Source: Pseudomonadota bacterium (GTDB lineage Bacteria > Pseudomonadota > Alphaproteobacteria > Rhizobiales > Aestuariivirgaceae). From it: a stretch of 45,181 bases of DNA. Position 1 is the stretch's first letter, and the number at the start of each line of letters is the position of its first letter. Location of the stretch: positions 1 through 45,181 of the forward strand of contig JAIUNJ010000013.1 in the NCBI GenBank assembly GCA_020161855.1. The letters are read 5' to 3'. Made by a program: the position numbers and the translations under genes. This document shows, piece after piece, positions 1-45,181 of the stretch. A model generated the notes under the pieces. The model made no database searches. It was given only the letters and a program-made list of their open reading frames with translations, and was not told where the DNA came from.

Positions 1-1
1 T

Positions 2-69
2 GTGAGCGCTGCAAAGCGCCCCATACAGCGACTTTAAGCCAGTCGCATACAGCGTCGAGCAGCGCTCAC
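2..69. repeat. Structured inverted/direct repeat element of unknown role
   Basis: An 11-bp perfect inverted repeat (GTGAGCGCTGC at 2-12, complement at 59-69) encloses a second inverted repeat (GCGACT at 28-33, AGTCGC at 41-46). A 9-bp direct repeat CATACAGCG lies at 22-30 and 46-54. No open reading frame explains it. It could be the end of a structured RNA or a terminator belonging to a gene left of the window, or a dispersed repeat. Its left flank is cut by the window edge. Confidence 0.4.
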
Positions 70-195
70 GCCCCCCTTCGTCCCAGGTCTCAGGGGCCAG
101 GCACCGGAAGGACCGGCGCCAATCAACAGCGAAGCTTTGTCCTGCCGCAACCACCCTCAGACGCCACCTCCGAATGAGGGATAAATCACTCATAA

Positions 196-247
196 AATGA
201 TGTACGTAAACAATATAGAATGATGTTTTTCACTCTTTACATCATTC
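196..247 (+). promoter_or_regulatory. Repeat-rich pckA control region (putative operator)
   Basis: The AT-rich region before pckA holds three copies of one 8-mer. AATGATGT occurs at 196-203 and again at 219-226, and the complement ACATCATT lies at 239-246. The last two form a 9-bp perfect inverted repeat (218-226 and 239-247, 12-nt spacer). The arrangement suits a dimeric regulator and lies 50-100 nt upstream of the chosen pckA start. In rhizobia pckA is known to be controlled by carbon source through a LacI-type regulator, but the sites here do not identify the protein. Confidence 0.4.
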
Positions 248-295
248 ATTTTCAGCCGCATGGAATCGCCTGAAGGCAGCCCACGGAGACACCTC

Positions 296-1885
<1,590 letters not shown>

Positions 1886-1896
1886 CACCTGAAAGC

Positions 1897-1920
1897 GGGG
1901 CAGGCTCGGGCCTGCCTCTT
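1897..1920 (+). terminator. Hairpin after pckA
   Basis: A 7-bp perfect stem (GGCAGGC at 1899-1905, GCCTGCC at 1910-1916) with a TCGG loop lies 13 nt after the pckA stop and is followed by TCTT. The T-tract is short, so this is a weak intrinsic terminator or a 3'-end stabilising hairpin. Confidence 0.5.
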
Positions 1921-1994
1921 CCCGCCCCTGCCTTGATCGCACCATTCGCGCCGGTTCCGGCGGCAGCATGCGGCTATCCATGCTCTCGACATTC

Positions 1995-2011
1995 TTTAGA
2001 ATTATTCTAAA
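1995..2011 (+). promoter_or_regulatory. Iron control element (ICE, Irr box) of mbfA
   Basis: TTTAGAA-TTA-TTCTAAA is a perfect 7-3-7 palindrome. It resembles the ICE motif bound by the haem-dependent regulator Irr in rhizobia. It lies only 8 nt before the mbfA start codon, so it overlaps the leader or the promoter's downstream edge, as expected for an Irr-repressed gene. In Bradyrhizobium and Agrobacterium, mbfA is repressed by Irr when iron is low. The motif is seen directly; binding is inferred. Confidence 0.8.
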
Positions 2012-2019
2012 TAAGAGAG

Positions 2020-2982
2020 ATGACATCGAGAAGCTTTTCCGGCCTCACCGAACAGGAGGTTCTGGCGCTGGCCATTTCCAGCGAGGATGACGATGCCCGT
2101 GTCTACATGGGCTTCGCCCACGCCCTGCGCGATACCTATCCTGCTTCGGCGAAGGTCTTCTCCGACATGGCCGAAGAGGAGCTTGAGCACCGCCGTGCCC
2201 TCACCGAGCTTTACCAGCAGCGCTTCGGCAATTTCATCCCGCTGATCCGGCGCGCCGACATCGCCGATTTCGTCAGGCACAAGCCGGCGTGGACGCTGTC
2301 GAAACTCGGCATCGATGCCATGCGCAAGCGCGCCGAAATGATCGAGCTGGAGAACTACCGCTTCTACCGGCAGGCGGCGGAACGCAGCAGCGACGCCAGT
2401 GTGAAGGCCCTGCTTTCGCGTCTTGCCGAAGCCGAGAAGGGTCATGAGTCGCTCGCGTCACGCCTCGGCCTCGAGCATCTGACGGCGGATGCCAAGATCG
2501 ACGAGAAGGAAGCCGAGCGCAGGCTCTTCCTGCTTCAGGTCGTGCAGCCCGGCCTCGTCGGCCTGATGGACGGGTCCGTCTCCACGCTGGCTCCGCTCTT
2601 CGCCGCCGCCTTCGCCACCGGCAACACCTGGGAGACCTTTCTCGTCGGCACGGCGGCCTCGCTCGGCGCCGGCATTTCCATGGGGCTGGCCGAAGGCCTT
2701 TCCGACGACGGCAAGCTCACCGGGCGCGGCCATCCGCTGATCCGCGGCCTCGCCGCTGGCACCATGACGGCCGTCGGCGGCATGGGCCACGCCCTGCCTT
2801 ATCTCATTCCGGACTTCAGGATCGCCACCTGGATCGCCGTGATCGTCGTCTTCTGCGAACTCTGGGCCATCTCCTGGATCCGCTACAGATATATGGATAC
2901 GCCTTTCCTCAAGGCCGCTTTCCAGATCGCGGTCGGGGGCTTTTTGGTTTTCCTGACGGGGATTTTGATCGGGAGCGCGTAG
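2020..2982 (+). CDS. mbfA: Membrane-bound ferritin-like iron exporter (ferritin-like domain plus VIT1/CCC1)
   Basis: A 320-aa inner-membrane protein of the Er-VIT1 (MbfA) family. Residues about 10-150 form a ferritin-like diiron helical bundle with carboxylate/histidine signatures such as EEELEH near residue 50 and further acidic helices. Residues about 165-320 form the VIT1/CCC1-like membrane domain, with several hydrophobic helices ending in [13 protein letters not shown]. In characterised homologues the protein exports iron and protects against iron and peroxide stress. The ATG at 2020 follows a purine run and the ICE palindrome. The last 74 nt overlap, tail to tail, the end of the minus-strand gene at 2909-4741. 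Confidence 0.9.
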
Positions 2983-4741
2983 CTGCCGCCTTGCGCTTGC
3001 CGCCGAGAATCTTGCGCAGCTCGCGTTCGATTGCTGCCGCTGCACCCACCAGCGCCCGCCTGTGCCGTGCCAGGGCCTTGCGCTGCAGGGTGGCAATGCT
3101 GGTGGTGTCGAGCCCTGCAAGGATCGCGGCCAGTTCCTCCGCCGCAAGCCGCGCTCCGGCATAGCTCTCGGCTTCGGGCTGAGCCCGCAGGCCGGTGCGG
3201 AGCGTGATGCCCATGGTGTGCAGGTCTTCCTCCGCCACGGCGGCCTTGGCCCGGTACCAGCAGTAGGTCAGGTTCTCGAGGAAGGCGATGATGTCGCTCT
3301 TGTCGCGGATGCCGCCGATCCAGGCGCGGAAGTCCCCGGGCGTACCGGGAAAGGCATTGATGTAGCGCGCCACGTCGAGCCCCGGTTCATGTGCGCCATC
3401 GGGATGGGTGATGCCTTCGAGGCCCATGAGCTGCTTGGTGCGCGCCACGATCCGCTCGTGCACGCCGCGGTCCCTGACATCGGGATCGAAGGCCTTCAGC
3501 AGGGTGACCGCAGCCCCGCGCCGTTCGGGGTCCTTCACCGCATGCGAGAACAACGCCTGTTTCTCGAGCCACGTATTGATGGCCTGGCGGTTGGCCAGTG
3601 AGCGCTGGGTCAGCACGGCGAGCGGGCCGATCGCCTTCGCCATGCGGACAAGGCTGAAATTCGTCTCGGCCAGGGCTGTGACCGAGAATGTGTTGATGAC
3701 GCCTCCCAGCATGCGGTCATCATGGGCATCATAGATCGGCCCCACATGCACGCTGCGCCTGCCGCTCAGCGGCCATTTCTGGTTCACCGGCACGGCAAGC
3801 TTCATCTGCCGCGGAATGGGCACGATCGGATCGCCGGAATTGCGGTCTGCCAGCGACAGGGCCTGTGGCGTCAGCGAAAGAAGATAGTAGCCCGGCGCCC
3901 CGCCAATGGCCTTCTGCAGCGGCATGAAGAGGCAGCACTTGGTCATCACCTTGTGGGTCATCTCCTGGCCCCAGGTCATGGCTCCCAGAAGCGATGTGGC
4001 ATCGATCACCGCGTGATGATTGGCGGCATCGGCATCGAGCCAGTTGATCAGGTGCTGCACATCGATCCGCGAATAGGTGCTGGCGCCCGTTGTCTCGTGG
4101 CCCACGCCGAAGAACAGCTTCACGCCGCGCCCGGTCAGCTCCATCGCCGGCGGGATATGGCCGTCGCTCTCGGCAAAGATGAGGCGCGTGTCATCGCCCT
4201 CCTTGGCGTGCTGCATGAGCTCCACCAGCTGGCTCGCCCAGGACTGCCGGAAAAAGCCCGCACCCGCTGCCTCATCGCTCTCCGGCGGCGGCGTGTCGAC
4301 ATAGATCATCTGCTGGAAGTCGCCGGGGGCAACGAAATGCGAAGCCGCAACCGTGAAACCCGTGTGCCCGCCACCGAGGCCAATGGCCAGCCGGTTGGAG
4401 CGGGGAAAACCGAAATAGCGGTGAACGGACCGCATCAGGTCGAGCAGTATGGCATCAGCCGGTGCGCCGCGATGCATGGAACGGGCGATTTCCGGCGCGG
4501 TGACGGGGCCGATATCCACGCCCTTGTCATTGCGCTTGCGGTAGGTTTCTTCGAGCCAATGCTCGAACTCATGGCGGTTGCGCCGCGCCATGATCTCGTC
4601 GCTCATGGCATCGCTGATGGGACCTACGCCAAAGAAGGGGTTGGAGGTGCGCGCAGGCGGGCCGCCCTTGCTGGCCAGCAAGGCAAGGGCATGCAGCTTC
4701 CGGAGATCGTCAATGGTCTCGTCCATGGCGTTGCTGCGCAT
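2909..4741 (-). CDS. Stand-alone SerC-like aminotransferase (class V, PLP)
   Basis: A 610-aa cytosolic protein resembling phosphoserine aminotransferases of the Methanosarcina/alphaproteobacterial type. The PLP lysine is probably K277 in MPLQKAIGG, and D247 in IDATSLLGAM is the likely ring-nitrogen aspartate. GVGHETTGAS (about 213-221) matches the substrate loop. It is far longer than a usual SerC (about 370-390 aa). It is paralogous to the aminotransferase part of the protein encoded at 4792-7767, 50 bp upstream on the same strand, so the two are probably co-transcribed. After about residue 530 comes the helical AEELAAIL tail that the paralogue also has, then a Lys/Arg/Ser/Pro-rich end (about 582-610), part of which is antisense to mbfA. 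The substrate is unknown. The alternative start M6 (4726) has no better ribosome site. Confidence 0.8.
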   Translation of the reverse strand: MRSNAMDETIDDLRKLHALALLASKGGPPARTSNPFFGVGPISDAMSDEIMARRNRHEFEHWLEETYRKRNDKGVDIGPVTAPEIARSMHRGAPADAILLDLMRSVHRYFGFPRSNRLAIGLGGGHTGFTVAASHFVAPGDFQQMIYVDTPPPESDEAAGAGFFRQSWASQLVELMQHAKEGDDTRLIFAESDGHIPPAMELTGRGVKLFFGVGHETTGASTYSRIDVQHLINWLDADAANHHAVIDATSLLGAMTWGQEMTHKVMTKCCLFMPLQKAIGGAPGYYLLSLTPQALSLADRNSGDPIVPIPRQMKLAVPVNQKWPLSGRRSVHVGPIYDAHDDRMLGGVINTFSVTALAETNFSLVRMAKAIGPLAVLTQRSLANRQAINTWLEKQALFSHAVKDPERRGAAVTLLKAFDPDVRDRGVHERIVARTKQLMGLEGITHPDGAHEPGLDVARYINAFPGTPGDFRAWIGGIRDKSDIIAFLENLTYCWYRAKAAVAEEDLHTMGITLRTGLRAQPEAESYAGARLAAEELAAILAGLDTTSIATLQRKALARHRRALVGAAAAIERELRKILGGKRKAAATRSRSKSPSGKPKSPRPRSGKRP

Positions 4742-4791
4742 TCATCGCCGCCATGACCGCCGCCCGCAAGCAGAAAGTGCGCGCTCCGCCG

Positions 4792-7767
4792 TCAGTCGCC
4801 GTAGTAGGGCCCTTCAAGTCCGAGTGCCCGCAACCTTGTCTGCAGGCTGTTGGCTGCCTTGAGCAGGCCCGCACCATGGCGGTCGACCTGCAGAGTCGCG
4901 AGATCAGGCTGGCTCGTGGCGTGGAGTGCGGCGAGGATTGCCGCCACTTCCTCGGCAAGGCCACGCAATTCGCCAAAAGCGGCCCGGTCCTTGACGGCTG
5001 TCATGAGATCGTTGCGGGTGACCCGGCCCACGCCGCGCACGGTGCTCGGCCCGGCATTGACGAGGCCCTGCGGAAGGTCGCCCTTAAGATTGCTGACCCG
5101 GCCGAACTGAATGAGATCAAAGATCTGGTCAACGGCCTGCTTGGCGCCTTCGACACGCGACACATGCTCGGTATCGGCGGCAGCATGCGGCAGCAGTTCG
5201 AGCCTGCCCTTGTATTTCTTCGCCAGCGGCAGATAGGGCACCAGCGGACCTGTCAGCGTCTTGCCCGCCTTGAAGATGTCAGCATCGATTGCGGCGTAAC
5301 GCACCTTGCCGGACTTCATGGCGCGGTCGAGCGCCTTCACATCCACGCATTCGCCACGGTCGTAATTCAGGACGATGGCGCCATGGTTAAGCTTTCCGAG
5401 AACGGTGGCCCCGATCACACCGGCATTGGCAAAGCGCTTGTTCTTCGCATCGAACGGCCCAAGCCCTGTATGCACGCTGATGACATCGGCACCGGTTGCT
5501 GCCTCTTCCGCCGTTGCAGCAAAGGCGAAGCCCTCCGATTCGATCCACACACGGTGGCGCGGGCGAGCATGCACCCGCACCTTCATCCCGAACATGGCCG
5601 AGAGATGCGCCACCTCGCGGCCGATGTTGCCATAGCCGATGATGGCCATGGTCTTGCCTTCCAGCTTCTCGGTGGGAAAATCCTTCAGGTCCTTGCCGGT
5701 ATCGAAACGACCGGCGGAGGCGCGCTTGTGCAACTCCACCACGTCGAGATCGGGCAGTACCTTAAGGAGCGCCTTCATGGTCATCTGTGCGGTGGCACGG
5801 CTGTTGAAGCTCGGCGTGTTCATCAGTGCTGCCGTGCCGCCTGCGCCATTGCCGCCGCCCCAGCAGGCGCATTGCATGTTGCCGGTCCCAGCCCCGATCC
5901 GCACGCCGCCCTGGGTGAAGACCGCATCCTTCGGCAGGAAGGTTGCAGCGGCAATGACAGCGTCGAACTGGCCGTCTTTGGTCAAAGGCAGGATTTCGGC
6001 CTCGGTCGAGAGATCGGGCAGATAGAAGAAGTGAATGTGGCCCGGTGCGTAGGTTTTCTTCGGGCTCGGCGCACCGGCATGAAAGAGGCCACCCTTGGCC
6101 TCGACATGGGCCTTGACCTCGCTGTGATCCGGCTTGCCCTTCCTGTCGAAGCGCAGCCCAACGAGATCGGCGATCAGCACCTTGTAGGCTTTGTCCGCCT
6201 GATCCCTGCGCTCCAGCGCGGCGGCCGCTTGCGGCGCAGGAAAACGGACACCAAGCTTGTCCAGTTCCTCCTCGAGCACCACAATCTTGGCACGGCGGTA
6301 GGCATAGGCGAGGTTTTCCAGCAGCGCAACGATATCGGCCACATCGCGGATACCGCCGATCCAGGCACGATAGTCACCCGGCGTACCGGGGAAGGCATTG
6401 ACATAGCGCGCCACATCGAGGCCCTGTTCGCGAACACCGTTCGGATGGGTGAGACCTTCGACACCGAGAAGCTGCTTCGAGCGGGCGATGATGCGGGCAT
6501 GTATCGCAATATCGGAGATATCGGGATCATTGATGCGGAGCAGCGTCACGGCAGCTCCGCGCCGTTCGGCCTCGGCCACGCCCAGCTGCAGCAGTGCCTG
6601 CCCGGCAATCCACTCATTGATGGCGGTGCGATTTGCCGCCGAACGGGCGTTCATGGCCGAAACAGGACCGAGCATGCCGGCAACACGCTGCAGGCCAAAG
6701 GTCGTCTCGGCAAAGGCGAGTGTCGAGAAGGTATTGATGACGCCACCCAGCATCTTGTCGGCAGACGGATCATAGAAGGGACCGATGTTGACACTGCGCT
6801 CACCGGTCAGCGGCTTGCGCTGGTCGAGCGGTGTTGCGAGCTTCAATTGCCGCGGGATGGCAGTGATTGGCGCCTTGGCATTGCGTTCCACCAGCGCCAG
6901 CGCCTGTGGCGTGAAGGAGATAACAAAATAGCCCGAAATGCCGCCGATGGCCTTCTGGAAAGGCATGAAGAAGCAGCACTTGGCGGTCACCTCGCGCACC
7001 AGCTCGTCGCCCCATGGCATGGCGCCGAGCAGCGATGTGGCGTCGAGCATGGCATGATGCTCTTCGGGATTGCTGTCGAGCCAGGCGAGAAGATTGCGGA
7101 TTTCCTGCTTGGTGTAGGTGGTGGCACCCGTCGTCTCATGGCCGACTCCAAAGACAAGCTTCACACCCTTCGCCTGGAGTTCTTCCGGCGCCGGGATCAC
7201 ACCTTCGCTGCCAGAAAAATGCAGACGGCTCTCATCGCCGCCCTTTGACAGGCGCATGAGTTCGACAATCTGCGCGCCCCAGGACTGGCGGAAGAAGCCG
7301 CCGGCATTTGCCGCCTCGCTCTCCGGGCGTGGCGTGTCGATGTAGATGCCCTGGCTGGCGGCATCGCCGCTGATCAGATGCAGGGCCGCAACCGTGAAGC
7401 CGGAATGACCGCCGCCAAGTCCGACGGCCATGCGGTTCGCTTTCGGGAAACCGAAATAGCGGTGAATCTCCCGCATCATATCGAGGATGAATTTGTCGGC
7501 CGGGTAGCCACGGTGCATGGAGCGCCCGATCTCCGCCGCCGTAAAGGGGCCGATGTCGTTGCCCTTGTCGTCGAGCTTGCGGTAGTTGGCCTCCAGCCAA
7601 TGCTCAAAGGCGAAGCGGATGCGCCGGGCCTCAACCTCATCGGCTGCGGCATCGGTGATCGGGCCCACGCCGAAGAAGGGATTGATGGTGCGCCCCGGCG
7701 CGCCACCCGCCGTTGCCGCCAGGGCAGCCTCACGCTGGACTTTCAGGCTCTCAATCGTCGCTGTCAT
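4792..7767 (-). CDS. SerC-like aminotransferase fused to SerA-like 2-hydroxyacid dehydrogenase
   Basis: A 991-aa fusion. Residues about 25-510 are a class V PLP aminotransferase like SerC, with probable catalytic K272 (MPFQKAIGG), D242 (LDATSLLGAM) and the GVGHETTGAT loop. Residues about 570-900 resemble D-3-phosphoglycerate dehydrogenase: a Rossmann motif GYGNIGRE at 711-718, the active-site arginine in NYDRGECVD (R804) and the histidine in LLPHAAADT (H861). The glutamate normally found near the DVFPxE segment is not obvious (here IDADIFKAG). Residues about 935-991 repeat the helical tail of the neighbour at 2909-4741. SerA and SerC catalyse successive serine-biosynthesis steps, and PdxB with SerC does so for PLP, so the fusion suggests a coupled oxidation and transamination. 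The true substrate is unknown. The gene lies 148 bp after xylG. Confidence 0.85.
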   Translation of the reverse strand: MTATIESLKVQREAALAATAGGAPGRTINPFFGVGPITDAAADEVEARRIRFAFEHWLEANYRKLDDKGNDIGPFTAAEIGRSMHRGYPADKFILDMMREIHRYFGFPKANRMAVGLGGGHSGFTVAALHLISGDAASQGIYIDTPRPESEAANAGGFFRQSWGAQIVELMRLSKGGDESRLHFSGSEGVIPAPEELQAKGVKLVFGVGHETTGATTYTKQEIRNLLAWLDSNPEEHHAMLDATSLLGAMPWGDELVREVTAKCCFFMPFQKAIGGISGYFVISFTPQALALVERNAKAPITAIPRQLKLATPLDQRKPLTGERSVNIGPFYDPSADKMLGGVINTFSTLAFAETTFGLQRVAGMLGPVSAMNARSAANRTAINEWIAGQALLQLGVAEAERRGAAVTLLRINDPDISDIAIHARIIARSKQLLGVEGLTHPNGVREQGLDVARYVNAFPGTPGDYRAWIGGIRDVADIVALLENLAYAYRRAKIVVLEEELDKLGVRFPAPQAAAALERRDQADKAYKVLIADLVGLRFDRKGKPDHSEVKAHVEAKGGLFHAGAPSPKKTYAPGHIHFFYLPDLSTEAEILPLTKDGQFDAVIAAATFLPKDAVFTQGGVRIGAGTGNMQCACWGGGNGAGGTAALMNTPSFNSRATAQMTMKALLKVLPDLDVVELHKRASAGRFDTGKDLKDFPTEKLEGKTMAIIGYGNIGREVAHLSAMFGMKVRVHARPRHRVWIESEGFAFAATAEEAATGADVISVHTGLGPFDAKNKRFANAGVIGATVLGKLNHGAIVLNYDRGECVDVKALDRAMKSGKVRYAAIDADIFKAGKTLTGPLVPYLPLAKKYKGRLELLPHAAADTEHVSRVEGAKQAVDQIFDLIQFGRVSNLKGDLPQGLVNAGPSTVRGVGRVTRNDLMTAVKDRAAFGELRGLAEEVAAILAALHATSQPDLATLQVDRHGAGLLKAANSLQTRLRALGLEGPYYGD

Positions 7768-7843
7768 GGCTGCTCCCGCTACAAGCGCTCAGCCATGTTC
7801 CATGCGCGGAACCAACGCGGCGCGGCTGTCCGGGTCCGTCCAC

Positions 7844-7859
7844 CGCAAAACAATTTGCG
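7844..7859. promoter_or_regulatory. Palindrome upstream of the SerC-SerA fusion gene
   Basis: CGCAAA-ACAA-TTTGCG is a perfect 6-bp inverted repeat with a 4-nt spacer in the 148-bp gap between xylG and the fusion gene, about 80 nt before the latter's start. It suggests an operator for a dimeric regulator and therefore a separate promoter for the two aminotransferase-like genes. It does not resemble the palindrome in front of xylF. Confidence 0.35.
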
Positions 7860-7888
7860 ACATGGCAACGGTTGACGAGCGTTCATCA

Positions 7889-7903
7889 CCCGGCAATGCC
7901 GGG
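7889..7903 (-). terminator. Short hairpin after xylG
   Basis: CCCGGC (7889-7894) and GCCGGG (7898-7903) form a compact 6-bp GC stem 12 nt after the xylG stop, read on the minus strand. No T-tract follows, so termination would be partial at most. Confidence 0.3.
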
Positions 7904-7915
7904 CCGATCAGATGG

Positions 7916-8809
7916 CTAGGCTGCTTCCCGCATGGCACCGGGGCCCGGAATGGCCCCCGGCGGCGACTTGCCTGCGATGATCATGCCTAGAACTTCATCA
8001 TGGGTAACGTCGGAGGTACGCGCCGTTCCCACCACCTTGCCGTTCTTCATGACCGTCACCCGGTCGGCGAGATCGAAGACATCGTGAAGGTCGTGGCTGA
8101 TCAGGAAAATGCCGATACCTTCTGCCTTGAGCTGCTTGATCAATTCGCCCACCTGGGCCGTTTCGGCAGGGCCGAGGGCCGCGGTCGGTTCGTCCATGAT
8201 CAGGATGCGGGCATTGAAGTGGATGGCGCGGGCAATGGCCACCGACTGCCGCTGGCCGCCGGACAGGCGGCTCACCGGCTCCTTGAAGCGCCGGAAGTTG
8301 GGATTGAGGCGATGCATCACGTTGCGGCACTCAGCCTCCATGGCGACGTCATCCAGCGTCCCGAAAGGCGTCTTCAGTTCACGGCCGAGATAGAGGTTTG
8401 CCGCCGCATCCACATTGTCTGCCAGCGCGAGGGTTTGGTAGATCGTTTCGATGCCCAGTGCCTTGGCGTCGCGCGGGTTGTTGATCGTGACCTCCTGGCC
8501 ATTGATGAAGATCTGCCCGGCATCGCGCTTGTAGGCCCCGGACAGAACCTTGATCAGTGTCGACTTGCCGGCACCATTGTGGCCGAGCAGGCCCACCACT
8601 TCACCAGGATAGAGATCAACGCCGGCATGATCGACGGCCTTGATGCCGCCAAAGGCAATCGAGATATCGCGCATCTCGATCAGCGGCGTGCCACGCTCCT
8701 TGAGGTTCTTGTGCGGCTTCGCACCTTTCACCGCAGAAGGAACATCGTGGACATCCGCTGACCGGGCGGATTTCCGCGGGGTGGCTGTCTTCTTGCTTGT
8801 CTTTGCCAT
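7916..8809 (-). CDS. xylG: Xylose-type sugar ABC transporter ATP-binding protein
   Basis: A 297-aa ATPase that drives sugar import together with the permease encoded at 8821-10227. It has Walker [10 protein letters not shown] (76-84), signature LSGGQ (182-186), Walker B ending in DEPTA (206-210) and the H-loop LISHDLHD. It has a single nucleotide-binding domain, unlike the double-domain XylG of E. coli and like the short form found in alphaproteobacteria. A Lys/Ala/Thr-rich extension of about 40 residues precedes the ATPase core. The start at 8809 is chosen over the longer frame to 8899 because GGGAGGG lies just before it and the longer frame would run into xylH. Only 11 bp separate it from xylH. 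Confidence 0.88.
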
Positions 8810-8820
8810 ATTGCCCTCCC

Positions 8821-10227
8821 TTACTTCACACGGCGGCGATAGATCTGGTCGACGAAGACCGCCACCACCAGAACCGAGCCGACCACGATGTTTTGCCATG
8901 CTGATGGCAGGTTCAGCAGCTGCATGCCCGAGGCGATGGACTGCATCAGCAATGCACCGAGCATGGCGCCGTAAATGGTACCGAGGCCGCCAGCCAGCGA
9001 AGTGCCGCCGATCACCGCGGCTGCGATCACGTAGAGCTCGTTGAGATCACCGAGCGAAACTGTTGCCGCATCGAGCCGGGCTGAAGCCACGATGGCCGAA
9101 ACGGCAGCGAGAAAGCCCATGAGCGCGAAGACCTTCACAGTCATGAGCTTGGTGTTGATACCAGCCAGTTCGGCCGCCTCCGGGTTGCCACCGATGGCAT
9201 AGACATAGCGGCCGAAGAGCGTGCGCGTGGCAATGAAGGTCATCACCAGGCCGACCGCAAGGGCGATCAGCACCGGCACCGGATAGCCGGTATAGAAGAT
9301 CAGGCCGTCCACGCAACGAACGACCTTGTCAGCAGCCATGCAGACGCCCGTCCCATCGCGGTTTTCAACGCCAGGCGGAATGGTGATCTGGTTGGCCAGC
9401 GCAAACTGCTCAATGAGTTTGGGCGGCCACGGATAGGAATTCACGATATGCGTCGCCCCGAGCACGGTGGCGGAGGCGAGACCGGTGATCAGCAACTCCG
9501 CCCACATCGGACGCAGGGGAAAATTGAAGCGCAGGCGCTGTTTCCGGCCGCTGTACACGGCATAGGCAATGGCTGCACAGGCAATAACCGCCAGTACCCA
9601 GCTCCAGAACGGGCCGAGCCAAGACTCCGGCACGCCGCCACCGACGATCTTGAAGGTCTTGTCGAGGGGCGCAATTGTAACGCCCTCGGAAATATAGAAA
9701 CCAATGCCCCTGCCATAAGCGATGAGGCCGCCCAGCGTTACAATGAACGAGGGTATGCCGAGATAGGCGATCATGTAACCATTGCAGGCGCCCACAAAAA
9801 CGCCCACCGAAAGCGCCGCCACGGTCGCGAGTATCCAGATCGACCAGTGGCCCACACCGAGAGCGGGCCCGAGATGCTGGACCTGCAGCACCGCCGAAAT
9901 TGTCGCCACAAGCGTAAGCAATGAGCCGACCGAAAGATCAATGTGGCGCATGACAATCACAAGCACCATGCCTGTCGCCATGATGGCGATCGAGGCCGTC
10001 TGGACCAGGAGAGTCCAGAGGTTGCGGGGCGTCAGGAATGAGCCGCCGAACAGTCCTTCGTTCGCGATCTTCGTGCCGCTCCAGATATCGAAGATGCACC
10101 ACACGACGAGGATGGCGGCAATCATGCCGAGCATGCGCGTGTCGATTTCAGTAGCGCGGAAGAAGCGCGCCACGGCGCCTTCCTGTACCAGTGCAGGGCT
10201 TTCAGAGCTGTTGGCGTCCAGAGCCAT
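8821..10227 (-). CDS. xylH: Xylose-type sugar ABC transporter permease
   Basis: A 468-aa polytopic inner-membrane permease of the BPD_transp_2 family. The order of hydrophobic segments, the [10 protein letters not shown] motif near the N-terminus, [13 protein letters not shown] in the second half and the closing [18 protein letters not shown] all match XylH-type permeases. A hydrophilic stretch with two cysteines (around [11 protein letters not shown]) sits between membrane segments in the C-terminal half and makes it longer than XylH of E. coli (393 aa). The start at 10227 follows GGGGGAGG closely. The longer frame to 10272 lacks a better site. It lies in the operon xylF-xylH-xylG. Confidence 0.88.
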
Positions 10228-10286
10228 GGTTCCTCCCCCAAGTGTTGCGGCGCCTTCAGGCGCTCTCGGCATCGGTCCTGTGAAAA

Positions 10287-10313
10287 CCGCGCCACCCTTG
10301 TCGGATGGCGCGG
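10287..10313 (-). terminator. Intercistronic hairpin between xylF and xylH
   Basis: CCGCGCCA (10287-10294) and TGGCGCGG (10306-10313) form an 8-bp perfect stem with an 11-nt loop. On the minus strand it is followed by TTTT. It sits 33 nt after the xylF stop and before xylH, the position where many binding-protein operons have a partial terminator or stabilising hairpin. Such a hairpin lets the periplasmic protein be made in excess over the membrane components. Confidence 0.7.
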
Positions 10314-10346
10314 CGATTTTGTTTCAGCTTTGCAAGACTTGCAAGA

Positions 10347-11384
10347 TTACTTGCAAGCTTCCACGCCGTCCTTGACGCCGGCGCAGACTTCATCCTTGGT
10401 CACCCAGCCGGCGGCGATCACTTCGCCCAGCTTGTCCTTCGTGATCGGGTTCGGCGGAATGAGGATCGAGTTCATCTCGACGCCTTTCTTTCCGTCCTTG
10501 AACTTGGTCACGCCAGGGAGCGCATCGATCGCGGTGCCATTGATCATGGCGACAGCGGCTTCAGCGGCCTGCTTGCCGAGCACGCGGCTGTCCTTCCACA
10601 CCGAGACAAGCTGGGTGCCAAGTGCCACGCGGTTCAGGGCGGCCTTGTCGCCGTCCTGGCCCGTCACCGGAACCGTGCCGGCGAGGCCCTGGGCTTCAAG
10701 TGCAGCCACGACGCCACCAGCCATGCCGTCATTTTCCGAAACGACGACATCGATCTTGTTGTTGTTGGCGGTCAGGCACTGCTCCATGCTCTTCTGGGCA
10801 TTGTCCGGCTTCCAGCCATCGGTGAAGGACTCGCAGACGTTCTTGATCTTGCCGGAATCAAGGCCGTCCTTCAGCACTTCGGTGATGCCCTGGAACAGGA
10901 AGGTTGCGTTCGGATCGCCCTTGTCACCCTTGATGAAGGCGAAGTTGCCTTCCGTGTGCCCGCTTTCCAGCACGCTCTTCGACATCAGGCGGCCGACGCC
11001 GACGTTGTCGAAGGTGATGTAGAGAGCGTTCGGATCTTCGAACTGCACGTCATAGGCAATAGCCTTGATGCCGGCATCGTTGATCTTCTGGATCGACGGC
11101 AAGATGGCGTCCGAGTCAAAGGCGACGACCAGGATGACGTCGACCTTCTGCGAGATCAGGCTTTCGATGTCAGCGGCCTGCTTCTGGGCAGAACCCTGAG
11201 CATCGGTCGAAACATAGGTGTGGCCGGCAGCCTCGACGACAGCCTTGATCGCGGCTTCGTCAGTCTTCCAGCGCTCTTCCTGGAACGTCTTCCACGAAAC
11301 GGCAACCGTGCCTGCCGTTGCAGCGACCGCGGAGGCGCCAAGCATCAGGGCGCCAGCCATCACTGCCATCAGTGTCTTCTTCAT
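10347..11384 (-). CDS. xylF: Xylose-type periplasmic sugar-binding protein
   Basis: A 345-aa periplasmic-binding protein (Peripla_BP_4 type) for the XylHG transporter. It has an N-terminal signal peptide MKKTLMAVMAGAL with likely cleavage after the AxA near residue 22. Segments such as SWKTFQEERWKTDEAAI, FAFIKGDKGDPNA, TDGWKPDNAQKSMEQ and VTGQDGDKAALNRVALGTQ closely resemble alphaproteobacterial XylF, so xylose or a similar pentose is the likely ligand. The start at 11384 is set by the GAGGAGG just upstream and by the signal peptide. The longer open frame to 12731 is antisense to the repressor gene. Confidence 0.9.
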   Translation of the reverse strand: MKKTLMAVMAGALMLGASAVAATAGTVAVSWKTFQEERWKTDEAAIKAVVEAAGHTYVSTDAQGSAQKQAADIESLISQKVDVILVVAFDSDAILPSIQKINDAGIKAIAYDVQFEDPNALYITFDNVGVGRLMSKSVLESGHTEGNFAFIKGDKGDPNATFLFQGITEVLKDGLDSGKIKNVCESFTDGWKPDNAQKSMEQCLTANNNKIDVVVSENDGMAGGVVAALEAQGLAGTVPVTGQDGDKAALNRVALGTQLVSVWKDSRVLGKQAAEAAVAMINGTAIDALPGVTKFKDGKKGVEMNSILIPPNPITKDKLGEVIAAGWVTKDEVCAGVKDGVEACK

Positions 11385-11489
11385 TGTGATCCTCCTCTTC
11401 GCGCCAACTGCCGCCGGGACGCCGTTTTTACCTGACGGGTTTTCCCGTTCAGATACGCGGACCATTGGGCTCAGACGTTGTTTCCATTG

Positions 11490-11512
11490 ATTATTTTGGC
11501 GTCTAAAATAAT
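11490..11512. promoter_or_regulatory. Putative ROK repressor operator between xylF and the repressor gene
   Basis: ATTATTTT (11490-11497) and AAAATAAT (11505-11512) form an 8-bp perfect inverted repeat with a 7-nt spacer, GGCGTCT. It lies in the divergent region, about 105 nt before the xylF start and 95 nt before the repressor start. AT-rich palindromes of this form are typical XylR/NagC-class ROK operators, so this is the probable site of autoregulation and xylose control. Confidence 0.6.
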
Positions 11513-11606
11513 TCTTGCCCCAAAGCCTGTTCTGAGTCAAGGTCCATCGCATAACGACAATAAAATTGTGCAATGCAAACAGTATGTTGCACATGCGAAG
11601 GCGACA

Positions 11607-12857
11607 ATGGGAGAGAAGGCCGACAGCGAGCTTGTAAGGCGTCAGAACCGCCGTATTGTTCTCGATGCCCTGCGCCAGCGCGGCAATCTCGCGCGCGTGG
11701 AGCTTGGCCGCGCAACGGGTCTCTCCCCGGCCTCGATCACCGCCATATCGGCCCAGCTCATTGAAGACAAAATTATCGAGGAAGTCGATGAACCGATGGG
11801 TTCGGCGCTGACCGGCAAGCGCGGGAGGCCCATCGTCCGCCTGTCGCTCCGGGCGGAGGCCACGCATGTTGCCGTTGTCAAGATATCGATCGACGCCGTG
11901 AGCATGATGCTGGCGGACTTTCAGGGCCGGGTCACGGCCGAGCGCGCCTTCCGCATTCCGACCTATGGATCCGAACAAGCCACTTTCGGCGAGACGCTGG
12001 CGGCAACACTCGCGTCCTTCATCGAGGAACATCGCGGCAAGTCCGGCGTCGCGCGCGTCGGTATTGCCGTCCAGGGGCTTGCCGACAGCCGTAGCGGTTC
12101 GATCAACTGGTCTCCGGTGTTCCGCGCCCGCCACGTTCCAATCGCGCCCGCGATTGAAAAGCGGCTGCAGGTGCCGGTGATGGTGGTCAATGATGCCAAC
12201 ATGATCGCCGAAGGCCTGCTGTCGATGGATCGGGAAAGCTATGGCGGCAACACTGCAGTCGTCTTCCTGGGCTATGGCGTCGGCATGGGGCTCATTCTCA
12301 ATGGCGCCGTCTATCATGGCGCCACGGGTGCAGCCTCCGAGTTCGGCCACATGAACCACCTGCCCGACGGCGCACTCTGCCGCTGCGGACGCAAGGGCTG
12401 CCTCGAAGCCTATGCTGCCGACTACGCGATCCTGAGAACCGCCTATGGCACACCGCAGGATGAGCCGCGGATGTCGGCCGTCGATCCGGCACAGATGATC
12501 GAACTCATGAACAAGGCCAAGGCGGGCGACACCGTGGCGCTCAATGCCTATGAAGCGGCCGGCACAGCGCTGGGCTTCGGCATTGCCCGCACCATTGCCC
12601 TTCTCAATCCTGACCGCATCATCCTCGCCGGTCCTGGCACGCGCGCCCTGGAGCTTATCGAACCCGCTATGCACCGTGCCATCAAGGATGGCGTGGTCGA
12701 TGAAATCTCGCGCCATGTCACGATTGAGCATGTGTCCTTCGACAAGGACATGATCGCGCGTGGCACAATTGACGCACTACTGCGCGGCCTTGTCCGCGAC
12801 GTCTTCTCGCAAGGCCCTTCCCGGGCTTCGGCCACTCACATGGAGTTCGCAAAATGA
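11607..12857 (+). CDS. ROK-family transcriptional repressor (XylR-like)
   Basis: A 416-aa DNA-binding repressor divergent from xylF. An N-terminal winged helix-turn-helix (about residues 10-60, with ARVELGRATGLSPASITAI) precedes a ROK sugar-kinase-like domain. That domain has GVGMGLILNG and the zinc-binding motif CRCGRKGCLE (about 257-266). The usual role is to bind the operator and release it when sugar binds. The start at 11607 (MGEKADSE) is preferred over the longer frame at 11478, which would cover the operator. The gene overlaps the next one by ATGA, so translational coupling is likely. Confidence 0.85.
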   Translation: MGEKADSELVRRQNRRIVLDALRQRGNLARVELGRATGLSPASITAISAQLIEDKIIEEVDEPMGSALTGKRGRPIVRLSLRAEATHVAVVKISIDAVSMMLADFQGRVTAERAFRIPTYGSEQATFGETLAATLASFIEEHRGKSGVARVGIAVQGLADSRSGSINWSPVFRARHVPIAPAIEKRLQVPVMVVNDANMIAEGLLSMDRESYGGNTAVVFLGYGVGMGLILNGAVYHGATGAASEFGHMNHLPDGALCRCGRKGCLEAYAADYAILRTAYGTPQDEPRMSAVDPAQMIELMNKAKAGDTVALNAYEAAGTALGFGIARTIALLNPDRIILAGPGTRALELIEPAMHRAIKDGVVDEISRHVTIEHVSFDKDMIARGTIDALLRGLVRDVFSQGPSRASATHMEFAK

Positions 12858-14158
12858 AGAGACGCGCGTTTCTGGCGGCAGCCGCCGCAGCGATGCTGGC
12901 TCCGAAGCTGGCGCTGGCGGCCACCCCAAAACCTGAGAGGGTCGTGCTGGACTGGCACAAGCTGATCCTCGAACTCGTGCGCCACACGGCTACCTATTCG
13001 CCGCCCGTTGCGAGCCGGGCTTTCGCCTATGTCGGCATCGCCGCTTTCGAAGCGACAGCCAGCGGCAACCCGAAGCTCAAAAGCCTCGCCGGTCAGTTGA
13101 ACGGCTTGGCCGCACTGCCCAAACGCGAAGATGGGCAAGCCTACGATGACGGGGTCGTGCTCAATGCCGCCTTGGCAAAAGCAACCGAGACGTTCTTCTG
13201 GAATACCGGCCCGACCGGGCAACGAGCGCTGAAGGCGGTGGCCCGTGACATGCGCAAGAGCGTGACCGACGGCCTGGCTGAAGACGTGGTTACACGTAGC
13301 GAGGCGCATGGGTCGGCGATCATCGATCATATCGTGGCGTGGTCGGAGAGCGACGGCGGCGCCAAGGTCGAGAACATGGGCTTCCCGATGGAGTTCAAGC
13401 TGGGAGGCAAGCCATCGTCCTGGGTGCCCACAAGCCTGATCGCCGTGCAGCAGAAGCCATTGCTGCCCAAGTGGGGCGACAACAGGAGCTTCGCCATGCC
13501 CACCGGAGCCGCGTGCCCGCTGCCTCCGCCGCCTGAGTACAGCGAGGAAAAGGGCTCTGCCTTCTATAATGAGGCCTATGAAGTCTATGATACGGTGCGC
13601 AACCTGACCGATGAGCAGAAGCGGATCGCACGATTCTGGTCGGATGATCCGATGCTGTCACCGACACCGCCCGGGCACTGGCTGTCGATCCTGCTGCAGG
13701 TCGCCGAGGAAAAGGCGCTCGATCTTCCAACGCTCACCGATGGGCTGGCGCGGCTCGGCATTGCTGTCGCCGATGGCTTTATCGCCTGCTGGCATGCCAA
13801 GTTTGAATTCGATCTGATACGCCCGATCACCTACATCAAACGCGTCATCGACCCGAAATGGGAAACCTTGCTGATCACCCCGCCCTTCCCGGAATACCCC
13901 AGCGGCCACAGCACGCAATCGGGCGCTGCCGCCGCGGTGCTGACCAATATCTTCGGCGAGAACTTTGCGTTCGGCGATGCCACGCACGCGCGCGACGGAA
14001 TCAAGCCACGGCAGTTCAAGAGTTTCTGGGAGGCTGCGGACGAGGCCGGCATCTCGCGTCTCTACGGCGGCATTCACTATCGTGCGGCCATCGAGCGGGG
14101 CCTCGACCAGGGTCGCTGTGTAGGTGCATTCGCCAATGGGCTGGCCACAAAGGTCTAA
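12854..14158 (+). CDS. Tat-exported vanadium-dependent haloperoxidase / PAP2-like protein
   Basis: A 434-aa protein with a twin-arginine-like signal peptide (MKRRAFLAAAAAAM...), so probably folded before export to the periplasm. The C-terminal half has the three vanadate/phosphate pocket motifs: K316-x6-R323-P, PSGH (349-352) and SR(401-402)-x5-H408. These are shared by vanadium haloperoxidases and PAP2 phosphatases. The length and long helical N-terminal region favour the haloperoxidase-like group. Whether it binds vanadate and oxidises halide, or is a phosphatase, cannot be told from sequence. Its start overlaps the repressor stop (ATGA), and the next gene begins 3 nt after its own stop, so the three genes look like one transcript. 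Confidence 0.82.
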   Translation: MKRRAFLAAAAAAMLAPKLALAATPKPERVVLDWHKLILELVRHTATYSPPVASRAFAYVGIAAFEATASGNPKLKSLAGQLNGLAALPKREDGQAYDDGVVLNAALAKATETFFWNTGPTGQRALKAVARDMRKSVTDGLAEDVVTRSEAHGSAIIDHIVAWSESDGGAKVENMGFPMEFKLGGKPSSWVPTSLIAVQQKPLLPKWGDNRSFAMPTGAACPLPPPPEYSEEKGSAFYNEAYEVYDTVRNLTDEQKRIARFWSDDPMLSPTPPGHWLSILLQVAEEKALDLPTLTDGLARLGIAVADGFIACWHAKFEFDLIRPITYIKRVIDPKWETLLITPPFPEYPSGHSTQSGAAAAVLTNIFGENFAFGDATHARDGIKPRQFKSFWEAADEAGISRLYGGIHYRAAIERGLDQGRCVGAFANGLATKV

Positions 14159-14161
14159 GCC

Positions 14162-15766
14162 ATGCGCAGCTTCGCTCTTGCCGTTGCCACCCTGCTCGCC
14201 GCTCTGCCTGCTCTGGCTGAAACGCCCCCGGACGGCGTGAAATTTTTGGAAGAGACCAAGACTTCCGGCCTCGATCACACCTTCTCCGGGGAATGGGAGT
14301 TCATGGTGGGTGGCGGGGTGGCGTCGTTCGATTGCAACGACGACGGTTTCGATGATGTCTTTATCGCCGGCGGCGTCAATCCCTCAACCTTCTTTCGCAA
14401 CGCAAGCACCGCTGGCGGTGAACTCAAATTCGTGAAAGAGAAGAGCGGCCTGGAAGTGGACTGGGCCACGGGAGCCTATCCGCTCGACATCGACAGCGAT
14501 GGCGTCAAGGATCTTGTCGTGCTGCGCGTGGGTGAGAACCTTGTGATGCGCGGCAAGGGCAATTGCCAGTTCGAGAACGCCAACACGGCCTGGGGCTTCG
14601 ATGGTGGTGACGGCTGGTCCACGGCCTTTGCAGCGACCTGGGAGAAGGGTGCTGCCTGGCCGACCATTGCCATCGGCAACTACATCGACCGCAAGCAGGA
14701 GTCATCGCCTTGGGGTTCCTGCACCGACAACTGGCTGCACCGGCCGCGCGCTGCCAATGAAGCCGGTTTTGCAGCACCGATCGCCCTGAAGCCCAGCTTC
14801 TGCCCACTCTCCATGTTGTTCTCGGACTGGAACCGGTCGGGCACGCCTGACCTCCGCGTCTCCAATGATCGCGAATACTATGAAGGTGGCCAGGAGCAAC
14901 TCTGGAAGATCGAGGCCGGCCAGCCCCCTCACCTCTACACCGAACAGGAAGGCTGGCAGCGCCTGCGCATCTGGGGCATGGGCCTGGCGAGCTATGATCT
15001 CGATTTCGACGGCTATCCTGAGTATTTCCACACCAGCATGGCCGACAACAAGTTGCAGACGCTGGCCGAGGTACCAAAGGAAGGAAAGCCTTTGCCACGC
15101 TACCGCGATGTCGCCTTCAAGAAAGGCGTCACGGCACACCGGCCCTATATGGGAACCGATCTGAGGCCGAGCACGGCCTGGCATACGCAATTCGAAGACG
15201 TGAACAATGACGGACTTGCCGATCTGTTCATCGCCAAGGGCAATGTCTGGGACATGCCGGACTTCGCGCAGAAGGATCCGAACAACATGTTCATCCAGAA
15301 TGCCGACGGCACATTCCATGAAGCAGGCGGCACGTCAGGAGCCGGCAGCACCGAACAATCCCGCGGCGGCATTCTCAGCGATTTCAATCTCGATGGTCTT
15401 GTCGACCTGCTGGTGGTGAACCGCAACAGCCCGGCGCAGCTCTGGCGCAACACCAGCAGCGGAACCGGGCACTGGGTTGAAGTCAGGCTGCAGCAGCAGG
15501 GCAGCAACCGCGACGGCATCGGGGCCTGGCTGGAGATCAAGCATGGCGAGAAGATCATGCGCCGCGAGTTGACCTCAGGCGGCGGCCATGTCAGCGGGGC
15601 ACTTAACTGGTGGCACGCAGGGCTTGGCGAAATGAGCGAAGCTGAACTGCGCGTGATCTGGCCCGATGGCGAGGCGGGTGGCTGGGAAAAACTCGCAGCA
15701 GACCGCTTTTACGTGATCAGCCGGGGATCGCCAGCGAAGCCCTGGGAGCCAGCGCGGGCGCCGTGA
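14162..15766 (+). CDS. Secreted FG-GAP/VCBS repeat protein with ASPIC/UnbV domain (CRTAC1-like)
   Basis: A 534-aa exported protein. The signal peptide MRSFALAVATLLAALPALAE is followed by beta-propeller repeats with Ca-binding DxDxDG-like loops: FDCNDDGFDDVFIAGG, IDSDGVKDLVVL, LDFDGYPEYF, VNNDGLADLFIA and FNLDGLVDLLVV. An ASPIC/UnbV-type domain lies at about 440-520 (GSNRDGIGAWLEI, LRVIWPDGE). Proteins of this type are often encoded beside extracytoplasmic enzymes, including vanadium haloperoxidase-like ones, as here, and may act as a partner or scaffold. That role is inferred. The gene starts 3 nt after the previous stop. Its own stop abuts the stop of the opposing gene. Confidence 0.85.
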   Translation: MRSFALAVATLLAALPALAETPPDGVKFLEETKTSGLDHTFSGEWEFMVGGGVASFDCNDDGFDDVFIAGGVNPSTFFRNASTAGGELKFVKEKSGLEVDWATGAYPLDIDSDGVKDLVVLRVGENLVMRGKGNCQFENANTAWGFDGGDGWSTAFAATWEKGAAWPTIAIGNYIDRKQESSPWGSCTDNWLHRPRAANEAGFAAPIALKPSFCPLSMLFSDWNRSGTPDLRVSNDREYYEGGQEQLWKIEAGQPPHLYTEQEGWQRLRIWGMGLASYDLDFDGYPEYFHTSMADNKLQTLAEVPKEGKPLPRYRDVAFKKGVTAHRPYMGTDLRPSTAWHTQFEDVNNDGLADLFIAKGNVWDMPDFAQKDPNNMFIQNADGTFHEAGGTSGAGSTEQSRGGILSDFNLDGLVDLLVVNRNSPAQLWRNTSSGTGHWVEVRLQQQGSNRDGIGAWLEIKHGEKIMRRELTSGGGHVSGALNWWHAGLGEMSEAELRVIWPDGEAGGWEKLAADRFYVISRGSPAKPWEPARAP

Positions 15767-16231
15767 TCAACTGACCTCAGTCAGTTCGGCAAAATCATAG
15801 GCGAAGATGCGGCCGAAACCCGCCACGACATAGATCTTCTGCGGCAGCATGCGCCAGAACGAGAAGTCAGCGAATCCGGCATAGCCTTCGGCATAAGGAT
15901 GATGCGCGAGATAGCGCCGCTTGATGTCGTCATCTGACGTCTGCTCGAATTGCCCGGTGACGGTCACGCGGATCTGGGTCAGCGGATCGCCTGCCTTTGG
16001 CAGTTCGCCATGGACCAGAACGCTGGCGCGCGGATCGTTCAGCAGCGCCTGGGTATGTCGCGCCAGCCTGGAAATGAGCAGGATCGGCTGCACTGCACTG
16101 TCCACAGCCACGTTGATGAGGGAGCCATAGGGGCCACCCGTTTCATGATCGAGAACCGAGAGGGTTCCATTGCGCGCCGCGCGCAACAAGCTGCTTGCTT
16201 CAATGAGGCTGCTTTTCCTCTGCTCTTCCAT
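15767..16231 (-). CDS. Pyridoxamine 5'-phosphate oxidase-like FMN-binding protein
   Basis: A 154-aa split-barrel flavoprotein of the PPOX/HugZ-like superfamily. Recognisable features are the N-terminal helix and TLSVLD strand, the SLINVAVDSAVQPILLISRLARHTQALLNDPRAS segment typical of FMN-binding PPOX domains, and the C-terminal ADFSFWRMLPQKIYVVAGFGR. The substrate is unknown; members include haem-degrading and general flavin reductases. It lacks the C-terminal domain found in longer HugZ proteins. It is divergent from chvI, with a 134-bp region between them, and convergent with the gene at 14162-15766, the two stop codons sharing the hexamer TGATCA. Confidence 0.8.
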   Translation of the reverse strand: MEEQRKSSLIEASSLLRAARNGTLSVLDHETGGPYGSLINVAVDSAVQPILLISRLARHTQALLNDPRASVLVHGELPKAGDPLTQIRVTVTGQFEQTSDDDIKRRYLAHHPYAEGYAGFADFSFWRMLPQKIYVVAGFGRIFAYDFAELTEVS

Positions 16232-16365
16232 AATCTTGCTCGCATTCAGGTGATTTGGGCCCTATATGGGTGCCACAATTTGTTCCTTTTTCATACCTAG
16301 GGCAGATGCGCTTCCGGAAGGACCCGGCAGCTGAACCGCTCCTTGGCGACAGGAGACCGAAAGGG

Positions 16366-17076
16366 ATGAACAAAAAGATGCCGACCATCGCACTTGTAGA
16401 CGACGACCGTAACATCCTCACCTCAGTGGGCATGACCATGGAAGCCGAAGGCTATACGGTCCAGAAATACAACGACGGCCAGGCCGCCCTGCAGGGCCTG
16501 CAGGACAATCCCCCGGACGTGGCAATCTTCGATATCAAGATGCCGCGCATGGACGGCATGGAACTTCTCCGCCGCATCCGCCAGAAGACCGATCTGCCGG
16601 TCATCTTCCTGACCTCGAAGGATGACGAGATCGACGAACTGTTCGGCCTCAAGATGGGCGCCGATGATTTCATCAAGAAGCCTTTCTCACAGCGCCTGCT
16701 TGTCGAGCGCGTGAAAGCGGTCCTGCGCCGCGCCGGTGCCCGCGACGGCACGGTCGTGCAGACGGAGGCAACCAAGGTCATCGAGCGCGGCAAGCTCGCC
16801 ATGGACCCCGACCGCCATTCCTGCACATGGGATGGCAAGCCCGTGACCCTCACGGTCACCGAGTTTCTCATCCTGCAATCGCTGGCCCAGAGGCCCGGCA
16901 TCGTGAAGAGCCGCGACGCTCTCATGGACGCCGCCTATGATGACCAGGTCTATGTCGATGACCGCACCATCGACAGCCACATCAAGCGCCTGCGCAAGAA
17001 GTTCAATCAGGTGGATGAGAGCTTCGACGCCATCGAAACGCTCTATGGCGTAGGCTACCGCTTCAAGGAACAGTAG
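16366..17076 (+). CDS. chvI: Two-component response regulator ChvI
   Basis: A 236-aa OmpR-class regulator, partner of the kinase ChvG. The receiver domain spans residues 1-120, with the acidic pocket VDDD (11-14), phospho-acceptor D56 (FDIKMP) and the conserved LTSKDD and IKKPFS segments. The winged-helix DNA-binding domain covers about 140-236 and ends [10 protein letters not shown]. ChvI/ChvG (ExoS/ChvI) controls envelope, acid and exopolysaccharide responses in rhizobia and is often essential. The start at 16366 ([14 protein letters not shown]) is preceded by AGGAGA. The longer frame from 16255 has an atypical N-terminus. It is the first gene of a five-gene cluster. Confidence 0.95.
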
Positions 17077-17081
17077 GAACG

Positions 17082-17101
17082 GGCGGCGTGAAAACGCCGC
17101 C
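17082..17101 (+). other. GAAA-tetraloop hairpin overlapping the chvG start codon
   Basis: GGCGGCGT and ACGCCGCC (17082-17089 and 17094-17101) form a perfect 8-bp stem closed by a GAAA tetraloop. It lies between the chvI stop (17076) and chvG, and contains the GTG at 17088 assigned as the chvG start. Only TT follows, so it is not a good intrinsic terminator. It may limit chvG translation or protect the chvI mRNA end. Confidence 0.6.
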
Positions 17102-18920
17102 TTCCCTTGCCGCCATGCCGGATCGTCTCAAGGATATCGCAACACCGCCCGCCGAGACGGAAGAACTTGCGGATGTGGCAGAAGATGGCGCACCGCAACC
17201 TGCGGCGACGCGGCAATCATGGTTTGCGCTGACCTCGATTACCGCCCGTATCATTCTCATCAACATCCTCGGGCTCGTCATCCTGGCGATCGGCATTCTC
17301 TACTTCAACCAGTTCCGCCAGGGCCTGATCGACGCGCGCGTACAGAGCCTGACCACGCAGGCCCAGATCATCGCTGCGGCCGTCTCGGGCTCGGCAACGG
17401 CTGACACAGGTTCCATCGTCATCGACCCGGATCTGATGGATGACTCGAACGAAAGCACGCAGAACGACACCGATCCGGCAGAGGGGCTCGACTTTCCCAT
17501 CGATCCCGAGAAATCCGGCCCGGTGCTCCGCCGCCTTCTCGCCAACACCACCAATCGCGCCCGCATCATCGACCCGGATGGCAATCTCGTCATTGACAGC
17601 CGCTTCCTCTACGGCGCTGACATTATCGAATCCGATATCGGCCGTCAGGTGACGCCGCCGGGCGCTATCGAGCGCTGGTGGAACAATGCTCTCGACTGGG
17701 CTTTCGCCCACGACTACCCGGTCTTCGAAGACTACAGTCTCGATTCCAACGCAGCGCGGCCTGAAGTGGCGGCGGCTCTGAACGGCGCTTCCGTCAGCAT
17801 CGTGCGCCTCAACGACAAGCGAGAAATCATCGTCCTCGTCTCGGTGCCGGTGCAGCGCTTCCGCGCGGTGCTCGGTGCCTTGGTCCTGTCCAACCAGGGT
17901 GGCGAGATCGACACTGTGTTGTGGGCCGAACGCCGCATCGTGCTGCTGACCTTTGCCTTTGCCTCCTTCGTGGCCACGCTGCTTTCGGTCTTGCTCGCTT
18001 CAACGATTGCCAATCCGATCCGCCGCCTTTCCGCCGCGGCCCAGAAGGTGCGCCATGGCATCAACAAGCGCGCGGGGATTCCTGACTTCTCGCACCGCCG
18101 CGACGAAATCGGCGATCTCTCCGGCTCGCTGCGTGACATGACGGGCGCCCTCTACAAGCGGATCGACGCCATCGAGGCTTTTGCCGCTGACGTCTCCCAT
18201 GAACTGAAAAACCCGCTGACGTCTCTCCGCAGCGCCGTCGAGACCCTCGCCTTCATCAAGACCGATGAACAACGCCAGAGGCTGATCGACATCGTCAAGA
18301 TGGATGTGAAGCGCATGGACAGGCTCATCACCGATATCTCCGATGCTTCGCGGCTTGATGCCGAACTGGCCCGCACGGAAGCGCGGCCCGTCGATATCGC
18401 ACGGCTTCTCGGTGCCATTGCGGTGATGACCAACGAGACGGCGAAGCCCGGACAGGCGGAAATCGTGCTGACGGTGCAGCCGCCGGCCGCAGGCGCAACG
18501 CAGGAAGAGACCTATCGCATCCTCGGCCAGGACTCACGCCTGTCGCAGGTGTTCAGCAACCTGATCGACAACGCCCGTTCCTTCACGGCTCCCGGCAGCA
18601 AGATCAATGTGCGCCTGCGCAATCCCGGCGGCGAGATCGAAGTCCGCGTCGAGGATTCTGGTCCGGGCATCAGGCCGGAAAACCTCGAGAAGGTCTTCGA
18701 GCGTTTTTACACCGACCGCCCCGAACAGAGTTTCGGCAACAACTCCGGCCTCGGCCTGGCCATCTCGCGGCAGATCGTCGAAGCACACAAGGGCCGCATC
18801 TGGGCGGAAAACCGCATGGGCGCCAAGAACGCACAAGGCGAGCGGGCCGTGCTCGGCGCCCGTTTCGTCGTGCGGCTGCCACGCCTCCCCGACGATTGGG
18901 AGCCGCCGAACGCTTCATGA
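17088..18920 (+). CDS. chvG: Sensor histidine kinase ChvG
   Basis: A 610-aa inner-membrane kinase that phosphorylates ChvI. A cytosolic N-terminal stretch is followed by TM1 (about 51-73), a periplasmic sensor of about 210 residues, TM2 (about 285-308), a HAMP linker, the HisKA box with phospho-accepting H371 (DVSHELKNPLT), and the ATPase domain with N box (SNLIDNARSF), G1 (EDSGPGI) and G2 (NNSGLGLAIS). The start is a GTG at 17088, with AGGAA at 17075-17079 as a suitable ribosome site. The next in-frame ATG (17115) has none. The GTG lies inside a stable hairpin. Its stop overlaps the hprK start (ATGA). Confidence 0.95.
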   Translation: MKTPPSLAAMPDRLKDIATPPAETEELADVAEDGAPQPAATRQSWFALTSITARIILINILGLVILAIGILYFNQFRQGLIDARVQSLTTQAQIIAAAVSGSATADTGSIVIDPDLMDDSNESTQNDTDPAEGLDFPIDPEKSGPVLRRLLANTTNRARIIDPDGNLVIDSRFLYGADIIESDIGRQVTPPGAIERWWNNALDWAFAHDYPVFEDYSLDSNAARPEVAAALNGASVSIVRLNDKREIIVLVSVPVQRFRAVLGALVLSNQGGEIDTVLWAERRIVLLTFAFASFVATLLSVLLASTIANPIRRLSAAAQKVRHGINKRAGIPDFSHRRDEIGDLSGSLRDMTGALYKRIDAIEAFAADVSHELKNPLTSLRSAVETLAFIKTDEQRQRLIDIVKMDVKRMDRLITDISDASRLDAELARTEARPVDIARLLGAIAVMTNETAKPGQAEIVLTVQPPAAGATQEETYRILGQDSRLSQVFSNLIDNARSFTAPGSKINVRLRNPGGEIEVRVEDSGPGIRPENLEKVFERFYTDRPEQSFGNNSGLGLAISRQIVEAHKGRIWAENRMGAKNAQGERAVLGARFVVRLPRLPDDWEPPNAS

Positions 18921-19414
18921 CCGGCACACCCGATCGCATCCATGTTCACGGCACCTGCGTCAGCATCGGTGGCAGGGGCGTGCTCATCCGTGGCGTTCCG
19001 GGCAGCGGCAAATCGGAACTGGCCTTGCGGCTGATCGACTCGCCGGGCCTTGGCGCCGGCAGCACCCCGCTCCAGGCGATGCTCGTGGCAGACGACCAGA
19101 CCGCGCTCGAGTGCCGCGATGGCGCGCTCTGGGCCATGCCCCATCCCCGGTTGGCTGGCTTGCTGGAACTGCGGGGGCAAGGCATTCTCCGCTTTCCCCA
19201 TGTGCCCGAGACGAGACTGAGCCTCGTTGTCGACTTGCTCCCAGGAGCAGAAATTGAGCGCATGCCGGAATCCGGCGATCTGCAAACGGTAATTCTCGGA
19301 GTGACGATTGCCCGCATCCCGCTTGACCGCGGCCAGCCTGCCGCACCGTCCGTCATCCGCGCCGTTTTGACGGGTACGTTGAATCTGTTGCCGCGGGATG
19401 GCGGAACGTCGTAA
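18917..19414 (+). CDS. hprK: HPr kinase/phosphorylase, short alphaproteobacterial form
   Basis: A 165-aa protein containing only the C-terminal kinase domain of HprK. The P-loop GVPGSGKS is at residues 26-33. The family phosphorylates HPr on serine and also removes that phosphate; in alphaproteobacteria it links carbon status to the incomplete PTS. The N-terminal domain found in Gram-positive HprK (about 310 aa) is absent, which is normal for this group. The ATG at 18917 overlaps the chvG stop and gives the typical short protein; the frame upstream to 18896 lies inside chvG. Confidence 0.9.
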   Translation: MTGTPDRIHVHGTCVSIGGRGVLIRGVPGSGKSELALRLIDSPGLGAGSTPLQAMLVADDQTALECRDGALWAMPHPRLAGLLELRGQGILRFPHVPETRLSLVVDLLPGAEIERMPESGDLQTVILGVTIARIPLDRGQPAAPSVIRAVLTGTLNLLPRDGGTS

Positions 19415-19478
19415 ACAGCCCGTCCTTGTGCGATTTGGAGGGGGAGATATTGCTCACCACACGCCAGACAGGATGCCG

Positions 19479-19877
19479 ATGATCGGCTTGGTACTTGTGA
19501 CACACGGACGGCTCGCCAGCGAGTTCATCCACGCATTGGAACATGTGGTTGGCCGCCAGGATCACATCGAAGCCATCTGCATTGGTCCTGACGACAAGAT
19601 GGATGTGCGCCGCGCAGACATCGCTGCTGCTGCCGCCAAGGTCAACAGCGGGGAAGGTGTCATTATCCTCACCGACATGTTCGGCGGAACGCCCTCCAAC
19701 CTTGCTATCTCGCTTCTCGAGGAAGGCAAGATCGAAGTGGTGGCCGGGCTGAACCTGCCCATGCTGGTGAAGCTGGCGCGCGTTCGCCGCGACACCAACC
19801 TGCACAAGGCTGCTGCCGCGGCACAGGATGCGGGCCGCAAATACATCAACATCGCGAGCCAGGTTCTGGGAGACTGA
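19479..19877 (+). CDS. PTS EIIA component, mannose family
   Basis: A 132-aa cytosolic EIIA(Man)-type phosphocarrier. The phospho-accepting H9 is in LVTHGRLA, and the DMFGGTPSNLA segment is diagnostic of the family. No EIIB or EIIC genes are present, so the protein is probably regulatory, receiving phosphate from HPr. The start is taken at 19479 (MIGLVLVTHG), the usual family N-terminus; ATG 19473 is two codons upstream. The GGAGGGGGAGA run at about 19436 is too far away to serve these starts. The gene sits between hprK and the HPr gene, as in other rhizobia (manX or ptsM there). Confidence 0.9.
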   Translation: MIGLVLVTHGRLASEFIHALEHVVGRQDHIEAICIGPDDKMDVRRADIAAAAAKVNSGEGVIILTDMFGGTPSNLAISLLEEGKIEVVAGLNLPMLVKLARVRRDTNLHKAAAAAQDAGRKYINIASQVLGD

Positions 19878-19881
19878 GCCC

Positions 19882-20150
19882 ATGGCCTCGGTGATGCGGG
19901 AACTGCCCATCCTCAACCAGCGCGGACTGCACGCCCGCGCTTCGGCAAAATTCGTGAAATGTGCCGAAGGCTTCGATGCCAACATCACGGTGAGCAAGGA
20001 CGGCGAGAAGGTGCCTGCCACCTCGATCATGGGCCTGATGATGCTGGCGGCCTCAATCGGTACATCGGTCATCGTCGAGGCTTCGGGGCCGCAGGCCAAA
20101 CAGGCCGTGGATGCACTGGCAGCACTGGTCGCCGCCAAGTTCGATGAAGA

Positions 20151-20154
<4 letters not shown>
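19882..20154 (+). CDS. Phosphocarrier protein HPr
   Basis: A 90-aa HPr. H17 in RGLHARASAKF is the PTS phosphorylation site. S49 in TSIMGLMML is the serine that HprK would phosphorylate, and keeping it fits the presence of hprK in the same cluster. HPr receives phosphate from enzyme I (not in this window) and passes it to EIIA. The start at 19882 lies 4 nt after the EIIA stop, with GGGAGA upstream. Its stop codon overlaps the aspA stop on the other strand in the sequence CTAG. Confidence 0.93.
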
Positions 20155-21542
<1,388 letters not shown>

Positions 21543-21566
21543 GAACGCGATTCTAGGCCTCTGCGC

Positions 21567-23960
21567 TCAGCTCCGCAATGTGGCGCCGGTCGCCTTGCTG
21601 ACGGCCGCAACGATCTTGGCCGAGATGGCCTCGATATCCTCATCGGTCATCGTGCGCTCGCGGGGCTGCAGTGTCACTTCCAGTGCAAGGGAGGTCTTGC
21701 CATCGGTGAGCCTGAAGACGTCGAAGACGGAAGCCTCGGTGATCAGGACCTTGTCGACGCCGCGCGCCGCCTTCACCAGTTCCGCCGCCTGCACCTTGTC
21801 TTCGACGACAAAGGCGAAGTCGCGGGAGAGCGGCATGAGGCCCGAGAGCGAGAGCGCTGGCTTCGCCGTGCCTTTCTGGCGTGGCGCCGGAATGGCATTC
21901 AATACCACCTCGAAGGCCACCAGCGGACCTTTCACATCCATTTCGGCCAGCACCTTCGGGTGGATCTCACCGAAGTATGCAAGCTTATTCTGCGGTCCCA
22001 TCTGCAGCGTGCCCGACCGGCCGGGATGGAACCAGGCCGGAGCCTGCGCCACCACCTGCAGGGTCGATGCGGCCATGCCGCAGGCTTCGAGCAGCGCCAG
22101 GGCATCGGCCTTTGCGTCGAAGACATCGACGCTGCGAACACCGCCCTGCCATTGCCGCGTCACGGCCTCACCCTGGCGGATTCCTGCAGCGCGCAAGGTT
22201 TCATCCTTGGGCTGATCGCCGGCATAGGCATGGCCCACTTCTGAAATGGCAAAGCCCGAGAAGCCGCGCGCGAGGTTACGCCCGGCAGCAGCCACGAGAT
22301 TGGGCAGCAAGGAGGGGCGCATGTCGGTCAACTCGGAAGAAATGGCATTGGCAAGCCTCAGTTCCGGCTGGCCGCCACCGAAGAGCTTCGCCTGTGCTTC
22401 CGGCAGGAAGGCATAGGTGACGGCCTCGTTGAAGCCACGCTGGGCGAGTGTGCGGCGGCTTGCCAGCATGCGCTTCTGCAACGGCGTCAGCACGGGGCGC
22501 GCCACGTCATGCGGGCGTGTCATGGCGGAAAGCGGTACCTGCTCCAGACCAACGATGCGGCAGATCTCCTCGACGAGATCGGCCTCGCCATGAACATCGG
22601 GACGCCAGCTCGGCACCTGGGCCGAAGCGCCACCCGCAGCTTCCGTGACGATGAAGCCGAGGTCGCGCAGGACTTTCACCTGATCGTTCCAGGCTGTGCT
22701 GAGCCCGCCCAACGCCTTCACGCGGTTGCGGCGGAGCGTGACCTTGCGGTTGGGCAAGGGCGCCTTTCCGGCAATCACCAGTTCGGATGCCTCGCCACCG
22801 CAGAGATCAAGGATCATGCGCGTCGCAATTTCTGCACCCGTCTGCACGAAACCGGGATCGACGCCGCGCTCGAAGCGGTAGCGCGCATCGGAATGAATGC
22901 CGAGCTTGCGGCCGGTCGCCGCCGTGCGCACCGGATCGAAATAGGCGGCCTCGAGGAAGACATCGGTCGTTGCCTCGGAACAGCCGGAGTGCTCGCCCCC
23001 GATGATGCCGGCAATGCCTTCCGGGCCGTTGTCATCGGCAATGACCGTCATCTGCTCGGTGAGGGCATAGGTCTTGTTGTCGAGGGCTGCGAGCTGCTCG
23101 CCATTGCTGGCGAAGCGTGCGCGGATATTGCCCTTCACCTTGCCCGCATCGAAAACATGCAAGGGGCGGCCATAACCGAAGGTGATGTAGTTGGTGATAT
23201 CGACCAGCACCGAGATCGGCCTGAGACCGATGGCACGCAGGCGCTTCTGCATCCAGGCCGGTGAGGGGCCGTTCTTCACGCCCCTGATGTAGCGGCCCAC
23301 GAACAGCGGACACGGCTTGGTGTCTCCAGCCGGGAAATCGAGGCTGACACCGATGGGCGACTGGAACGTGCCTTTCACGGCCTCGGAGGCGAGCGGCTTC
23401 AGGGTGCCAAGCCCCTTGGCGGCAAGATCGCGCGCGATGCCATAGACGCCGAGCGCATCAGGCCGGTTCGCCGTCACCTTCACGTAGAACATGGGATCGT
23501 CGAGACCCAGCGCCTGGGCGGCTGGCGTGCCGACAGTCCACTTCTCGTCGACTTCGATGATGCCGTTGTGCTCGTCCGAGATCAGCAGCTCCCGCTCGGA
23601 GCAGAGCATGGCCTGCGATTCAGAGCCGCGGATCGTGGCTGGCGCGAAGACATCGCCCGTCGCCGGAATGACGACACCGGGCAGCGCAATGATGGCCTTG
23701 ATGCCGGCGCGGGCATTGGGGGCACCGCAAACCACCTGCTTGAGTCCGTCCTTGGTCTCGACCTTGCAGAGACGGAGCTTGTCGGCATTGGGGTGCTTTT
23801 CGGCCTCGAGCACATGCGCAACCGTGAAGGCCGAAAGCTGCTTCGCAGCATCGGCAACTTCCTCGACCTCAAGCCCGATGCCGAGAAGGCCCGCGGCGAT
23901 CTCGTCAACGGAGGCGTTGGTCTCGAGATGATCCTTCAGCCAGGAGAGGGTGAATTTCAT
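21567..23960 (-). CDS. pheT: Phenylalanine-tRNA ligase beta subunit
   Basis: A 797-aa beta subunit of the heterotetrameric PheRS. In order, the N-terminal EMAP/OB tRNA-binding domain (about 40-150, CKVETKDG and VVCGAPN), the B3/B4 editing domain (about 210-390, RFERGVDP), B5 (about 400-480), the catalytic-like core, and the C-terminal FDX-ACB anticodon-binding domain (about 700-797, [12 protein letters not shown]) can be recognised. The start overlaps the pheS stop by ATGA, giving coupled synthesis of the two subunits. Confidence 0.96.
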
Positions 23961-25027
23961 GACAAGCCTCCCGCAAGTGTCGGCACCTGCAGTGATTTGA
24001 ATCCATAGTGGCGGAGCCAGCGCAGATCAGACTCGAAGAAGGCGCGCAGGTCCGGAATGCCGTATTTCAGCATGGCTATGCGATCGATGCCCATGCCGAA
24101 GGCGAAGCCCTGGTATTTGTCGGGATCGAGGCCACCGGCGCGAATGACATTGGGATGGACCATGCCGGACCCGAGAATCTCGAGCCAGCTGTCGCCCTCA
24201 CCGATCTTCACCTGCCCGTCTTTCCAGGAACAGTTGATGTCAACCTCCATGGAAGGCTCGGTGAAGGGGAAATGCGAAGCGCGGAAACGCATCTTCACAT
24301 CATCCACCTCGAAGAAGGCCTTGCAGAATTCATGCAGCAGCCATTTGAGATTGCCGAGATGCGTGGTCTCGTCGATCACCAGCGCTTCCACCTGATTGAA
24401 CATGGGCGTGTGCGTCATGTCGGAGTCGGAGCGGAAGGTGCGGCCCGGCGCGATGATGCGGATCGGCGGCTGTTGCGTCTTCATGGTGCGGATCTGCACC
24501 GGCGACGTATGCGTGCGCAGCACGAGGCGCGAACCATCGGGCTTTTCATTGAAGTAGAACGTGTCATGCTCCTGCCGCGCCGGATGTTCGGGCGGCATGT
24601 TGAGCGCATCGAAATTGTGGAAGTCGTCCTCGATGTGCGGGCCTTCCGCCACCGAGAAACCGAGATCGCCGAAAATCTGCACGATCTCTTCCCACACCTG
24701 ATTCACGGGATGGATGGTGCCACGCAGCTCATGGCGGACGGGAAGTGTCACGTCGACGCGCTCGCGCACCAGGCGTTCGTTCAACGCCCGGTCGGCGAGT
24801 TCGCCCTTGCGAGCCGCAAGTGCATCCGCGACCTTGTCCTTGAGCAGGTTGAGTGCCGCACCGAAACTCTTGCGCTCTTCCGGCGCCAATGCGCCGAGCT
24901 GCTTCATCTGCTCGGAAATCGTGCCCTTCTTGCCGAGCGCGGCAACACGCACCGCCTCAAGAGCCGCTTCATCAGCCGCAGCCGCAACCTGGGCCAGCGT
25001 TTCCTGTTCCAATGTCTCAAGCGACAT
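23957..25027 (-). CDS. pheS: Phenylalanine-tRNA ligase alpha subunit
   Basis: A 356-aa class II synthetase alpha subunit that charges tRNA-Phe. An N-terminal coiled coil (about 1-85) precedes the catalytic core with motif 2 ([17 protein letters not shown]) and motif 3 ([17 protein letters not shown]). The start at 25027 (MSLETLEQ) is set by GGGAAGAG just upstream; the in-frame ATG 15 nt earlier is less well placed. A strong hairpin with a T-rich tract ends about 14 nt before the start codon. Confidence 0.96.
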
Positions 25028-25040
25028 CGTCTCTTCCCTC

Positions 25041-25093
25041 AAAATAAAACCGGGCCTTCGAGACAGAGAGTATTCTCTCCCCTCAAGGCCCGG
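25041..25093 (-). terminator. Terminator/attenuator-like hairpin between rplT and pheS
   Basis: CCGGGCCTT and AAGGCCCGG (25085-25093 and 25050-25058) form a 9-bp perfect stem with a nested AGAGAG/CTCTCT hairpin. On the minus strand the tract TTTTATTTT follows at once. It sits between the rplT stop (25116) and the pheS ribosome site, so it either ends the rpmI-rplT transcript or attenuates pheST. No Phe-rich leader peptide is visible in the short gap. Confidence 0.8.
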
Positions 25094-25115
25094 TGAATGA
25101 CGTCGTATTCAAAAG

Positions 25116-25472
25116 TTAGGCGAGAGCCGCCTTGGCTTTGTCGACCAGGGCGGAGAAGGCCGCCTTGTCATGCACTGCGAGATCGGCGAGGACCTTGCGG
25201 TCCACCTCGACACCGGCCTTAGAGAGGCCGTTGATAAATCGGCCGTAGGTGAGGCCGAGTTCGCGCGTGCCGGCGTTGATGCGCTGGATCCAGAGGGCGC
25301 GGAAGTTGCGCTTCTTCTGGCGGCGATCGCGGTATTGATACTGCTCTGCCTTCTCCACGGCCTGAACGGCAACGCGGAAGATGTTCTTGCGGCGCGAGAA
25401 GTAACCCTTGGCGCGGGAAATGACTTTCTTGTGTGAACGGCGGGCGACTACGCCGCCCTTGGCGCGTGGCAT
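25116..25472 (-). CDS. rplT: 50S ribosomal protein L20
   Basis: A 118-aa L20, required for early 50S assembly. The N-terminus [16 protein letters not shown] and the [21 protein letters not shown] segment are typical. It lies 15 bp after rpmI, the normal order. In many bacteria L20 represses its own operon through the leader; infC, usually upstream, is not in this window. Confidence 0.97.
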
Positions 25473-25487
25473 GGTGTGTCCTCCGCC

Positions 25488-25697
25488 TTAGCTGTGCTTG
25501 CCGGCGTAGGGCATGTGGATTTTGACCAGGCCGGCATCGCCGGAGGCCAGAACCATCGTGCCGCGCTGGTTGCGGATCTGCTTGTTGGAACGCTTGATCA
25601 TGCCGTGGCGCTTGCCGGCGGCACCTGCCTTCACCTTGCCGGAAGCGGTGAACCTGAACCGCTTCTTGGCTGAAGACTTGGTCTTCATCTTGGGCAT
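25488..25697 (-). CDS. rpmI: 50S ribosomal protein L35
   Basis: A 69-aa L35. The basic N-terminus [14 protein letters not shown] and the [13 protein letters not shown] segment are diagnostic. The start at 25697 has AAAGGA upstream and gives the family N-terminus; the frame runs 25 codons further up but that stretch is not conserved. It is first in the order rpmI-rplT-pheS-pheT-aspA, with the promoter presumably in the 227-bp divergent gap shared with the cupin gene. Confidence 0.96.
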
Positions 25698-25924
25698 TTT
25701 GTTCAATCCTTTCAGAACATTAACAAAAACCGCCGTGGCAGCCCTTAACTGGCCAGGCAGCTTGGAACTCAACTGTTTTCAGTGAGATAGCGGGCATAAA
25801 GCAGAAAAGGCCCGGGAAGGCAAGCCGGGGGCCGGAAGCCTCTTGCCGCCGGGCTGCTGTCAGCTTTGTGCCCATGTGTCTGGCAGTGAGGGCACCTCGC
25901 CCGCTCCCGTGCTAGAATGGACCC

Positions 25925-26434
25925 ATGACCGACGACAAAAACCCGGCTCCAGCGAGCCCCATCGCCTCCGGCTCCGTTCCCTGGACGGAGTTCCGCCACG
26001 GCGAGGACTTTCACATTCGCTACCGGCACCTGTCGGAGGCAACGGGCCCGCAGCCCTACAAGATCGGCGTGGCCATCGAGGAACTCATGCCGGGCAAGCA
26101 GAACAACCCGGCCCACTACCACCTGCGCGAGGAGGAACACCTGCTCATCCTCGCCGGTGAACTGACCCTCCGCGTCGGCAAGGACTTTCATGTGATGAAG
26201 GCAGGCGACTACATCCGCTTTCCTGCCGCCGCACCGCATGAGCACTGTCTCTACAATCACACGCAGGAGATCTGCCGCTACATCATCATCGGCGACCGCG
26301 ATCCGCATGAAGTCGCGGTCTATCCCGATTCCAACAAGGTAAGCGTGAAAGGCCTCGGCGAGCGCTATCGCCGCGAGCCCCGCGATTATTGGGATGGCGA
26401 AGGTACGCTCACTGGCAAGAAGCCAGAAACCTGA
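25925..26434 (+). CDS. Cupin domain protein
   Basis: A 169-aa single-domain cupin, with a beta barrel of about residues 45-135. The two cupin motifs are visible: the first with the metal-binding HYHLREEEH and GELTL, the second with GDYIRFPAAAPHEH. The His/Glu ligands are intact, so metal binding is likely, but the substrate is unknown. It is divergent from rpmI and precedes the exporter gene by 77 bp. It could be a sugar- or small-molecule-binding regulator or enzyme. Confidence 0.8.
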   Translation: MTDDKNPAPASPIASGSVPWTEFRHGEDFHIRYRHLSEATGPQPYKIGVAIEELMPGKQNNPAHYHLREEEHLLILAGELTLRVGKDFHVMKAGDYIRFPAAAPHEHCLYNHTQEICRYIIIGDRDPHEVAVYPDSNKVSVKGLGERYRREPRDYWDGEGTLTGKKPET

Positions 26435-26511
26435 TCTCTTGACGGGACTCACGGGCACGCTCATCTTCCGCGCTCCCTTGCGCTCCGCCGCATTCTGAAC
26501 GGACAGCCAAT

Positions 26512-27762
26512 ATGTCAGACCCGAACCAAGCCGTGGCCGGCCGCCTCGGCCGAAAAGAATTCATCACACTGGTGGCGGCGCTCATCGCCATCAATGCCTT
26601 CGCCATCGACATCATGCTGCCCGGCTTGCAGATGATCGGCGAAAGCCTGGGCGAGGCCGACCCCAACCGCCGGCAGCTGGTGATCCCGGCCTACATGCTG
26701 GGTTTCGGCGTGCTGCAGCTTGTCTTCGGTCCGCTCGCTGACCGCTTTGGCCGGCGCAAGCCCATGCTGCTCGGCCTTGCCATCTATGCGGTGGCGGCGC
26801 TCAGCGCCTTTGCGGTGACCGACTTTCACTCCCTGATCATCCTGCGCTTCCTGCAAGGCGCGGGGGCCGCGGCTTCCGCCGTCATTGCCGTCGCCGTGGT
26901 GCGCGACACCTTCGTCGGCGACCAGATGGCCAAGGTACTGTCGCTGATCTTCATGGTGATGATGGTCTCTCCCATCATCGCGCCAAGCCTCGGACAGGCG
27001 CTTCTCACCATCATGGACTGGCGTGGCCTCTTCGGCTTCATGGCGGGCTTCGGCGGCCTTGTCGCCATCTGGGTCTGGTACCGCCTGCCCGAGACATTGA
27101 AACCGGAAGACCGCAGGCCCTTTACCTTCGGTGCCATCGTGGAAGGCTTCGGCATCGTCTTCGGCAACCGCGTGTCGCTCAGCTACATCATGGCGACGGC
27201 CCTGCTCTTCGGCGCGCTGATGGGCTTCCTTGCGTCGTCGCAGCAGATCTATGTGGAGCACTATGGCGTGGGACACTGGTTCCCGGCCTTCTTTGCGGCG
27301 GGCGGTATCTGTGCCGCCGTGGGCGGGTTCCTCAATGCCCAGGCCGTGACGCGCTATGGCATGCGCTGGCTCTCGCACCGGGCGCTGGTGGCCTTCGGCC
27401 TCCTGTCTGTCATCGCTCTACTGCTCGGCCTTGCACAGGCCTTGCCGCTCTATGTGTTCTTCATCCTGATGTGTGCGCTCTTCGTGTCCTTCAATTTCAT
27501 CATGTCGAACTTCGGCGCACTTGCAATGATGCCGCTGGGTGCCGTTGCCGGGACTGCGGCATCGACGCAGGGTTTCCTGCAGATGGTGATCGGCGCATCG
27601 CTCGGCGCCGTGATCGGGCAGTTCTACGACGGCACGACCGTGCCCCTGATGGCGGGCTTCGTGGTGCTCACCCTGCTTTCCGGCCTTGTGATCTTCTTCG
27701 GCGTCGGCAAGGCGACCGTGACCGAAGGCGGCGCGGCACCAGCCACACCCACGCACATGTGA
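26512..27762 (+). CDS. MFS transporter, Bcr/CflA drug-resistance type
   Basis: A 416-aa, 12-helix inner-membrane proton-coupled exporter. FAIDIMLPGLQMIGESL in TM1, the MFS motif GPLADRFGRRKPML between TM2 and TM3 (about 75-88), RFLQGAGAAA in TM4 and SPIIAPSLGQALL in TM5 match the Bcr/CflA group. Members expel bicyclomycin, chloramphenicol, sulfonamides or dipeptides; the substrate here is unknown. The start at 26512 has only a weak ribosome site. Confidence 0.88.
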   Translation: MSDPNQAVAGRLGRKEFITLVAALIAINAFAIDIMLPGLQMIGESLGEADPNRRQLVIPAYMLGFGVLQLVFGPLADRFGRRKPMLLGLAIYAVAALSAFAVTDFHSLIILRFLQGAGAAASAVIAVAVVRDTFVGDQMAKVLSLIFMVMMVSPIIAPSLGQALLTIMDWRGLFGFMAGFGGLVAIWVWYRLPETLKPEDRRPFTFGAIVEGFGIVFGNRVSLSYIMATALLFGALMGFLASSQQIYVEHYGVGHWFPAFFAAGGICAAVGGFLNAQAVTRYGMRWLSHRALVAFGLLSVIALLLGLAQALPLYVFFILMCALFVSFNFIMSNFGALAMMPLGAVAGTAASTQGFLQMVIGASLGAVIGQFYDGTTVPLMAGFVVLTLLSGLVIFFGVGKATVTEGGAAPATPTHM

Positions 27763-27856
27763 CGCGGCGATGACTGCGGCCCGGTGGCTGTAGTGGCCTT
27801 GCGCGTTGCATCCCCGCAAGCCGCGGCTCTATAGAGGCTTCAATCAGGAGGCCTCC

Positions 27857-29455
27857 ATGACACCCGCAGCAAAGACCGTTCTCAAGGAACTCAAGGCCCA
27901 TGCAAGGGCCGGGCTTCCCGACATGCGCAAGGCCTTTGCCAAGGGCGACCGCTTCGCAGAATTCTCCGCCCGGCAGGACGACCTACTGCTCGATTATTCA
28001 AAATGCCGGGTGATGCCCAAGACGATGAAGCTGCTCGCGGCACTCGCCAAGGCCTCGGACGTGGAGGGCAAGCGCGACGCCATGATGCGCGGCGATGCCA
28101 TAAACACTACCGAACAGCGGGCCGTGCTGCATACCGCGCTCCGCCGCCCCAAGAGCGGGCTGGTGTTCGTGGGTGGCCACAATGTGGTGCAAGATGTTCA
28201 TGATGTGCTGGAGGCCATGGCGCGCTTTGCCGTTGAGGTGCGCAAGAGCAACATCACCGATGTGGTCAACATCGGCATCGGCGGTTCCGATCTCGGCCCC
28301 GTGATGGCGACGCTGGCGCTTGCACCCTATCACGACGGCCCGCGCACGCATTTCATCTCCAACGTCGATGGCGCCCATATCGCCGACACGCTGAAGCTGC
28401 TCAATCCGGAAACAACACTGTTCCTCGTCGCCTCCAAAACCTTCACCACGATCGAAACCATGACCAACGCCCGCACGGCGCGGGGCTGGATCGTTGAGAA
28501 GCTTGGCGAAGGGCATGTGGGCGCGCATTTCGCCGCCATCTCGACGGCTCTCGATAAGGTGAAGGCCTTCGGCATCGGCGAGGACCGCACCTTTGGATTC
28601 TGGGACTGGGTCGGCGGACGCTATTCGGTGTGGTCGGCCATCGGCCTATCGGTGATGATCGCCGTGGGACCGCGCAATTTCCTCGACATGCTGGCGGGGG
28701 CACATGCCATGGACCAGCATTTCGTCAGCGCGCCGCTGCTGCAGAACCTGCCGGTGCTGCTCGGCCTCATCGGCATCTGGCATCGCAATGTCTGCGGCCA
28801 TCCTTCGCGCGCCGTCATCCCTTATGATCAGCGCCTGTTGCGCTTCCCCGCCTACCTGCAGCAGCTCGACATGGAGTCGAATGGCAAGCATGTGCTGCTC
28901 GACGGCAACGTGGCCAAGGAACCGACGGGGCCCATCGTCTGGGGCGAGCCCGGCACCAATGGCCAGCATGCGTTCTTCCAGCTGCTGCACCAGGGCACGG
29001 ATGTGATCCCCATCGAATTCCTGATTGCGGCGGAACCGCATGAAGTGGGCATCCGTGTGCATCACGATCTGCTCGTCGCCAATTGCCTGGCGCAGTCACA
29101 GGCCCTGATGAAGGGCCGCACGCTGAAGGAAGCGGAGGCGCAGCTTCTGGCCATGGGCAAGGGCAAGGCGGAGGCCAAGCGGCTGGCGCCGCATCGCGTC
29201 TTCTCGGGCAACAGGCCAACCATCACACTCGCCTACCGCCGACTCGATCCGCAAACGCTCGGACGCCTCATCGCCCTCTATGAGCACCGCGTTTTCGTCG
29301 AGGCCGCCATCTGGGGCATCAACGCCTTCGACCAGTGGGGCGTGGAACTTGGCAAGGAGCTGGCCACAGGACTGCAGCCGGTGATCGAGGGAACGCGTGG
29401 CACCGAAGGTCTCGACACTTCCACCGCCGGGCTGGTGAAACACCTGAAGGGCTGA
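27857..29455 (+). CDS. pgi: Glucose-6-phosphate isomerase
   Basis: A 532-aa cytosolic enzyme interconverting glucose-6-phosphate and fructose-6-phosphate. Visible motifs are [25 protein letters not shown], the PGI signature [18 protein letters not shown] (about 248-265) and [14 protein letters not shown]. The start at 27857 is chosen because AGGAGG lies 5 nt upstream; the frame open to 27806 has no such site. The stop abuts the sdaA stop on the opposite strand. Confidence 0.97.
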
Positions 29456-30832
<1,377 letters not shown>

Positions 30833-30927
30833 TGTCCCGCCAGCATGCCGCATTTTGTGGCACCTGTCTTGCCGCCGCATGCCATGCCAGCTACGAAAAA
30901 CGGCAACCTTCCTTCCGGCAGTTTCCC

Positions 30928-31803
30928 ATGCTCGCAGTCTCCCTCGGTGTCTTCGCCGCCCTGTGCTGGTCGATCCACGACCTGCTGGCCAAGATCTATG
31001 CCGAGACGGCTGGCCCCTATCGCATGGCCTTCTGGGTGATGGTTGCGGGGGCCATCGCCCTCCTCCCCGTCATCCTGTGGCGTGGCCACATCTGGGAAAT
31101 CTCGGGCCCGGGGCTGATCCTCCCCCTCATCATGGGCTGCTTCTATGCCTTCGCCGTGGCCGGGCTCTTCAAGGCCTTCAGCCTAGCGCCGGTCTCCATC
31201 GTGGGGCCCTTCACGGCAGGCTATCCGGCGCTTGTGATCTTCTGGCGCATCTACATGGGCCTTGTTCCATCGGCCGTGGAGTGGCTGGCCCTTGCCCTGG
31301 CCGCCTCAGGGGCTTTGATCGTGGCCCGGACCGGGCCCAAGGATGGCGGGCTGGCCATGATCGCGCCAGGCCAGCTGGGGCCGGTGATCGTGGCCTCGGT
31401 CGTGGCTTCCATCTGCTTTGCCACCACCATCGTCCTGGGACAGACCGCGGCCCCGCTCATCGGTGAGTACGAGGCCACTTTCATCTCGCGCTTTCCGGCG
31501 GCGCTGATCCTCGCGCCCCTGGCCTGGCGCGACGGCACGGCGCGGGGACGGATCGGCGGCAGGGCCTGGCTCGGCATCGCAGGGATGGCGCTTCTCGATG
31601 TTGCGGCGGTGAGCGGCGTCAACGCCGCCGGCATGCTGCCCGGCTCCGACTACTCGGCCATGGGCATCAGCCTCTATGGCGCCATCGCCGTGCTGCTGGC
31701 GATGATTTTTCTCAAAGAGAAAGTAACGGCCGGGCAATGGCTTGGCATCGGCGCCGTCGTCGCGGGTGTGCTTCTTCTCGCTTGGCCGCAAAATATTCCT
31801 TGA
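30928..31803 (+). CDS. EamA/DMT-type transporter
   Basis: A 291-aa integral membrane protein with about ten hydrophobic helices in two EamA halves (roughly 1-135 and 150-290). The second half ends with the typical SLYGAIAVLLAMIFLKEKVTAGQWLGIGAVVAGVLLL. The substrate is unknown; relatives export amino acids or metabolites. The start at 30928 (MLAVSLGVFAALCW) puts TM1 at the N-terminus. The frame open to 30832 would add a Cys-rich non-membrane stretch. Its promoter would share the 95-bp gap with divergent sdaA, so export of a serine-related compound is possible but unproven. Confidence 0.82.
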   Translation: MLAVSLGVFAALCWSIHDLLAKIYAETAGPYRMAFWVMVAGAIALLPVILWRGHIWEISGPGLILPLIMGCFYAFAVAGLFKAFSLAPVSIVGPFTAGYPALVIFWRIYMGLVPSAVEWLALALAASGALIVARTGPKDGGLAMIAPGQLGPVIVASVVASICFATTIVLGQTAAPLIGEYEATFISRFPAALILAPLAWRDGTARGRIGGRAWLGIAGMALLDVAAVSGVNAAGMLPGSDYSAMGISLYGAIAVLLAMIFLKEKVTAGQWLGIGAVVAGVLLLAWPQNIP

Positions 31804-31918
31804 CTTGGAATTCGTTTTGTTCTATCTTTGTTCCTGTCTTCGGAATGGGAATTTCTCCTGTTGCGGGGATTGCGGCCTTCCGGGGTTGCCTGCTGATTGA
31901 CATTGTGAAGAGGAAGAC

Positions 31919-31985
31919 CTGGCGGTGGAATATGCAACCCGCCAGATGAAGCGGAAAGCGGCAATGGCGGAGCCATGGCCCCGCC
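31919..31985. terminator. Two inverted repeats between the EamA gene and polA
   Basis: CTGGCGG/CCGCCAG (31919-31925 and 31939-31945) and a near-perfect palindrome at 31966-31985 (GGCGG, GCCATGGC, CCGCC) lie just beyond the polA stop in this convergent gap. No T-tract follows either, so they are only possible Rho-independent or 3'-end structures. Confidence 0.35.
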
Positions 31986-31989
31986 CCGC

Positions 31990-34929
31990 TCAATGGGCCT
32001 CGTCCCAGTTCGATGCGGCGCGGGCATCGACCTGCAAGGGCACGCTGAGCTGCACGGCGGGCTCGGGCGCCTTCTCCATGACCTGGCGGATCACCGGGAC
32101 CGATGCCTCCACCTCGCCATCGGGCACCTCGAAGATCAACTCGTCATGAACCTGCAGCAGCATGCGGGCCTTGAGCTTTGCCTCTGCCAGCGCCGGCATC
32201 ATGCGCACCATGGCGCGGCGGATGATATCGGCGGCCGATCCCTGGATCGGCGCGTTGATGGCGGCGCGCTCGAGGAAGGCGCGCTCCGAGGGGTTCGGCG
32301 ACTTGATGCGCGGGAAATGGCAGCGGCGGCCGAAGACGGTCTCGACATAGCCCATGTCGCCCGCTGCCTTCCTGGTCTTGTCCATGTAGTCGCGAATGCC
32401 GGGGAAGCGCTTGAAATAGGTGCGGATGTATTCACCCGCCTCCTCGCGGCTGATGGAGAGCTGGTTGGCCAGCCCGAAGGCCGAGATGCCGTAGATGATG
32501 CCGAAGTTGATGGCCTTGGCGCGGCGGCGCACGGCGGGGTCCATGCCCTTGACCGGCACGCCGAACATTTCACTCGCTGTCATGGCGTGAATGTCGAGGC
32601 CATCGGCAAAGGCCTTCTTGAGCTGCGGGATATCGGCCACATGGGCGAGCACGCGCAACTCGATCTGCGAATAGTCGGCACTGATGAGCTTGTGGCCGGG
32701 CGCGGCGACAAAGGCAGTGCGGATGCGGCGGCCCTCTTCGGTGCGCACCGGAATGTTCTGCAGGTTGGGATCGGTGGAGGACAAGCGCCCCGTGGAGGTC
32801 GAGGCCATGGCATAGCTCGTGTGCACGCGGCCCGTTTGCGGATGGATGAAATTGGGCAGGGCCTCGGTGTAGGTCGACCGGAGCTTGGCCAGTTGCCGCC
32901 AATCCAGCACGCGGCGGGCGAGATCGATGCCCTGTGCCGCCAGATCCTCGAGCGCGTCTGAATCGGTGCTCCAGGCCCCGGTTGCCGTTTTGCGGCCGCC
33001 GGGCAGACCCATCTTGCCGAAGAGGATTTCACCCAGCTGCTTGGGCGAACCGATGTTGAAGGGCCCGCCCGCGAGCTTGTGGATTTCCGCCTCGATCACA
33101 GCCTGGGCCGCAGCAAACTCTGACGAGAGGCGCTGCAGCACGGTGCGGTCGACGGTGATGCCTTCATGCTCCATGGTCACCAGCACCGGCACCAGCGGAC
33201 GTTCCAGCGTTTCATAGACCATGCGCTTGCGCAGCTGCTGCAGCTTCTGGCGGAAGAGATGCCAGAGGCGGAGCGTCACATCGGCATCTTCTGCCGCATA
33301 ATGCGTGGCGCGGTCGATGGGCACACGGTCGAAGGTGACCGCCTGCTTGCCCGAGCCCGCCACATCCTTGAAGGCGATAGGCTTGTGATCCAGATGACGC
33401 ACGGAGAGTTCGTCCATGCCATGGCCGACATCACCCGACTCAAAGACATAGGACATGAGCATGGTGTCATCGAGGGGCGCCAGCTCAATGCCGTGCCGCT
33501 TGAGGAGCAGCATGTCGTATTTGAGGTTCTGGCCAATCTTGAGAACGGCTGGGGATTGCAGCAGCGGCTTGAGGGCGGCGAGTGCCTCTGCCTTGCCGAT
33601 CTGGCCTTCAACACGCTCGCCACCGAAGAGACCTTCGCCCGCTCCCTTGTGATCCAGCGGGATGTAGCAGGCCTTGCCGGGGGAGAGCGCCAGCGAGGCG
33701 CCCACGATATTGGCCTGCATGGCGTCGAGCGAATCCGACTCCGTATCGAAGCTCACATAGCCCTGATCCTGCGCGGCGGCGATCCAGCGCGCCAGATCCT
33801 TCATGGTGGTGACGGTTTCATAATCGCTGTGATTGACGGGGATCGACTTGAGCCAGGCCTGCACATCATCGCTTTGCGGCGCAGGTTCCGCTGCGGCGGG
33901 CGCGGCTTCAGCAGAGGCTGCCGGAGCGGCACTTGCCCGGGGCGCAGGGGCTGCGGCTGCGCCCTCCTCGCCCGGCGGCGGCCAGTGATGAATCTCGACC
34001 GGCACAGGCTCGATGGCGCCCATGTCGGCCTGCAGTTCACCGGCCACCTTCTTTGTGAAGGTGGAAAATTCCAGCGCCTTGAGGAAGCCGATGAGCTGCG
34101 AGGCCCTGGGCGTATCAACAGCGAAGCTGCCCACATCCTCCAGCACCGGCACATGGGCATCGAGAATGACGAGCTTCTTTGAAAGCCGCGCCTGATCGGC
34201 AAAATTAATGAGGTTCTCGCGGCGCTTCTGCTGCTTGATCTCGGAGGCGCGATCGAGCAGCGCTTCAAGCGAGCCATAGGTGTTGATGAGTTCGGCCCCG
34301 GTCTTGACGCCGATGCCGGGCACGCCGGGCACATTGTCCACGCTGTCACCGGCCAGCGACTGCACATCGACGACCTTGTCGGGTGTCACGCCGAATTTCT
34401 CCAGGACTTCGGGCTCGCCGATCTCGCGGTCCTTCATGGTGTCGTAGAGGGCGACACCGGGACGCACGAGCTGCATCAGGTCCTTGTCGGAGGAGACAAT
34501 GCGGCAGGTGGCGCCGGCTTCCACCGCCTGGCGGGCGTAGGTGGCGATGAGATCATCGGCCTCGTAGTTCTCCTGCTCCACGGCCGGCACGTTGAAAGCA
34601 CGCGTTGCCTGCTTGATGAGCGAGAATTGCGGGCGGAGATCAGCCGGGGGTTCGGGGCGCTGCGCCTTGTATTCCGGATAGATGACGTTGCGGAACGTCT
34701 TGGACGACTTGTCGAAGATCACCGCAAGATGCGTGGGCTTGTGGCCGGCATTGGTTTCCTTGAGAAGCTTCCACAACATGTTGCAAAAGCCCTGCACCGC
34801 GCCCACGGGCAGGCCATCGCTCTTGCGGGTGAGCGGCGGCAGTGCATGATAGGCACGGAAGATATAGCCCGATCCGTCGATCAGGTAGAGGTGGTCACCG
34901 GGCTTGAGGCTTTGAGAGGCTTTGGTCAT
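31990..34929 (-). CDS. polA: DNA polymerase I
   Basis: A 979-aa polymerase for Okazaki-fragment maturation and repair. The 5' nuclease domain occupies about 1-320 (YLIDGSGYIFRAYHALPP, DDLIATYAR, GDSVDNVPGVPGIG). An Ala/Pro-rich linker follows at about 340-385. The 3'-5' proofreading domain keeps its acidic residues (SFDTESDS, AAEDADVTLRLW). The polymerase domain has DYSQIELRVLAHV, RRRAKAINFGIIYGIS and VHDELIFEVP. All three activities look intact. The start at 34929 overlaps the end of the upstream acyltransferase gene by 35 bp. Confidence 0.97.
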   Translation of the reverse strand: MTKASQSLKPGDHLYLIDGSGYIFRAYHALPPLTRKSDGLPVGAVQGFCNMLWKLLKETNAGHKPTHLAVIFDKSSKTFRNVIYPEYKAQRPEPPADLRPQFSLIKQATRAFNVPAVEQENYEADDLIATYARQAVEAGATCRIVSSDKDLMQLVRPGVALYDTMKDREIGEPEVLEKFGVTPDKVVDVQSLAGDSVDNVPGVPGIGVKTGAELINTYGSLEALLDRASEIKQQKRRENLINFADQARLSKKLVILDAHVPVLEDVGSFAVDTPRASQLIGFLKALEFSTFTKKVAGELQADMGAIEPVPVEIHHWPPPGEEGAAAAPAPRASAAPAASAEAAPAAAEPAPQSDDVQAWLKSIPVNHSDYETVTTMKDLARWIAAAQDQGYVSFDTESDSLDAMQANIVGASLALSPGKACYIPLDHKGAGEGLFGGERVEGQIGKAEALAALKPLLQSPAVLKIGQNLKYDMLLLKRHGIELAPLDDTMLMSYVFESGDVGHGMDELSVRHLDHKPIAFKDVAGSGKQAVTFDRVPIDRATHYAAEDADVTLRLWHLFRQKLQQLRKRMVYETLERPLVPVLVTMEHEGITVDRTVLQRLSSEFAAAQAVIEAEIHKLAGGPFNIGSPKQLGEILFGKMGLPGGRKTATGAWSTDSDALEDLAAQGIDLARRVLDWRQLAKLRSTYTEALPNFIHPQTGRVHTSYAMASTSTGRLSSTDPNLQNIPVRTEEGRRIRTAFVAAPGHKLISADYSQIELRVLAHVADIPQLKKAFADGLDIHAMTASEMFGVPVKGMDPAVRRRAKAINFGIIYGISAFGLANQLSISREEAGEYIRTYFKRFPGIRDYMDKTRKAAGDMGYVETVFGRRCHFPRIKSPNPSERAFLERAAINAPIQGSAADIIRRAMVRMMPALAEAKLKARMLLQVHDELIFEVPDGEVEASVPVIRQVMEKAPEPAVQLSVPLQVDARAASNWDEAH

Positions 34930-35956
34930 GGCGGGCAGTTTGCCAGACCTCGCCCCAGCTTTCCAGTTTTGCCCAGCGCGGCCTCTTGAACATGAAGCGG
35001 GCCCTGGTGTTGCGCACGGCGAAGAAGAGCAGGACCGGACCGGCAATGCCGGCAAGGGTCACGCCCAGCGAAATGATGTCAGGACCAAGCTCCGGCACGA
35101 GGCGGAGCGCCATGATGCGCGAGGCCGCCATGAAGACGAAGAAGGAGAGATAGACGACGATCGAGTTTTCGCCGAGGAAGCGGAAGACCGCACCGAAGGG
35201 CAGGCGCGAGAGCAGGATGGCAAAGGCGATCACCGCACCCGTGCCGAGGAATCCCAGGATGAGACTGACGACGGGCAGGCCCGACCAGCCGAGCGCGAAG
35301 ACCTGCGTGTGGACCACGCCCCAGATGAGCAGTGCTGCCATAAGGCTTGGTGTGGAAAGCTTCTGCACATCGCCGGCAAAGCTGAACACATAGGACGAGA
35401 GCCAGTAGCCCGCGAAGAAGAAGACGAAGCGGGCGGCGAATTCATCGACCATGATCCAGCCCGTGTGGATGGGGAGGATCTCAAGCACGGCGGCAACGGC
35501 AAAGATGAGAAGCGGCGGCAGGCTGCGCGTGAGCCTGGTGACGAGGAAGAAGACCGGCAGGAGATAGATGAACCAGAGTGTTCCGAAGGGATCGATGAAG
35601 CCCATGAGCCAGGCCTGGGCGAGGCCCGGAAAGCCGCCCTCCTGCCAGAAGCCATAGCCCTTGAAGAGGAACTGGATCGTCATCCAGAGGAAATAGAAAT
35701 AGAGGAAGTGAATGACCTTCTTGTCGAGATAGTCGCGCCAGGGCACGGCGATGCGGCGGGCGAGGAAGAGGCCCGAGATCAGGAAGAAGTCGGGCATGCG
35801 GAAGGGCCTGGCCCATTCGATGAAGGTGTTCAGCCTGCCCACCACGCCCATGGCGGCTTCCACGCCGAGCGTCGAATGCATCATCACCACGAGCACGATG
35901 CAGATGCCCTTGGCGAAATCGACCCAATCGATGCGTGGCGCTGTGGCGGGCGGCAT
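34895..35956 (-). CDS. Membrane acyltransferase family 3 protein
   Basis: A 353-aa integral membrane protein of the Acyltransferase_3 family. It opens with RIDWVDFAKGICIVLVVMMHS, containing the family's D-x-x-K/R-G and catalytic-type histidine pattern, followed by RPFRMPDFFLISGLFLA and about ten hydrophobic helices. Members acylate envelope glycans, lipids or exopolysaccharide; the target is unknown. It lies immediately upstream of polA on the same strand with a 35-bp overlap, so the two may be co-transcribed. Confidence 0.85.
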   Translation of the reverse strand: MPPATAPRIDWVDFAKGICIVLVVMMHSTLGVEAAMGVVGRLNTFIEWARPFRMPDFFLISGLFLARRIAVPWRDYLDKKVIHFLYFYFLWMTIQFLFKGYGFWQEGGFPGLAQAWLMGFIDPFGTLWFIYLLPVFFLVTRLTRSLPPLLIFAVAAVLEILPIHTGWIMVDEFAARFVFFFAGYWLSSYVFSFAGDVQKLSTPSLMAALLIWGVVHTQVFALGWSGLPVVSLILGFLGTGAVIAFAILLSRLPFGAVFRFLGENSIVVYLSFFVFMAASRIMALRLVPELGPDIISLGVTLAGIAGPVLLFFAVRNTRARFMFKRPRWAKLESWGEVWQTARHDQSLSKPQAR

Positions 35957-36223
35957 GGTGAAATCCTGTTCCGGGATGGCACGGCGCCATCCTGCGGGTG
36001 GTTCCGAGCAAGCCCTGCACCAAAGCCGGTTGTTTCCGGTGAAGACGGCGCTTGAGCTTGGTGAAGTGGTTGACGAGAGGTTAACGGCGGCAGGGGATGG
36101 GTTGCCGGGACTGCCATGCCGGGCCTGTGGCGGCCGGCGGCGGCAGCTCCGGCGTGGCCCAGCGGCGGGCTGCTGCAGCGCGATTGCAGGGCCTCACCCT
36201 CTCCGCTATAGCTCAGCCGCGAA
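35957..36223. other. Intergenic region before tRNA-Arg
   Basis: 267 bp between the acyltransferase start and tRNA-Arg, GC-rich and without a convincing reading frame. It must carry the acyltransferase promoter (minus strand) and the tRNA promoter (plus strand), but no clear -35/-10 pair stands out. Confidence 0.4.
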
Positions 36224-36301
36224 GCACCCGTAGCTCAGCTGGATCAGAGCGCTGCCCTCCGAAGGCAGAGGTCACAGGTTCGAATCCTGTCGGGTGCGCC
36301 A
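36224..36301 (+). tRNA. tRNA-Arg(CCG)
   Basis: A full cloverleaf can be drawn. The acceptor stem is GCACCCG (36224-36230) with CGGGTGC (36291-36297), then G and an encoded CCA (36299-36301). The D arm is GCTC/GAGC, the anticodon stem CTGCC/GGCAG with loop CTCCGAA (anticodon CCG), and the T arm ACAGG/CCTGT with loop TTCGAAT. The D-loop is one base longer than in the E. coli homologue. The sequence becomes markedly less GC-rich immediately after it, which fits use of its 3' end as an integration site. Confidence 0.96.
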
Positions 36302-36544
36302 ATTTCTTAAATAAATACAGTGGTTTAACCGCCGTTGAATTTTTTGTTCTCTGGATTCTTAATTCACGGAAGCGAGGCGGAAGCAATCGACCTTGTATTC
36401 GCATTCCGAAGCAAGTGAGTGCACTTAGGCTAGACCGCGGAAGAGTTCCGTTTCTGTTAACGGCAAACATACAAAGTGAACCCTCGGCGATCCTTCTAGC
36501 ACGATGATTGCAGCGCGTTTGATCCCAGTCACAAGGAGGCAATA
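36302..36544. other. AT-richer junction after tRNA-Arg
   Basis: 243 bp with no gene, visibly richer in A and T than the DNA left of the tRNA. It includes a TTTTTT run near 36340 that could end the tRNA transcript. No integrase gene or copy of the tRNA 3' end was found nearby. It leads into a small gene with a strong ribosome site. Confidence 0.4.
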
Positions 36545-36847
36545 ATGGGATCGGTGGTTCGCACTCACGCATATGTTAATGTCACATTCAAAGAAGGCGA
36601 CGGTGTTTTTGTCGATCTGCCTGATGAAATCGAAGAGGTACTCGCCGCTATAGCAGATAGAGAGGGCGTGGACCTCTACAACGGCCAGACTTTTCAGCTA
36701 TCGTTTCCTGTTTCGACCGAGGAAAGTGAGGAGGGAGATCGACCGTTCTTCGTTACTGTTCGTTGTTCGGACGAATTGTTCAAGCTGCAGGCGCTGCTAC
36801 CGAAACTTGGCACCTTCTCCTTCAATAAACTAGCATTCAGTGGCTAG
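36545..36847 (+). CDS. Small acidic protein of unknown function
   Basis: A 100-aa protein I do not recognise. It is acidic (GDGVFVDLPDEIEEVLA, STEESEEGDRP), with alternating strand and helix character and no signal peptide or membrane segment. AGGAGG lies 7 nt before the ATG, a far better site than most in this window, which argues that it is translated. It is the first gene after tRNA-Arg and lies 295 bp upstream of the SNF2-type helicase on the same strand. It could be part of the defence cassette or separate island cargo. Confidence 0.65.
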   Translation: MGSVVRTHAYVNVTFKEGDGVFVDLPDEIEEVLAAIADREGVDLYNGQTFQLSFPVSTEESEEGDRPFFVTVRCSDELFKLQALLPKLGTFSFNKLAFSG

Positions 36848-37142
36848 AATAGGGTTCAATAAAGTCCCACGTGCTGCACAGTGACATTCACTCCTTCCTT
36901 CGCGCTGAAACGGCACTCTGCGCTATGTCCCGCGCTCCCAGTGCTTGAGTTGTAGTTTATCTGGGTCAAACTCGGGAATTCGTAGCCGGAGTCGCCGCTC
37001 CTTCGCAACAGGGTGCAACAGAAAGCCAAGTCCCAAAATAACTGACCGCAAAGGCTGGCTGTAGACAACTGCCCGGAAGACCGTGGTGTTTTGTCCAAGT
37101 CCTTCTATTCTAGGGTGTATTGAGGATTCGGCCCGGATTGTC
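36848..37142. other. Region upstream of the defence operon
   Basis: 295 bp with no convincing gene. Short minus-strand frames (36856-37098, 36923-37144) lack ribosome sites and recognisable products. The promoter of the helicase-to-Res operon most likely lies here. No clear operator or hairpin with a T-tract was seen. Confidence 0.35.
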
Positions 37143-39989
37143 ATGACTTACACCCACTATCACAGCCAATACTTAGCCCATCGTGTGACACTTGAAGGTG
37201 TGGACGACGATGCCTTTGCCAAGTCTCTCTCAACGGCAAAGGTTCAAATGAACCCGCATCAGGTTGACGCAGCCCTCTTTGCGCTTCAACCACCTGTGCC
37301 GAGAGGCGCAATTCTTGCTGACGAAGTCGGTCTAGGGAAAACGATTGAGGCAAGCCTCGTTATCGCCCAGCGGTGGGCTGAAAAGCGGCGGCGAATCCTG
37401 CTCATCGTGCCCGCATCTCTTCGCAAGCAGTGGACACAAGAACTTCTGGAGAAATTCGGCCTGCAAGCCACCATCCTTGAATCCAAGAGTTACAAGGAAG
37501 CGAAGAAGCAGGGAGTGAAGCAACCTTTTGAGGTAGAAGACCGCATTGTCGTCACTTCATATGAGTTCGCTGCACTGAAGGAAGACGATGTAGTCAAGGT
37601 CGATTGGGACCTTGTGATCTTCGACGAAGCGCACAGGCTAAGGAACGTCTACAAGAAAGGCGCGTCACTTCGCGCCAAGGCACTGCAACGAGCGGTAAAG
37701 AACAACTTCAAGCTACTGCTTACCGCGACTCCTCTCCAGAACTCGCTGATGGAACTGTTCGGGCTGGTTTCGATCATTGACGAAAAGCTGTTCGGTGACG
37801 AGGCCAGTTTCAAAATCAACTACGGTGGCAAGCCCAATGCAGGAAACCTTGCAATTCTGCGCGACAGGCTCAAACCCATTTGCCTTCGAACCCTGCGAAA
37901 AGATGTACAAGCTGCCGGACACATCAACTACACCAAGCGCCTGCCAACAACTTTCAAGTTCGAACCCGACGAGGATGAGCAGCAGCTGTATGAGGGCCTT
38001 TCTGCCTACCTGAAGCGCAAGGACACAATTGCTTTTGGTGATAAGCCCAACCAGCTCGTCACCCTCGTGGTCCGCAAAATCCTTGGTTCCTCCACGTTCG
38101 CTGTCGCTGACACCCTTGCAGCTATCATAGAACGGCTCAGAAAGTTGCAGCCTGTTGAGCCGGATGACCTCGCAGACATCGACACAACCGAGGAACTCAA
38201 GGAAGAGTGGACAGACCAAAGCGATGAAGCGCAGCCACCTCAGTCAAACGTCGATCCGGTTCTCCTGAAACAGGAAATTGCGGAACTTGAAGGCTATCGC
38301 AATCTAGCACTCAGCATCCATCAGAACGCTAAGGGCCGCGCCCTCATTTCGAAACTGGGCAATGTTCTTGACGAGATCGTCGCAAAGAACGGTTCCCGAA
38401 AGGCGGTCATTTTCACTGAATCCGTTCGAACCCAGAAGTATCTCGCTGAGTTGCTGTCCGCCAATGGATACCAAGGACAAATTGCCCTGATGAACGGTTC
38501 CAATAGTGATGCAGAGAGCCAACACATCTACGAAGACTGGAAGAAGCGCCATGCAGGGTCTGACGCCATTTCAGGCTCAAAGACCGCAGACATGAAGGCG
38601 GCAATCGTCGAAGCCTTCAAGAAGGACAAAACCATCCTCATCGCTACTGAATCGGGTGCAGAGGGTATCAACCTTCAGTTCTGCTCCCTCCTCATCAATT
38701 TCGATCTGCCTTGGAACCCGCAACGCGTCGAGCAACGCATAGGCCGATGTCACCGATACGGTCAGAAGATCGACGTGATGGTAATCAACTTCCTCAACAC
38801 GAAGAACAGGGCTGAAGAGCGCATTCTCGAATTGCTAGAGCACAAGTTCAATCTGTTCAGCGGTGTCTTCGGCGCGAGCGACGAAGTGCTTGGAGCCATC
38901 GAACAGGGCACCGATTTCGTCAAGCGCGTACTCGAAATTGTCCAAACCGCACGTAACGACGAAGAGATCGACAAGGCGTTCAACCAACTGCGCGATGAAC
39001 TGGGGTCGCAGATTGACACGGAAATCGTGAGCGCCCGCGAAAAACTGATGGGACATTTCGACCAGAACGTCGTCAAACGTCTCTCAGATCGCAAGGACAA
39101 GCTGCGGCGTATCCTCGGAGAGTTCGAAAGGCGGCTGATCACGATTGCTCGTGGTGAACTTCCCAACGCCGAGTTCTTCGAGCACGACGGCGATGGCAGC
39201 CCCTGCTTCAAGCACAATGGCAGCACATTCACGACCGGATGGCCGCTGGCCGATGACATGCAATGGAAGTTCTTCAGGCTCGCCGATGGCAATCTCGCAC
39301 AAGAACTTGTTGGCGCAGCCAAGGGCCGACAGCTTCCTGTCGCCAACTTGAAGCTGTCCTACGCAGGCAACGATGGCGCTGGCCAGCTTTCAGATGTCAA
39401 AATGCACATTGGCAAGAAAGGCTGGCTGAGCGTGTCTCGGCTCAGGATCAAGACAATGAAGCGCAACGTGGATCATCTTGTCGTCGCTGCAACGGCAGAT
39501 GATGGCTCAATCTTGAGTGAAGACACATTGGACAGGCTTTTCTTGCTGCCGGGTACAGCGGAAACCGTTTTGGGCCTCGAACCTCCGTCACAAGAACTGA
39601 CCAAAAAGAGGCAGGGATTGGTCGAAAAACGCTTGAAGGAAGCAGAGACCCAAAATGCCGACTTCCTGACCAAGGAGGAAGAAAAGCTGGATGCCTATGC
39701 GGATGACTTGGAAAAAGCCGCAGAAGCAGAAATCAAGCTGCTAGAAGATGAGATCAAGGCAATGCGCAAGGAGAGTCGGGGCACAGGCAGCCTTGCCGAG
39801 AAGGTCGAGATGAAACGCGCCATCAAGCGCAAGGAAGGGCAACGGGATGAGCTGCGTATGGCAATGTTCACCCGTCGGAAGGACATCCGCAAGGAAGTGG
39901 ATGACCTCTTGGACGACATGGAAGAGAGCCTGAAGGTGCAGCCGAGCGTCGAGTCCATCTTCACAGTTCGATGGGAACTCCATCCGTGA
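37143..39989 (+). CDS. SNF2-family helicase/translocase with coiled-coil tail
   Basis: A 948-aa superfamily 2 DNA translocase. Motif I is DEVGLGKTIEA (60-70) and motif II DEAH (161-164); TATPLQNS is motif III, and the second RecA domain has VIFTESVRTQKYL and the motif V/VI region ATESGAEGINLQF...QRIGRCHRYGQ. The C-terminal third (about 810-930) is highly charged and predicted coiled coil. RapA-like and DISARM DrmD-like helicases share this DEVGLGKT form. No nuclease domain is apparent. The start at 37143 is chosen because the 20 preceding codons lack helicase character, but the ribosome site is weak. It is the first of five genes read in one direction. Confidence 0.85.
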   Translation: MTYTHYHSQYLAHRVTLEGVDDDAFAKSLSTAKVQMNPHQVDAALFALQPPVPRGAILADEVGLGKTIEASLVIAQRWAEKRRRILLIVPASLRKQWTQELLEKFGLQATILESKSYKEAKKQGVKQPFEVEDRIVVTSYEFAALKEDDVVKVDWDLVIFDEAHRLRNVYKKGASLRAKALQRAVKNNFKLLLTATPLQNSLMELFGLVSIIDEKLFGDEASFKINYGGKPNAGNLAILRDRLKPICLRTLRKDVQAAGHINYTKRLPTTFKFEPDEDEQQLYEGLSAYLKRKDTIAFGDKPNQLVTLVVRKILGSSTFAVADTLAAIIERLRKLQPVEPDDLADIDTTEELKEEWTDQSDEAQPPQSNVDPVLLKQEIAELEGYRNLALSIHQNAKGRALISKLGNVLDEIVAKNGSRKAVIFTESVRTQKYLAELLSANGYQGQIALMNGSNSDAESQHIYEDWKKRHAGSDAISGSKTADMKAAIVEAFKKDKTILIATESGAEGINLQFCSLLINFDLPWNPQRVEQRIGRCHRYGQKIDVMVINFLNTKNRAEERILELLEHKFNLFSGVFGASDEVLGAIEQGTDFVKRVLEIVQTARNDEEIDKAFNQLRDELGSQIDTEIVSAREKLMGHFDQNVVKRLSDRKDKLRRILGEFERRLITIARGELPNAEFFEHDGDGSPCFKHNGSTFTTGWPLADDMQWKFFRLADGNLAQELVGAAKGRQLPVANLKLSYAGNDGAGQLSDVKMHIGKKGWLSVSRLRIKTMKRNVDHLVVAATADDGSILSEDTLDRLFLLPGTAETVLGLEPPSQELTKKRQGLVEKRLKEAETQNADFLTKEEEKLDAYADDLEKAAEAEIKLLEDEIKAMRKESRGTGSLAEKVEMKRAIKRKEGQRDELRMAMFTRRKDIRKEVDDLLDDMEESLKVQPSVESIFTVRWELHP

Positions 39990-40008
39990 AGGTGGGGTTG
40001 GTCGCAAC

Positions 40009-40902
40009 ATGGGGCTGCTGCAATCACCATTCCCAGTTGAGATTGACCTTCTCCTGCGGGGCTATGAGGGGCCGCGCTGGGATGTTTCTCCGTTTCGGCA
40101 TAGGCAGGGGTGGATGATGGTTGCCATCGCATCAATCAACACGCCGTTCGGCCCGAGCGAAGAGGTCTTGGTTGCTGCCATGACAGACCAAGGCGAGCAG
40201 TTTCCAGCTGATATTGCCGCCAAGCTGATGGACATTCCCTTCGGGCTGCCCCGGCTGTGTGAAACAGTTCCTCCTGACGAACTGGAAGAAAGCCTGCACT
40301 GGCAATACTGGGACTTTCTTGGCAGCAGCGACCTCGAAAGTCTGGCGAAGCTGGAGGAAGCCGACGCTGATCTTGAGCGGAAGATCAGCGCCATCGAGAG
40401 AGAGTGCAAAGAAATCGTCGGCATGGCGTGGCAGGCCATGAACAAACTGCGGCATGATCGCCGCCAAAGTGATTTGACGACAATGCAGAGAGCGGGAATC
40501 GCCGATCAATTGCGCCGGTTGGAGACAGTACCAGAAGAGGTGGGAAAACTCGTGAACTCACGAGTCTCCCGGCTTCGCAGAACTCACGAGCAGCTTGAAG
40601 ACGCCATACTGGCATCACTGCAAGGCCACGGCGAGTTTGCCGTTCTGGGCACACTGCGATGGAAGGCGCAGTCGGGATACGCACCCTCACCGCTCGGAGA
40701 CAACGAAATCCGCGTTGGCGTTCCGGTGCCAAAGAACCAACTGGCATTCATCCGAGACGAGTTTGCACGCTCGCTGCGGAATGCATTCAGCAGGCTGGAA
40801 GAACGCGTTGGCTCACTGATCAACAGCATCGAATACAACGATGAATTGGACTCCGATAAGATTCGGCATTTAAAAAAGGTTCTGGCAGAGATGCTAACCT
40901 AG
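40009..40902 (+). CDS. Unrecognised coiled-coil protein of the helicase operon
   Basis: A 297-aa cytosolic protein I cannot assign to a family. An N-terminal folded part (about 1-100) precedes a long charged heptad region (about 105-205, with LEEADADLERKISAIERE) and a C-terminal domain with VGVPVPKNQLAFIRDEFARSLRNAF. No catalytic motif, signal or membrane segment is seen. It starts 19 nt after the helicase stop with a GGTGGGG ribosome site, so it is probably co-translated. A partner or specificity role for the helicase, whose tail is also coiled coil, is inferred only. Confidence 0.75.
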   Translation: MGLLQSPFPVEIDLLLRGYEGPRWDVSPFRHRQGWMMVAIASINTPFGPSEEVLVAAMTDQGEQFPADIAAKLMDIPFGLPRLCETVPPDELEESLHWQYWDFLGSSDLESLAKLEEADADLERKISAIERECKEIVGMAWQAMNKLRHDRRQSDLTTMQRAGIADQLRRLETVPEEVGKLVNSRVSRLRRTHEQLEDAILASLQGHGEFAVLGTLRWKAQSGYAPSPLGDNEIRVGVPVPKNQLAFIRDEFARSLRNAFSRLEERVGSLINSIEYNDELDSDKIRHLKKVLAEMLT

Positions 40903-40935
40903 ATTGATAAAGGCATCAGCAAGCAGGGGGATGGT

Positions 40936-41334
40936 GTGACGGGCGCAATTACAAAGGGGCTGATTATCGACGAGCCGTGGATTTCTGCAATTCTATCTGG
41001 TCGCAAGACATGGGAGATGCGGAAGACGAACTGCAGACTTCGAGGCGACATCGCGCTCATACGAAAGGGATCGGGCTTGCTCGTCGGGACTGCTTCTGTG
41101 GTGGGCTGCGAGCTGCCCTTGGACTCGCTTGCGAAGTATGCAGCCGCTGAATCAAAGCACTGCATTCCTACGGATCGGCAGCAAAAAGCCTTTTCTGATG
41201 GTTGGCGCATTCCATGGGTTTTGGCCAATGCTCGAACCCTGAAGAATCCTGTTCGCTACAATCACCCATATGGGGCCGTCATCTGGGTCAATCTCGAACC
41301 AGATGCAATCGCATCCGTCAACGTGCAGGTCTGA
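40936..41334 (+). CDS. ASCH-like (PUA-fold) protein
   Basis: A 132-aa small protein. The N-terminal KGLIIDEPWISAILSGRKTWEMRKT closely follows the ASCH pattern, in which a compound binds beside a G-x-K-T/x-E-x-R segment. RGDIALIRKGSGLLVGTASVVG matches the following strands. ASCH domains are PUA-related, are thought to bind RNA or modified nucleotides, and some have nuclease activity. The start is a GTG at 40936 directly behind AGGGGG; the ATG at 40931 is closed by a stop after two codons. It lies between the coiled-coil gene and mod, which is unusual for a type III RM locus. Confidence 0.75.
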   Translation: MTGAITKGLIIDEPWISAILSGRKTWEMRKTNCRLRGDIALIRKGSGLLVGTASVVGCELPLDSLAKYAAAESKHCIPTDRQQKAFSDGWRIPWVLANARTLKNPVRYNHPYGAVIWVNLEPDAIASVNVQV

Positions 41335-41342
41335 AAAGAGAA

Positions 41343-43013
41343 ATGTCACGTAAACAGAAACTGGAACTCACATGGATCGGGAAGGACGAGCGGCCTCGCC
41401 TTGAGCCGCGAATCCTGATTGAGGACCCGTCAAAGAGTTACCATGCCGCTGCCAAGCGCGAGGGTGACGTCTTCGACAATATGCTCATCCATGGCGACAA
41501 CCTTTTGGCTTTAAAGGCGCTAGAAAGCGACGAGCGGGTGAAGGGTAAGGTCAAATGTGTGTTCATTGATCCGCCTTACAATACGGGGTCGGCCTTTGAG
41601 CACTATGACGATGGCATTGAACATTCGCTTTGGTTGTCGCTCATGCGAGACAGGCTTGAGATAATAAAAAGTCTGTTGGCTGACGACGGTTCGCTCTGGA
41701 TCACAATTGATGACAATGAGGCTCATTATCTCAAGGTTCTCTGTGATGAAGTTTTCGGAAGGAGCAACTTCGTTGCAAACATCGTTTGGCAGAAGCGAAC
41801 CTCGCCTGAAGCCCGATTGATTCTGGGACCAGCTCACGACGACCTGCTTGTCTACGCCAAAGATGCCTCTCAAGTAGAGATGAACAGGCTTTCTCGAAGC
41901 GAAGAGCAGCAAAAAAACTTCAAGAATCTTGACGATGATCCACGAGGACCTTGGGCCTCAAGTGACTTTACGGCTCAAGGGTGGCGACCTAATCAGATGT
42001 ACAAGATCACTACGCCCGCCGGAGCAGTATTTGAACCTCCTCCGGGACGCTGTTGGGGAAACATTGAACCCGAGTTCTTGAAGTTGCTCGCCGACAATCG
42101 AATGTGGTTTGGCAAAGACGGTACCGCCAGACCAAGAGTAAAGACATTCTTGTCGGAACAAGAGGGTGTCAGTTCTTGGACTTGGTGGCCGAATTCGGAA
42201 GTCGGTCATAATCAAGAAGCCAAGAAGGAAAGCATTGCCCTTTTTGGACCGGACAACGCGTTCGCTACTCCAAAACCTGAGCGCCTCCTAGCGCGAGCCA
42301 TTGAACTTGCAACTCAGAAGGGCGAATTGGTTCTCGATTCATTTGCTGGTTCTGGCACCACTGGGGCGGTCGCCCACAAGATGGGACGTCGTTGGATAAT
42401 GGTGGAGTTGGGAGATCACGCCAACACGCACATCGTGCCACGCCTAAAGAAAGTCATCGATGGCACTGATCAAGGCGGTGTGACAGAACCCACAGGCTGG
42501 AATGGTGGCGGCGGCTTCCGGTTCTATAATCTCGCGCCATCATTGTTGGAACGAGACAAGTGGGACCGCTGGGTGATCTCAAAGGACTACAATGCTGCCA
42601 TGCTTGCTGAGGCCATGTGCAAGCATATGGGATTCACCTATTCCCCGTCCCAAGACAAAGCAGAGTATTGGCGGCATGGCCACTCTTCTGAACGCGACTT
42701 CATATTCGTTACCACGCTATCCCTCACCCACGAGCAGTTGCGGGCCATATCCGAGGACGTTGGACCGGACCGGACACTTCTTATCTGCTGCAAAGCATTC
42801 CATGCCCGTGTGGAAGATTTCGAGAACCTAACCGTTACAAAGATTCCCCATGCCATCCTTTCCCGCTGCGAGTGGGGCAAGGACGACTACAGCTTGAACA
42901 TTGCTAAGCTGCCGGAACGGGAGCCTGAGCCCGAGCCACCCACTGAACCGAAGGCAAAAGCGAAGGCTGCTAAACCCGCCATGCCATCCCTCTTCGACAA
43001 TGGGCAGGAGTGA
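41343..43013 (+). CDS. Type III restriction-modification DNA methyltransferase (Mod)
   Basis: A 556-aa adenine-N6 methyltransferase of the beta class. Catalytic motif IV DPPYNTGSAF comes first (about 80) and the AdoMet-binding motif I DSFAGSGTTGAVAHKMGRRWIMVELG later (about 335-360), with the target-recognition region between and after. It probably provides sequence recognition for the Res subunit that follows. The start at 41343 has a purine run upstream and lies 8 nt after the ASCH-like stop. The frame further upstream lies in that gene. The C-terminus is Glu/Pro/Lys/Ala-rich. Confidence 0.92.
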   Translation: MSRKQKLELTWIGKDERPRLEPRILIEDPSKSYHAAAKREGDVFDNMLIHGDNLLALKALESDERVKGKVKCVFIDPPYNTGSAFEHYDDGIEHSLWLSLMRDRLEIIKSLLADDGSLWITIDDNEAHYLKVLCDEVFGRSNFVANIVWQKRTSPEARLILGPAHDDLLVYAKDASQVEMNRLSRSEEQQKNFKNLDDDPRGPWASSDFTAQGWRPNQMYKITTPAGAVFEPPPGRCWGNIEPEFLKLLADNRMWFGKDGTARPRVKTFLSEQEGVSSWTWWPNSEVGHNQEAKKESIALFGPDNAFATPKPERLLARAIELATQKGELVLDSFAGSGTTGAVAHKMGRRWIMVELGDHANTHIVPRLKKVIDGTDQGGVTEPTGWNGGGGFRFYNLAPSLLERDKWDRWVISKDYNAAMLAEAMCKHMGFTYSPSQDKAEYWRHGHSSERDFIFVTTLSLTHEQLRAISEDVGPDRTLLICCKAFHARVEDFENLTVTKIPHAILSRCEWGKDDYSLNIAKLPEREPEPEPPTEPKAKAKAAKPAMPSLFDNGQE

Positions 43014-43016
43014 GCA

Positions 43017-45181
43017 ATGGCAATCCCTTCTGCTTCCGCCATTCCCGTTGACCGCCTCATCCGCCAGATCACCGCGCGAATGTCGTTGCGTAAGCCACAG
43101 GAGCGCAGCCTCGAAATTCTTCATTGGGTGCAGGATGTGCTTGTGGGCAAGACGGACATCGCCGCCACTCTTGCGGCCATTCAGTTTCTTGCCGGTGGCG
43201 ACGTGCAGAAAGTTGAGGAGTTCGAGCGCGATTTCGTGTCGCTTTGCTTCGCCTTGGCAACAGGTGTGGGCAAGACCCGTTTGATGGGTGCCTTCATCAC
43301 CTATCTTGCATTGACGGGCCGGTCCAAGCACTTCTTTGTGCTGGCCCCCAACACCACCATCTATGAGAAGTTGATCGAGGACTTCACTCCCGGCAAACCC
43401 AAATACGTGTTCAAGGGCATTGCCGAGTTTGCCCAATCCCCCCCACAACTGGTGACCGGCGACAACTGGGATCAAGGCCGTGGCCTTCGCCGCCAAGGCG
43501 AACTGATCGACGCTGATGTCATCATTAACATCTTCAACGTGGACAAGATCAACAAGGATGTTGGCCGCATCCGCAAGCTGCACGAGGTCATTGGTGAGAG
43601 TTACTATGAGTATCTCGCCGGATTACCTGACCTCGTCTTGCTGATGGATGAAGCGCACCGCTATCGTGCCAAATCAGGATTCAAAGCCATTGCGGACCTC
43701 AAGCCAATGTTGGGCATTGAGCTGACGGCTACACCGAAAACGGTTGGAGCACAGTCCCGAGACTTCAAGAACGTCATATACCGCTATGGTCTCGCGGAGG
43801 CGATGGAAGATGGTTTCGTCAAAGAACCTGCTGTCGCCACCCGCAAAAACTTCGATCCCCGCAATCTGAACGACGATGAGCTGGAGAAGATCAAGCTGGA
43901 GGATGGCGTTCAGGCTCACGAGAACGTCAAGCTGAAGCTGATCGACTATTCGCAGAAGTCAGGGGCGAAACTGGTTCACCCTTTCATGCTGGTTGTGGCG
44001 CAAGACACAACCCATGCCGAGGCCATCCGGCAACGTATCGAGTCGGACGCCTTCTTCTTGGGTCGGTACAAGGGCCGCGTGATCCGCGTGGACTCTGCAT
44101 TAAAGGGCGAGGAAAGCGAAGAAGCGACCAGCAGGCTTGTTGCGTTGGAGCATGATGGCGCAACCGAGATCGTCATTCACGTCAACAAGCTGAAGGAAGG
44201 CTGGGACGTCACAAATCTGTACACCATCGTCCCTCTGCGAGCGTCGGCATCCGACATTCTGACAGAGCAGACCCTTGGGCGTGGCCTCCGGCTTCCCTAT
44301 GGCCAGCGAACGGGTGACGAGGCGATTGATACACTCACGGTCATCGCTCATGACCGCTTTGACGAAGTGATCAAGAAGGCGAGGGAGCCCGGTTCGATTA
44401 CCATGAAAGCCGTGGAGATCGACGCAGGTGGCAAGGTTTGGCGCAATGGGGAAACGGAACTGGTTTCCCAATCCGTTGTTGAGTCCATGGTTTCAGGTCC
44501 GCCGCCATCAGCAAGCGGCGAAATGGCTGAACGCCCGCAGTCACCTTATGTCTTCGACACGCCGGAGGCCCAAAACTACGCCACAGTGACCTATCAGGTC
44601 ATCAAGCAGATGGAACGCGAGTTGCCGAATCTTAAGCAGCTTGAACAGCCTGAGGTTCGCGCCAAGATCACGCAGCGTGTGGAAGAGATGATGCAGCCCT
44701 TGCAGGGTTCATTTGAAGGCATTGTGGCCAAGCCAGATGCGGCGAAGATCGTGGAAGCAGTGACGACAATTGTCGTCAACAACACAATTGAAATTCCTGA
44801 AATCGTGGTCGTGCCCACTGGCGATGTCACATTCGGCTTCAAAGACTTCGATCTAACGGGGTTGGATAGCGTTGCACCGCAGCCCCTCTCAGAAGAAATT
44901 ATCGTTCAACAACTGCGCACCGAAAGCCGCCAGACCATCAACCGAAGTCTTGCGGTAGTGCGTGAAGACCGATTGGAAGACTATCTCGTCGTTCACCTGA
45001 TCGACTTTGAGCAAGTAGACTACGACGCAAACTCCGACCTGCTCTATAAACTTGCAGGCCAAATGCTCGCCCGGCTTCGATCATACCTACCGGATGATGA
45101 TGCAGTCGAAAATGTCTTGCTTCACCAAGGCAAACGGCTTGCCGACATTATCATTGGCCAAATGATGAAGAACTACACCGA
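43017..45181 (+). CDS. Type III restriction enzyme Res subunit (helicase part; truncated by window edge)
   Basis: The reading frame is open from ATG 43017 through the last base (721 codons plus 2 nt), so the gene continues beyond the window. The visible part is a superfamily 2 helicase: Walker A ATGVGKTR (about 80-87), DEAH (211-214) in LLMDEAHRY, a TATPKT motif and a late segment with TLGRGLRLPYG. The PD-(D/E)xK nuclease usually at the C-terminus of Res lies outside the window and was not seen. GGCAGGAG precedes the start, and it lies 3 nt after mod. Together they form the type III RM pair. Confidence 0.92.
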   Translation, partial: MAIPSASAIPVDRLIRQITARMSLRKPQERSLEILHWVQDVLVGKTDIAATLAAIQFLAGGDVQKVEEFERDFVSLCFALATGVGKTRLMGAFITYLALTGRSKHFFVLAPNTTIYEKLIEDFTPGKPKYVFKGIAEFAQSPPQLVTGDNWDQGRGLRRQGELIDADVIINIFNVDKINKDVGRIRKLHEVIGESYYEYLAGLPDLVLLMDEAHRYRAKSGFKAIADLKPMLGIELTATPKTVGAQSRDFKNVIYRYGLAEAMEDGFVKEPAVATRKNFDPRNLNDDELEKIKLEDGVQAHENVKLKLIDYSQKSGAKLVHPFMLVVAQDTTHAEAIRQRIESDAFFLGRYKGRVIRVDSALKGEESEEATSRLVALEHDGATEIVIHVNKLKEGWDVTNLYTIVPLRASASDILTEQTLGRGLRLPYGQRTGDEAIDTLTVIAHDRFDEVIKKAREPGSITMKAVEIDAGGKVWRNGETELVSQSVVESMVSGPPPSASGEMAERPQSPYVFDTPEAQNYATVTYQVIKQMERELPNLKQLEQPEVRAKITQRVEEMMQPLQGSFEGIVAKPDAAKIVEAVTTIVVNNTIEIPEIVVVPTGDVTFGFKDFDLTGLDSVAPQPLSEEIIVQQLRTESRQTINRSLAVVREDRLEDYLVVHLIDFEQVDYDANSDLLYKLAGQMLARLRSYLPDDDAVENVLLHQGKRLADIIIGQMMKNYT

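Follow-up and report, generated by a model that had tools for sequence, protein, structure and literature searches.

The window analysed here, a stretch of 45,181 nucleotides from a bacterium of the Aestuariivirgaceae, ends in a locus that is probably a variant of type III restriction, in which a RapA-like motor of the SNF2 family is the third core component beside Mod and Res and a slot in front of mod takes up swappable cargo. Computation shows that the SNF2 gene is linked to certain type III Mod and Res lineages, whose divergence parallels its own, and that the slot between SNF2 and Mod is held by variable genes, many of them of known defence families. Such linkage and parallel change show that the genes are inherited as a unit, which is not to say that their products form a complex. 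The locus is called a type III variant because the SNF2 linkage breaks the rule that type III loci consist of mod and res only, to which the window does not conform.

Gene layout and the integrative element

The locus comprises five plus-strand ORFs, for SNF2, a 297-aa protein, an ASCH protein, Mod and Res (Table 1), and the gaps between them are exactly the 19, 33, 8 and 3 nt of the original prediction. That the operon begins with an SNF2 gene and ends with type III Mod and Res agrees with the Pfam families, as SNF2 matches PF00176 (126 bits), Mod matches N6_N4_Mtase (152 bits) and Res matches ResIII (75 bits). The interval first proposed, 36224..45181, does hold these genes, but it starts at the tRNA-Arg integration site, which is outside the operon, and its Res is incomplete. 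The ATG start of SNF2 was chosen by alignment with relatives, a longer GTG start at 37083 being less likely.

The SNF2-Mod-Res set is carried on an integrative element of ~18 kb at a tRNA-Arg, with a 47-bp repeat, an integrase and DarTG. The flanking repeat and the tyrosine integrase (PF00589, 77 bits) are those of a tRNA-targeted element. The contig of the window (C3) ends inside Res, and a second contig, C7, is inferred to be its neighbour because Res is split between the two and because of the two repeat copies. G+C falls from 60-65% before the tRNA to 52-56% after it and, since the core gene order also recurs in dozens of unrelated loci, the arrangement is more than chance. The left flank and tRNA-Arg adjoin each other in four genomes of the same genus too; these agree with the window in both, nothing to the right of the repeat does, and no empty attachment site was found in the four. 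The 100-aa protein at the start of the island had no match in Pfam, PADLOC or NCBIfam, and none in plasmids.

Table 1. Features of the locus and its element (positions in the window unless prefixed C7).
Feature	Position	Strand	Remarks
tRNA-Arg (CCG)	36224..36301	+	integration site of the element; ARAGORN
attL, 47-bp perfect direct repeat	36255..36301	.	tRNA 3' end; other copy C7:9138-9184
100-aa protein	36545..36847	+	first gene of the island; family not recognised
SNF2 (Swi2/Snf2) dsDNA motor protein, 948 aa	37143..39989	+	core gene 1; ATG start
SNF2 C-terminal domain, residues ~748-948	39384..39986	+	beta-beta-alpha, long antiparallel coiled coil, closing strand
Free-standing copy of SNF2 C-terminal domain (residues ~11-222) with helical tail, 297 aa	40009..40902	+	cargo
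ASCH (PUA-fold) protein, 132 aa	40936..41334	+	cargo; GTG start; PF04266
Mod, beta-class DNA methyltransferase	41343..43013	+	core gene 2; DPPYN, variable middle, FAGSGTT
Res, first 721 aa, SF2 ATPase	43017..45181	+	core gene 3; ATGVGKT, MDEAH; cut by contig end
Integrase	C7:7775-9115	minus	beside the C7 repeat copy

Mod and Res

Type III restriction is marked by a Mod2Res1 complex, by hemimethylation and by cleavage that requires two head-to-head sites; the textbook system has two subunits, and in EcoP15I the sliding triggered by Res suffices alone. Mod is a beta-class N6-adenine methylase with DPPY before FxGxG and a variable region between them, Res is an SF2 helicase-type ATPase followed by a PD-(D/E)XK nuclease (this part on C7), the catalytic motifs of both are present and both match PADLOC type III models. 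Profile searches of the PDB found EcoP15I Mod and one other Mod and, weakly, EcoP15I Res (E 3e-8). The remainder of Res opens C7 (~C7:2-574) and includes the nuclease end PDFVVET..LIVEIKAK; C7:5-559 corresponds to residues 709-892 of a relative's Res, nuclease motif included, and RE_endonuc (Pfam) scores 20.1 bits on it, under the cut-off of 23.4, and 25.4 in a relative. Only the window's own Res was found at E <= 1e-40 in 385 genomes of the class, and its lineage is therefore rare in that sample. The locus resembles EcoP15I, as described in the available part of PMC4490356, in its beta-class Mod with a variable middle, its Res with SF2 ATPase and PD-(D/E)XK nuclease and the order of mod before res, whereas it differs in including SNF2, in the cargo slot before Mod and in the divergent lineage of its Res.

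The slot between SNF2 and Mod

At 98 loci found through SNF2, the best-scoring ones, the distance from SNF2 to Mod is at most 150 bp in 45, where the junctions are short or overlapping, and at least 300 bp in 52. In Ketogulonicigenium robustum (L011) the SNF2-Mod-Res operon is complete and short, and its slot carries no cargo. The contents of the slot at other loci include AAA, AIPR, Schlafen, SIR2, HerA and Abi (Abi_2) genes, and among the AIPR, Abi_2, SIR2, Schlafen and AAA families the PADLOC models for PtuA, AriA and AbiU are matched; in the window it is occupied by a coiled-coil gene and an ASCH gene. It had been proposed that all five genes form one defined system, but no other examined locus has the five together and the core is SNF2, Mod and Res. 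A single five-gene system was thus rejected: among the loci examined, ASCH in the slot is unique to the window, and the free-standing coiled-coil gene occurs in just two of the other SNF2 loci examined, L099 and L007.

The ASCH domain scores 29.2 bits against PF04266, above the Pfam gathering cut-off of 21.2, and phmmer, run against the ORFs from 333 loci (many of which lack SNF2), found no relative of it between SNF2 and Mod at any other locus. Its relatives lay mostly away from mod-res in the eight contexts examined, and twice they stood beside SNF2 genes of another clade (overlapping in L151, after an HmaA-type SNF2 in L335). The original prediction was to fall for any member whose homologues sit apart from mod-res, and by that rule ASCH does not belong to the set.

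The 297-aa coiled-coil protein, taken at first for an orphan, is a copy of SNF2's own C-terminal domain: BLASTP matches it to residues 747-944 of the window's SNF2 (E 3e-5), a two-sequence profile retrieves the C-termini of SNF2 proteins (63.5 bits and E 2e-17 for the top one), and in the predicted folds the two have their main elements in the same order. As a query alone it confirmed nothing in the genomes and viral contigs, by a scan that demands near-exact short peptides; the SNF2 C-terminus was identified as its relative through tblastn and profiles. A fold search with its model gave no match at E <= 0.001 and mostly coiled-coil look-alikes, with the RapA chain 8t0l_F fourth (E 0.037), and the link to RapA therefore depends on the SNF2 model. 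One phage-like contig (L296) has the coiled-coil domain with Mod alone.

Guard-type effectors are known from type I restriction, PrrC of EcoprrI being one, and defence genes embedded in immune systems are reportedly described in a 2024 preprint by Payne et al. It is possible, and compatible with a motor as third core component, that the cargo genes are likewise effectors that fire once the core is blocked, the coiled-coil and ASCH proteins serving as effector or switch. The cargo families and PADLOC matches found elsewhere speak for this, as does the report, in the available part of PMC12255303, of a DarTG lying within a type I system. In such embedded systems, so far as that part goes, cargo lies inside a restriction operon as it does here, whereas the window's slot is between the SNF2 gene and a type III Mod. 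Against a guard role, Pfam, PADLOC and NCBIfam recognise no toxin or nuclease domain in the coiled-coil protein or in the ASCH protein, and its support is confined to the names of cargo families.

Likeness of the motor to RapA

RapA recycles RNA polymerase. When the SNF2 model was compared with known structures the five top Foldseek matches were all RapA, and the alignment spans residues 4-948, C-terminal domain included, the whole-chain fold being common to both. It would seem unlikely, all the same, that SNF2 is a RapA-like regulator of transcription, whether of its own operon or of an invader, with Mod-Res alone restricting. Against full-length RapA (6bog) the alignment begins only at RapA residue 124, so that the N-terminal domain, which the available part of PMC12839542 describes as a tandem TUDOR pair, is absent; the NCBIfam RapA equivalog model gives 174 bits against a cut-off of 576; and unlike RapA the protein is encoded in a mobile restriction operon. 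Its catalytic motifs are present, and the earlier suggestion that it is able to translocate was a fair one for a protein of dsDNA-translocase type. The 385 class genomes contain six other relatives at E <= 1e-100; all six were examined, and the two on contigs of <5 kb did not enter the count (7 of 8).

Linkage of SNF2, Mod and Res

Loci were located through SNF2 alone by taking the best 80 of 558 and the best 80 of 340 (77 of the latter distinct), a sampling that is biased toward close relatives. Among these best-scoring loci, where at least 7 kb lay downstream, the clade SNF2 had a same-strand Mod at 47 of 51 loci from genomes and at 27 of 29 from viral contigs; after deduplication Mod accompanies 71/77 clade SNF2s as against 3/27 other SNF2s. 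The reverse set consists of viral-contig loci located through Res or Mod with at least 4 kb upstream, and here SNF2 is found upstream at 16/18 loci with a Res and 15/17 with a Mod of the window's type. By comparison it accompanies none of 36 ordinary mod-res pairs (28 of them having 4 kb upstream) and none of the 14 Mod loci in genomes of the class (10 having 4 kb). Of 29 Res loci, 11 were set aside because their upstream part was cut or Res scored <700 bits; of 79 Mod loci, 23 were set aside that scored <590 bits and lacked an ordinary Res, two of the 23 with SNF2 and 21 without it. Several of the Mod loci set aside are in phages or at contig ends.

The profiles behind the Mod and Res score classes were trained on SNF2-linked loci and the split is partly circular, which the Mod tree is not. 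On that tree of 159 rows (quick LG+G4, without an outgroup) SNF2 linkage takes 14 changes against a shuffled mean of 50.5, and none of 500 shuffles was as low. Pairwise distances at 40 loci are correlated between SNF2 and Res (r 0.82), Mod and Res (0.78) and SNF2 and Mod (0.55), none of which was reached in 999 permutations. The divergence of SNF2 and Mod is parallel only loosely.

The order SNF2-Mod-Res is found across many phyla. There are exceptions: no same-strand Mod was found with the SNF2 of L058, L079, L081, L082 and L216, L099 has SNF2 and the coiled-coil gene without Mod-Res, Mod-Res is on the opposite strand from SNF2 in L132, and the near-identical, prophage-like L243 and L244 have Mod-Res without SNF2.

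Defence genes do cluster, DarTG is on the same element, and the PADLOC matches of Mod and Res could suit an ordinary type III system of two genes, with which an unrelated SNF2 and accessory genes merely share a defence island. The linkage counts, the short or overlapping junctions, the parallel divergence and the occurrence across many phyla argue against this, and we regard it as quite improbable. The linkage counts and the Mod tree support the earlier view of an enlarged type III locus with SNF2 as a genuine part and not a chance neighbour, and the helicase, judged by the same rule that excluded ASCH, does keep to mod-res.

Relation to known systems

Class 1 DISARM combines the SNF2 helicase DrmD with DrmA, DrmB, DrmC and an adenine methylase, and MZB is the domain of DrmB. 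The window is like it in having an SNF2 helicase gene adjoining an adenine methylase gene, and unlike it in that no DrmA, DrmB or DrmC was found and the methylase present is a Mod of type III, accompanied by Res. The SNF2's match to DrmA (144.6 bits) reflects shared helicase similarity; DrmB and DrmC are not among the PADLOC matches listed for six window proteins and four neighbours on C7, and no MZB domain was found in the 92%-complete genome. DISARM was rejected on these grounds and on the DrmD score: that the locus is a DISARM or BREX-like system, degenerate or divergent, with SNF2 as DrmD is highly improbable since, although the SNF2's top PADLOC match is a DrmD model (635 bits), it reaches 631.7 bits on NCBIfam DrmD_b against a cut-off of 950 (seven relatives 605.6-722.3), with no DrmB or DrmC among the matches listed and no MZB found in that genome.

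The available text of two papers describes COG1743-DUF499-SWI2/SNF2 systems with EVE (PMC7641849) and BREX-related ones whose readers are ASCH or RAMA (PMC12839542). As described there, these too bring SNF2, a methyltransferase and a PUA-fold reader together in an operon, whereas their SNF2 clade and methylase differ and they are without a type III Res. The window's methylase is type III, and no DUF499-type ATPase of the BREX-related, HmaA-type systems was found by Pfam in six window and seven C7 proteins.

The literature searched, in the parts available, includes PMC12839542, PMC10853773, PMC7641849, PMC12458937, PMC11090510, PMC12255303, PMC13092281, PMC12137116, PMC4490356 and PMC7251935, and no description of SNF2-Mod-Res as a unit was found in it. 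An earlier sighting is possible in the available part of PMC11090510, where SWI2/SNF2 and Mod/Res are in the gene list of one legend on CoCoNuT neighbours. Within this literature and the model libraries, no described system matches the set gene for gene.

How the system may work

If the RapA-like motor is a third core component of type III restriction, Mod would mark the recognition sites of the host and Res, through its own ATPase and PD-(D/E)XK nuclease, would cleave unmarked DNA, whilst SNF2, as a motor on dsDNA, would load, move or release Mod-Res complexes and may dock through its C-terminal domain. Cargo genes would be add-ons docked on, or controlled by, the core. The extra C-terminal domain in the window could serve the dock as an adaptor or compete for it, and ASCH a putative reader of (modified) bases and partner of SNF2. 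A bolder and decidedly tentative proposal is that the motor is an obligatory third subunit in a widespread type III branch, with its C-terminal domain as the dock for Mod; free-standing docks would act in trans, through which bacteria might plug in swappable effectors or readers (here ASCH), and phages with a captured Mod, such as L296, might put the mark on their own DNA or block the system.

Should a separate SNF2 motor be needed throughout a type III branch, long-range communication in it would work by a different mechanism. The model libraries used assign one part of the unit to 'type III RM' and another to 'DrmD', so that the system and its cargo slot are easily missed. The slot is a convenient place to look for new defence genes, and the free-standing C-terminal domain offers a direct handle on the contacts that cargo or phage proteins may make with the core.

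The type III locus and its SNF2 gene

The SNF2 gene is part of a type III locus and its linkage to the core genes is solid. Loci were chosen by SNF2 alignment only, from genomes (80 loci, the best of 558 relatives) and viral contigs (77, the best of 340), ORFs were called by script and SNF2, Mod and Res were then sought with iterated profile searches; the linkage count was limited to loci with at least 7 kb downstream, with an SNF2 score of at least 800 bits defining clade members. Among loci with a clade SNF2, a same-strand Mod was present in 47 of the 51 from genomes and 27 of the 29 from viral contigs, compared with 2/5 and 1/23, respectively, where the SNF2 scored lower; after deduplication Mod accompanied 71 of 77 clade SNF2s versus 3 of 27 others (Fisher p = 6e-15, relatedness ignored). 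It was also present in all ten plasmid loci picked by SNF2, a set without the fusion of L009, and in 7/8 SNF2 loci from genomes belonging to the same order and class as the window. The 54 genome loci that have Mod come, judging by their record titles, from about 13 phylum-level groups, many records being metagenome bins in which mis-binning is possible. The gene order is not fixed, Mod lying ahead of SNF2 on one strand in L066, L074, L085, L129 and L135.

The linkage was also followed in reverse, in viral-contig loci chosen by Res (29) or by Mod (79 scored). With at least 4 kb upstream, a clade SNF2 was found in 16 of 18 loci with a Res score of at least 700 (15 on the same strand) and 15 of 17 with a Mod score of at least 590 (14 on the same strand). 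No SNF2 was found with 36 Mods that have an ordinary Res (score 50-200), 28 of them with 4 kb upstream, nor in 14 Mod loci from genomes of the class, ten with 4 kb upstream; it was found in two of the remaining 23 Mod loci (low score, without ordinary Res), several of which stop near Mod or are phages. As the Mod and Res score profiles were trained on SNF2-linked loci, a tree of 159 Mods was built, in which SNF2-linked Mods fall into two groups, one holding the window (62 rows, 49 linked, support 99) and a second of 46 rows (45 linked, support 95); the linkage label changes 14 times, versus 50.5 when shuffled. Among the 13 unlinked rows of the window's group L252, L257 and L260 are cut upstream, and L258 and L314 have Res with SNF2 absent; the unlinked Mods L193, L256, L264, L268, L278, L280, L296 and L320 have no Res match, in some because the contig ends.

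Pairwise distances across 40 loci correlate at 0.82 for SNF2-Res, 0.78 for Mod-Res and 0.55 for SNF2-Mod. The systems come in two size flavours, that of the window (Mod ~550-600 aa, Res ~900 aa) and one exemplified by L016 (Mod ~1040 aa, Res ~1100 aa); both are typed as type III by PADLOC, and intermediate sizes also exist.

The cargo slot

Between SNF2 and Mod lies a slot of variable content; of 98 loci where Mod lies downstream, 45 have a gap of at most 150 bp and 52 one of at least 300 bp. The slot genes are diverse, and a few gaps hold nothing but small ORFs (as in L010). A scan of 71 proteins, comprising the products of 68 of the 76 cargo genes of at least 90 aa, both of the window's and one of L099, gave Pfam matches to SMC_N (15), AAA_21 (14), AIPR (8), SLFN_AlbA_2 (5), DUF4276 (4), SIR2_2 (3), HerA (DUF87; 2) and Abi_2 (1), and PADLOC matches that include the mad3, PtuA, AriA, AbiU and HEC-01A models, many overlapping in the AAA part.

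Judged from its BLASTP match, a profile search and a shared order of structural elements, the window's 297-aa coiled-coil protein is a copy of the SNF2 C-terminal domain with a helical tail. Its residues 21-218 align with residues 747-944 of the operon's own SNF2 at 21% identity (E 3e-5), and a profile of this protein and its L099 relative matches dozens of SNF2s at their C-termini (63.5 bits for the best hit outside the seed), as well as a 527-aa protein of L007 that carries the domain. In AlphaFold models of the two proteins (pLDDT 82.7 and 83.5) both have two long strands, a short helix, a long helical hairpin and a closing strand, spanning residues 33-221 and 759-947, the latter with one extra short strand. 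The closest SNF2 relative found (L099, 68%) has a similar coiled-coil gene ~10 nt downstream; in this single case no Mod or Res was found in the following 9 kb.

Relatives of the ASCH protein were found by tblastn in 32 plasmid and 20 Vibrio phage records. Eight of their contexts, four at plasmid or phage loci and four at viral-contig loci spread over three contigs, gave no Mod or Res match above 40 bits. An SNF2 gene of a different clade has its end overlapped by the ASCH gene in L151; two large genes come next, which by their motifs presumably encode a methylase of the COG1743 type and an ATPase. L335 has the ASCH gene after an SNF2 of the HmaA type (1587 bits). The family thus recurs as a companion of SNF2 in two further loci, and not of type III enzymes. 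In L151 the reader domain comes directly after SNF2, near its position in the window. The 'helicase-related protein' beside ASCH in L334 has no SNF2 profile match.

A probable integrative element

The window is an entire contig, with 60-65% G+C up to ~35 kb and 52-56% beyond the tRNA. The five genes from SNF2 to Res are spaced by 19, 33, 8 and 3 nt; the 100-aa gene before them had no detectable relative in the libraries searched. A search with a relative's Res placed the remainder of the open Res at the start of contig C7 of the same genome, where it is followed by DarG and DarT homologues (PADLOC 456.5 and 190.2 bits), a small HTH_17 protein and a tyrosine integrase, with a perfect repeat of the tRNA 3' end past the integrase. 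Both the repeat pair and the division of Res between the contigs indicate that these are neighbours, in which case the integrative element would measure ~18.1 kb.

Features of the locus and its relatives
Feature	Location	Remark
tRNA-Arg(CCG)	36224-36301	
100-aa gene	36545-36847	plus strand
SNF2	37143-39989	plus strand
297-aa coiled-coil	40009-40902	plus strand
ASCH	40936-41334	plus strand
Mod	41343-43013	plus strand
Res	from 43017	plus strand, open at contig end
DarTG pair	C7 (L192):634-2340	same element as window operon
Repeat of tRNA 3' end	C7:9138-9184	47 bp
SNF2, coiled-coil	L099:1329-5013	
SNF2-Res fusion	L009:9781-13482	Thioclava plasmid
Mod in two pieces	L012:13630-19670	Aeromonas plasmid
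SNF2, ASCH, two large genes	L151:9665-19759	
Neighbours of SNF2	L216:4494-6190	
SNF2 remnant, Mod	L256:9846-11662	
SNF2 C-terminal domain, Mod	L296:8901-11146	

Incomplete and rearranged relatives

L296, a contig that looks like a phage by its gene content (RecA-like and SMC/SbcC-like genes, by eye), carries an intact, free-standing SNF2 C-terminal domain (233 aa, 43% identical to residues 747-946 of the window's SNF2) directly before a Mod within which the contig stops; the motor part is absent. The arrangement would fit a partnership of this domain with Mod, or may have arisen by accidental gene capture, since L256 has a mere 48-residue remnant of the domain in that place, before a Mod with no Res match. 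L264, L278, L320 and L268 (at a contig end) are, with L256, viral-contig Mods of the window's lineage that lack a Res match, and their scatter in the Mod tree suggests repeated capture, perhaps serving self-protection.

L009 has an in-frame fusion in which the SNF2, reaching position ~826 of the window's SNF2, is joined to the end of Res; the annotation shows no adjacent Mod gene. L216 has a clade SNF2 without Mod, and neighbours that resemble the C7 DarG/DarT in their first residues (by eye). The prophage-like loci L243 and L244 are nearly identical and carry the lineage's Mod and Res without SNF2, the L244 Mod being split; in L012 an insertion sequence separates the two Mod pieces.

A probable variant of type III restriction

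No description of the SNF2-Mod-Res unit was found in the literature searched, of which coverage was partial. By analogy with type III systems Mod would methylate and Res would cut. From its linkage, fold and position, the RapA-like SNF2 probably translocates along dsDNA, acting on obstacles or on complexes of Mod and Res, and its C-terminal domain probably serves as a dock. The locus is best read as a variant of type III restriction.
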